A stretch of DNA of 64,000 nt from Siphonodentalium dalli (lineage: Eukaryota; Mollusca; Scaphopoda; Gadilida; Siphonodentaliidae): positions 93,796,707 to 93,860,706 of the forward strand of contig CP136067.1 in the NCBI GenBank assembly GCA_032622095.1. The letters are read 5' to 3'. The notes beneath the pieces were generated by a model that saw only the letters and a list, made by a program, of their open reading frames with translations, did no database searches and was not told where the DNA came from. The position numbers were made by a program, and so were the translations under genes. This document shows, piece after piece, positions 1 through 64,000 of the stretch; position 1 is the stretch's first letter; every line of letters starts with the position of its first letter.

Positions 1-660
1 ACCAAATTAAATTAAATTTTGTATGTGGGTTTACTAGCAGAAAAGACAGGTCAAGTTCGAATTCTGGTTCCGACTGCCAATTTTCACCAGAGTTACGGCC
101 CTTTTTCGACTTAGAATTTGACGGTCTGTTAACATTTTTGGTTTCCGACCGATAACTCCAGTTTGGATTATTTGATCTGAACCAAAGTTGGTATGTGTCT
201 TTCTCCCAGCAAAACACAGGTCAAGTTCGAATTCGGGTTCCGCCCCGCCAATTTTCACCAGAGTTATGTCCCTTTTTTACTTCGAATTTTTGCCAATATG
301 AGGTTTCCAGATGATAACTTTAGTAAATGTGTACTGAATGAAATTAAATTTGGTATGTAGGTTTACTAGCACTAAAGACAGGTTTTTATGCGCAAACAAC
401 AGTCGTATCAAGCCGACACTTAGAGGCGGACATGAGGTCTACCGACCTTTTATTCAACTTAGAATTTGACCAATTTCATAACATTTCGGTTTCCGACCGA
501 TAACTCCAGTTTTGATTATTTGATCTGAACCAAAGCTGGTATGTGTATTTCCCAGCTAAAACTACAGGCCAAGTTCGAATATAGGTTCTGTCTAATTATT
601 TTTACGTGAGTTACGGCCATTTTTCTACTTAGAATTTGACCGCATTTTGGCATTGAAATT
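1..660. repeat. Dispersed GAGTTATGGCCC-type repeat, several degenerate units
   Basis: Degenerate units of ~180 bp recur with GGTATGTG, CAGGTCAAGTTCGAATTC and ACCAGAGTTACGGCCC. Related units lie at 6990-7080, 8400-8830, 19690-20110, 32330-34115 and elsewhere. No gene is visible; this should be intron of the receptor gene. Confidence 0.7.
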
Positions 661-1158
661 AGGGGTATATCATATTTTCTTCAAATGTAAGCTCAAAGTA
701 TTATTTTATTTTGCGATAGTACAATTCGAAATGGCTAAAGGGCGTATTTTGCCATGCCCTAGCGATGCTCTTGTTTGTGACTAGCCGTACTTTTTCACAT
801 GACCGCCTTACACCCAGTATAGTTTTTCGTGAGCGCCTTGACCATGTTGACTATACACAAAACAATATTTCAATTAATAACTTTTTTACGGTTTATCCAT
901 CATTCGAAGTTCGTCACTGACAGACATTCGCAATTGCATCATCAATGCAGTGTCATGCCATGCCAGAAATATACACTCTGGAGTAGTTATTATGCTGACT
1001 TGTATTGAGGTCTAACGGTGAATGCGAGTGGTATCAATGTTGGCCACAGTATGATTGATCAGTTAATCGCATCAACGCAGTCGAGTAACCCAGTAATATC
1101 AGTGATCAACATCATTAAGGAGGTCGATTAATTAGATCATAGTTGTTTATCATTTCAG
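661..1158 (+). other. Intron remainder upstream of the MAM-1 exon
   Basis: No coding similarity, RNA gene or clear repeat recognised, apart from the acceptor at 1157-1158. Confidence 0.5.
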
Positions 1159-1500
1159 GGCACTATATGTTTATAGAAACCAGTGGACATATGGCTCCGG
1201 GTGCCTTTGCAATGCTAGAAACTGATGAATATTATGAATCGAGTGCCGTCTGTACACTGACATTCTGGTACAACATGTATGGGACAACGGTAGGAACACT
1301 GTCCGTACTCACAAAGTCACGTGACCTCGGTTTTACCAAGGTGTGGTCACTGACTGGGAATCAGGGCGTGGCATGGAAGAAGGCTATAGTGAAAATCGGT
1401 TCTATGCATCAGTTCACGGTCATGATCGAAGCTTCGAAGGGGAAATCCTACCGTGGAGATATTGCTATTGACGACATCAAGTTCACAGACTGTGCAGCGG
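1159..1500 (+). CDS. Receptor exon: C-terminal two thirds of MAM domain 1
   Basis: The acceptor is ATTTCAG at 1152-1158 and the donor is GTAAGC at 1501; the exon is 342 nt with phase 1 at both ends. The translation shows the MAM features [10 protein letters not shown], a WSLTGNQG-type turn, AWKKA and the closing [11 protein letters not shown]. The N-terminal third of this MAM domain (the C-x-FE part) is not in the window, so at least one exon lies upstream. Here the middle and last thirds of MAM are one exon, whereas in MAM 2 the same stretch is split at 6569/7113. Confidence 0.92.
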
Positions 1501-4500
1501 GTAAGCATTAACCTCGATTATCACCAGCCCCCTCATGCTAGCGGGTAAAATATATGATATAAATGCATTAATTATCATCAGCCCCCTCCCGATAGAAGGT
1601 AAAATATAGGAAATCATTGAACCATTTCATGACGGGAGCTGCATTCTCTTATATATGCAAGGTTCCCTATGGGAGAGAATGCACTGGCATACAAGGTCAA
1701 GGTAAATATTGTTAGGCCAATGTATTCTTTTATATATGCAAGGCTCCATAAAGGAGACTGGTATATATAAGAGAATATATTGGCACATGGTTTTCGCAAA
1801 ATTTCAGGAAGCTCCAGTCATGGAAGGGTTAAATGGGCAAGCCTAGTTAGAAGGTCTAAATGGCGCACAATAAGTATATGTACAGTAATACCCTAATTAA
1901 TCAACTCCCTAACCACAGCAGAATTATAGGTAACTTTCAGGATTTAGTAAGAAATATGGCTTGTTGCCATTCATTGGAAAGCTCTCAGCGAGAGCTTTCC
2001 GATGAATGGCGACAAGCCATATTTCCGACTAAATCCTGAAAAGTTACCCATAATTCTGCTGTGGTTATGGAATCGATTACTTAGGCCATTACTGTATCTT
2101 TATCACTGGTAAATTTATTCCCTGTAAATTTTATATGGCCATTTCTCTGTGCTGATTGGCAAAATTATGATGAGAACTTTTTAAATATATATGAATAATT
2201 TTCTAGTAATTTGATGCAACTTCAGTGATTTTAATTGTTATGCCTGATCTCATGACTAATGAATTTACAGCTATCCCGCTAACAACCATGTACAAACCAC
2301 AGCATTAATGTAGCAAGTTTTCCTCATGGTTTTTTAAAGGCCCACTTAATTTTCGAACCCCCAGATCACATTTGATAAAATATATGCCATATTATATACT
2401 GTTTGAAAGAGGAAGCTCCAAAACATTGTACTATCAACTTATCTGGTGTAGTCAACTGTGAACATGTTGTTGTTGATGAGTTCCCGACATGTTTTTGTGC
2501 GTTTCATCTAGATTGTAGTAAAAAGTGTATTATTTTCAATGGAGGGGGAATAACTCTATATTTTAATATTCCAGTGAAAATCCATCTTTAGTTTGAATTC
2601 TGTTCCATTCACGGAGCTTTCTATTTCTCTATGGGCATTTTTGTTTAAAATGGTGATGAATTATAGTATTTAAATCATATTTTATTGCATATATCGTTAT
2701 TAAAACCGTATATCAAGTCACTATAAAAAAAAAGAAGATCAGTGACTCGAAAATTAAGTTGGCCTTTATTTCGTGAATCCTTTGGTTTCTGACAGGATTC
2801 TCTGATTTTGTTAAAACTATTTACAGTCATTATCCAGTTATCATTGTAAATATTTCTTTCGGTATTGGTGGTGAAATATTCTGATACTTATTTGTGAATC
2901 TTTTCTTGCAGTGTTGGCAGTGAAAGCATGCCCCAACTCCCAATTCGCATGTGCCAACAAGCAACAGTGTATATCGCCGAAATACGTATGTGACAAGAAA
3001 CTTGACTGTCACGATGGATCTGATGAGATGAACTGCAGTAAGTAGCAAATACAGTAATGCCCTAAGTAATCGACTCCTTAACCACAGCAGAATTATTGGT
3101 AACTTTTCAGGATTTAGTCGGAAATGTGGCTTGTTGCCATTCATCGGAAAGCTCTCACGGAGAGCTTTCCGGTGAATGGCAACAAGCCATATTTCCGACT
3201 AAATCCTGAAAAGTTACCCATAATTCTGCTGTGGTTAAGGAGTCGATTACTTAGGGAATTACTGTATACCTGAACTCGAGACACAAAAAGTTACTATATA
3301 AACTTTTGAATATTTTGGACTGTCAAACAAGTCTTTAATTAATAGGTTCATCTGTCTATCGAACGATTTCACCTCTGTTTCTTTCTCGTATAACATTGCA
3401 CAAAAGTAGTCAAAAGTTTATCGAAATACAGTAATGCCCTAAATTATCGACTCCTTAACCACAGCAGAATTATGGGTAACTTTTCATGATTTAGTCGGAA
3501 ATATGGCTTGTTGCCATTCATCAGAAAGCTCTCCCTGAAGGAATTCCCCTAGCCTTGGGTATTCTATAACCTGAGTGGTTACATCACTTTACTGATAGAT
3601 GTTGCAATTGGCTGGGACTGCCGTAATACCTGCTTGTAGTAAATTCACCCTCTGGGGACCTCATTCTGCAAATGACAGACACACTATTTCAAGGCTTGTC
3701 TACAGTTCACAAATCATGCCTTAGCTGTTTACGCCCCATAGGCTTCCTCCCTGGATGCCTTGCACCATTTCCCCGGTAGCGACTCTGTCGAGCGCCTCAC
3801 ATCATATCCTCAGTAGCGACAGAGAGCAACTTGCCAGATTTCTCATATGCACCCCTGAGCACCTCAATATGAGCCAGAATGCACTAGTTAATTAATCCAT
3901 GCGTTCCGGGTGGATGCTAATTGCGAACACTCTGGGTATGTCGATTCATTATTTGCCTATCTAATAATAATAAAAGTGGCATCGTCGGTATCGCATAGGA
4001 CACATTCTGTGTGAATTTCTGTGTTAGTTCTATGGGGTCCGAGTTTGGCCAATTCTTCAATTGTAACATCTCGAAATATTAGTCATTGAACATGGTTGCA
4101 AAATTATCTAAACTCAATTGGTCGATATTTTATTGCGATGTTTGTCTCAAATTATGAACTATATGCATAGACGCATAGACGGTGATACTGTCACATGAAC
4201 AGACTTCATATACTATGTCAATATAGGAGCAAAGAGAAAATCGTTCCAGACTGCCATAGCCCATAAGCATTGGGGAAATAGGATAGCATACTTGGCATAT
4301 CGCACATGTCGATGGTAATCATTTAAGGTGGGGAGATAGTGTGGTGGTTTTAACAGATAGCGTACAACCTAAAGAGTTAATTAGAATACTTGCAAATCGG
4401 CTATCCAACTCGGTCACCGATATCTGCATAAAATTGAATCTTGAATACATGTAGTTGCAGAACCGTACATGCATGCTTTAATTTAAAATACAGTAAAACC

Positions 4501-7500
4501 TCTCTAAACCGAACACCCTTCGGACCGGCCCTTCTGTTCAGTTTATAGAGGTGTTCGGTTTACAGAAAATCGCAAAAACCATCGGAATATATTGTTGCCG
4601 TCAGTAAGAGTTATCGAGACCCGAACACCTCATTACTGATTACTTTAACTTTATTCAATAAACTACAAAATTAACATAAATTTCAATAGATAAATATGCT
4701 ATAATAAGAAATATATGTATAGATAAACCAGGAAACACAGAAACGATACATTTTACGGTGATTCGCGGTTTTTGAAAATGTTGACGGTAGATTTCAACTC
4801 TGAGCTATGGTTTTCCCGACGGCTCATTAATGGTGATAATTTTATTTAATAAAACTGTGATGGTAACAATAAACCACCGTCCTGTACTTTTAGTGAATTA
4901 GTGTTTAGTTTGGACAATTGTTGTAAAAAGAGTGCATTCCAGCACAATAGCTGATGTAAAAACAATGTGTCACTGCTCTAATTACCTGTGAAGTCACCAT
5001 TGTTCAATCGGTTTGTGATACAAGCAAACTCGTATCTATCTGAATCTGCATGTATCTGAAGGTGGTGCAGTGCAGTAACCAATTCTGGTGTAGGCGCATC
5101 TAATTAGACACCTGTTGTTTTAATCCGTTTCAAAGCTTTGCCGATACAAAAGACCGCTAATTAAATTGCTACACTTATTCAATAGTACGAAATACATTAT
5201 CTGTGTTCACGCGCGTTCGTCTGGTATCGCTTTCGGAATTTATTTAGAATAAGATAAAATATAAAATACGGCAGTATCTTTTTATTCTCAGGCATTATAT
5301 TAGTTTTAATTTGTAAATAAATTTGATTAATGTACCAGTAACACTTCGTCCGTTTTTAACTAAATGTTGTCACTGACGGTGATCGAGGTCAAACATAGGT
5401 CAACTCAAATGCAGAAACGTTTACATCATTACCTTTTAACTGATTGCGTTCGGTCTCTTCCATCGCTTTAAGCGTTCGGATTTTGGAGGTAAACATTAGT
5501 GTATTTGTTCACTTACGGACTAATAAAGCTGTCCGATATTCGGAGTACAGAGGTTTCGGATTACAGAGGTAATAATTAGTGACAATGCACTTGGGTAAAT
5601 TCGAGACCGAACAATTCATTTGGAATGGAGAGGGGTTCGGATTGTAGGGGATCCGGTTTGGAGAGGTTTCACTGTATCTAAACCTGACTAATTTAAGTCA
5701 CTAACCTTTACAGACCCTCAGCATGGTGACTGCTCATTCGACCAATCAAACTGGCTTGCCATGTGTAACTACACACAGAGAACCGATGACGACGCCAACT
5801 GGATGCAGGGACAAACCACTCCTGTTGGGGAAATCGGACCAAGGGTAGACCACTCTGCATTCAAATCAGGTAACCAGTTAATTTGGTTATTTATATCTAA
5901 ATTGTTTATGACAATGAGAAAAATTCAGTTCCGTAATCACTGGATTATATCCGGAGGGCTAAGATTATCGAAAAACTGCCAATAATCATACTGATGTAGA
6001 TGGTGTTTTCAGATATGTGGAAGTTGACTAAATATTTGCAGCCTACAAATTCATTCCCCACTGGACTTTTTTCATGAAGAAAAATAAAAATTCAGACCGA
6101 CAAAATTAAAGTGATTCACAGTACCCTTTTCTGTCAGATATCTGTGATTATATGCAATTGATTTCTATCAAGAACATGTTTTTTAATATAAGAAATGGAC
6201 ATGCAGGAGTTGATTTAGTTCTTTAAAAGATTTATCAGTGGTTTGCAGATTTTTAATAGCATTATTTATCAAGAACATGTACATTGATTAAATGGAATTT
6301 CCTTTCATAAAATTGAAAATTGCTTTGAGAAATGTTATATATGCTAAAACAATTAAATTGACCCATAGTGAATTGATTTGAAACAGGATTTTAGACTAAT
6401 AGAATTTATTGTTTATTTTACAGGAAAGTTCCTGTTTATTGATGATTCTAAGCTGAAGGTCGGAGACATAGCACAGATACAGACTCCAGACTTCCCATCA
6501 AGTTTCAACATCTGCTTCATGAGATTCTGGTATTATATGAATGGATCTCCATATATGGGACCTCTCAGGGTGAGTTAATTCAATCTGCTTCATGAAATTC
6601 TGGTTGTATATGTATGGATCTCCATATATGGGACCTCTCAGGGTGAGTTAATTCACGTCTGATTATTGCAGTTCTGGTATTATATGTATAGATCTCCATA
6701 TATGGAGCCTCTCACTGCAAGTGAATTAACTTAAAAAAATATAACTGGATATGTGTAAATTTGTACATCAATGAGGGATGGAGTTTATACGTAATAACTG
6801 TCAACCAGTGACGTGGCTAGAGGGTTTCCGTTGGGGGTGGGTCCACTTTGAAGTTTCCAACTGCACCCCTCCCCCTTGAACCAAACCAAAATCCTATGTT
6901 TGCAAAAAATTTACCCCCCCCTTCCCCTTTGGGTAGGAACTTTCCAACTAGTACCTCAAACTTTCCAATTATTGGAAATTTCTAATCTGACACAGGTCAA
7001 TTTTCACACGAGTTATGGCCTATTGTTAAAATCACCACAGGCGTATTTTGCCATACCCTGGCAATGCTCTTGTTAATAGACTTTAAGTAGGGAAATATTT
7101 ATTTTATCATAGGTATACATAGAGACGGCACAGGGAAGTCGGTATCTGGCTTGGTCTTTAACAGGAAGCCAGGGTTCAAAGTGGAATTATGCTAACCTCC
7201 CACTGGGTAGCTCTAGCAGATATCATGTGATAATATCCGCCCAGAAAGGAGATTCTTCGCTGTCAGACGTCGCCATCGATGATGTGACCTTCACCCCTGG
7301 ATGTAATATTGGAGGTGAGATACCTGTTTTATGTCTGATACACCTGTTTTGTTGTGTGTTACACCAACATGCTCATTTGAGCCCCAAAATTATGTATACA
7401 TAATTTGGTAAGAGGTGTCTCAAAATATACATATGTAGAAAATTTCCGAACTAATTTGTTGATATACCGCTGAAACCAAGCCTTGAAATAGGGTGTCTGT

Positions 7501-10500
7501 CATTTGCAGAATGAGGTCCCCAGAGGGTGAATTTAGTGATGCTACCCCGCATAGCGGGCTAGCATAATCAAATTCACCCTCTGGGAACCTCATTCTGCTG
7601 AGGTGTAAGCAGAATGAGGTCCCCAGAGGGTGAATTTGGTGATGCTAGCCCGCCATGCGGGGTAGCATCACTAAATTCACCCTCTGGGGACCTCATTCTG
7701 CAAATGACAGGCTCACTATTTCAAGGCTTGGCTGAAACTACGTGTTTTGTTTCTTACATTTTTTGATAAATTTGAGTGTCAATTTTCTTGATTATCATCC
7801 CCTCTTGACCCTGTTTTTGGTCCCTTCCTCAATTTTTTTTATTTGGATAATTTTGAAGTAAACTCTTTTTCTCATGCTTTAAGTACATTGCAATGACTTA
7901 TTAATCAGGTATATTTCAATCAAATTGGGCAATTTAAATCACCTTGTATTAAATAGAACTGACAATGATCATTTAAAAATATACACTGGAAGGGTCTATT
8001 ATTCACCTGGAGAAGTGTCTATGGAAAATGAACAGACGACTAACAGACCAAAGGATGATGCAAATGCAGAAGGATTCCTTGTACATTTGTGGGAAATATT
8101 CATGGTAAGTTCTGCAAACGGCATATGGTCGTTTGTTGAACTTATTATCTGAATCTTTCCTAAGGGAACTACTCATCAATGAGTATTTAGTATAGAATGG
8201 GTTAAGAATAAAATATATAATAACAAATTGCCCACCCACCCGCCCGCCCCAATTTTCTAAAAAAGTTTGATGAGAATCATAATTTATTATACTTCCATAT
8301 TTTAATATGGAAGTCATATTTTAATATGGAAGTATATTGTTATTCAATTTTTTATTTTTCACTATTATTATTCATTATTCTTAATATATTTTGAAACCCT
8401 TATATCTCAGAAAGTTTAAAAGATAAAGCATTGAAATTTGGTAGGTATATGCACCATGCCAAGTTGCGTGGTATCGAAGCATTTAGGTTTGTGTCCTAAC
8501 TTGCTTACCAGAGTTATGGCCCTTAAACAAAAAATTTGGAAAAAGTTTGTGCGCAGATCTTCTCCTATAAGGAGTCAAGCAGCTGAATTCGGTTCTCGTA
8601 ATCGTGTTAACAAACGAAAGGGCACGAATCGGGGAAATTTTCACCAAGGTCCGAAAACAATTTGTTGACCTGGGGAGGGGTGCAAAATTTGTCAAATTTT
8701 TTCTTGTCACCGATTCCAACCATTCTTACTGTCGGGTATCTATACGACGTACTGATGCTACTCGTGAAAGAATTTTGTAAATCGGTTGAGAAATGACCAA
8801 GTTATAACACATCGAAAAATGTACTAATAAAGTCCGGGAGCTGCCAATTTCAAAAATTGTATCAATGACCACTGGCGATATATTTCAACATCCATTCCTG
8901 TCTGGCGCAATGTGTTAATTGTTATGTTGGCTAACGGGTAATCACTCAAAACATTGTCGGCTGTCTGTCTTGTCAATCGGTCGTCATTCTGCGGTTGTAT
9001 CAAGATGTGGCTGGAAAATGACATATATTGAGTCCAGAAATGGGCAAAATTCGTTAGTTTTAAAATAGTAGTTTTCACTTTTTTTAAAACGCCCATTTTT
9101 TACCAAAAAAAATCTCGACTTTGACACTTGAGAATTAACAAAACTGGTGTCCGTCGTATAATGTTATAACACTTCCCCGCATGGACCACGTTTTCATAAA
9201 GCACAGTCCGTCTTATACGCGGACTTTCGCTTGCAGATCTCAATTGAATTGAAACTATTTTCTATCCGTTCACGTGCCCGTAAACCATTTTAATATATGA
9301 TATATTTAAATTGAATGAATGGGAGTCAGCGTATCCCGCCCGACGCCCCAACCTTGCCACCCCTAAGTCGCTAATTTTGGTATCATAATTTCCGAACGTA
9401 ACTATCTAAGGTTTGGTATTAAATCCCATCTGGTATATGACATACGTTTGTTGAATTTAGATCTGACCATTTAAAAACTGTCTCTTTATCATCTGTATGT
9501 GTCACAAGTGAAAATGTATGACTTTATTGCCCGTTTGTTATGATCGCGGATTCCATATTTCGCATTAATTGGACGAGACGCAATGTTAAGTGTTATAACT
9601 TAGGAAGAGTCCGACAACGACGTCGTACGTTCTTCCGTTAATCGGAAAATAAACACAAATATGTCTTAAAGCGCCGACTAATTCACCACCTGCGTGTATT
9701 CAAGAATATGAATCACACCAAAATTAAGCGAATTGTATATGGAATGTGTAGGTATAAGCTGCCATGTATATATCATTCCCAGAATGCTACCATAGCATGA
9801 CAATCTACTAGTTAAAATAAAACACCTTCAACTGTTGGGACCATCGCGATATATCCAAGCGAGCAAAGAGAGTTTAATGTCATCATACGATATTTCGCTG
9901 TTGCGAAATGGGTGATCGTTCTATGTAGCATAACTACATTGAACAACATATTTAATTATGTTTGTGTGTGAATAACGATTGTTAACTTGTGAAGACTTGC
10001 AATAACATATTAAATGGTAAAATACGCGCGTTCGTATCCGTATATTCACAAGAATATCCGTCTATTTTACAAGCTCGACATGCCATGTTTGTTTATGGTA
10101 TACTACATTCCAACACATCGGCTATTTATCATTTTGCTGGTGAGAAAGCGTATGTTCACTTTGGTGCTATTTATATGCACAGAAAAAGGCACCATTACTC
10201 GGGAAAGCAACCTACTGAAATGCATGTATATGTACGCGAATCATGTTGCGTTCTCACATAATGCAGTTATCCCAAATCCGCGCTCTTTAAAATAGAATTG
10301 GCTGCATGGCTGGCCTACTTCTGATGGCACAGTGTGTTACGCACCTGTCCGACTAAGTCACTTTGAACCCAAAATGTATACAAAATTCGCACAAGCTGTG
10401 GAAAAGTTCGCGATCTTTGACAGTCAGTACAATCGGAATAAACATTTGTAATGACATAACGTGTCTTGACAGCATTACCTGTTATGCTATATTGATATGT

Positions 10501-13500
10501 TTCTGAATTATATTTAATGCTTGATTCCTGACACACATATATAGTGACATTTCAGTGATCTTTCCTGAACGTTCCCGAGCATGATAGAACTTCAAATAAA
10601 ACATATTCGCCTTTGTCCCATTCTGGTGATTTGGGCTCGTGTTTAGCATGTTACTAATTTTATAATAAGACGTAATCAAGACATGTGTTATCAGTTGTGT
10701 GAGTGATTTCCATTCGCGCTTAATTATTTCATAAATAAATATATCCGCTGCACGTAGATATAACCGTCACTTATATTACTGGCCGTTGAAATCACTGACC
10801 CGACAAACTGATAAACCAAGACTTAACACTTGACAAATTACAGATCGGCATTGATTTAAAACTTCGCACTTAATTGTGGACAGACTATAACTATCCGTAT
10901 CTTTCACGAGAATATACCATCCCATTGCAGTTATAATTTTTAACATCTCAAGTCTTTAAGTTGGAATATAGAGATAGACACATGCGTGTATGTGGAACTC
11001 GTGCATGTTCTTTATTCACATTGCCAATTAAATATACACATGTGTGTATCTATACTAATAAAACCGAACTGTGTGTGTGTTCATTTGTTTGTCGGTCTGA
11101 CCTGCTATTGGTGACCAACCGGTTGGATCATGACAAACAAAAATTGGAACACACGGTGAATGGTCACGTGGAGTGTCATGGGATAGGTACATCTGACGTC
11201 ATGGGATTTAATTTGGAATTCATGAATAATTTAATAACATTTTTACATCTATATCTACAATGTGCCCTAAGTAATCGACTCCTTAAACATAGCAGAATTA
11301 TGGGTAACATTTCAGGATTTATTGGGAAATAGAGCCTGCTGACATTCATCCGAAAGCTCTCCTGAATCCCGAAAAGTTACCCATAATTCTGCTGTGTTTA
11401 AGGGGTAGATTACATATGGCATTACTGTATATTTGCGATTTTCTGTCTGTCTGCCTGTGTCTGTCTTCTATAAAAATTACAGGAGACCATCTAGATGATA
11501 CCAAAGGGGTCTACTAGGGGTAATTTTTTACGAGAAATATAATTTCAAAAGTAGCCTCATTCTTCATCTTTTATTTTTGCGAACTGATGTGTTTATGATG
11601 TTCATGTATCATAATATAAGGTCTGAAGTATACATGGTTGTAACTAAATAAATACTTCAATAGTTGTGGAACGGATTAATCGAGATAAACAAAATTATGA
11701 TCGAAAAGATGAGCAACTACTTATATTCCATGACTTTTAAAGATATAGATATAGTTAGAATTATTGTGGTTATGGTTACAGCTAGAACATGGTTGTGCTT
11801 ATAGAAACATTTAGTATTGGGACATGGTACGGGTTGCCGATAGGTATGGTTAAGATTAAGGTTTGGGTTATGGGAAAGGTAATGATTGAGAGGGGATTTG
11901 GATAGGAATATATATGATAATTATATGGAAGTATCAAACTTCCAATTGGAAGTTTAAAATTTCTAGTTTATATTGGTTTTATATATATTTTTTTTTCTAT
12001 TCAATTTAAACATTTTTCTTTTCATTGTCTATTGGGATTTACAAATGTTTGCTAACCATTTCATGATGGGAGCTGTGCTGGTGCAGCATTCAAAATGCCA
12101 GTGCATTCTCTTATATATGCGAGTCTCCCATGGGAGACTGGTATATATAAGAAAATGCATTGGCACAGGGTTTTTTGCTAAAGGGTTAATATGTTTTTGT
12201 TTCTATTACGATATAAACGTTTTTCTTTTCAGTTTATTAGGATTTACAAATGTTTGTTTTTTCTTTTTCCATTAGGATCGACCATGGCTCCAGCGACTGC
12301 TCCACCTTGTTACGGATTCTTCTGTAAGCCCTTAGGGCAGTGTATGCCTAACAGCTGGAAATGTGATGGAGTCGCGGATTGTCCAGATAATTCAGATGAG
12401 CCTCCAACTTGTCCTACACACTCCGGTCCATTTACTGCAGGTAAGATTCATTTGCATGCGACCTGTTTAATATACACCCTCCGACCTGTCCAATCGCTGT
12501 AGGTGAGAGTTGCATAAATGCTACTATGCATATCTTCCGTCACCGGTAAATTGACCCATGTTGTCAATTACCTGCATCTCATTAGATGAAGACATGTCTT
12601 TATTTATTTCCATCACTAAAGTGGAACGGAAAGAATACGCCTATCTACTGAAAAAGACACCAATTGATCATTTCAGCCCTTTTGGCCTAACTTGTACAAA
12701 TTTAATTTGTGTTTTAGCATTCTAGAGGGTGTCACAATCTTTTGGATTTTCAGGTGGTACACAGGCTTCACATACCCAATTATACCCAATACCAGTATTC
12801 GGGATCCATATACCCAATTAAACCGGTATTCAGGATCCATATGCCCAATTAAACCGGTATTCAGGATTCATATGCCCAATTAAACCAGTATTCGGGATCC
12901 ATATGCCCAATTAAACTGGTATTCAGGATCCAAATGCCCAATTCAAATGGTATTCAAGATTCAACAAAAATGCTGGTATATAGCTTTCATAGCACAAAAT
13001 TGCACGACATTTTGATAATTTTGCAGCAAAAATGGCATATTTTGATGTAATTCATACTAATACATCTTGATGTGTTGAAGATATGGAGATTACTTCAGCA
13101 AATGTGTGAAATTTATCATGTTAGTGTTAAATAACCATGACTAGTATTAATCTGCAGTAATGCTCTAAATAATCAACTCCTTAACCACAGCAGAATTATG
13201 GGTAATTTTTCAGGATTTAGTCTGAAATATGGCTTGTTGGCATTCATCAGAAAGCTGTCAGTGGCATATTTTGTTGTATTTCATTCTAATACATCTTGAT
13301 GCGTTGATGTTGTGGAGATTACTTAGCAAATGTGTGAAATTTATCTTGTTAGTGTGAAATAACCATGACTAGTATCTGGTTTGGGGTAATCGTAATCAGT
13401 AATCGTAATCAAAGTAATCGATTACCAAATTTAGAGTAATTGTCAGTAATCATGACATTTTGTGATTACAAGTAATCGTAATCGATTACTTTCAAATGTA

Positions 13501-16500
13501 CTTGTAATCATGATTACATTTTGATTACTTTTACTAAATATCAATATGGATGGCTATTGGATACGCATAGTCTCACACTGTAGCACAGATACAAACAACA
13601 TATCAGAAATTTAGTACAATTTTTTCATCTGTTATGTTAGTGGTACACTATGTACATTCTGGCAGTGGACACAGATAACACATAATTGCTGAAATGTTGA
13701 ATACAGCAAGTATGGCAATAAACTTATGATAAAGACAATGAAATGTTCTAATATGAAAAAAATAGGCGAGCCAACTTCAATTAGGATTAAATATTATTGG
13801 GAATGCTGCAGACAATGGCTGTAGAGTCACACTTGTACAATAGGGCTAATTAACTTAACAAAGCAGGTGTGATGTACATCCGTAGACCTAATTAGCTGGT
13901 TTGTCATTTACTGCACTCATGCAGTCAAGCCTCAATTAATCCTCATCGGGATATCAACTGAATGGATGATCATCAAATAAATGTTAGTGTTATTTTCATT
14001 GTTGGGTATTGAATCTAACAGAACATGTAAATAATTTATAATTGTTTCTAATGATATTTTCACAAATAGTATGCGTTAGTTTCAATGCATGTAAGAAAAG
14101 AAAATATATATTAAAAATATATTTACATAAATAAATACACATAAAACATAATATATTCCCAATAAGTTGGTGCACAACTTCATGGTGAAACCTCACCAAT
14201 ACATGTTAATGTAAAAAGTCTATGTGTTTATTGCTTGCTTCTTTCTATTGTTTCAGTCGTTTCTTGTTTCCATGTTATGTAGTGATGTTTTTATTCAATC
14301 AAATTTGATATTTTAATTTGATTTATTTTATTATTTATTCCTATGCAATAAAAATGGTTTGAAACTAATAAGATGTAATCAAAAAGTAATCGATTACATT
14401 TACTAAAGTAATTGTAATCATAATCGATTAAATTGGTAAAAACTAAATCAGTAATTGTAATCATGTCAATCAAAAGTAATTGTAATCGTAATCTATTACA
14501 TTGGCATGTAATCACCCCAACCCTGACTAGTATTAATCTACAGTAATGCTCTAAATAATCAGCTCCTTAACCACAGCAGAATTATGGGTAATTTTTCAGG
14601 ATTTAGTCAGAAATATGGCTTGTTGCAATTCATCAGAAAGCTCTCATTGAGAGCTTTCCGATGAATGGCAACAAGGCATATTTCCGATTAATTCCTGAAA
14701 AGTTACCCATAATTCTGCTGTGGTTAAGGAGTCGATTATTTAGGGCATACTGTACCTATACTATATTGTCAAAACTTTTGCTAAATGTTCATATATAGGT
14801 AATACATGTATTAATTAGGATTGGAATAAAATGTGTTTACGTCAAGTTCAACAGGGGAAATTCAACCTGATCCTAGGTTTCCCATAGCAGTTGAGGCAAG
14901 CAGAATGAGGTCCCCAGAGGGTAAATTTGTTGATGCTAGCCCGATAATTACAGGAAGCCTCAAGCATATAACAACTGCTGCCGTCATTACAACCCCAGCA
15001 TCTCCATGTAGTAAGACCCAGTTCTGAAACTCACATTATTATAATTACTGATTACAGGAAGCCCCAAGCATGTAACAACTCCTGCCATCAAGACAACTCC
15101 AGCGTCTCCGTGCAGTAAAAAACAGTTCTATTGTGACAAGAAATGTATAGCGGCGGGATTTAAATGTGACGGCGTTAAAGATTGTAAAGACGGATCGGAT
15201 GAAGCTAACTGTAGTAAGTTGATAATAATGGATATTTGTAATGTCATTAACCTCTTCACTGCTATGACGTCCGTAACTATTATGGGCTTAAAAGTGCATG
15301 TCATGTGCTATATGATCCGTAGTACCTACAGACCTACTTCAATGCACTAGTGTGTGACCATAATTCATCATTGGAACTCAGAAATTAGTGCAACTGGACA
15401 AGTTTATCTCCAAGTTTCTAACAATGTATCATGTTCAAGGATTGTGTATGATAATAGCCTTTGCACGAAGTCAGTTGTATGGTTATCGCGACATTTCCAT
15501 TATATTTTTCCATTGCAAAATGTCAAGAACGTCAACGACCCAGAACACGACATTAAGGCATCATTCAGCTGTGATGAGGTTAAATTTCTATTCTGAACTT
15601 TCGACAAGAATTTCAATGTTTCAAAGTCATTCATATTCATAATGACCCCGTTTGGTGCCAAAGCGCCGTGCTCGGGTCATATATAGGTAACAGGCAGGTG
15701 TACATACTTGTGACGTCACACATACTTTACAGTATACTGTAAAGGTGACACACATTGTATAACTTTCACTATATACAGTATTATATGATAGGCCTGTATT
15801 GTCAAAGGCCGTTGTCTAAACCATAGGCTATATTAATAGGTATAATTATCGCTGTTTACTCAAATCCAAAACAATCAACCAGATTAATGAAGCATTTGCA
15901 TTGTTACTATGCATGCGTTAGGCATAAATAGGCATATGGTTTCATAACTAATTACACGAACTTTCGCATGGTCATTCCCTTTAACCCGGAGCTGTGCTGG
16001 TGCAGCGATATAGATTCTGTGCCATAATACTACCAATGCATTCTCTTATATATGCGAATCTCCCATAGGGAGGTACATGTATATAGGGAGGTCAAGGTAA
16101 ATATTGTTAGGCCAATGTATTCTCTTATATATTCTCCATTTGCAACACTTGCATATATAAGAAAAAGCATTGACACAGGTTATTCAAAAAATTTCAGGAA
16201 GGTCCAGTCATGGAAGGGATAAGCATTTCCATTGTTATCATTGCATGATTTAGGCCTAAATAGGTATATAGTTTCATATAGTTATTCCTCCACATTGATG
16301 TAAATTTTCAACATCTGATACATTAATGCCCTAAATGATCGATGCCTTAACCACAGCAGAATTATGGGTAACTTTTCAGGATTTAGTCGGAAATATGGCT
16401 TACTGCCATTCATCAGAAAACTGAATGAATTATACTAGAGAACCAACCAATATGAAGTTTTGTTTTGAAATTCAAATATTTTCCCAGCTTCAGTAAAATT

Positions 16501-19500
16501 TTGCACATAAAATGGCCATCTGTTGAAAAAAATTAAATTTGGGGAGGGGAGTGTTAGTGTTGGAAAGTTTGATTTTCAAGTTGGAAACGTATGATATGAG
16601 AATGATAGTAGTGCGACCCCTGTCGTATTCAGAGAAGCACCAACTTTTTCAGAAATATGGGGTGGGAGGGCAAGTTATATTTTTTTATATTTTATTCTTC
16701 ATAACATAAATGGTGATGGACAGTTCTATAGATATTGAAGCAGTATCCTATCTTATATAATGCAAGGTGATTTAGATTGTCCAATTGTGGAATCCTTAAA
16801 AAGTACTGGAAAAAGTTCATTTTGGTCTCCAAGGGTATGAATCCTGTCATGTTTAATTCACAATATTGAATCAATTGATAATTCTCCCAGTTTTTCTGAT
16901 ACTTGACCTTCTGCTGTAATAATTCTAAAACTTTTTATTCCAGAAATATGTGCTTCGGGATTCTTTTACTGCAACCCACTATGTCTCCCCAACAGCAAGA
17001 AATGTGACGGAACCGCAGACTGTCCCATTGATAGTTCAGATGAAAGCATGTGTAACCTCAAAGGTAAGGATCTTAAAGATGGTCTATCTCTTCCTATAAC
17101 ATATGATTTATATAGTTTCCTGAGTATAAAATAATAGTTCTGAATCGAATACCCCTGTCCAGAAATGCCCCTAGCAATTAATACTGATTTTATTTCAAAT
17201 TTTCCAGCTGAATTTTCTAGTAAAATAATATACATACAATCAATTTGGTACATCCTCAACCCTTGTACTCTAGGCATACTTTACAGAGACGGACGAGGTT
17301 TGCCAAATGGGGTAAAACACTTGGGTCATGCAGTGCAAAATGACTGATAAACTATAGAGTTATCCTGGTTACTCTGTATTTGTTAATCCATGTGGTTTGT
17401 CCTTCATGTCAGGTACCAGTCTTGAGGTTTGAAATTGGGAGAAGTCACTTCTCCCTGTTGTGACTTCTCCCTGTTTGGTTATTAGACTGTTATCAGGGAC
17501 AAGTAACTATGGATGAAATTCAATTTACTCCCCAACATCCCTTTTGTGATCCAATAAGTATTATGCAATACAAGAGCCCATTTATAAAACCAGTATATAG
17601 CTATTGGGACATATGCATACTGGTATATCAGAGAGAAGTCACTTCTCACAGGGACAATGATAGGGAGAAGTGGCACGTTTTAGGGAGAATGTCTCCCAAG
17701 TCGCCCTCCAGGCTGGTCCTTGCATCATATGGAACACATTGGATACTCCCCTTGCATCCATGTAAGATGCCTCGTGCCCAAAGTGAAAGATCCCGGTCTT
17801 AATTTCCGAAAATCTTGTCCAGTAGTATTCACAGTGAATCCTTCTGGTCCAATTTAATTTATCAAATAAATTTTCCAGTATATTATCAGCAAAATATTAT
17901 GGTGTACCGTGTAGGGCCATGATTAAGTGATTACTTGTACTCATCATTTGTTCTATAATCATTGTCTATGATAACAAATGGTTAATGTCGCTCAACATTT
18001 GATTAAGGGTCAGACACACGTTGTGCCAAAATTTTCTGGTATTTCAAAATGGATTTTCTCAAAATCTGTTTCGAATATCTTTGTGAAATTTGGTGCAAGA
18101 GATTATTTTTGACATATATTTTTTTCAAAAGTGGAGTTCATATATCCATGTTATCATATCTCAAGATCATGAGAGGAGACTTAATTGTTTATTTAATGAT
18201 TATTTTCATTAAGAAAGGCAACTACCCATAAATAATTTTCTATATTTGAGGATTTTCATGCCATGCCTGTTGGTCAGTGAACAATTGGGATGAGATGAGT
18301 TGTGGGTCATGGGTTCATAACCAAGTTAAAGCTGACCACCATATATCTTAACACTGTGGCCTAATTATTGTTGATTTCTCCCTGCTTGAGTCGACCACGG
18401 TGCATATCAACATATGTTTGCATTGGGCTGGAATATTTGTGACTGCTTTATTCTTCATTATAATATATGGGTATATGATGTTATATTATGCAATTAAAAA
18501 TCTGGCTCAACATACAAATGAAGCCTCCTCTCACAGAGCCAAGACAATGTGAATTATTAATTATTCTAGCAGTTCTTGGTACCGAAATGGGAAAAAATAA
18601 AACTAAAATGTCAAACCTCTCAAATGTATTAAAATCCATTGTTTTTGTTGTCTCTCAATAATTCCTCAGATTCTACATACAATGAAGATGATGATATGTG
18701 AAGTTCAAGATTTTTTGCCAGATAGATCCAGAAAAATTCTTTGTTGAAAATCTCTTGCCATTTTTGGCTGGATTTATGCAAAATGTGCGTCTCCCCCTTA
18801 AGATGGTTCGATTCGACAAAAAGATCGTGATTCGCAAGCCTATCATATTCTTGATTCTAGATATATGTCATTGTGTCTGTATATGGCTTTTATTCTCTTC
18901 CAGTCTGTACTCCTCTTCTCTTTGCTCCCGTTTTTCTCGTTGTGATATGGCTTTGCAGCTAAGACGACATTAAACCCTAACTAAACAAAAAATAAACTTT
19001 AATATGGCTACCCCATTTGTAACCCAAGAGCATAAACAGGGGTATCTTTATAGTCAAGCCTGCAAATAGTGTGCCTGTTATTTGCAGAATGAGTTCCCCA
19101 GAGGGTGAATATATAGCATCACCAAATTCACCCTCTGTGGACCTCATTCTGCTTTGGCCTCATCTTCTGTGAAGTATCTATATTCTCAAATTAACATTGT
19201 TTTAGTTACTTTTTCCCTTCTATTCAGTTTCTATATCCCCTAATTGGCAGAAGTTAAAATGCATAATCGAGGTGACTAATGGGTGAAGATCACCAACTTC
19301 AACCGGGGTACTTCAATCTGATCCTAGGTCTCCCATAGCAGTTGAGTCCTGAGGAGAATGAGGTTACCAGAGGGTCCATTTGGTGATGCTAGCAGGATAG
19401 CTTCACTAAATTCACCCTCTGGGGACCTCATTCTGAAATTGTCAGACACACTTAATTCAGACTTGTTTGTAACCCAAGGGCATAAGAGATATCCTTATAG

Positions 19501-22500
19501 ATCCATTGGGTAGGTCACATGTCTAATTGAAACATCTGCATATTTTTTGTTTCAGTTTGCCCACCTAACTACTGCCTTGATGGAGGAAGCTGTGTTGTCA
19601 CTGTAGGCTCGGCTCCTATGTGTCAGTGAGTACCCATCATTATTATGCCCACCCCACCCCCAATAGTATGGGGATATATAGGAATCGACTTGTCCGTCCA
19701 TCCATGGACGCAACTTAGTCCGAATTTGTATTGCTACATTTTTGAGTCAAAAATTTTGAAACTTGGCACAGACATTTATTAACATGGGAAACTGCACCTC
19801 CGATTATGAGGTTCGTCCAACTTTTTTTTTTAAACGGGACGCATTGTGTTATTGGCCCGTCCATTCATCTGTCCTTCCATTCGCTTTTTTACATTTCCAA
19901 ATGATAACTTTAGTATGTCTGAACTGAATGAAATAAAATGTTGTATGTTGGTTTACTAGCACAAAATACAGGTCAAGTTCAAATTCCGGTTCCGCCTGCC
20001 AATAATGGTTTCAATCAGATAAAAAAAGTTACTGCAGCATGCGTGAATTCTAAGTAAAAAAAGGGCCTTAACTCCTTAAAAAAAACCTCTGATCAAATCC
20101 ATATTCAGACTTGATCTGTATTTTGGGATGAGAAACACATATACAAAATTTGGACAATCTGGATGTCGATACTATGTGTACCATACACATAACAAAATAC
20201 TTATTTTTAAAGATGGTCTATCACTTCCTGGAGCCACTTTATACAACATCAAAATTTCTAGGAAACTTGTTTTAGCACTGCTGTTCCCAAACATACACAT
20301 GAGAATTAAAGATCTGGTGTTAAAAATTTGCACATATAAGTGCCTTCAAAGAAAAATTTCAATCAAAATTTAGTTATGTTCTAAAAATAGCAACACAAAC
20401 TGTCCCGTTTCATAGAAAATAATTCATACAACAATCAATTCATGACAGAAGCTCCAGTTGACTGGTTTCCCTGTCTCATAATTATTATTTTACCCCCCCC
20501 CCCATATATATTATTTGATTGAATACTTTTTCCCCTTGAACAGGTGTAACCATAACGACACAGGTGCTCGATGTCAGTCGCCTTCAGCTCAACGACAAAA
20601 TCAGAACTCACCTTCCGGTACCAGCGGTAAGTTGTTCAGAATAGATTAATATTTATCCAGCGACCCCCACCTGGCTAAAAAAGTCAAATATAACACCTGA
20701 ATGCGATTAACCCTTCAATGACTGGAGCTTCCCGAAATTTTGCGAAAACCCTGTGCCAATGCATTCTCTTATATATACGAGTCTCCCACAGGGAGACTGG
20801 CATATATTTAAATGAGTTTGAGGATCTTTAAATGCGGCACTAGCGCAGCTCCCGTCATGAAAGGGTTATTATCAAGATAGTGTCACATAAAAAGATTTAA
20901 GTCACAGTTATGACACTTTTTCTAATTTTCATTTTAGTTTTAGCTCATCAGCATAGTTATAACTTGAACACATGTCTGCTTATGTGGTTGATGTTTGACA
21001 TATGGCCTCTTCCTAATATCGTGATCTAGTATTAGTATAACCTCACTCACAGCCCGTTTTCCATATAACAAGTTTTGTTCATTTGTTTATTCTGAAATTA
21101 TGGCCCTTAACCCTTTACCCAACAAACCGGCCAAAACCGGCCAAATAAAGCTTCAACAGCCTAAACTATCTTCTGTCTGTCTCAATAGAACCATACAAAT
21201 ATGGGTATCATTGGAACCGGCTCCTTGACCACATTGTGATAGTTACAGTTATGCCCTGTGCCAATGCATTCTCTTATATATGCGAGTCGACCATAGGTCG
21301 CCTCGCATATATAAGAGAATGCATTGGCCTAAAAAAAATCTTTTTTTACCATTTTTTCTTACATTCTTTAACAATTTTATAATTTTTAATGTGTTAAGCC
21401 AATGCATTCTCTTATATATGCGAGGCGACCTATGGTCGACTCGCATATATAAGAGAATGCATTGGCACAGGGCCCTTCTGTTGGGTAAAGGGTTAAAGTG
21501 TAAGATACGCCCATTGTTTTATCTTCGTTATATTAGATTGGATGCATACAGTAATGCTCTAAATAAACGACTCCTTAACCACAGCAGAATTATGGGTAAT
21601 TTTTCAGGATTTAGTCAGAAATATGGCTTGTAGCCATTCATCGGAAAGCTCTGGTTAAGAAGTCAATTATTTAGGGCATTACTGTTCGATCTTTGGTATA
21701 TTCATGAATCCCGATTGGATGAAGGATATATGCACATGCTACAGCTTTTGTCCAGTCATCGCAAGCCAGATTAACCCTTTCACGTCGGATTATGCGCTAG
21801 TGCAGCATTAAAGATCCTGTGCCAGTGCATTCTCTTATATATATATAGGGAGGTCAAGGTAAATATTGTTAGCCCAATGTATTCTCTTATATATAAGAGA
21901 ATGCATTGGCACAGGGTTTTTCCCAAAATTTTAGGAAGCTCCAGTCATGGAAGGGTTAAGTCATTTATAATAAGCCAATTCCATCTTGCGAGAGTCACTG
22001 TGCTATGCAATTGTTCTGATGGCCAATGATATGACCTTGTTTTCAGGTTGGAAGATAGCGTTACCCGTGGTGTTCTCCCTTGTTGGTGTGGCATTGATTG
22101 TAGTTGTTCTCATTTTCAGGTTGGAAGATAGCAGTAGCCGTGGTCTTCTCCCTTGTTGGTGTGGCATTGATTGTAGTTGTTCTCATTTTCAGGTTGGAAG
22201 ATAGCGGTAGCCGTGGTCTTCTCCCTTGTCGGTGTGGCATTGATTGTAGTTGGTGTAATATTCTTCATCAGAAAGAGGCAATCCCAGTGAGTATTAAAGA
22301 CATATTATGGACTTGTTCGGATGCGTGAAATCGATCAGATAGTACTCAGGCCCTATGCCAACCTAAGGGATATAGCATTCTATTAACATTGCCAAAGTTT
22401 TCAAAGAAATCGACCATACCACTCCATAGAAAACATTGTCTGAACTATTTTCGATTGTAAATTTTTTACATGTCGATTCGGGATGCAACTATCGTCCATA

Positions 22501-25500
22501 AACTAACACAAATGATTTCGCCATCGAGAGTCATTACATTTAATTAATATATATTAAGTATGACAATGTGTGTTGTCATTTTGGATTAATATTTATAAAA
22601 AAGAACTACTTTGAGCAAGATTATTCTCAATTTCTAAGTACGATACCAGAGTGTTTCACATCACTAATAACACTCCCATAATATATCACTGATTGACACA
22701 ATAAAACTTCATCCTCAATATGTAAAATAAAAATATTTACAGTAATGCCCTAAATAATCGACTCCTTAACCACAGCAGAATTATGGGTAATCTTTCAGGA
22801 TTTAGTTGGAAATAAGCCATATTTCTGACTAAATCCTGAAATATTACCCATAATTCTGCTGTGGTTAAGGAGTCGATTACTTAGGGCATTACTGTATTTC
22901 CCTTAATATCCTAGTGAAAAGATCATAGGTCAGGATAAAAATGTTTTTACTTGAAAAATAATCGTCAAGTTTTATATCTGTGAAGTGAGTGGCTAGTCAT
23001 TGAAACTTCTGGTCAAACTTTGATATTGCATGGCAGCCATCTTTAGACTACTGGAGTTTGAAATCTCCTTAAAAATAGACTAATTTCCAGCGGCTAGATG
23101 TCGGTAGCCTTGTATTTTTTACATATGGTTATATTTGAGATATTTTTGCCATGTAGGGCTGCACGATATTAAGTGTGATCGGCACCGAAGCGTTTTAATT
23201 TAATGTAAGGTCAATATAGCTGCCGGTAAAGTGAACAGTTTATCCTGTTGTGCAAATTCTAGTATAAAAGTGCATCTATTTCAGATATAGTTCAAACATA
23301 AAATCTGACCTGTACAGCAACAGTACCCTATACGGAAAGACATAAAAAACGCTAATCCCATTGCCAATCTAACAACATCAGTAGAACAAGTTTACCCTTA
23401 CATGACAATATCGCCTTGCATCAGGTTACGGCCAACCACAGAGACACACAAAAACATGCCTGTTTATTGTATGGTTATATTTTGCGAATACCCATGTCTA
23501 TATTTTAAACAGCTACCATTTTACGAATACACACGTGTCTACCAGCATCTGGCCACAGTTGTTTATTTTCTGTTGGATGTTTTACTGTGGTCATTTCCAA
23601 GATGAAAAGTTCCAAATAATACAATTTGACAACTTGGTTTAGTGTTATCCACATGATAACTTATATCTTGCACTGATCCATAGCGAGACAACTCTGATTT
23701 CATTTATTTCATTTTTAGGCAATCACTATTTAGTCGAGAGACTTATCAGGGTATGGACAATCCAATGTATGGCTCGGACCTACCAGTAAGTATCCCTGAG
23801 TCCTGAGGTATATGATCTAGGCTATATAAGGGTAAACAATTAAAATTTTATCTGATTGAGCTATTTTTATTCATATATTACATCAAATTGTACATTCTAT
23901 TTTTGTCTGTATGAAACGGTTATCATCAATATTCTATATGTGATGGGGATGACTTAAGAAAACCACTATGCTTACTGCCAAATCATGTTATATTAAACAT
24001 TGTTTCATTCCGTCATCATACCGTGAGTTTTGTACAATACTTTGGTTACATGAAATAAGTTTAAACTAAGTATCCATACTCAATGTAGATTAAAGAGCAT
24101 TTAATTTTATTATTTTTATTTGTCTCCACACCATACTAATTGTACTGTAATCAATGTAATGGAATTACTAAGTCTAATGTCTTGCCCCATTTTTGTCATG
24201 TTTCTTAATTCTAAGAAAGTTATCTTTAGTTATTTGAAAGTACATTCCAACATAAGTAGGTGCAGCACCAGCGTGTGATGCCTGTCGATTTATCCTCTGG
24301 CAGTACTACCTGTGCATTAAAATACACTTTTCTTTTATTGACATATAAGAAATTCTCCCAATAGTATAATCAGGAGAGCCAATAATGTTTCCAACTACAT
24401 TACCGTATGATATAATTTGAATTCTTATTTCTTTAATGTTGTGTGGTACGTGTCCCCCATAGTGTTTATATTCCTGTGATTTAAAACTTGCTGACAAGTT
24501 TTACTGGTACGATTCCCGTCTATCACTTTTCATACTTATGTCAACATTCAAAATTGTCCATGTGGCGCTTCGAAATGTGTACCCAGGCTTACATTTTGCC
24601 TCTGTGTGGGTTAACGGAGACGGGTTGACCCCCGCATCTCGTGGTGAATCTACCCCCTTGCCCCAAGAGCTTTTGTTTCGACACTATTTTACAACCATGT
24701 ATGGCTTTGACCTACCACTAAGTATTCATACACCATGTTGATTGTATGAGCTTCATTTCAATTTGTGATTGAATAATTTCAGGTTGAGATGAACAAGATG
24801 GAGGCACCAACATTCGGAGAGCCATATAATGATGTGAGTAGTCTCCCTTGGTTCACTCTAATTCTTGCTTGAATATTCTGATAACGACTGAACTTTTATA
24901 TAGTGACTTTGTTTTTGTCAAGCAGTAGATATGAATCTGATGTATTTTACTCTTCCATGATATGAGCTGTGCTTGTGCAGCATTAAAGATCCTGTGCCAG
25001 TGCATTCTCCTGTATATGCGAGTCTCCCACAGGGAGCCTTGCATACATAAGAGAATGTACTGGCTTACAAGGTCAAGGTAAATATTGTTAGGCCAATGTA
25101 TTCTCTTATAAATATATGCGATACTTGCATATATAGGAGAATACATTGGCACAGGGTTTTCACAAAATGTCAGGAAGCTCTAGTCATGGAAGGGTTAACA
25201 GATATTATCATCTGAATTCTACCTCTATATACAAAGAATCAAACCACTATAAATGATTCTCCTAAACATTTCAATACTTATGTTATACCGCTGGACCTAA
25301 ATTCACTATAAAGTCAGACAACACAGTAAAAGGTAGACCAAGTCTTCTTGGGTAGCAGTACACGATTTCACGGGTTGTAGGGGGTCTGAAAAATAGAAAT
25401 ATAAGTATCTGGGGGCATAACAGCAAGTGTAGCCTGTGTTAACTGTGTCATTACTGGTTTGAAGGTTTATTTATTTTACAAAACTGGGAAAGTTCTCAAA

Positions 25501-28500
25501 AAAGTGAAAAATTTGGATACGCAACATGGTTTTCGTATTCAGTGAAGGCCAACTCTGTGTTATTGGTTACAGGAAAATAGCCCGATTTCTCTCCCCTGAA
25601 TTCTGTCCTCTGGGCTCGCAAGATTTTTTTTTTCAAATTGATACAATAATTTTTTTTCTATTTCAAATATTTCTCAGCTCTAACATAGCTCTATCAGGTG
25701 GAAGAATCTTATTTACTGACATTCGCTCTATTGTGGTCTGTTTTTGGGTTGAAAATGGCCAATTTGAGTCAAAAAATGGGTAAAATTGTATGCAAACCAA
25801 GGGGCATAACTCAATCAGGGACCAGCCTAGACCAGATTTTCAGGGCGAAATGACTTCGCCCTACTATGAGGGGGGCCACCCCCTTTTCGTACGCCGGATT
25901 CCGGGGTTAATATAGAGTATTCCGGATGCCGTGTGTCAGTACGCCGGATGCCGAAACCTGTATATTTCGTATTCCGGATGCCGAATTTACAATGACAGAT
26001 ATTATTTAGTGTTGATTTTTGCATTCATCATTAACTATGGTTGTCACATATTTAATTTTCCTACCCGTCGAACGACGGCATTTCACATTAGTCCCGCGTC
26101 AATAGAAACAATGACAACAATAGTGTAGATGGTGAACGTAAAATGTATAGTACGAGAGATAACTCGATCACTTTCGAGACTTCGACATGCGACCTTGAAA
26201 ATCTAACTTAGTAAACATGGCGCTCAAATTTATATATTGGTCTACCTCTGCACCCTCAGGACTCAACTTCACCCCACTAATTTTCTTTCTTAATGTCTCC
26301 TCTAATTTTTTTCGGTTGTTAACCAGAAAAAAAGTGGCCGCAGAGACTCCAGACAAGATGGCGTCCATCATGGCGACCATTTTTTTTTATATGATCCAGG
26401 TCTCTTTGATCACCATTAGAGTAAAGATGATACCACATGCGGTCTTGTTTTCAGCTCGTTTCGTTATGCTAATATACAACCCTTACAAATTAACCACAAA
26501 TCCGATACCAGAATCCAATATGGCGACAAAGATGGCCGCCGAAATGTGAAAATATGCTATTTTTCTGACATTTCACCACCTTTTGTTTGTCTCTGTGGGA
26601 ACATATTGGCATCATGGTGTGAATTTATACATTTATCGTATAGAAGAGTCATTAGCAAACACAAGGCGACCATAATATACATTCATTGTGGGATTTTTTT
26701 GTCCGATATCACATTTTCCCAAATGCCGGTATAATATCATATCCAAATAAAAGTCCTCCAAAATCTAAAATGGCGCCCACAGTGGCCGAAATATTTTTTT
26801 TAAATCATGGAAATTCCCTCATTTCCACATCATTGGGCAGTGCATTGGGCATTATTTTCGAGACAACTGGACACATGCTGACAGTTGAGTTGGAAAGACT
26901 GAGGTGAAGTAATTACTTTGCATCTCATGCAAGAAATTGTTTTCCAAATTGAAGATGGCGGCCAAAATGGCGACCGAAATTTGAAAACAAGCTCACATTC
27001 CTTTACTTTCTTACGATGGGCCTTATTGTTACGCGATTTATGCCCACAATTACATGTTCATATGGAAAATTGATATGAAGTACTCAATTGTGTTTGGCAA
27101 ATGTAAGGTAATTACTTCACCTCAGTATTTCCAACACAACTGTAAGAATCGGTGAGTTGGTCTCGACAATAATGCTCAATGATGTGAATATGACGGATTT
27201 CGGTGATTTTTCAAAATCTGTCTGCCATTGTGGGCGTCATTTTGTATTTGGGAGACTTTTATTTGGATATGGTACAGTGTTCCCAACTCACAATATGGTA
27301 TGGACTTGTCGTGACAATAATGCTCAATGGTGTTAAAATCAGCGATTTTCGGCGATTTTTCTATTTCTGTGGCTATTTTAGCCGCCATCTTGGATTGGGC
27401 TAATATTCCTCAACTCAGGTATAAGAGGATTCCTAGCTCGAGTATCTCATGCACATATATATTCATAGGTGTTGTTAGCATATAACATTCATTGATTCGA
27501 AACATTAGCGTCGATTCAGCTTTGACCTATTATACCGGTATTTGGGAAAACGTGATATCGGACAAAAATATTCCACAATGAATGTATATTATTGTCGCCT
27601 ATTTTGGCTAATTTGTAATGGTTGTATATTAGCATAACGAATCGAGCGGAAACAAGACCGCATGTGATATCATCTTTACTATAATGGTTATCAAAGATAC
27701 CTGGTGCATATAAAACAAATGGCCGCCATGATGGACGCCATATCTGCGGCCACTTTTTTTTTGGTAACAACAGAAACAAATTAGAGGAGACATTAAGAAA
27801 GAAAATTAGTGGGGTGAAGTTTAGTCCTGTGGGGGGGGGGGGTGCATGGGTCGACCAATATCTCCTGATGCAATTCAGTTCATCTCGCCCGCCCGGAACA
27901 GCGGAGTTTTTGTTTGTCTCTATCAAATGGAACCAATATTTCATTATCGGAGCTAAAAACCCTCCTAATCAAAGAGTACGGTGTTACTCAGTGGGCTGCA
28001 TTGTTGGGTATGGCGAATTTCAAAACAAAAATATCATTGAAGAGGCTTAAACCCGATCCAGAATCCCCCCATGGAAGGTTTTTATGCTGTGACACGGAGA
28101 CGGAATGCAGCAACGTAAAGGGATAGTTGCATAGCACTCCCACGTCTCATTTTTCTTTGCGTATAATGGTCATATATAGAATGAATTGTACATTTTATAC
28201 TACCAATGCGTTGCTTTAGCTATAAACGTTTGGCAACAATGGGTTAAATTGGTATAAATAGTATTCCGGATGCCACCCTCTGTTATAGAGTATTCCAGAT
28301 GCCACCCCCCATTTTAGGCCGGATGCCAGAGGGGGTGGGGTGGTCCCCCTCTACTATAAAAATAAGGCGAAGTGGCCGTTCTATAGGGCGAAGTGAGTCT
28401 ACAAAATTTAAATTGATCAGTACCGGTACTACGACAGGAGTCGCTATAGAACGAAAATAGGAGAGATGAAATATGTCAATTAAACTTATGAAACAATGGT

Positions 28501-30094
28501 TGAAATATGGAGTCATTATGTTCACTTCATGACCCTAATAACTATTAATAATACCCAAACATAATTGTGAGAGGATAGCAGCATTTTATATCGTAATTGT
28601 GGGAGAATGACAGGATTTTATTTCATATTTTTCGGGTTGTTAAAAATGCCAACAATATTTATCAAACAGAAACGAAACGAAATCATGAACACTTTTACTG
28701 CGCTCTGTTAGTAATCCCGTTTGAAATTTTAATATGCTTCACAAATGAATTTGTTTTAACATTTCTTTAACCAAACTCCATAGAGGGAGTGATGAAATGA
28801 CACATTGTGAGAGGTGTGAGTTGTAATCTTCATTGTAAGGTGTGGTAATCACAGTAATCTAAAAATAACAACAACCAGATTAACACTTGAGGCCCGACGA
28901 TGTTTTCACAGCTGCCAGTAATCAGACTACGTTGTCAACATGCTTCCAGATTGGAGCATTACAGGTGTTAATTGTTTTATAACACCATGATACACCCTGT
29001 AAGTGGAGTATTGTGTGCAATCACAGTTGACAGTTGTAAATTATCATAAATTATTTGGGGCATTTTGCCGAATTTCGTCAGTCAACTTTGGAATTTTTAG
29101 GGCGACTTGAACTTCGCCCGACTGCAAAAATAAGGCGAAGCAGACGGCGCTAGGGCGAAGAAGTCGCCCACGTCGCCCTCTCGGCTGGTCCCTGAACTCA
29201 ATGACAAATTGTACGAAGAACATAAAGTAAAGATAAATGATTACCCCTAAAATTTATTTCTGTCGAAATTAAAACATGCTTGATGCGATATATGCCAACG
29301 ATAATGGCTCAGCATTGATTTGAAGTACAGTACCCCCTCCCAGGTTGCTGGTCCAAAATTGCTGGAAATTGTGTATTGCTACCTTGGTCCACAACAGGTT
29401 GAGATTTGTTGGGTTGGGTTGATGCTGTTTTGGACGGAGTCCCGTCCTGTTAATCTTCTATAACAGATTTACACCCAGAATCGTTTGTTGAACATATTAT
29501 CTGAACATTTCCCACCAATGAATATCAATCAGTCTGCTCTTGTATTATCTGTTTTTCTCTCTGTCATCTGCTTTTAATAATAGATCATTCCAATGTATTC
29601 TTTTATAACTGAATGGGAGATTCCATTCAGTATAGAAAGGGTTTTGGTCTCTATAAAGATGTTTAGATTGAAAACTTTTGACTTCGCCCATCAAGATAAT
29701 ATCAGACTATATTATTCAGGAGATTGTGGCCATGCAATTGTCTCATTGACAACTAGATAAATCGGTGCGATGTTGCATGGACTTCGTTTGGAAATAGAAC
29801 ATAGCTGGCTGACTACTGGATAAAACTTTCATGCCTTCGGCGCCAAGAATTAGTCTGTTATGATTGACAGGTGAAGTTAGAAGTTATGTTCAATCTAAAC
29901 TGCCCCAATATATTATAATCATCAATAAATCCTATAATATCTTATAGTTATTTAATATGGCTGATAGGCAAGCTGGCTACAGCTTGAAATTGATTTTAGT
30001 CACAAAATTAAGATATTTATAATTCTATTTATTGTTGCAGTCATTGACGCTGAACCCGACATCGATAGAGAACCCGATGTATTCAGAATCATAA
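1159..30094 (+). CDS. MAM/LDLa/EGF transmembrane receptor (3' part; 14 exons, 5' end outside window)
   Basis: Joining 1159-1500, 2912-3037, 5714-5869, 6424-6569, 7113-7314, 12276-12440, 15058-15213, 16944-17063, 19556-19625, 20544-20626, 22193-22286, 23719-23785, 24783-24833 and 30041-30094 gives one open frame of about 609 residues ending in TAA. Every junction is GT-AG and every phase matches. Domain order is MAM (C-terminal part), LDLa, MAM, LDLa, LDLa, LDLa, EGF-like, transmembrane helix, then a tail of about 55 residues with two NPMY motifs. This is the layout of a cell-surface receptor of the LDLR superfamily: LDLa modules bind ligands with calcium, MAM domains mediate adhesion or dimerisation, and NPxY tails recruit PTB/clathrin adaptors (family knowledge). 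Nearly all ectodomain exons are phase 1-1, the hallmark of shuffled modules. The ligand is unknown. I would name it a MAM and LDL-receptor class A domain-containing protein. Confidence 0.9.
1619..1833. mobile_element. Hairpin MITE, family C (CATTCTCTTATATATG)
   Basis: It begins AACCATTTCATGACGGGAGC and ends GGAAGCTCCAGTCATGGAAG plus GGTTAA. Inside are inverted copies of GCATTCTCTTATATATGC. About ten other copies occur in the window. It encodes no transposase, so it must be moved by enzymes supplied elsewhere. Confidence 0.8.
1881..2096. mobile_element. Hairpin MITE, family A (TACAGTAATGCCCTAA)
   Basis: Near-perfect palindrome of ~216 bp with ~100-bp arms, from TACAGTAATACCC to GGCCATTACTGTA. 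The arms contain CCACAGCAGAATTATGGGTA and its complement. Full or partial copies also lie at 3050, 3427, 11256, 13155, 14539, 16318, 21547, 22738 and 61690. Confidence 0.88.
2336..2767. mobile_element. Small DNA element with TIR AAAGGCCCACTTAATTTTCG
   Basis: The left end AAAGGCCCACTTAATTTTCG is mirrored by CGAAAATTAAGTTGGCCTTT at the right end. The interior has no transposase. A partial copy lies at 42861-43020 with closely matching interior sequence. Confidence 0.75.
2912..3037 (+). CDS. Receptor exon: LDLa domain 1
   Basis: The acceptor is TTCTTGCAG ending at 2911 and the donor GTAAGT is at 3038; 126 nt, phase 1-1. It encodes a complete LDL-receptor class A module with six cysteines and the calcium-binding end [12 protein letters not shown] hairpin MITE begins 12 bp after the donor. 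Confidence 0.93.
3050..3266. mobile_element. Hairpin MITE, family A, full copy
   Basis: Near-perfect palindrome from TACAGTAATGCCC to GGGAATTACTGTA. It is one of the best preserved copies and lies 12 bp inside the intron after LDLa 1. Confidence 0.88.
3427..3535. mobile_element. Hairpin MITE, family A, left half only
   Basis: One arm from TACAGTAATGCCC to the loop AAAGCTCTCC; the other arm is missing. Confidence 0.8.
3640..3706. mobile_element. Family B MITE fragment
   Basis: Carries TAAATTCACCCTCTGGGGAC, CTCATTCTGCAAATGACAG and TATTTCAAGGCTTG, the right end of family B (compare 7477-7730). Confidence 0.75.
3707..4490. other. Intron, no feature recognised
   Basis: Non-coding between two mobile elements. 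I see no exon, RNA gene or repeat with a clear partner in the window. Confidence 0.5.
4491..5674. mobile_element. Non-autonomous pogo/Tigger-like DNA transposon
   Basis: The left end CAGTAAAACCTCTCTAAACC pairs with the right end GGTTTGGAGAGGTTTCACTG, with flanking TA at 4489-4490 and 5675-5676. CAGTnAAACCTCTC termini with a TA target are typical of pogo/Tigger elements (family knowledge). The ~1.18-kb interior has no intact transposase frame. Confidence 0.85.
5714..5869 (+). CDS. Receptor exon: MAM domain 2, first part
   Basis: The acceptor is TTTACAG ending at 5713 and the donor GTAACC is at 5870; 156 nt, phase 1-1. It encodes the MAM opening DCSFDQSNW, the second cysteine (LAMCNY) and the DANWMQG segment. 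It follows directly after a pogo-like element that ends 39 bp upstream. Confidence 0.92.
6424..6569 (+). CDS. Receptor exon: MAM domain 2, middle part
   Basis: The acceptor is TTTTACAG ending at 6423 and the donor GTGAGT is at 6570. It enters in phase 1 and leaves in phase 0. It encodes GKFLFIDDS and the [13 protein letters not shown] core with the third MAM cysteine. The last ~60 nt together with the donor recur twice just downstream (see the entry at 6584). Confidence 0.92.
6584..6735 (+). repeat. Two tandem copies of the MAM-2 exon end and its donor
   Basis: The exon end from 6511 through the GTGAGT donor recurs at 6584 (73 bp later, nearly identical, donor intact as AGG|GTGAGT) and again from about 6672 (74 bp later, more diverged, donor changed to GCAAGTGAAT). 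Reading on past the first donor meets TAA at once, so use of the second donor would truncate the protein inside MAM 2. The copies are most simply duplication relics. Confidence 0.85.
7113..7314 (+). CDS. Receptor exon: MAM domain 2, last part
   Basis: The acceptor is ATCATAG ending at 7112 and the donor GTGAGA is at 7315; it enters in phase 0 and leaves in phase 1. It encodes [10 protein letters not shown], the [12 protein letters not shown] turn and the closing [12 protein letters not shown], completing MAM 2 with its fourth cysteine. Confidence 0.92.
7477..7730. mobile_element. Family B MITE, hAT-like, double hairpin
   Basis: TIRs CAAGCCTTGAAATA and TATTTCAAGGCTTG are flanked by the 8-bp direct repeat GCTGAAAC at 7469-7476 and 7731-7738, the target length of hAT elements. 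The interior contains two head-to-head hairpins, each built from GCAGAATGAGGTCCCCAGAG and its complement. Confidence 0.88.
7975..8220. repeat. Dispersed repeat shared with 63095-63300
   Basis: Shares GTCTATTATTCA-CTGGAG, GAACAGACGAC and GAGTATTTAGTATAGAATGG with 63095-63300, and a short piece with about 29480-29530. Its reading frame is not conserved between copies, so it is not treated as coding. Confidence 0.6.
8258..8340. repeat. AT-rich palindromic repeat
   Basis: ACTTCCATATTTTAATATGG is followed by a second AAGTCATATTTTAATATGG unit; self-complementary and likely cruciform-prone. Confidence 0.6.
8400..11255. other. Long intron stretch with weak repeat similarity
   Basis: 8400-8830 resembles the GAGTTATGGCCC repeat family. 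8830-11255 shows no exon with flanking splice sites, no RNA gene and no clear terminal repeats. Open frames here (for example 9989-10295) overlap in several frames without recognisable domains. Confidence 0.45.
11256..11429. mobile_element. Hairpin MITE, family A, shortened copy
   Basis: Both arms are present (GACTCCTTAAACATAGCAGA and its partner) but the centre is shortened and diverged. Confidence 0.75.
11990..12254. repeat. Duplicated pre-acceptor segment flanking a family C MITE
   Basis: About 65 bp ending in GGATTTACAAATGTTTG occurs at 11990-12052 and again at 12190-12254, on either side of a family C MITE (12054-12188). The second copy forms the pyrimidine-rich region leading into the LDLa-2 acceptor. 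Confidence 0.7.
12276..12440 (+). CDS. Receptor exon: LDLa domain 2
   Basis: The acceptor is TCCATTAG ending at 12275 and the donor GTAAGA is at 12441; 165 nt, phase 1-1. A short Pro/Thr/Ala linker precedes a six-cysteine LDLa module with KCDGVADC and the calcium-binding DNSDE. The polypyrimidine region just upstream is itself duplicated (11990-12254). Confidence 0.93.
12771..12965. repeat. Tandem repeat, ~31-bp unit, about six copies
   Basis: The unit is approximately ATTCAGGATCCATATGCCCA followed by ATTAAACCGGT, with single-base variants. It lies within the intron after LDLa 2. Confidence 0.88.
13028..13260. repeat. First copy of a local duplication, ending in a partial family A MITE
   Basis: Sequence from GGCATATTTTGATGTAATTC through ACTAGTATTAATCTGCAG and half a family A MITE (13155-13260) is repeated from 13262 onward. 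In the second copy a hAT-like element interrupts ACTAGTAT. This copy therefore preserves the empty site. Confidence 0.85.
13376..14525. mobile_element. hAT-like element with GTAATCGATTAC-rich ends
   Basis: The ends CTGGTTTGGGGTAATC and ATCACCCCAACCCTG are imperfect inverted repeats. The 8-bp target duplication ACTAGTAT is exact (13368-13375 and 14526-14533). Subterminal regions are packed with GTAATCGATTAC-type motifs. No intact transposase is seen in 1.15 kb. Confidence 0.88.
14539..14754. mobile_element. Hairpin MITE, family A, full copy
   Basis: A complete palindrome; it is the undisrupted partner of the half copy at 13155-13260 in the local duplication. Confidence 0.85.
14895..14945. mobile_element. 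Family B MITE fragment next to the duplicated linker exon
   Basis: GCAGAATGAGGTCCCCAGAG and GATGCTAGCCCG are the left end of family B; it stops at ATTACAG, the acceptor of the 14954 copy. Confidence 0.75.
14954..15010 (+). CDS. Possible cassette exon: tandem copy of the LDLa-3 linker
   Basis: This copies the first ~57 nt of exon 15058-15213, 104 bp upstream of it. It keeps ATTACAG before it and TGTA|GTAAGA after it, so it could be a 57-nt exon of phase 1-1 adding a second Thr/Pro-rich linker (GSLKHITT...TPASPCS) without shifting frame. Reading past the donor meets TGA at 15026. Its 5' flank lies in a hairpin MITE fragment. Either a real alternative exon or a relic whose splice sites happen to be intact; only transcripts can tell. 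Confidence 0.4.
15058..15213 (+). CDS. Receptor exon: Thr/Pro linker and LDLa domain 3
   Basis: The acceptor is GATTACAG ending at 15057 and the donor GTAAGT is at 15214; 156 nt, phase 1-1. A Thr-rich linker, probably O-glycosylated, precedes a six-cysteine LDLa module ending [11 protein letters not shown]. Confidence 0.93.
15979..16220. mobile_element. Hairpin MITE, family C
   Basis: Contains AGCTGTGCTGGTGCAGC, GCATTCTCTTATATATGC and ends GTCATGGAAGGG. Confidence 0.75.
16318..16425. mobile_element. Hairpin MITE, family A, left half
   Basis: One arm only, from ATTAATGCCC to CATTCATCAGAAAA. Confidence 0.75.
16944..17063 (+). CDS. Receptor exon: LDLa domain 4
   Basis: The acceptor is TATTCCAG ending at 16943 and the donor GTAAGG is at 17064; 120 nt, phase 1-1. 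Six cysteines are present. The calcium-binding end reads [11 protein letters not shown], one residue longer than the usual CxDGSDE, so calcium affinity may differ (inference). Confidence 0.9.
17064..19054. other. Intron between LDLa 4 and the EGF exon
   Basis: 17400-17740 carries GAGAAGTCACTTCTCCCTG hairpins and GGCTGGTCCTTG, resembling the ends of the hAT-like element at 25816, but I could not find a target duplication. The rest shows no exon or RNA gene. Confidence 0.45.
19055..19465. mobile_element. Family B long element (~410 bp)
   Basis: Begins CAAGCCTGCAAATAG and ends TTCAGACTTG, with a GAATGAGGT-type hairpin near each end and a shared central region (TTAGTTACTTTTTCCCTTCT). The same centre recurs at 63705-64000. 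Flanks carry a ~35-bp imperfect direct repeat (GTAACCCAAGAGCATAA). Confidence 0.75.
19556..19625 (+). CDS. Receptor exon: EGF-like domain, first half
   Basis: The acceptor is TGTTTCAG ending at 19555; the donor is TGTCA|GTGAGT at 19626. It enters in phase 1 and leaves in phase 2. It encodes [12 protein letters not shown] and the fourth EGF cysteine (APMC). An EGF domain next to the membrane is common in LDLR-type receptors. Confidence 0.88.
19690..20110. repeat. Dispersed GAGTTATGGCCC-type repeat
   Basis: Shares CAGGTCAAGTTCAAATTCCG and TTACTAGCACAAA with the window start. It lies between the two EGF half-exons. Confidence 0.65.
20544..20626 (+). CDS. Receptor exon: EGF-like domain, second half, and juxtamembrane stalk
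   Basis: The acceptor is CTTGAACAG ending at 20543 and the donor GTAAGT is at 20627; it enters in phase 2 and leaves in phase 1. It supplies cysteines 5 and 6 ([12 protein letters not shown] across the junction), then a Gln/Ser-rich stalk. Confidence 0.88.
20708..20869. mobile_element. Hairpin MITE, family C, clean ends
   Basis: TAACCCTTCAATGACTGGAG and GCTCCCGTCATGAAAGGGTT are clear inverted ends; the centre carries GCATTCTCTTATATAT. Confidence 0.82.
21107..21496. mobile_element. Family C variant with two complete 66-bp hairpins
   Basis: Outer ends TTAACCCTTTACCCAACA and TGTTGGGTAAAGGGTTAA are perfectly inverted. Inside, 21259-21331 and 21396-21468 are each near-perfect palindromes around GTCGACCATAGGTCGCC and are inverted copies of each other. 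Open frames on both strands here are by-products of the symmetry. Confidence 0.85.
21547..21686. mobile_element. Hairpin MITE, family A, one arm shortened
   Basis: The left arm is complete; the right arm is cut to GGTTAAGAAGTCAATTATTT plus the terminal GGCATTACTGT. Confidence 0.8.
21771..21959. mobile_element. Hairpin MITE, family C
   Basis: From TTAACCCTTTCACGTCGG to GTCATGGAAGGGTTAA; it ends under 90 bp before the transmembrane exon copies. Confidence 0.78.
22047..22192 (+). repeat. Two extra 73-nt tandem copies of the transmembrane exon start
   Basis: Copies begin at 22047, 22120 and 22193, exactly 73 nt apart, each preceded by a TTTTCAG acceptor. Copies 2 and 3 are almost identical; copy 1 has a few changes. 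Splicing to copy 1 would encode the helix, then shift frame and stop at a TAG in copy 3 after a short Cys-rich tail. Splicing to copy 2 also gives a helix but leaves the copy-3 region out of frame. Confidence 0.9.
22193..22286 (+). CDS. Receptor exon: transmembrane helix (third of three tandem copies)
   Basis: The acceptor is CATTTTCAG ending at 22192; the donor is CCCA|GTGAGT at 22287; it enters in phase 1 and leaves in phase 2. It encodes [16 protein letters not shown], a further hydrophobic run, and a stop-transfer RKRQS. Only this copy joins in frame to the cytoplasmic exons. Confidence 0.9.
22298..22664. mobile_element. TTAA-flanked dispersed element, copy 1
   Basis: Starts after TTAA with AGACATATTATGGACTTGTT and shares the conserved core AATGATTTCGCCATCGAG with 42351-42676 and (reversed) 62301-62672. 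It begins 11 bp after the transmembrane exon donor. The right TTAA has decayed here. Confidence 0.75.
22738..22896. mobile_element. Hairpin MITE, family A, loop deleted
   Basis: Two arms, from TACAGTAATGCCC to GGGCATTACTGTA, meet without the central AGCTCTC loop. Confidence 0.85.
23719..23785 (+). CDS. Receptor exon: cytoplasmic tail with first NPMY motif
   Basis: The acceptor is ATTTTTAG ending at 23718 and the donor GTAAGT is at 23786; it enters in phase 2 and leaves in phase 0. It encodes [18 protein letters not shown]. NPxY is the classic internalisation / PTB-binding motif of LDLR-family tails. The exon end has a decayed copy at about 24690-24730. Confidence 0.88.
24690..24730 (+). pseudogene. 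Decayed copy of the NPMY tail exon end
   Basis: ACCATGTATGGCTTTGACCT and the following CTACCACTAAGTATT match the end of exon 23719-23785 and its donor. The donor G is now C (CCACTAAGT instead of CCAGTAAGT), so this copy should not splice. It lies about 50 bp upstream of the next true exon. Confidence 0.6.
24783..24833 (+). CDS. Receptor exon: cytoplasmic tail, acidic segment
   Basis: The acceptor is AATTTCAG ending at 24782 and the donor GTGAGT is at 24834; 51 nt, phase 0-0. It encodes [17 protein letters not shown]. Confidence 0.82.
24948..25198. mobile_element. Hairpin MITE, family C
   Basis: From CTCTTCCATGATATGAGC to GTCATGGAAGGGTTAA, with internal GCATTCTCCTGTATATGC and its partners. 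Confidence 0.78.
25816..29194. mobile_element. 3.4-kb hAT-like element carrying a long inverted repeat
   Basis: TIRs CAGGGACCAGCC and GGCTGGTCCCTG are flanked by the exact 8-bp duplication AACTCAAT (25808-25815, 29195-29202). Subterminal GGGCGAA-type motifs occur at both ends. Inside, a region rich in ATTCCGGATGCC encloses the foldback at 26225-27865. No intact transposase was found. It occupies the last receptor intron. Confidence 0.88.
26225..27865. repeat. Long foldback (inverted repeat) inside the hAT-like element
   Basis: Nested inverted pairs: ~26225-26480 with ~27600-27865, ~26690 with ~27560, ~26745 with ~27245 and ~26885 with ~27125. The right arm has an extra segment at about 27270-27530. 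The arms contain repeated AAGATGGCGGCC-type motifs. Frames such as 26217-26549 and 27516-27944 are the same sequence read on opposite strands. Confidence 0.82.
30041..30094 (+). CDS. Receptor last coding exon: second NPMY motif and stop
   Basis: The acceptor is TTGTTGCAG ending at 30040. It is in phase 0, encodes [17 protein letters not shown] and stops at TAA 30092-30094. The intron before it (24834-30040) holds a 3.4-kb hAT-like element. Confidence 0.88.
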   Translation, partial: SLTLNPTSIENPMYSES

Positions 30095-30803
30095 GCGAGG
30101 GAACCCATTATAAGAGAATCCAACATATTAATATTGTTAATTTATTGCAAAACTATATAAATGCTTATTTAAAGGATAGTTTGTAGTGAGATTACACATG
30201 ACCATGAAAGAAATGTGTCACAAATTGTCATGTGACCCATCTCTGAATCTGCACATTCGAAGTTGTCACAATCCACCGATTTCTTTTGTTTCAAAAAACT
30301 TTTTTGTGCTTATTAATTTTGGTGTACAAGTTACAGCTCTATATATACACCTTATGTAAACCTAAAGAGGTGCCAATAGTCTCCTGACTATAAGGTGATG
30401 ATGCTGTCTAAATTATCCGTCTCCTTATAACGTGACATGAGTTTTAAAAAAATGCCATATTTCAACATTAAACTATCAGCTCATTGGAAATAGATTTTTC
30501 AGTCTGATCCAGGATGGCATGGTATGGACCAGACCCTTATTTCCACAGTTGGCTCAAATTTATCCATAAAATTTGCCAATTGACTGAATTTCTTTAATAG
30601 ACATTTGTAAACTCGTAGCAAACTACCACTGGTAAGAGACATTTTATGATTTATTTAACAAATTTCATATACAAAATAAATTATTTTATTAGTCATAAAC
30701 ATTCTATATTTAATACCCGATAACAAGAATCATATTTCCATATTTTGTTATTGTTACATGTTATTGTTATGTTTTTGAATGGAAAATAAAATGGAGAAAT
30801 AAA
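30095..30803 (+). terminator. 3' UTR and poly(A) signals of the receptor gene
   Basis: After the TAA the sequence is AT-rich and non-coding. Two AATAAA hexamers lie at 30785-30790 and 30798-30803, followed by a T-rich stretch. No coding exon was recognised downstream on this strand until about 59.9 kb. The exact cleavage site is not determined. Confidence 0.6.
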
Positions 30804-31213
30804 CTGTTTTCTATTGTGATTAATATTATTCACTATAAGGTGTCTTACCTCTTCGTGCCCTCTGGATATAATGTCCTTAGTAGGAACATCCAGTTATATT
30901 CTGCGATTCGCAGGTGTCAAGTGTTGGTCTCGATATATGGGTCCGTATGTGAGACTTGTATGACACGGCATGAAAGGTCAGATATTGTGTTCTCCTTCAT
31001 TTTTTTGTATAAAGGTAGCCTAATTTGTATTTGGGGGATATTGACCTTAACGTGTGGAAGTTTATTGTGTGTCTGGGCGGGAACAGTTAGTCATCGGGAA
31101 TTGTGTTAGGTTCACCTGTGTCAGATTTCTGATGTGAGCCATACATCGCTGGATGATGGTTTTGATGTAATTTGTGTATCCATATACTAAGTAGTTGGGA
31201 TGATTAATTACAA

Positions 31214-31582
31214 GATTATAGTTTAGCAAGGGAAGCCTAACTGTCTTAGTAAAGCATATGTCGGTATAAATTGTTGTAAGTTGCTTGTTAGGTATGATAA
31301 CTTAGGTGATTAGATATTTGGTGTACAAATACTTATTGTATTAAAATATCGTGTAACTAATTTCGCTTGGGTTAAGCTCTTCATGTGAATCGTCACTTGG
31401 TGAATTCGTGATAATTCACCTGAAGAGCTTAACCCAAGTGAAATCAGTTACACTATATTTTAATACAAGTATTTGTACACCCAATACCTAATCTCCTAAG
31501 TTATCATACAAAGCAACTTAAGACAATTTATACCGACCTGTGCTTTATAAGACATTTAAGCTTCCCTTACTAAACTATTATC
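31214..31582. mobile_element. Large hairpin element, ~180-bp arms
   Basis: GATTATAGTTTAGCAAGGGA is mirrored by CTTCCCTTACTAAACTATTA, and the centre CACTTGGTGAATTCGTGA is self-complementary. It sits about 400 bp after the receptor poly(A) signals. Confidence 0.82.
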
Positions 31583-31879
31583 ATGTTTTCTATTGTGATT
31601 CACCATTGCCTGGAGTCACACTTGCATAATTACACTTACGTATGACCAGTCTCTTTGAAAACCCTATGAAAATGTTACCTTATTTAAGTCCACATATCTC
31701 GGATTTCATTTCTGTTTTGATGGGATTCCTTCCATATCATTGGTTTTGGCTCAGAACATGCACGATTTCATTGGTCTGTGATGTAACAGATCATTTCAAG
31801 GGCGGAATCCAATCTCCATAAAAAGCCAATACCTATTCTAAACACTTGATCAATATTATGCAGTGCCAATGAAAACACC

Positions 31880-31945
31880 TTACTTTAAAAGGGTATTGTA
31901 CACTAAATCTGGCCAATTATTGGACCATCTCCTAATATGAATCAT
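31880..31945. mobile_element. Fragment of the TTAA palindromic family at 41602
   Basis: Shares GTACACTAAATCTGGCCA and GGACCATCTCCTA with 41602-41946; only one end is present. Confidence 0.65.
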
Positions 31946-32329
31946 ACGTGACACGTAGTGCAACAACCACACACTGGTTGTCATGGATTATGCAATCTTG
32001 CAGCCAACATGCTGTAAATGATGTCATGAACTGTGCCATGACGTCTTCTCTGGTTTTAATTTAGCTAACAAAATTGGTCTAAATGAAACTGATATGCCTA
32101 AATCACATGGGAATTCTTCGCAAGTTGTGAAGTTGACAATTTTATCTCGTTTGTCCACTTCCAATTCCGCAATTTTACAATCTCCAGGCAGTTGCTAACC
32201 GGAAGTCAAGTGTCAATTCACAAAAAAAACATACACACCACCGGGATTTGGCTCATCGCTATAGAAATAAAAGGCCGTCCGGCCACAGTGTCCCTCAAAA
32301 AAGTGGCTTCATTGGGGGCATCAGCTTTT

Positions 32330-34115
32330 CTGGAAAAAATAACAAGGACCCTAAATCCGATACTAAATTTCAGAACAAAATGGGTGGATCGTACCCATAT
32401 TCGAACTTGATCTGTATTTCGAGCTGATAAACTCATATACCAAATTTGATTCAAATATGACCACACAAACTAAAGGTATCATTCGGAAACCAGAAATTGA
32501 CAAGATTATAAGTAAAAAAAAGGGCCATAACTCTACCAAAAATGGGCGGATTGTACCCATATTCGATCTTGACCTGTATTTCGAGCTGATAAACGCACAT
32601 TCCAAATTTGGTTCAGATATGATCACACAAACTGAAGTTATCATCCAGAAACCAGAAAATTACAAGATTCTTTAAGTAAAATGAAAGTGTCAATGACACT
32701 AGCTCAACTTTGAAAGGGAATAATTTCATGTGTTACAGTCAATGGAGCGATTAGGAATGCGGAAAGTTGAAAGGTCTAAGTAATAGTACTAATACTAGAT
32801 TATCAACATGAAGAGATATATAAAGTAAAATCCAAGATGGTTGCTGATGGCTGTTTTCCAATGAAATTCAAAAACATTTGATAGTATATCAATATCAAGA
32901 TTAATATGAAGTTTGGTGATGATCGGATGAGGGAGTGTATGGTTTGAGTGGACTGTATGGTTTGCCAAAGGATTTAGTCATGCAAATTGTAAAATCCAAG
33001 ATGGCTGCTGGTGGCCATGTTTTAGGGCCAAATGACCCCAAAATGACTTGTTCCAATCTAAATGTCAATATTAATATTCATGAAAAATTTCATGATGATC
33101 CGACCAAAGGTACGACCTGTAGCCCGTGCCAAAGGATTTGGTCATGCAAAGAGTAAAATCCAAGATGGCTGCAGGCGGCCATGTTTTTTGGCCGAATGAC
33201 CCCAAAATGACTCGTGCCCAAAGATCCGACCAAAGGTACGACCTGTAGCCCGTGCTAAAGGAAATTGTTGACGAATCACGGACGACAAAGCCATGGCAAT
33301 AGCTCAAACTTTACAAAGTAAAGTTGAGCTAAAAAGGGCCATAACATTCGCAATGAAAGTGTCAATGACACTGTAGCTCAACTTGGAAAGGGAATAATTT
33401 CATGTGTTACTACAGTCAATGGAGTGATTAGGAATGTGTTAAGTTCAAAGGCCTAGTTATGCAAAGAGTAAAATCCAAGATGGCCACTGGCAGCCATGTT
33501 TTTTTGCTGAATGAACCCAAAAAGACTCGTTGCCATTTACATGTCATTGTTAACATCCGTCACAAATTTCATGATGATCCTACAAAAGATACGACCTGTA
33601 GCCATGATGAATATGAAGTTTGGTGATGATCAGATCAGGGTTGTGGTCTGTAGGGTGTGTGAAAGTATTTAGTGATGCAAAGAGTAAAATTCAAGATGGC
33701 TGATGGCGGCCATGTTTTTTGGCAAAATGACTCGTTCCGATCTAGAGGTCGCCCCGATGATCCATATGAAGTTTGGCCGAATGATCCTAAAATGACTCGT
33801 TCCCAGCTACATGTAAATGTCAACATTCATGACAAATTTTATGATGATCACACAAACAGTACGGCCTGTAGCCAGCACCAATGGATTTAATTTTGAAATC
33901 CAAGATGGCCACCAGTGGCCATGTTTTTTGGCCGAATAACCCCAAATGACTCGTTCCCATCTACATGTCAATATTAATGACAAATTTCATAAAGATCAGA
34001 CCAAAGACACGACCTGTAGCCCGCGCCAAAGGAAATTGTTGACGAACACACGCACACATGGACGACGGACGCCAACCCATGGTAATAGCTCAAACTTACA
34101 AAGTAAGTTGAGCTA
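32330..34115. repeat. Array of dispersed repeats (AAATCCAAGATGGC / GGGCCATAAC units)
   Basis: Successive units carry GTAAAATCCAAGATGGCTGC, GGCCATGTTTT, CCGAATGACCCCAAAATGAC, TACGACCTGTAGCCCG and a tail with GGACGACGGACGCCA then AAAGTAAGTTGAGCTAAAA. No coding potential is consistent across units. Confidence 0.75.
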
Positions 34116-34291
34116 AAAATGAAATGGCTCCAAAAAAATTCCTGATTGGCTACAAAATTGGCACCCAGCTTTTTGATACCCTGCGGGCATATAATACAAG
34201 CCAGTCAAAGACTGTGGGGTCGCTCACCAGACTGATAGGACTGGGACTCTGGAGACCACAACAGTCATAACTTTTCATAATCAATTTAAAA

Positions 34292-34610
34292 GAAGTAGAT
34301 CTAAACAGGATAGGTGGCTAGAGAGGCTTCATGTATGTAGATTGGTGAATATCTACCTCAAAATTACCAACTGTTCACTACTGATCTGAGCTAAATAGAC
34401 TTGGTGGTTCTTTCAAAGAACACTTTTCAAGTTTGCCAATTATGTTCACTAGAGGTAGATCTAAACAAGATAGGTGGCTAGAGAGGCTTCATGTATATAG
34501 ATCAGTGAATATCTACCTCGAAATTACCAACTGTTTACTACTGATCTGAACTAAATAGACATGGTGGTTCTTTCAAAGAACACTTTTCAAGTTTGCCAAT
34601 TATGTTATAG
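34292..34610. repeat. Tandem duplication, 159-bp unit x2
   Basis: GTAGATCTAAACAGGATAGG through CAAGTTTGCCAATTATGTT occurs twice with few differences. Confidence 0.88.
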
Positions 34611-34829
34611 TGAAGTGGTGGATGTGTTAAATGTCCTTATGAAAGATTTGAACAATACATATGATAGATTGTTGTTGTAATTGGGAATTAATGACCTCTA
34701 ACAGATCTCCAGGGAATGTTTATAAAAATGTCAGATTTCACTTGGCATGTGTAGGCATACCCCGCATACAGTTAGAGCCAAAGTAAATGCTTCTTGTTAA
34801 TGATTCTCTGTCAAGAATTTTAGTAAATA

Positions 34830-35260
34830 TTATTTTTGAAACCAGGGTGGCAGAAGCAGTGAACTTGAGTAAAAGGCCAATAATTTTTTTTTTTTAAATA
34901 TTTTTTGGAGTTATGTCCCTGGCCCCGCCCACATTTGACCCAGTCACCCAAGGATCCTTCATACCAAATATAAACCCATTTGGCCTGATGGTATTTGAAA
35001 AGAGGTTTAAAAGAATTTCTATGGAGGGAAAGAGTAATGGCCCTGGTTTCGCAACTATTTGACCCAGTGACCTCATTTGAACAAATCTGAATATGAGTCA
35101 CCTAGGGAACATCCACAACAAATATGAACCTTTTCGGTCTTATGGTTCCAGAGGAGAAGAAGTTTAAAGAATTGTTGACGGATGGACAGATGGATGGATG
35201 GACGTACGAGGAGTGATGACTATAGCTCCACCGGAGACTTTGTCAAAGGTTAAATGAAAA
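34830..35260. repeat. Dispersed repeat with TTATGTCCCTGGC and GACGGATGGAC tail
   Basis: Same family as 36380-36935 and 39380-39930: GAGTTATGTCCCTGGC, TTTGACCCAGTGACC, GGAACATCCACA and a tail GAGTGATGACTATAGCTCCA then CCGGAGACTT. Confidence 0.75.
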
Positions 35261-35422
35261 AAAATAGCAGATTTTTTTGGCATTTTAAATTTGAATTTTT
35301 GTCATTCTTTTTTTTTTAAATTGAGCAAAGATTTCAATTTAACAACATTTAAAAAAAAAAGTTATGTCCCTGGTATGATTTCATCTGGAAAAGTGGTGGT
35401 TAAGAAAATAATATGAAACCGC

Positions 35423-35856
35423 CAAGCCTGAATTTAGTGTGTTTGATATTTGCAGAATAAGGTCCCCAAAATGTGAATTTAATGACACTATTCGGAAAAG
35501 CGGGCCAGCATCGCCGAATTCATCCTCAGTCTGATTAGGCCTCAACGGCCAATAGAAACCTAGGATTGAAGTTCTACAGTTGAAGTTGGTGATGCACACC
35601 CATTGAACACCTCAATTATGTATTTTATCTTCTGCAAATTAGGGGGACATTGAAACTGAACAGGTGGGAAAAAGTCAAAAAGTAACTAAAAAAAAAATTG
35701 ATACTTATGATACTTCCCAGAAGATGAGGCCTAAGCATAATTAGGTCCCTGGAGGGTGTATTTGGTGATGCTAGCCTGCTGTACGGGGTAGCAACACTAA
35801 ATTCACCCTCTGGGGACCTCATTCTGCAAATGTCAGACACACTATGTCCAGGCTTG
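35423..35856. mobile_element. Family B long element
   Basis: Begins CAAGCCTGAATTTAGTGTGT, ends CACTATGTCCAGGCTTG, with hairpins around GCAGAATAAGGTCCCC and GGGGACCTCATTCTGC at the two ends. No clear 8-bp target duplication. Confidence 0.75.
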
Positions 35857-36109
35857 AGGAAATGAATAGACTTTTCCTATTTATTCTTGCAGAATAGGTG
35901 TTTAACTAATGCCATGAAACTGTTTCAACAGGTGGATTAACTTAATATTGCACAGAGAACTGGAATAATCATCAATCACAGCTTGACAGATGGTGTAAAC
36001 ATGTATGCAAGCAAGCAGTCTCTCCCAGTAGTATCAAGTGTCCATAGTGATAAATTGGCTCCTTCAATAATACAGCCTTCAGCGATGTGATGTTCTCTCT
36101 AAAATTCAT

Positions 36110-36935
36110 AGGGCATGACAAAGAGGTGTGAATTATAAAGGGCCATAACTCTGTTAAAATATATGGGATCAAACCCATATTTGAACTTGATCTGTATATA
36201 GGTGTCAAAAATGCATATACCAAATTTGGTGTTGATCAGATGAAAAATGTTTGATTCATCCTGTCTTGGATGAATTCTATATAAAAACAAGAGAAGAAAG
36301 GGTTAAATAAATGATACCAAAATCCATACAGATGAAGATGGTGCTAAGAAAAATCTAGATAAGAAATATGAGGCTGTGATGCGTCCAAAAAAAAAATTAA
36401 AGGTCAAAATGCAAAAATGTTATTTTTTGTTTTTAGAGTTATGTCCCTGGCTCTGCCCCTATTTGACCCAGTGACCCCATTTGAAAAAATCTGAACCCCA
36501 GTCACCCAAGGTACCAAATATAAGCTAAATCGGCCCAATATTTCTTGAGAAGAATTCATTCTAAGAATTACTATGAGTTATGGCCCTGGTTTCTCAACTA
36601 ATTGACCAGGTGACCTCATTTGAACAAATCTGAACACCAGTCACCCTCCATACCAAATATTAGCTAAATCGGCCCAATGGTTATGGACATGAAGTCGTTG
36701 TAAGAATTACTATGGAGGAATAGAGTTATGGCCCTGGCTTCGCAACTATTTGACCCAGTAACCTCACTTGAACAAATCTGAATGAGAGTCACCTAGGGAA
36801 CATCCACACCAAATATGAACCAATTCGGTCTTACGCTTCCAGAGGAGAAGATGTTCAAAGAATTGTTGACGGATGGACGGACGAGGAGTGATGACTATAG
36901 CTCCACCGGAGACTTCGTCTCAGGCGAGCTAAATA
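36110..36935. repeat. Dispersed repeats of two related families
   Basis: 36110-36290 carries GGGCCATAACTCTGTTAAAA and ACCAAATTTGG; 36380-36935 carries the TTATGTCCCTGGC units with the GACGGATGGACGGACGAGGA tail. Confidence 0.7.
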
Positions 36936-37319
36936 GCTTGCAGTCAATCGGTCGGAAACAAAACACACATTGATATCCGGTCACGACATAGCCAATTGGG
37001 TCCTAATTGAAAGCGTATAATAGATTCGCGGCTTATGTCAGATCTACTTATTATATCGCTGGTGTGAATGGGTTTCGAATTTCTACTTGATTATAACACT
37101 GAGTACGGCTATTGACTCCAATTTGACAAACATTAGCCAAACAAAGGGCTTCCTGAAGTCTACATCGTTAGGAAACTGTATTGATAGTAGGTATTAGATA
37201 AACTATCATAAACAATTAAATATGTCCTTCGTAACTCAGCTTTCACAAACTGATTTCGGCAACAATGCATCAGACATATATTTTATATAATGTAATCTGG
37301 GGGTTAAAAAATTAAGTAG

Positions 37320-37912
37320 TTTACTATTTTATATTCATTTTAGTCTAAATAATTAATTTTGAGAAAACAAATTACATCTCATTGAACAAATCTGCTAATT
37401 CCACCCCTCAACCCATGGGGACATCCCTGCAAGAATAGGACATCTGTGATTTATTGGATGCTTGTCTATATTTGCCTAACAATATTTCCTTAACCTTGAA
37501 AGCCAGTGCATTCTCTTAGGTGAGGCTACCTATGGACACTCACATATATAAGACAATGCACTGGCATGATACTCGGTACCTTGTTATAAAATAATAAATA
37601 TTGGACAAATATTAAAACTAGGAGCTCATTTCTCTTGATCAATGGTCTATTATTTTATATTCATTTTATTTTAGTATATGTAATTGGTTTTGGAAAAAAA
37701 TTTACATCTCAATGAACAAATCTGAGAAATTTGCCACCTCCCCAAACATATTTGGGGACATCCCTGCGAGAATAGGACATGTGTGATTTATTTGGCCTAA
37801 CAATATTTCCTTGATCTTGAACCCCAGTGTATTCTCTTATATATAGGAGAATACACTGGTGCAGGGTCTTTATTGCTGTACCAGCATAGCTCTGGTAATG
37901 AAATGGTTAATA
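37320..37912. repeat. Tandem duplication with family C hairpin fragments
   Basis: Units 37320-37566 and 37645-37912 share TTTATATTCATTTTA, GGGGACATCCCTGC and CCTAACAATATTTCCTT, and each ends in a shortened AGTGCATTCTCTTA hairpin. Confidence 0.72.
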
Positions 37913-38544
37913 CTAATACTATTATACGAGAGGCCGATCACGATCGGCAGATGTTTAACCCATCCCTTGGCGATAGTAAATTGTTAAGATCAGAATCATA
38001 ATCTTTTAATGTTGAATTATAGAGTATACTGTTATGATCTAAAGTAGTATATGACAAATGTACATAATAACCAGTAATAACACAAATTATTGGAATGTAT
38101 GAGTCAATATAGAAGGGTTAATATAACATCTAAACTCTAGAGCCTGTCACCACTATCATAGTGTGAGCAGTTCTATTCATGTTGTTGCAAATTGCCATGT
38201 GAGATATCAAAATAATATAATTATTTATTTAACGGAAAAGGTTAAAAGACATGGAATGGGTAAAAGGGGTTAAATCACCTATCTCTGCCCCGTTTGATCC
38301 AATGTAGTCCCATCATCCAAGGACTTAGAGAGCTCCATTGGTCTAGTTAAATAAATTCACCTGGCTAAGTTGTGGTTAAAAAGATAGCTAAATCAATTTA
38401 TCCAATAATTCACTGTGTCTCTTATACAGACCTAACATATGAGGGCTATAAATAACTCTCAAAGCAATAAACTATATTGTCTTTTATCTTGCTCACAGAG
38501 AAGCAGGTATTCATTAATTGTAAGTTACTTGGGTTATAATCGGG

Positions 38545-39055
38545 ATAATTCTTAGTTTAAAAAGGGCCATATCTCTGGTATAACAAATTGGATCTAACCC
38601 ATATTCAAACTCGTTCTGTATTTTGAGTTGAGAAACTCACATACCAAATTTGGTTCCTATCAGATGAAAAATGGTTGATTTATCGAAGTACATGTACATG
38701 TATGTGTGAATCATATGTCAAAGGACCATAATACCATTAAAAAAAATCCGATCAAACCCATATTCGAAATCAATCTGTATGTTGGTCTGAGAAACTCATA
38801 CACCAAATTTGGTTCCAATCAGATAAAAAATGTTTGAGTTATGGCAGAATGCGTGAATTCTAAGTCGAAAAAGGGCCATAACTCTGTCAAAAAAAGTCGG
38901 ATCAAACCCATATTCGAACTCGATCTGTATTTTGAGTTATTGCATTACACGTAAAGTGTCTACGGACGGACAGACAGACAGACAGACGGACAGACGCACG
39001 ACGAGTGGTCAATCCGGACAACGACACTATGTTTACCATACATGGTATGGGTAAA
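38545..39055. repeat. Dispersed GGGCCATAAC repeat with GACAGACAGACAGACGG tail
   Basis: Three tandem ~120-bp units with CAAACCCATATTCGAA, CTGTATTTTGAGTT and ACCAAATTTGGTTCC, then a GACAGACAGACGGACAGACG tail. Confidence 0.72.
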
Positions 39056-39379
39056 CATAAAAATGTGTAAACTGTTAAACAGTTAGAGTTGTATTTGAGA
39101 TTGCTGTAAACACATAGGATTAAATTTCATTCACACACCTCTTTCTCTCTTAGCCTGAATAATGTGGATATTGAGATAAAAGTTAATTACTTTATAATGA
39201 CTGGACAAGCAGCTGTGAGCACTGAGAATTAAGGCTGGTCAGTTCCTGGCATGTCATAACTAAAGTGTAAGGCTTTTAATGGTGTGAACCTTGCAGGGAT
39301 CTGGTGTGGGGTGGCAGGGACATGCAGTGGTGGTGGTGGTGGTGGGGGAGGGGGGTTGGGCAAGGGTTTAAAACAAGGA

Positions 39380-39930
39380 TTTGAATTAAAAAAAAATTAA
39401 GAGTTATGTCCCTGGCTCTGCCCCTATTTGACCAAGTGACCCCATTTGAACAAATCTGAACCCCAGTCACACAAGGACTCTCCATACCAAATGTAAGCTA
39501 AATCGTTCAAATGGTTAAAAAGAAGAAGTCATTCTAAGAATTACTATGGAGGAATAGAGTTATGGCCCTGGTTTCTCAACTAATCAACCTGGTGACCTCA
39601 TTTAACAATTCTGAATGTGAGTCAACTAGGGAACATCCACACCAAATATGAATCCATACGGCCTTATAGTTCAGTAAAAGAAGTCGTTCTAAGAATTACT
39701 ATGGAGGAATAGAGTTATGGCCCTGCTTTCACAATTATTTCACCCAGTGACCTCATTTGAACAAATCTGAATGATTCACCTAGGGAACAACCACACCAAA
39801 TATGAACACGTTACATCTTACAGTTCGGGACGAGAAGATGATTCTTGACAGACGGACGGACAGACTGACAGACGGACGACGAGTGATGACTATAGCTCCA
39901 CCGGAGACTTCGTCTCAGGTGAGCTAAAAA
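39380..39930. repeat. Dispersed repeat with TTATGTCCCTGGC units and GGACGACGAG tail
   Basis: Same family and order of motifs as 36380-36935. It ends in CGTCTCAGGTGAGCTAAAAA immediately before the hAT-like element. Confidence 0.75.
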
Positions 39931-39945
39931 CAGGAACATAACTGT

Positions 39946-40371
39946 TAGTGTTGAAACGATTAGCGATTTTAAGGAATCGACTAGTCGCCAGAGGTAATAG
40001 ACTACTAGTCGGACCCCTTCTAAGAGTTCCCGTTTCTATGCCCATATGACATATAAAATGGGCCATCTGGCATTGCAGTTTCGAGTATCCAACTCTTCCG
40101 TGTCAGAACGTTCAAATGGAAAGCACGTGAACTATGTAATCTCTGTTTTGCCCGTGAGTCTCCCAATTTGATGTATTAAACCCGGCTCTCCTGCAACCTC
40201 CATATAATCTCACGGTTTGGGGAATGCAGGTAATAAAAACATTTAATTTTTTTTAAATTGTCTCCGGTAACCTGGAAATAAATGGGAAATTCTCGTTCGT
40301 AAGTCTCGCTAACGAGATGTCGGGTGTGTTCCATTGTCTCTCTGAATTGGCGCCTCATGCCTCATGTGTCG

Positions 40372-40417
<46 letters not shown>

Positions 40418-40935
40418 ATGGGTATAAGAATGATCTAGAATTTATTCAGTTACCGAGTTGGCTTTACCAGCTTGACTTGTCGCGAATTATGTTTCGTATT
40501 TCATTGAAGCCATTTTGTTGCATCATTACTCTAGTATTACACGTGCGACAGTGAGAAGTTATCACTGGTGAATTGCGTCCCATGGAACTAGACAGTGTTC
40601 AGTCGGCAGCGACACTTTGAACATGTTTTTGATGATCAACATAAAAGAAACTGCGCCTACACGTGCATACATTGGGTTCAGTTCAGGGAGTTCACCACCC
40701 TTGCATGACTGGCAGTGGCATCGTTAAAGGAACAATGCAATAAGGCTTTAAGAAGTTAATGTGTTAACTGTTAACAGATTACATGATAATATGGCCGTAC
40801 AATGGCACTGGTGTCATGATAGCACATAGGTACTGCTTTTTCCCCCCCCCCCGACTAGTCGACTAGCAGATTTCGGGATCGACTAATTTAATAATCGCAT
40901 CGATTTCGACTAGTCGATTAATCGTTTCAACACTA
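39946..40935. mobile_element. hAT-like element with GTCGACTAGTCG-type ends and a 44-G run
   Basis: Ends TAGTGTTGAAACGATTAGCG and GATTAATCGTTTCAACACTA are inverted. Flanks ATAACTGT and GTAACTGT match at 7 of 8 bases. An uninterrupted run of 44 G lies at 40373-40416 and a C run near 40843. No transposase frame. Confidence 0.83.
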
Positions 40936-41601
40936 GTAACTGTTGATTTTGGAGAAAAAATTACATCATAACTAAAACGAAAACACTGTGCAGTTATATC
41001 CATGGGGATATTAGTACCATACATAGTGGAACAGTATGTAAAATTCATACCGGTATGTCAGAATGAAAATTTTCTCCCATGTACTGTTATTTGTCACTCG
41101 AGTAGACCATTCAGAAAATTGTAATCAGGCTTGAATTGCACGTCCTTTATGTAACAAATACATTTAGCACCCATTGAGAATCATTTTGTCATTGGTGGAA
41201 ACTTGGAGGGGTAACCACAACTAATATAAGTTGCAATAACAAAAACAAGTTAAAATGCAGAAAAGAAAGATTGAAAACTATTTAAAATTTATTTGATGAA
41301 TGATATTTACAGATAAATAGCAGACAGAACGGCAGTAGAGAATTTAACAGGTTTTTTAAATGGATGCCAGAAATAACACTAGGTTTGAATTAGGCACAAA
41401 GTCAGACCAGTTCAGAGCTAACGACCAGTCTCTCGGTATCCCATAAAGTTTTATTATATCAAAACAATCAATATTTCTTTCAACATAACACATGCTGAAA
41501 ATCTACTAAGTTATGTTAACCAAACAATAGCAGTCCTCAAATGTCATCAGCAATGTCTTTAGAAATAATATAATTGTAGTATATGCAGAGTTCAATCTTA
41601 A

Positions 41602-41946
41602 AGGGGGACTCTACACTAATTCCGGCCATTTATGGGACCATCTCCCTATTATACTCAACAGAATATATGCAACAAAATGAATGAATTTTAGCCATGGATG
41701 AGTTCAAAATACACTCATATACTTTATGAACAATGTAAAAAAACATGGTAATTATAATGAAAATGAGTTTATGACTTATTAACTCATTTTCATTGTAATT
41801 ACCATGTTGTTTACATCGTTCATAGAGTGCAATCCATATGAGTGTACTTTGCACTTGTCCAAGTTCATTCATTTGTTGCATATATTCTGCTGAGTATAAT
41901 AGAAGATGGTCCCATATATGGCCAGATTTAGTGTACAGTCCCCCCT
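41602..41946. mobile_element. Palindromic TTAA-flanked MITE, ~170-bp arms
   Basis: Near-perfect inverted repeat starting AGGGGGACTCTACACTAA and ending TTAGTGTACAGTCCCCCCT. TTAA lies on both sides (41598-41601, 41947-41950), a piggyBac-type target. No coding sequence. Confidence 0.85.
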
Positions 41947-42034
41947 TTAAATTGCACAAAGATGGTCTGAGAAACAGTTATTTTAATAGTATTGCCTGCT
42001 TTACTATGATCTGACAAATTGTAGCCTGTTGAAA

Positions 42035-42300
42035 TCAACATTTTTTTGAAGATGCCAAATTTTGTCCAATTTCGTGAAGAACATCTTGTTCGCCAGGACT
42101 TGAACCTGAAGAAATGTGAGCATTGTATGTTCTTGGTTTATGCTCCTTTAATCCCCCCGGAGAAAGCTCCGACCACTGGAAGTCTTGCATAGCACCTGCT
42201 CCTCGGGATCGCAGCCACCCCGAAGCCGAACAGGGTGGGTGATTTATAAGTTTGTTCACACACAACACAAGCAGCACTAATATCACATCGTTAGTTCCTG
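42035..42300 (-). repeat. Possible SINE-like sequence
   Basis: On the minus strand GGTTCAAGTCCTGGCGA fits a tRNA T-arm / B-box and is preceded by GTGGTCGGAGC. No full tRNA cloverleaf and no second copy is visible, so this is only a suggestion. Confidence 0.25.
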
Positions 42301-42350
42301 GAAAATAAAGCGCATAATTTTGTTAATTTCATGCCATCACACGCTATTAA

Positions 42351-42676
42351 ACACATTATGGACTTGTTCGGGTGCGTGAAACTGATTAATTAGTACTCAG
42401 GCGCTATGCCAATTGGGGGAATGTAGCATTCTACTAACATCGTCGAAAATCGCATTAACAACCCTCAATTGTAAATATTTACATCTTGATTCGATGCAAC
42501 TATCAGCGATAAACTAACGCAAATGATTTCGCCATCGAGTCATTGCATTTAATTCATGTATAAGAATGACAGTGTGTGTGTTGTAAATTTGGATAAATAA
42601 TCATAAAAATAACTACTTTGAGCAACATTATTCTCCATTTCTATTTGATCACCCTACCAGATTGTTTCATATCACT
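42351..42676. mobile_element. TTAA-flanked dispersed element, copy 2
   Basis: TTAA at 42347-42350 and 42677-42680. Shares the core AATGATTTCGCCATCGAG and many flanking stretches with 22298-22664 and 62301-62672. Confidence 0.8.
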
Positions 42677-42860
42677 TTAAATATGATCATATAAACACTG
42701 TTTAACTGTAAAATAAAATGCAATGCAAATCTGATTCAAGATCGTTTTAATTATTTATAAAATATGTGGTGAATAAGATAAAAGGTTGATTTCTGATATA
42801 CTTCATGCGAGTCAAAGGCTTGAGTGAAATTTTACTGTACATCATGTTATAAATTCATTA

Positions 42861-43020
42861 CAGGCCCACTTAATTTTCGAACTCCCAGATCACATATTTA
42901 AAATATATGCCATATTATATACCATTTGAAAGAGGAAGCTACAAAACATTGTATTATCATCTTATCCGGTGTAATAAACTGTGAACATGCCATTTTTGTT
43001 GAGTTGAGACCTTCAATACT
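42861..43020. mobile_element. Partial copy of the GGCCCACTTAATTTTCG element
   Basis: CAGGCCCACTTAATTTTCGA and about 150 further bases match 2336-2500; the other end is missing. Confidence 0.75.
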
Positions 43021-43027
43021 CATCATA

Positions 43028-44148
43028 CCGTACTGACCCGTGTTTAGGCCCAGGGGGGCCTTTGTTTTATTTGAGCAGAGATTCGGGGAAATATACACGG
43101 CTTCGGAGAATGGAGGATGTAATTGCTTTTCCAAGGAGCGGCTTCCAGATTAAATAAAGTTAAGTATAAGTTACTTTGAGAAAGTATTTTTTTCATTTTG
43201 ATGTGTATATTAAAATATTACTTCTTGTCTTGTTTTATTGCCCAAAATTCCCATAAATGACAGTTTGTAAGCATCATGGGTCATCGCATTTCTGCCATTT
43301 CAGACAGCTGGGTAAATCCACTATCTATAGTCTATATCTATAGTTTATATCAATGTTCAGATGTACCGGTACGTGATCCCCACAACAATATAATTAAAAC
43401 ACAACTTTGCCGTCGTCATCGAAGCCAAAGATAATAATTAAAAAATGTCTGAAAATTGTACAGGGGAATATTATGCAACATATAAGAGAGTGACTTAATC
43501 CGATTAGGATAACAATGAACCCACTGCTCTATTCATGGCCCGTTGTCTACAAAGAGTTACAATACAATAGTGACGGCCCCAGTGAGTCTAGTTAATTAAC
43601 GAAATTACGATGTAAATACGTATACAAAAAAAACACGTGTTTGAAGTTTTCTTTTTGTGTTTGGCCACATGTAGGAACATACCGACATACAAAGAATATG
43701 TTTTTACAGTACTGTTGTTGACATGTGCGCGATGGACGCACGTGACTTTTAAGTGACTGATGCTTACCGCGTTCTCAGATATACGCCGTTAGCGAGTGCG
43801 TTCTTTTGTATTTGATTTCCCCCAGGAAGTATAATTGAATAAACAAATGAGATTTTAAGATTCACTTTATTTTATTTTATTTATTATCGCTAATACCTAC
43901 GAAGTATAACCTTCCATTTTTCGTGGCATTCTCGCCGTCACCGATCGTTTGTGAATATACTTCCCGTTAATATATTGGAATTATTTATTTGGGAAGTATC
44001 ATTAGCAAATACTTACTTACCACCACCGCTGAAATTGAACACAATTTGGGGTGGGCTTAAACACGAATATACCCCTGTGCATGGAATTTGGCCAAAATAT
44101 ATGGGTGGGCTTAAACACGGGCATGGGCTTTGAACCGGGTCAGTACGG
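43028..44148. mobile_element. DNA element with TIR CCGTACTGACCCG and TA target
   Basis: Perfect 13-bp ends CCGTACTGACCCG / CGGGTCAGTACGG are flanked by TA (43026-43027, 44149-44150). GTGTTTAGGCCCA is mirrored by GGGCTTAAACACG. No transposase in the 1.1-kb interior. Confidence 0.8.
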
Positions 44149-44155
44149 TAATTGC

Positions 44156-44358
<203 letters not shown>

Positions 44359-45582
44359 CTACAAGATCATTGAAATTAATGTAAACATGCAGTGAGATAT
44401 ATTATACCATCGTAAAACAACATGTACAAATAATACTATCATCGACTGAGTTAAACTATAGACCACCGAAGCAGTGCAAGACTGATGTAACTGATCTATA
44501 AAAAAAATCATATATATGTCGAACTTCATCAGATTGAATGCGATTGCTTATTGGTTTCAATATTCTACGGATAATGTTAATTTATTTTATAGCAAGTGGC
44601 CACAAAGAATGTGCACTAAATTGGTTAGATACGCATTTTATCCATTTATAGATAATATTTACATAGTACTGGTGATCACTTATTATTGTTGTAATGTGAG
44701 AGAATTGATATCAGTATGGGCCACTCAGTCAAGTGATATCTATATTGCTGTGCCTGATGCAATCATCCGATTCGAGATTCAATGCTATTCGGAATCATAT
44801 GGCCTGTTCTTCCAATTTGGAAAACGAAGGTGCGCGATATATCGCTCGGAGCTTTTGGGATTTGCGCGCGCCTTTTTTGAGGGAGCACAATTCAAATTAA
44901 CATCGATGAAATGATTACTGAATAAAGACAAACACAAGTATAATGATACACAGTATTACACACGTATAATTCCAAGTGTGGCAACAGAAACAGAAATAAA
45001 AACATATGTTTATATTGTACAATAGTCCACATGATAATAACATCAACAATCCCGTTGAATCTGATCACGGTAATTAGTTGACTTCCGCGTCTGAGAGCGC
45101 ATGGTCATCAGACTCGATTAAAGCTTAAAACTCGGAAGTGGAATCCGATTCGTTAGCGCAATCAGATTCACCGGAATCAGATTGCCAGGGAGCAAATTAT
45201 ACTTTAAAATTTTGATTAGTATATAGCTAGTCAATTATTGTAATTGAATAGCATCCATTCCGAATTGAATAGCTATTTTTATGGGCCTAATATCGATGAC
45301 CGTAGGTCAACGCCGACTGCCAAAGGCAGGAGCTGATGTTAGTACGAAAGGGGTGTCCTTTCGCTCACAATATTACACAAACCCTCAGACTTCCCTACGT
45401 ATAGTCATGAGATCTTGTCGAGTCACTATCGGACATGAATGATGATAGTTAAACCCTAATCTACTAATCAAATGAATCGGCGAATCCCGCATGCCGAAAA
45501 ATCAAACGAGGCCGCCAAAGAATTGACACGCTTTTTGCGGGAACTCGCACATGCAGCAGTTGTGACGAGGTGTCATCCCCAA

Positions 45583-45831
45583 TCATTGAGTGCGAAAGAC
45601 GCCGCTTTGATCTTTGTTACCAGGTTCGTAATCAACGTCATCACTGCTGAGAAAGATACATGGTGAATAGTTTTGTCGGCGTTTAACCATTGGTGTATTG
45701 TTTGTTAAAATCTCGTTCACTGGTTGCAAATTCGAGGCGCGCATCTGAAATTTTTGGCGTCCGCATTTAATAACTCGCTGGTTTTTAGATCCGTGCGCGC
45801 TTTTAATCGAAGGACTGTATGGCCGATTCAA
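45583..45831 (-). CDS. Unrecognised small ORF, doubtful
   Basis: An 82-codon ATG-started frame: basic N-terminal half (VKRRQNY), acidic stretch SSDDVDYEPGNKDQ. About 400 bp further along the same strand another short frame is also acidic (SDSGESD...ESDSTSEF, stop). These could be remnants of one decayed transposon gene or chance. No domain is recognised. Confidence 0.18.
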   Translation of the reverse strand: MNRPYSPSIKSAHGSKNQRVIKCGRQKFQMRASNLQPVNEILTNNTPMVKRRQNYSPCIFLSSDDVDYEPGNKDQSGVFRTQ

Positions 45832-46739
45832 TTAAACTTGTTTTGAAATGAAAATGCCAGATTAGCAAGGCCCCATACGAGATGATCAGTTGGTGTAAAC
45901 ATATTTATTCCAATCATGATAACATATTTAGACATTTGACAAACATTTTACAATAAGATAGAATAATAAAGATGATTGATTGATTGAACATGTACCCATC
46001 CTTTGATGGAAGCCAATTAATAGAAATATGAACTTCTTTTAACTAATATAATGTATCTGTAGGGTTAAATATTTACCCATTTTTGGGGGAAAACGGGACA
46101 GGAAATATACTTCTCCCATTCTCAATTGTATCATGGGGAAAATTTAAATGGTATCAATGCATGAAGGCAACAATGAGTCACTGCATAAGTCAAGGACTAA
46201 TTGGCAATCAAGCGTAGATTTCGGTATTGGCAGCATTGGAGATAGAATTGTAGTTGTAATCTTAGGGAGGCATGCAGACTCAAATTCATAAGTTTAGCGT
46301 GTCCACTATAAACATGCATATTTTAAGTTCTCATAGTAGCGTTTTCTAATACTATACTTAAACATGAGAAAGTATTTGTCTATCAATCGGTGTCTTGGCG
46401 AATGTATCTTCCCCAATTAATGGTTTGGAAAATCAGGGAATCGTGACTACAAATTTTTTTTACTGGAACTGGGATTTAACCAGGATTTAACCCGATTAAA
46501 GTTGTTGGAATTAAGGAGACATAGTAAAATTTTAAATAGGTTGCCATTTTATTCCACATTGACATTACAACATCTACATCTTACTTGTTCGAGAAAAAAC
46601 ACTAAGTCCAACAAGCAGTCGCAGACGGCGGTATCCCCCGCCGAAATGTGCAGTCGCGGAAGTGCATTCTCAATAATGTTTGAGTTCTCCGCCGAAATGT
46701 GCAGTTGGGGAAGTGCATTCTCAACAAGAGGTGGGATTT

Positions 46740-47225
46740 TGTCAAAAAGCCTGGCTTGCGAACTCATTTTAGGACTGACATTTGTGGAAATTAGCCATGT
46801 GACGTTGTCCATTTGCACTAAAAATAAAGTCCAATAATCTGCTGAAAATATCCGGCCGGACCTGGTTTGCGAACTCGTTCTAGATACTGGTCATGTAAAC
46901 TCATATACCAAAAATCTTTGAAATCGTAGACATTTGTGGAAATGAGCCCTGTGACGTCGTCTATTTGATATTTGGTAAATTAGACAAAAGTAATAAACAA
47001 AGTCCAATAACTCTGGAAAAAATATCCGGCCGGACCTGGCTTGCGAACTCATTCTAGGTAATGGTCAGGTGAACTCATATACCACAAATCTTTGAAATCC
47101 GTTGACACTTGTTCAAGTTATGACTCTTACAAATTCGGGACGGACGGAAGGACAGACGGCTCGACGGACAGACGGACGGAACCCATTCCTATATCCCCCG
47201 CAAATTTTCAATTTGGCGAGGGATA
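46740..47225. repeat. Dispersed repeat with GTCCAATAACTCTGGAAAAA and GACGG tail
   Basis: Three units sharing TATCCGGCCGGACCTGG, TTGCGAACTC and AACTCATATACCA, then a GGACGGAAGGACAGACGG tail. Confidence 0.7.
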
Positions 47226-47586
47226 AAAAAATAATTGGTAGACAATCATCCTAAAATTTAATGAAACCACGGGATTCTAATTGATTTTGAATAACTTGAA
47301 CCACTAAATTCAGTTTAATAAATTTTGTGTATTTTTTCTTATGAGTTATCTCCAATTGAAATACAATATCTATTATAAATGTTCCGTCAAGAGTTGTCCA
47401 GTTTATTGTAAATACAAATTGATGACATCAAGTCTCATTAATCTCCATTTGAGCAACTGAGAAAATGAAAGATTTTGGTGAGAGGGAGAGCACCACCACC
47501 TTAACTCGGCCGTATTAATTACATATTATCTCAGTCTGAGGAACTGAGATAATTAAATTAAAAGATTTTGGTGCCATTTTAATTAC

Positions 47587-53145
<5,559 letters not shown>

Positions 53146-53239
53146 GCTGAAATTAAGGAGTATAATTTCATACTCAATGTGATTGTAGATGTAAAATGTA
53201 AATTACAATGTGTTTATGTAATCGAAAGAAGGAAAGGGG

Positions 53240-53242
<3 letters not shown>

Positions 53243-53272
<30 letters not shown>
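53243..53272 (+). repeat. Poly-G run (30 G)
   Basis: Thirty consecutive G about 100 bp upstream of the NACA start codon, in the first intron; poly-C on the sense strand. Confidence 0.9.
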
Positions 53273-53273
<1 letters not shown>

Positions 53274-54624
53274 AAGATATACATTTTGTGATTAAAATAA
53301 GCATCATACTATTATACTTGCTCATTAAGTGTTGTGATCCATATTTAAATTTTTTACCCAAGAAATTAATAAATGTAGGGGTCCAAATAAGCACCATAGG
53401 AGTGTGAATATTTTCGCAAAAAACATCTGGATCCCAAGTGGGGGGGCATGTAGGTCTATAGGCAGACAGTGCAAGATATTTGAGCTTTTGTGGGGGTGTA
53501 TGACCTGGACATTTTCAATAAAATGTTACAAGAAATAATGAAGCAAATTGATAGTTTATATACATAATGTAATGTAGCCTACTATGTAGCACTAATAAGT
53601 GATGACAAACTTTTTACTGATTAACGGTCTATTAACTTTGAATATTCCATGTCCCAAGAACTGATCAAGGCATCTTACCACTGCCCACAAAGAATACTCG
53701 TCGGCCAGATACCGTATACATATACATATTATGTTATGCATCCGAAATATCTGCTGGGTCTTCCACAGTGAGTCTTTTAACATTAACGAGCATGTTTAAC
53801 TCGGGATCCAAATTACTGGTGTTCTGTACATGTACTTCGTAAATTAATTTATATCTAATCAATTTACTAGTTTTAAAGTTACAGGTACATGTATAAGGTT
53901 TGATAGCTTGGCACTTGGGCATAAATGGAACAAAACAATCTGCCATTTCTACTCTCACACGATTCTATTGGCCGATATAACGAAAGTAGTTCAACCAGTG
54001 CTAAAAGTAAAACATGTTACTTTTACGTGGATTTTTCCCCTTGACGGCTACCGGCCCCATTTCGCTACCCCCTAGCGGAAACCCTGCATTATATATTACT
54101 GGTAACGCTTAACTCGTGTCATAAGAAGGCTATGCGCGCGATCTCGGACTAAATACCAGCATCTCCATCCCAATATCTTAGCTGGTGTTAGTACTAGTAC
54201 GAGAAGACTTGGAGTCGGACTACTCTAAGGACGGTCAGTTTGTCAGACTAACTTCACTAAGCTAGATTCGTCGCGTTATCCAAGATTCCCACTTCTTCCG
54301 AGACTGAAGTTCTGTCATTAAACGTTGAGAGACGATCTATAGAACAATTTTAGTTACGATGTCTTTCTGTGAATGCATTCGCATTGCAATGCATTGCTAT
54401 AAATGAGGTCAATGTTAAACGCACGTCTTGGCACGAACGAGCTTTCGACAAGTTTCGAAGCCACACGGTTTTTTTGGGTCTCGATTTCAATTTTAAGATA
54501 ACTTATTGGCGATAAGAACTAAATAATTGTTCCGTCAAAATGGATGTTTCATATATAACAAATGGGTTTAAATTGCAGGGACGATGTTTTGTTCAAGATG
54601 GTGATTTTGGACGATATAACTCAC

Positions 54625-54675
54625 ATGTTTAATATCGATTCACCAAAATAAATGAATGTCTGGCGGAAAAGGAAG
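54625..54675 (-). promoter_or_regulatory. NACA: Candidate NACA leader exon with 5' TOP start and nearby CRE
   Basis: On the minus strand CTTCCTTTTCCGCC (C at 54675) is a textbook terminal oligopyrimidine start, as expected for a translation-machinery mRNA (family knowledge). The leader would run 51 nt to AAACAT|GTGAGT at 54625, a strong donor for the acceptor at 53147. A full CRE, TGACGTCA, lies at 54681-54688. Transcription start not proven. A second TOP-like candidate inside a transposon (55477) is less likely. Confidence 0.45.
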
Positions 54676-55184
54676 TCGTGTGACGTCACGAACAGGTTCT
54701 CTCCCGTGATGTGCCACAAATATGTCTTCTTGGTTACGACGTAAACAAATATTATTTTCCGAATTTAAACTGGTCATTTAACATCAAAAACACATTATAT
54801 TGCGTAAGTATTATTGCTATTACATATACGATATAATATACTATTTGTATAGTTGTTCATTATGGCGAAATAATACTTTTTTGCTGTTGAAAATTGCATC
54901 AGAAGACAGAACTGCTAAAAGAAAATTTACTAAAAATTAAATTTGAGTTCTAATTTTGAAAATCACAGGAGCTTGAGAAATTAATAATGAATAATAATAA
55001 AGCTGTTCTGTCATATACTGTAGAATAGCCAGTGAGGCCAATTATTCTGCTGTAAGAAATTTGGCGCATATTTTGATGTGAATGCATGCGACATCCAAAC
55101 ATAAGAGATCATAAGACTTATCATCTTCGAATGTTTTCAATTTCATCAGCATGATCAGGGACACTTTTAGTTTTATCAGATTAT

Positions 55185-57616
55185 TAGTGATGTTCCGATA
55201 ATCAGAAACGGCCATCGGTCGATAATAACCCATTTGACATTAATCATACCTCGCAGATGAACATCGGCTTTTATCAATTGCCAAAAAACAACATAATCTG
55301 TTATTACACTTTACAGTAGTCGAAATTTCCCCCATACCTGTAATGGGAGCTTTTGCTTCAAGTCCGGAAAGGAAGAATATGACGCAAGACACGACCAAAC
55401 CGCGATGTTCCCCGGGCAATACATGTACTAATGCGTCACTCTGACATACCTTTCACCTTCCTTTTCCAAAAAAAGAGACATTTATGGAGCATTTTTGGCG
55501 AACATTTTTCAAACATTCGGGTGTGTTCAATCGGACTTCCGGTAACACCGCACTCGGTATCGTGGGCAAATAAGTTCTGTCAATGACATTGTACATAGCA
55601 CGAAACTATTTAGATGTCTCATTAATTTATACGTTCTGTCAGTTTCTCGTCTAATAACTTTGTTTATCTTATTTTTTCACTGGGATTCAACATACTATGA
55701 AAACCACAGTGATATCTTGGACGTTTCAAAAGAAACAGAAATAGAACAGAAACATGCCTGATCTCTTGGACGTAAAGATACAGAAATAGAACAGAAACAT
55801 GCCTATATATACAAATTAAATAAACATAAGTACCCGTTTTCAATCGTCGCACTCCCTCATGAAGCACTCTGTCATGCTCCCTCGCGATGTGCCCTCCAGT
55901 TTCTCATCTAATAACATTATAAATACAGGGATTTTTTCCACCCTGTTTTAGGGAATAGGTCCTGGGGAACATCGCGGTTTGGTCGTGTCTAATGCGTCAT
56001 ATTCTTCCTTTCCGGACTTGAAGCAAAAGCTCCGTTGGCCGTGGTGGGGAAAGTTGGACTATACATTTCAATGTATAGTCAATTTTGGACTACTGTTATA
56101 GTAACTATAACTTATAAGCACAACATGCACTCTTTAAGTTTAATAAACATATGCAATACAACCGTTGTATTGACTGTAGAAAACAGTTGTAACAGTACAA
56201 AAAGAAGCTATTGGCATCATCCAAACAGTCTGATATTATTATAGATATAAAGCATGTCATTATACACCTACCGGCCGGCACGCACGCGCATATGCTGTGT
56301 AATATGAATTTATTGCTTGAATCGTGTGGACACAAAATGGACTCAAAGAAACCTGTAAACAGCTGACCTCATTACATTGTAGTTTCCTGTCAAGCATGTG
56401 CCATCATATGCTGTGTCAATAATAAGCATACACTAATTGAATTAGTACAGTCACGATCAGATAAACTATCTCCAATAACGACCAATGTGAGCAGGCATTG
56501 TATAATATCCAAAATGAGGGCTTTTGTGAAAAATGTTTATAATTATAAACATTAAATAAAACTTTTAAAGGAATATACTTTGAAGACTCCAAATACATTT
56601 AAAGGAACATACGGTATAGCTGATGCATGTCAGAAGGTCAGTCTGTATGGGAAGCCAAATTGACATTTAATAAATAATTGAACTTAAGCGCAATAAGGAA
56701 TCTCTAATTGCGCTTAAGCGCAATAAGGGAATCTCTAATTGCGCTTAAGCGCAATAAGGAAATATTTAATCGCGCAATAAGGAATAGCTAATTGCGCTTA
56801 AGTGCAATAAGGAATATTCCTTATTGCGCTTAAGCGCAATTAGCTACATTGCATAAACTCCCTATAATTCAAATGGTGTATAGTCCATGGTTCAATGGGT
56901 GGAGCAAATATAGGATAATTCTACTATTTGCAGAGGGGGTGATCTCATGAGTGAGATATTAATTGCGCTTAAGCGCAATAAGGAATCCATAAATGCAATA
57001 CGGGAAGATCTAATTGCCCTTAAAAGCGCAATAAGAATATTCCTAATTCATTAAGCGCAATAAGGAAAATCTTATTGAGCTTAAGCGCAATAAGGAATAT
57101 CTTATTGCGCTTGAGCACAATAAGGAATATTCTTATTGCGCTTAAGCGCAATTAGAGATTGCGCATCTATTAAATGTCAATTTGGCTTCCCATAAGTCTG
57201 TGATGCTACCATGCATGCAAAACTCCTGTACTGTCACTGTGACTCAGTATACTCCAAGTCTGTATGATAGCAATTATTATCCATCAATCTAAATAATCAT
57301 TGACATTCCATAATTTGTCGCAACTTCCAAGTATTCAATCACAATTAAGTCACAGACTTTTACACCACGTGCACGCGTTTCACGCATGGTTACTTGGTAG
57401 TCACATCTCTGAGTAGTCCCCTTTGTCAAAACAACTACCGGCATACATCAAAGGCAGCGCACAGCTGACGTCGGCAGAAATACTTTTGTGACGCGTGTAT
57501 ATGGGAACAAACGCCCAATATATATTTTGAAAACATCGGAATCGGAAATCGGCCGATTGTGCCTCCAGTTATCGGAAATCAGTCCGATGGGTTTTTACAT
57601 TATAGGAACATCACTA
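55185..57616. mobile_element. 2.4-kb hAT-like element upstream of NACA
   Basis: TIRs TAGTGATGTTCCGATAAT / ATTATAGGAACATCACTA, with 8-bp flanks CAGATTAT (55177-55184) and CAGATTAA (57617-57624), one mismatch. Subterminal ATCGGCCGAT-type motifs. Inside are inverted repeats 55325-55420 / 55960-56055 around AGTCCGGAAAGGAAGAATAT, a ~60-bp tandem duplication near 55735-55805, and the palindrome-packed element at 56646. Confidence 0.8.
56646..57194. mobile_element. TIR element packed with GCGCTTAAGCGC palindromes
   Basis: The 27-bp ends start TATGGGAAGCCAAATTGACA and mirror perfectly; 6-bp direct repeat AGTCTG flanks (56640-56645, 57195-57200). The inside holds about a dozen TTGCGCTTAAGCGCAATAAG units in both orientations around a ~120-bp unique centre (56860-56960). 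No coding sequence. Confidence 0.9.
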
Positions 57617-57624
57617 CAGATTAA

Positions 57625-59220
57625 CTAGCCATAACCATAACCCATGGCCATGCTACCTGATCAGAGGTTTACAGACCAGGAACAGGCAGCATACCGGTAT
57701 CTAATAAATGGTGGCGTTGTCCTTGTCTTGTCGTCATATATTCCTGCATTGACTTTTCGTATCTGTATCTGTAGATATTGCAGTGCAGTAACCTTTCGGC
57801 TATAGACGAACTGGTCCAGGTGCTACCAACATCTGAGTAACTTTATAACTCTGTTAACCCTGTGGTACTCCAGTAGCGTTCTTTAATGTGCACACCCCAA
57901 GGCGTGTACACGGGTCGGTCATTAATGTCCGTGCCCGATCTGACAGCAATTGCACCCACAACTACATACCTGGACAAATGTGGTAATGGGGGAAGTCGGC
58001 ATTTTGCATTCGGATCTTTATTCAGTGATCTCCAATGAGACTTTTCAGCCTGACAAACTTGGTATCTGACCGAGTTCTGATTTTTGTCAGAATACCCTGA
58101 CCAGGTTGTGATTCCCGGTTTGCTTATAAGTTATATAGCACTAGAGACAGATACGCTACCTCTCCGCTACTGATTTCGTACCACCTCTGATTCGGTTAAG
58201 CCAGAGTAATTTTGATTTCATAAAGTCTGAATAAGGTAACTAGAACAATGATAAAGGCCTATTCATATCATGAATGAAGCATTTTTTCAGCATTGGCTAA
58301 GAATGATGATTTTACCTACCGCATATAAATTATAATCATTTACTTATACTAGTAGATATATAATAGACACTGTCACACAGCTAGTTGGGTAACAATTAGG
58401 TTCCGTAGCCTAGACAGCTATTCTATCATAAAGACAGAACATGCCATACATTGATACAATGACGCAATACGGTTATAGAGTTTATATAGCATGTTGAAGG
58501 TGCATTAAGACCATGTTCAAGTTAAACGTGCTGCTTAGGGAATCAATGGAATCAACACAGTCGCGATTAAATCTCTGATCACCACGACACGAAGGTATAT
58601 GACGTAGGCCTATATACGTGACCATACTAACACTAACTTGCGTTAATTAGTCTATTTTGCAGTATATCTTTTAATTTTGTTTTATTTATATTCAGCTCTG
58701 AATAATTTGTTATTTTCCCACTCTTAGTCTCCAATCGGTTGCGGTTTAGTTGGCATTTTATCTGTCGGCAGTATCAAAGACATCCCGACATATCGCTGGC
58801 GGAACCTATGGCATCGTTACGTTTCATAATTGTTTACCTCCACCGCGTTAAGTTGCATTGATGGTTATCTCCAACGTGTTGAGGAACATTACAACCACAT
58901 TGTGATTGAAGCAATGTTTGAACTGTGTTGCATTAACAATATAGAACTACGTTGACAGTCTCTGTTCGATGCAATCCATGGGCTTGGCAGTTCCAATGCG
59001 GTTGAGGTGGGGGGCACTTATATTAAAAATATGCATACATGTGTGCTGTTAACATAGAAATTCAACTCTCCGTCAATGAGTTTGATCGAATTGTCTGTGG
59101 GGCACAATTAATCACCTCAAGTGACATGATGCTGTGTGATTTGAACAATGTGTTTCGATCGTACATGTAGGGCATACATCGCATGTGCGCTGTCTTGAAC
59201 AGTCTTCAAAAATCGCATGC
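57625..59220. other. Intergenic stretch, no feature recognised
   Basis: Few repeats, no exon with splice sites and no RNA gene recognised. Promoter sequences of the gene at 60.7 kb may lie here (inference only). Confidence 0.4.
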
Positions 59221-59322
59221 CAGTATCTGGGGTAAGGGCTGTTCTGCCATATATAGCAGAATAGCCTCGTTGGCTATTATATGCCGTTTATTGCAGAATG
59301 GCCTCGGCCTAATAATAAATGT

Positions 59323-59716
59323 ATGAGGCCCCCCACCCCACCCCCCTGGAATACGGAATACCACTTAACACAGAGGATGGAATACGGAATACGAGTTAAC
59401 AACCATATGGAATTTTCCGGATAAATTTTCTATTGTCGTACGAACGCCGGTCATTCCGCAGTGTCCACGTTTAAAATGATCTAAAATGAAGATGATCGAC
59501 GATCTGTATGTCAAACCGTGAATTTATTGTGACAAAAATTGCATTTATATTATTATTATGATCATTTTTTGGAAGGTGTTGAAGGTCGGCGTACGAATAC
59601 CGGTATTTTTGGAATACCGAATACCTCCTAACAGAGGGGACGGAATACGGTGTACCTCATAACAGGGCATGGAATACGGCGTACGAAAAGGGGGGGGGGG
59701 GTGGGGGCCTCATGTA
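59323..59716. mobile_element. MITE with GAGGCCCCC ends and GGAATACGG repeats
   Basis: TATGAGGCCCCCCACCCC is mirrored by GGGTGGGGGCCTCATGTATA, with TGGAATACGGAATAC motifs inside both ends. The subterminal CCCTTTTCGTACGCC resembles the interior of the 25816 element. Confidence 0.75.
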
Positions 59717-59925
59717 TAATACTATATACATAATAAAGAAAAAGATTGCAACTAGACAATTAGTGATTTGACCTGATTGTTATTTTTAGAACATGACTCA
59801 AAATTCAGAAACGTGAAAAAGAGATCGACTATGATCTTTAGAAACATTTTTATTTGGAATATTATTCTGCAGCAATCTGTCTGCACGAGCTACATATGGT
59901 ACATTTAACACTGCATCATTTTCAG

Positions 59926-60041
59926 CACCCACAGTCTCACACTCCACCCCCTGTTGATGTCCATGAGTCACACCGTCAATCTTATATTATACATTATATA
60001 GTAACTCGCATAAGGCCATACATGTGTTGCATGAATCCAAG
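59926..60041 (+). CDS. Possible upstream exon of the 60.7-kb gene
   Basis: TCATTTTCAG before and CCAAG|GTAAGA after give good splice sites, and one frame is open through all 116 nt. It contains no recognisable domain, and may be a 5' UTR exon or chance. Confidence 0.25.
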
Positions 60042-60690
60042 GTAAGACAAACATCTTTTAGAACGAACTACAGTGTAAATAACAGTTGGACCTTTTTGGA
60101 TTGAAATTAGTTGCCCCATTTATTCCGTCAGCGAAGATTCGCTCAAAATAGTTGCTTGGCATCCGTCCCCACATGGATCAAATTTGTCTCGCATGTGACG
60201 ACTGATTTTCTAAAAATAAACAATTAATAGGTCAAATCGCTAATCTCCTATTGCAATCCTTTTTTATTTATTATGTATATATTATGTTATATATTTATTA
60301 TTATTTATTATCATTTTGTCAAACTCCTGTGGTCTTTCTATATAAATTTTATTCTATGTTGGTCAGTGCCATAAATACCCATATTCATGAAGATCCTGCA
60401 CAACAGACCAATACTATACAAATACGTACATCCTACAATTAGTTTCTTTGTGGTCAAATTCTACTATACATGTACACTGATTCTCCATGTATCTTAATTT
60501 ATATAACTATGAGGTGTTCTTTGACTTTGTTTTATGTCCATGAACAAACTTTTATTGAATTGCCATGTAGTTTCATGTATTAATTTCTAACTTTATCTTT
60601 GCAATGAAATTCTCTATTAATCTCTTAATTTGAACTTATAGGTAACTGTCTAAGCAATTGACTGTGGTCATACAGTTGGTAGCTATAAAC

Positions 60691-60811
60691 ATGCCAAGCG
60701 CCGGGGAAATCATAGCTCCCCAGATAACACCAATCTTTGAGTACAATCGAGAAGGAAAGCCACTCACCACCAACCACTTCACTTCAGCCACATTGATCCA
60801 ATTATCAACAG
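60691..60811 (+). CDS. First coding exon, copy 1, of an unrecognised gene (GC donor)
   Basis: ATG at 60691 opens MPSAGEIIAPQIT and ends TLIQLST plus one base at ACAG|GCAAGT, a consensus GC-type donor, phase 1. CATACAG at 60669-60675 could be the acceptor. Homologous to 62093-62204, which argues that both are real. The protein family is not recognised and later exons lie beyond the window or were not seen. Confidence 0.6.
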
Positions 60812-60957
60812 GCAAGTTACATCATGTAACTGTCAATCAACTCAGTTGATGATCAGAATGATTGAGATCGGTTCTCATATGAATGCTGGAAATGTTAAAC
60901 GCTGCAAGTAATTAAAAGCAGTGTATCAAACTGTATTAGTTTATACCTGTATGCACA

Positions 60958-61090
60958 GACCTCAAAATATGGTGCTGGACATTTGCAGAATGAGGTCCCA
61001 AAGGGTGAATTTGGTGATACGTAACCCCTAAATGCGTAAACCCTAAATGCATAATCACTAAATTCACCCTCTTGTGACCTCATTCTGTTT
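60958..61090. mobile_element. Family B fragment
   Basis: CCTCAAAATATGGTGCTGGA and GCAGAATGAGGTCCC with partner ACCTCATTCTG; ends match the 51306 element. It lies between the two MPSAG exons. Confidence 0.7.
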
Positions 61091-61309
61091 AGTTCTCATC
61101 TTCTCTGGAAAGTATCTTTATTATCATTTAACAAGTTTTTTTTAGTTTCTTCAGAAACTTCTTTCAAAATTTGTTTTGATGAAGATTTATGTGAACCTTT
61201 TGTTTAACTCTTGTGAAATGTTTCAACTTTCCAGTCCTTCATATACCTGATCTCAGTCACTTTCTGATCAGAAAGATGAACAACCTCTTCATGAACATTG
61301 TCATTCAGT

Positions 61310-61642
61310 TTAACCCTTCCATGATGGAGCTTCCTGAAATTTTGTGAAAACCCTGTGCCAATGCATTCTCTTATACATGGATAGGATAGGATAGGATATT
61401 TTATTTGCAATACACATATCTATTACATAATAGTGGCGAAAATTATGGAAAATTATGTCGTATATTGTGGGGGATGGCATAGTCTGGCAAGACTGTCTTC
61501 CTGCCATCCCCAGTATGGTGAATATAGAAACTAATAACAATAGTAAGATGTTCAATAGAGAGCCTGATATATATATAAGAGAATGCACTGGCACATGATC
61601 TTTAATGCTGCAGCAGCGTAGCTCACATCACGAAAGGGTTAA
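61310..61642. mobile_element. Hairpin MITE, family C, with a nested insert
   Basis: TTAACCCTTCCATGATGGAG to ACGAAAGGGTTAA. About 61379-61560 is foreign sequence starting ATAGGATAGGATAGGATA and TTTTATTTGC, which on the minus strand looks like the tandem-repeat tail of a retroelement. Confidence 0.72.
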
Positions 61643-61689
61643 AGGCAAATATCTATTAGACTTTCTGGGAACTAAAATATTAGTAGAAC

Positions 61690-61804
61690 CACAGTAATGC
61701 CCTAAATAATTGACTTTTTAACCACAGCAGAATTATGGCCAACCTGAAAAGTTACTCATAATTCTGCTGTGGTTAAGGAGACGATTATTTAGGACGTTAC
61801 TGTA
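61690..61804. mobile_element. Hairpin MITE, family A, centre deleted
   Basis: Both outer arms present, from ACAGTAATGCCC to GGACGTTACTGTA; the middle third is missing. Confidence 0.82.
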
Positions 61805-62048
61805 AATAGAGGTCAGAAGCTCTTTCCAGTGTGAAAAATTTCTTGATAATTTTTTTATCCCAACACGATTTCTCTCGTGAGTTGGACTGAGATATATATC
61901 TTGCAGAAAAAATATTTTAAAAAACTGAGGTGCGTTTTTCACTGAGATCATTAAACTGAATGCAAATAAATGAGGAATTTGTTCATTTTCAACTATAGTT
62001 ACTTGCACCAATATAAATGGTGGTTAATTACAGTGATTCTCTTTGCAG

Positions 62049-62204
62049 GATAGATTTCATCTGATTTGTTAGGGAACCGGTCATTTGACAATATGCCATC
62101 TGCCGGGGGGATACATGTCCCCACCATCACGGCACTACGGCGACCCTCAAATGGGCTCTCCACGTCACATATAGATTCTACTGTTCTCATAGAGTTAGCA
62201 ACAG
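62049..62204 (+). CDS. First coding exon, copy 2, of an unrecognised gene (GC donor)
   Basis: Acceptor CTCTTTGCAG ends at 62048; ATG at 62093 opens MPSAGGIHVPTIT and ends VLIELAT plus one base at ACAG|GCAAGT, phase 1. Start motif, length, end motif (LIxLxTG), phase and the unusual donor all match copy 1, while the middle differs, as in duplicated alternative exons. If spliced from upstream in another context the ATG could be internal. Confidence 0.62.
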
Positions 62205-62300
62205 GCAAGTTATCTCATTGTTGTGACTGTTGTTAATGTGTAGTTGTCAAATTGCTCCATAAATGTTAGATTCTCAGTCTTTTTGATGCTTAGGCTTTAA

Positions 62301-62672
62301 AGTGATGCACAGTGAATCACTCTGGTAGGGTGATCAAATAGAAATGGAGAATAATCTTGTTCAAAGTAGTTGTTTTACTAAAATAATATGTAAATTGACA
62401 ACGCACACCATCATTCTTATATATTAATTAAATGCAGTGACTCTCGATGACGAAATCGTATTCGTTAGTTTATCACCGATATTTGCGTCCCGAATCGAGT
62501 AGTAAATATTTACAATTGAGCATAGTTCAGATGATGTTGTCTATGGAGTGGTATGGTCGATTTGCTTGAGATTTTCGACGATGTTAGTAGAATGCTACAT
62601 TCACCCAGTTGGCACAACACCTGAATACTAACTTATCAGTTTCACGCACCCGAACAAGTACATAATATGTCT
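62301..62672. mobile_element. TTAA-flanked dispersed element, copy 3 (reversed)
   Basis: TTAA at 62297-62300 and 62673-62676. The reverse complement matches 42351-42676 and 22298-22664, with core ATGACGAAATCGTATTCG. Confidence 0.8.
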
Positions 62673-62752
62673 TTAACATTAAATTTTGCACTAATCTTGA
62701 GACTCATTTGGTCAAGTTTTTACCATTTTTGAATATGCTGATTAATTAATAG

Positions 62753-62892
62753 AGGATATCCACACTTTTTCAGTGGATATGGGTTATATCTCATGAGTGA
62801 TAACAAAACATTGTATTTCCACGAGTGGAAATTCAAATGTTTTGTCATCACGAATGAGATTTAACCCATATCCACTGAAAAAGTGTGGATAT
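62753..62892. mobile_element. Hairpin element, ~65-bp arms
   Basis: GGATATCCACACTTTTTCAG is mirrored by CTGAAAAAGTGTGGATATTC, the centre being TTTCCACGAGTGGAAA. Confidence 0.85.
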
Positions 62893-63094
62893 TCTGTTTA
62901 TTATATACTTCAATAGTTACTTGCCTATGGCCCCCAATGAATGTCAATACATCATAAATTTCAAGCTGAAATCACTCACTAGTGGGATATCACTTATATC
63001 TCACTGCTAAAACCTTATAATTCATGGGCAAGTATATAATAAACTGGTATACCATCTAAGGACCTAACCCTTTTTATACTAAATGGGTACTCCC

Positions 63095-63300
63095 ACTCAG
63101 CTACAAAAGTGTATATTGGAATTGTCTATTATTCATCCGGAGGGGTGTTCAGGAAAAATAAGCAGACGACAGATAACAAAAGTGCAGAGGAACAAGTCCT
63201 ACTTATTGGAGGGAAATGTTCAGATAATAAGTTCGACAAATGACCTGTGGGATAACTATTAATCTCAATGAGTATTTAGTATAGAATGGGTAAAATAAGA
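63095..63300. repeat. Dispersed repeat shared with 7975-8220
   Basis: See 7975-8220; GTCTATTATTCATCCGGAGG and GAGTATTTAGTATAGAATGG are shared. Confidence 0.6.
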
Positions 63301-63602
63301 TATGGTGATAATTTAGAATTTATGACCTCACCCAATTGGCACATCTGTTTTTTTTACCAATGCATTATTATAACATGTACATTTAGAGATGTGATTGTTG
63401 GCAAGGCTTTAAATATTTTGGCCACATGAAATCTCAATGAGTATTTACTATAGAAATGGTAAAATAAGATATGGTGATAATTTTGAATTTATGATCTAGT
63501 GCCCATTGACACTACTGTTTTGTTTTGTTTTTTGCCAATTCATTTGTATGTACATTTATAGAGGTGATTGTTGGCTAGGCTTTAAATATTTTGGCCAGAT
63601 GA
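63260..63602. repeat. Tandem duplication, ~172-bp unit x2
   Basis: ATCTCAATGAGTATTTA through GGCTTTAAATATTTTGGCCA occurs at about 63260-63430 and 63431-63602. Confidence 0.82.
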
Positions 63603-63704
63603 CATTTTCTTTTGTCTTTTCTAAATAATGGCAAATTTGGCCAGCAATGGCATCCAATTGGAATTTACTTCTTGGGGGTGGTTTGTTGTCATGACTGTTG
63701 TTAA

Positions 63705-64000
63705 CAAGTCTGCAAATAGTGTGTCTTTCATTTGCAGAATGAGGTCCCCAGAGGGTGTATTTAGTGATGCTATCATGCACAATGGGCTAATCAACAAATT
63801 CACCCTAGAGCTGTGAACCTCATTCTGCTTAGGCCTAAATCTTCTGGGAAGTATCTATAGTCTCAAATTTAACATTGTTTTTAGTTACTTTTTCCCTTCT
63901 GGGAAGTTTCTGTATCCCCTAATTTTCAGAAGACAAAATGCATAATCAAGGTGACTAATGGGTGAACTTCACCAACTTCAATTAGGGAAATGCAATCTGA
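63705..64000. mobile_element. Family B long element, cut by window end
   Basis: CAAGTCTGCAAATAGTGTGT and GCAGAATGAGGTCCCCAGAG with partner, then the same centre as 19055-19465; the right end is outside the window. Confidence 0.75.

Follow-up and report, generated by a model that had tools for sequence, protein, structure and literature searches.

Internal tandem repeats, as called by Tandem Repeats Finder (TRF), can generate alternative splicing patterns where they lie across human exon-intron borders, as described in PMC2812944 (Genome Biol 2009) from a comparison of variable repeats between primate-specific genes in segmental duplications. A related kind of array is reported for UBC and VCX3A, in which a splice site sits in every tandem unit, the motif AGGT serves as donor as well as acceptor, and the repeat units are multiples of three in 45 of 77 introns (PMC10809524, Genome Biol 2024); the authors of that study suggest that expansion of such arrays is less harmful since they can be removed by splicing. 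Duplication of an intron-exon segment is also known, and in the described case the branch site, pyrimidine tract and 3' splice site were copied along with it.

The locus described here lies in a window of 64,000 nucleotides from the scaphopod mollusc Siphonodentalium dalli (contig CP136067.1, positions 93,796,707 to 93,860,706 of the forward strand). It holds an exon for a membrane helix (the TM exon) with two further copies of its acceptor and first coding bases, and it resembles the dual-specific arrays of UBC and VCX3A in carrying a splice site in every tandem unit. Unlike those arrays, however, its AGGT scores as a weak donor, other arrays in this genome have no AGGT, and of the 11 spacings measured only two are divisible by three. 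As in the known segment duplication, the signals of the 3' splice site were copied along, but here the copies lengthen an existing intron and a new intron is unnecessary. Unlike the repeats of PMC2812944, comparable copies were found at 11 of 119 sampled exon edges, conserved gene families included. A limited literature search did not find splice-site arrays on such a scale described, and we regard their recurrence across genes as more interesting than the TM-exon array alone.

The host gene

On its + strand the window carries the 3' portion of a MAM/LDLa gene of very large size. When six ORFs from the window were compared with Pfam, three matched PF00629 (MAM; two pass the cut-off and the third reaches 23.2 of 26.4 bits) and three matched PF00057 (LDLa; all over the cut-off), and profiles made from the gene's own domains match from -69929 to 17053, where negative coordinates are window-relative and lie in the upstream loci (L013-L019) joined to the window. 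The gene model comes from a script in which the 96 kb are handled as a single gene, and it had two phase breaks; a first EGF exon, added by hand, closes the phase gap before 20544, and the break before -47609 stays. Our reading is that the 96 kb of domains form one gene, the model phases agreeing except at that one place. The exons nearest to the array are as follows.

16944-17063 (+), LDLa exon
19556..19625 (+), first EGF-like exon, identified by visual inspection
20544..20626 (+), second EGF-like exon, likewise identified by inspection; the model joins it to the TM exon
23719..23785 (+), cytoplasmic tail exon with NPMY, recognised from sequence only

The predicted product is a very large MAM/LDLa/EGF single-pass receptor of MALRD-like type. 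With MALRD1 and similar MAM and LDL-receptor class A proteins it shares tandem MAM and LDLa domains, EGF-like exons, a membrane helix and an NPxY-type tail; the likeness is drawn at the level of domain architecture. A GTAAGT at 23786 follows the tail exon, and the unspliced frame reaches a TGA about 20 nt further on; more exons beyond 23785 are probable.

Anatomy of the TM-exon array

TRF places the array at 22040-22252, with a period of 73, 2.9 copies and 95% matches, and its units start with an acceptor motif at 22040, 22113 and 22186. The spacing of 73 + 73 agrees with the original prediction, made from the sequence of the window, of three copies 73 nt apart, each with its own TTTTCAG. With up to three mismatches allowed, the 20-mer TTTTCAGGTTGGAAGATAGC has three matches in the window, all exact, against a shuffle mean of 0.03.

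22047..22119 (+), copy 1, the outermost 73-nt unit; acceptor TTTTCAG at 22040-22046, score 3.8, the weakest of the three
22120..22192 (+), copy 2, 73-nt unit; acceptor at 22113-22119, score 7.0, the same as copy 3
22193..22286 (+), copy 3, the TM exon proper, 94 nt; in the frame of the NPMY tail, donor CCCA/GTGAGT

These scores (3.8, 7.0 and 7.0 for copies 1, 2 and 3) come from generic splice-site matrices; on them all three acceptors stand above the 98th percentile of AGs in a 134-kb region, and copy 1, whose tract differs from those of copies 2 and 3, is the weaker. Copies 2 and 3 each have a branch-point-like TTGAT of their own 23 nt upstream, and copy 1 has CTGAT at 28 nt; an array unit comprises an acceptor, a branch-point-like motif and the first ~60 coding nt.

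Within the first 60 nt, copies 1 and 2 differ at four positions, copies 1 and 3 at four, and copies 2 and 3 at two. Copies 1 and 2 run into the next acceptor and only copy 3 continues into the exon; moreover, copies 1 and 2 have in common a 13-nt end that is absent from copy 3, which by structure marks copy 3 as the parent exon. The original acceptor may have resembled those of copies 2 and 3, with copy 1 then losing six bases. The near-identity of copies 2 and 3 had been taken to imply recent duplication or gene conversion: that the copies arose by duplication holds, whilst recency and conversion rest on two versus four differences in 60 nt, and two to four differences per 60 nt are too few to decide either the order of duplication or conversion among the three copies. 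The copy-3 acceptor and the start of the exon lie inside the array, and a TRF-detectable tandem repeat thus spans the predicted exon-intron border; considered by itself, the array is what tandem duplication ordinarily produces. Mutually exclusive exons were considered and rejected, the copies being only 17 nt of GT...AG sequence apart (by eye).

Each unit opens with TTTTCAG/GTTGG, which puts a CAG/GT (AGGT) at 22047, 22120 and 22193, and this is what a dual-specific array would look like, in which 73-nt units are removed as introns, or stepwise, in the manner of the human UBC AGGT repeats; according to that precedent (PMC10809524), weaker motifs can also serve as dual sites. As a donor, however, CAG/GTTGGA scores 1.2 versus 6.0 for the real upstream donor (generic matrix), the junction regenerated after a first splice (GCG/GTTGGA) scores -1.2, and the acceptor arrays found at -7635 and -67501 have no AGGT; we hold this reading to be highly improbable.

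A DNA search of the 2.23-Gb assembly with copies 1-2, although non-exhaustive, matched the TM-exon locus only. When flanks were added to the query there were 40 other matches, every one of them due to a dispersed repeat that adjoins the exon, and a protein query gave five matches at the locus and one weak match elsewhere (E 0.3). On these non-exhaustive searches we rejected the idea that the array has haplotigs or further copies in the genome. Since the copies differ from each other and the assembly search gives one locus, a plain haplotype or collapse artefact would be unlikely. More generally, our analysis covers the assembly, and an assembly artefact might in principle account for the array; but the TM-exon copies are not identical, further arrays with diverged copies exist, and the assembly consists of nine contigs, those looked at being 190-301 Mb, and we give such an origin almost no credence.

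Predicted readings through the three acceptors

Readings were built by joining 20545-20626 to each acceptor in turn, and then to 23719-23785. The membrane helix is present in all three, as had been anticipated, with best 19-residue hydropathies of 3.06, 3.26 and 3.11 for copies 1, 2 and 3. From the helix, the copy-3 reading passes in frame into the NPMY tail, and it is the sole copy to do so; the copy-1 reading stops at a TAG within copy 3 (22202-22204, +), 82 nt before the exon end, and the copy-2 reading stops at TAG 23731-23733, 52 nt before the end of exon 23719-23785. Several Cys occur in both the copy-1 and copy-2 tails. In these joined readings the original prediction was correct that only copy 3 keeps frame with the NPMY tail, and that use of copy 1 ends at a TAG in copy 3 with a Cys-containing tail; the fate of the copy-2 reading is an addition to it.

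The position of a stop relative to the exon end bears on NMD through the 50-55-nt rule. By this rule copy-1 mRNA, whose reading terminates 82 nt short of the exon boundary, would be an NMD target and go to decay; the copy-2 product would be borderline, or would escape if 23719 begins the last exon.

It had been proposed that acceptor choice acts as a regulated switch between a signalling, NPMY-tailed receptor and tail-less anchored forms with Cys-rich ends. The three acceptor scores, all above the 98th percentile of AGs, speak for this, as do the helix kept in every reading and the several Cys of the copy-1 and copy-2 tails. Set against these points, the copy-1 stop falls 82 nt before the exon end, and the tails are merely out-of-frame readings of helix DNA. 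Further evidence on the switch comes from other exon edges.

Arrays at other exon edges

The receptor gene has further arrays at both acceptors and donors.

6424..6569 (+), MAM exon, 3' edge also tandemly copied
6510..6729 (+), second 73-nt array (placed at 6508-6714 by TRF); three copies of the MAM exon end with the GTGAGTTAATTCA donor
-67501, acceptor array, spacing 65 nt
-7635, acceptor array of a MAM exon, about 60 nt (nearest 59), eight copies
-3214, acceptor array, 92 nt
-67374, donor array, about 44-45 nt, nine copies
-56317, donor array, 26 nt
-67641..-67005, -56334..-56206, -8100..-7608 and -3335..-3159, extents of the upstream arrays

The exon from -67501 to -67374 thus has arrays at both edges. 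In the array at the MAM 6569 edge the third copy is 77% identical and its donor is lost, and at -3214 the outer acceptor copy scores 5.7 versus 1.4, so the outer copy is not always the weaker. At -67374 the nearest additional copy keeps the reading frame (45 nt), and the gene model had picked the second donor. One more 44-nt array, at -28579..-27748 (TTTTCCCTCACTTATCATAG/ACAATATGCC), has an acceptor-like look and is tied to no exon.

Arrays of the same kind occur in genes for TCP-1/chaperonin and NACA proteins, and the idea that they are a property of the receptor gene alone was dropped.

about 1425-1525 of locus L034, TCP-1 acceptor array, copy 55 nt upstream
about 1400-1510 of locus L049, TCP-1 acceptor array, copy 83 nt upstream
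about 1600-2045 of locus L052, TCP-1 donor array, eight further copies; about nine units, 39 nt and variants
44149..44274 (-), NACA array of exon end plus donor, repeated about 2.8 times

In L034, L049 and L052 the exon-joined copy carries the protein on (GGGAIEMELSRYLRDF, GESKYTYVEDC and FRKATHM, respectively; by eye), and in L034 and L049 reading on from the outer copies of the acceptor meets stops (by eye). In L052 the first extra unit, 39 nt long, preserves the frame and has AT in place of its GT. In nine arrays inspected by eye (the TM exon; MAM 6569 and -7635; -67374 and -56317; L034, L049 and L052; NACA) it is the exon-joined copy that continues the protein.

No receptor logic applies to TCP-1 and NACA genes, and unit lengths take no account of reading frame, being multiples of three in two of 11 cases. 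Recurrence in unrelated genes argues against a switch, and the arrays look like a habit of the genome rather than something purpose-built. The proposed switch between signalling and tail-less forms therefore finds no specific support, as arrays exist at other edges of the same gene and in TCP-1 and NACA, and we consider a regulated switch very unlikely.

How often exon edges carry arrays

An edge was scored positive when a 60-nt probe laid across the border had a copy within 200 nt. In the receptor gene 7 of 74 edges were positive, or 9 of 74 with copies up to 1500 nt; these 74 edges are from our own gene model and some are unsure, and the donor of the -67501 exon was moved by hand from the second to the first copy. 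Exon-interior positions gave 1 of 273, and 12 of 273 up to 1500 nt.

Of the TCP-1 matches, 28 loci were run among the 53 listed. Five duplicate or near-duplicate loci were dropped (L031, L042 and L051 by script, L039 and L044 by eye), and nine of the remaining 46 edges, with scores of 0 or less, were removed to leave 37 unique testable edges, three of which have a tandem copy; each edge is the best-scoring AG or GT near a profile match, and some, such as that of L028, are perhaps not real exon edges. For NACA, four exons were picked, and one of their eight edges (a donor) was positive. Pooled over the three gene groups, this makes 11 of 119 sampled edges. All 11 positives have their copies on the intron side, with nearest-copy spacings of 65, 45, 26, 59, 92, 73, 73, 55, 83, 39 and 44 nt.

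Against raw counts from non-coding background there is no excess of arrays at edges: receptor-gene introns gave 81 of 697 and 287 of 2363 (12.1%), splice-like intronic sites 30 of 230, TCP-1 flanks 107 of 735, and eight arbitrary 10-kb pieces 68 of 720. Weighted by copy number, the background falls to 3.1% (introns), 3.4% (splice-like intronic sites), 5.9% (TCP-1 flanks) and 2.1% (arbitrary pieces). The 7 of 74 receptor-gene edges exceed the weighted 3.1% with p=0.008 and the 3.4% with p=0.013, and the pooled 11 of 119 compared with the weighted 2.1-5.9% gives a one-sided p of 4e-5 to 0.09; the TCP-1 edges (3 of 37) show no excess over their own weighted flanks of 5.9% (p=0.38). Arrays are about as frequent at edges as in introns, and an excess at edges is possible; because enrichment hinges on copy-number weighting, a mutational hot spot at exon edges is left open. 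Tentatively, and with rather more doubt than conviction, we suggest that about one splice site in eleven lies in a near-identical array of its own copies, some with eight or nine units, that edges may be preferred targets of duplication, and that the splicing machinery routinely picks the exon-joined copy.

A model for the origin and use of the arrays

Drawing these observations together, we think that the TM-exon array is probably one case of genome-wide tandem duplication that is tolerated at exon edges, with copy 3 mostly used and the others giving noise or degraded transcripts. The genome-wide process would be one of tandem duplication with units of about 25-100 nt. At the TM exon, a stretch over the intron-exon border would have been duplicated head to tail, such that two extra acceptor-bearing copies landed on the intron side of an intact exon, and edge duplications of this kind may be tolerated since splicing at the exon-joined copy can still produce the ancestral mRNA. 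We infer that most mRNA would use copy 3 and encode the full receptor with its NPMY tail, and that some would use copy 2, and less copy 1, to give frame-shifted products without the tail, which would be either noise or targets of degradation.

The share of copy 3 is the softer part of this scheme, and copy-2 use could be substantial. In a human reporter library, equal tandem acceptors at spacings of 2-59 nt are reported to show no order preference (PMC6783452), and since the acceptors of copies 2 and 3 score equally, some splicing to copy 2 is likely; with scores of 7.0 and 7.0, a mixture of copy-2 and copy-3 junctions would be likely, and unregulated alternative splicing is possible, although noise or NMD rather than regulation is what we expect. 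The same two facts, equal scores and no order preference in the human library (PMC6783452), would also fit a hypomorphic or degrading allele, in which competition between copies 2 and 3 cuts the output of functional receptor without any regulation. Against this, the other modelled exons are open and bear recognisable splice sites, a weak point since the model requires both, and we regard such an allele as unlikely.

Returning to tolerated duplication, donor and acceptor arrays might be expected to behave differently. In donor arrays the exon-joined copy comes first, and in the same human reporter library the first of two consensus donors was predominantly used (PMC6783452); given this first-donor use and the lack of an order preference among acceptors, donor arrays whose copies are full-length would for the most part be silent, while some leakage may occur in acceptor arrays like that of the TM exon. 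Human ATP11A would count against a simple first-donor rule, as an 8-nt duplication across its donor shifted splicing to the outer copy and lengthened the exon (PMC9035003), although the reported duplication covered only 2 intronic nt, unlike the full-length copies in the donor arrays here. The in-frame first extra copies of L052 and -67374 (39 and 45 nt) also weigh against the explanation, and a neutral reading leaves the weighted excess at edges (7 of 74) unexplained.

If arrays are as common at splice sites as suggested above, they would offer a natural library in which the effect of position alone on the choice of splice site could be measured. Donors and acceptors duplicated perfectly or nearly so, in housekeeping and receptor genes alike, would let ordinary RNA-seq compare exon-proximal with exon-distal identical sites, without designed constructs, and the set would show how one genome carries many decoy splice sites. 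There is also a caution for work on this assembly, in that a tandem acceptor or donor alone is not evidence of regulated alternative splicing.

Dispersed elements around the TM exon

A dispersed repeat of ~380 nt, from 22288 to ~22665, starts almost at the TM-exon donor, and matches to its first ~45 nt were scored at 40 other sites across the genome. The notion that one transposon makes up the whole downstream intron was rejected, since this repeat next to the donor and a separate element at 22738-22897 were found instead of one that spans the intron. On either side of the TM exon lie the arms of an inverted repeat, 21546-21636 and 22807-22897 (91 nt, 92% complementary), which belong to a dispersed element; pairing of these 91-nt arms in the pre-mRNA could affect inclusion of the exon.
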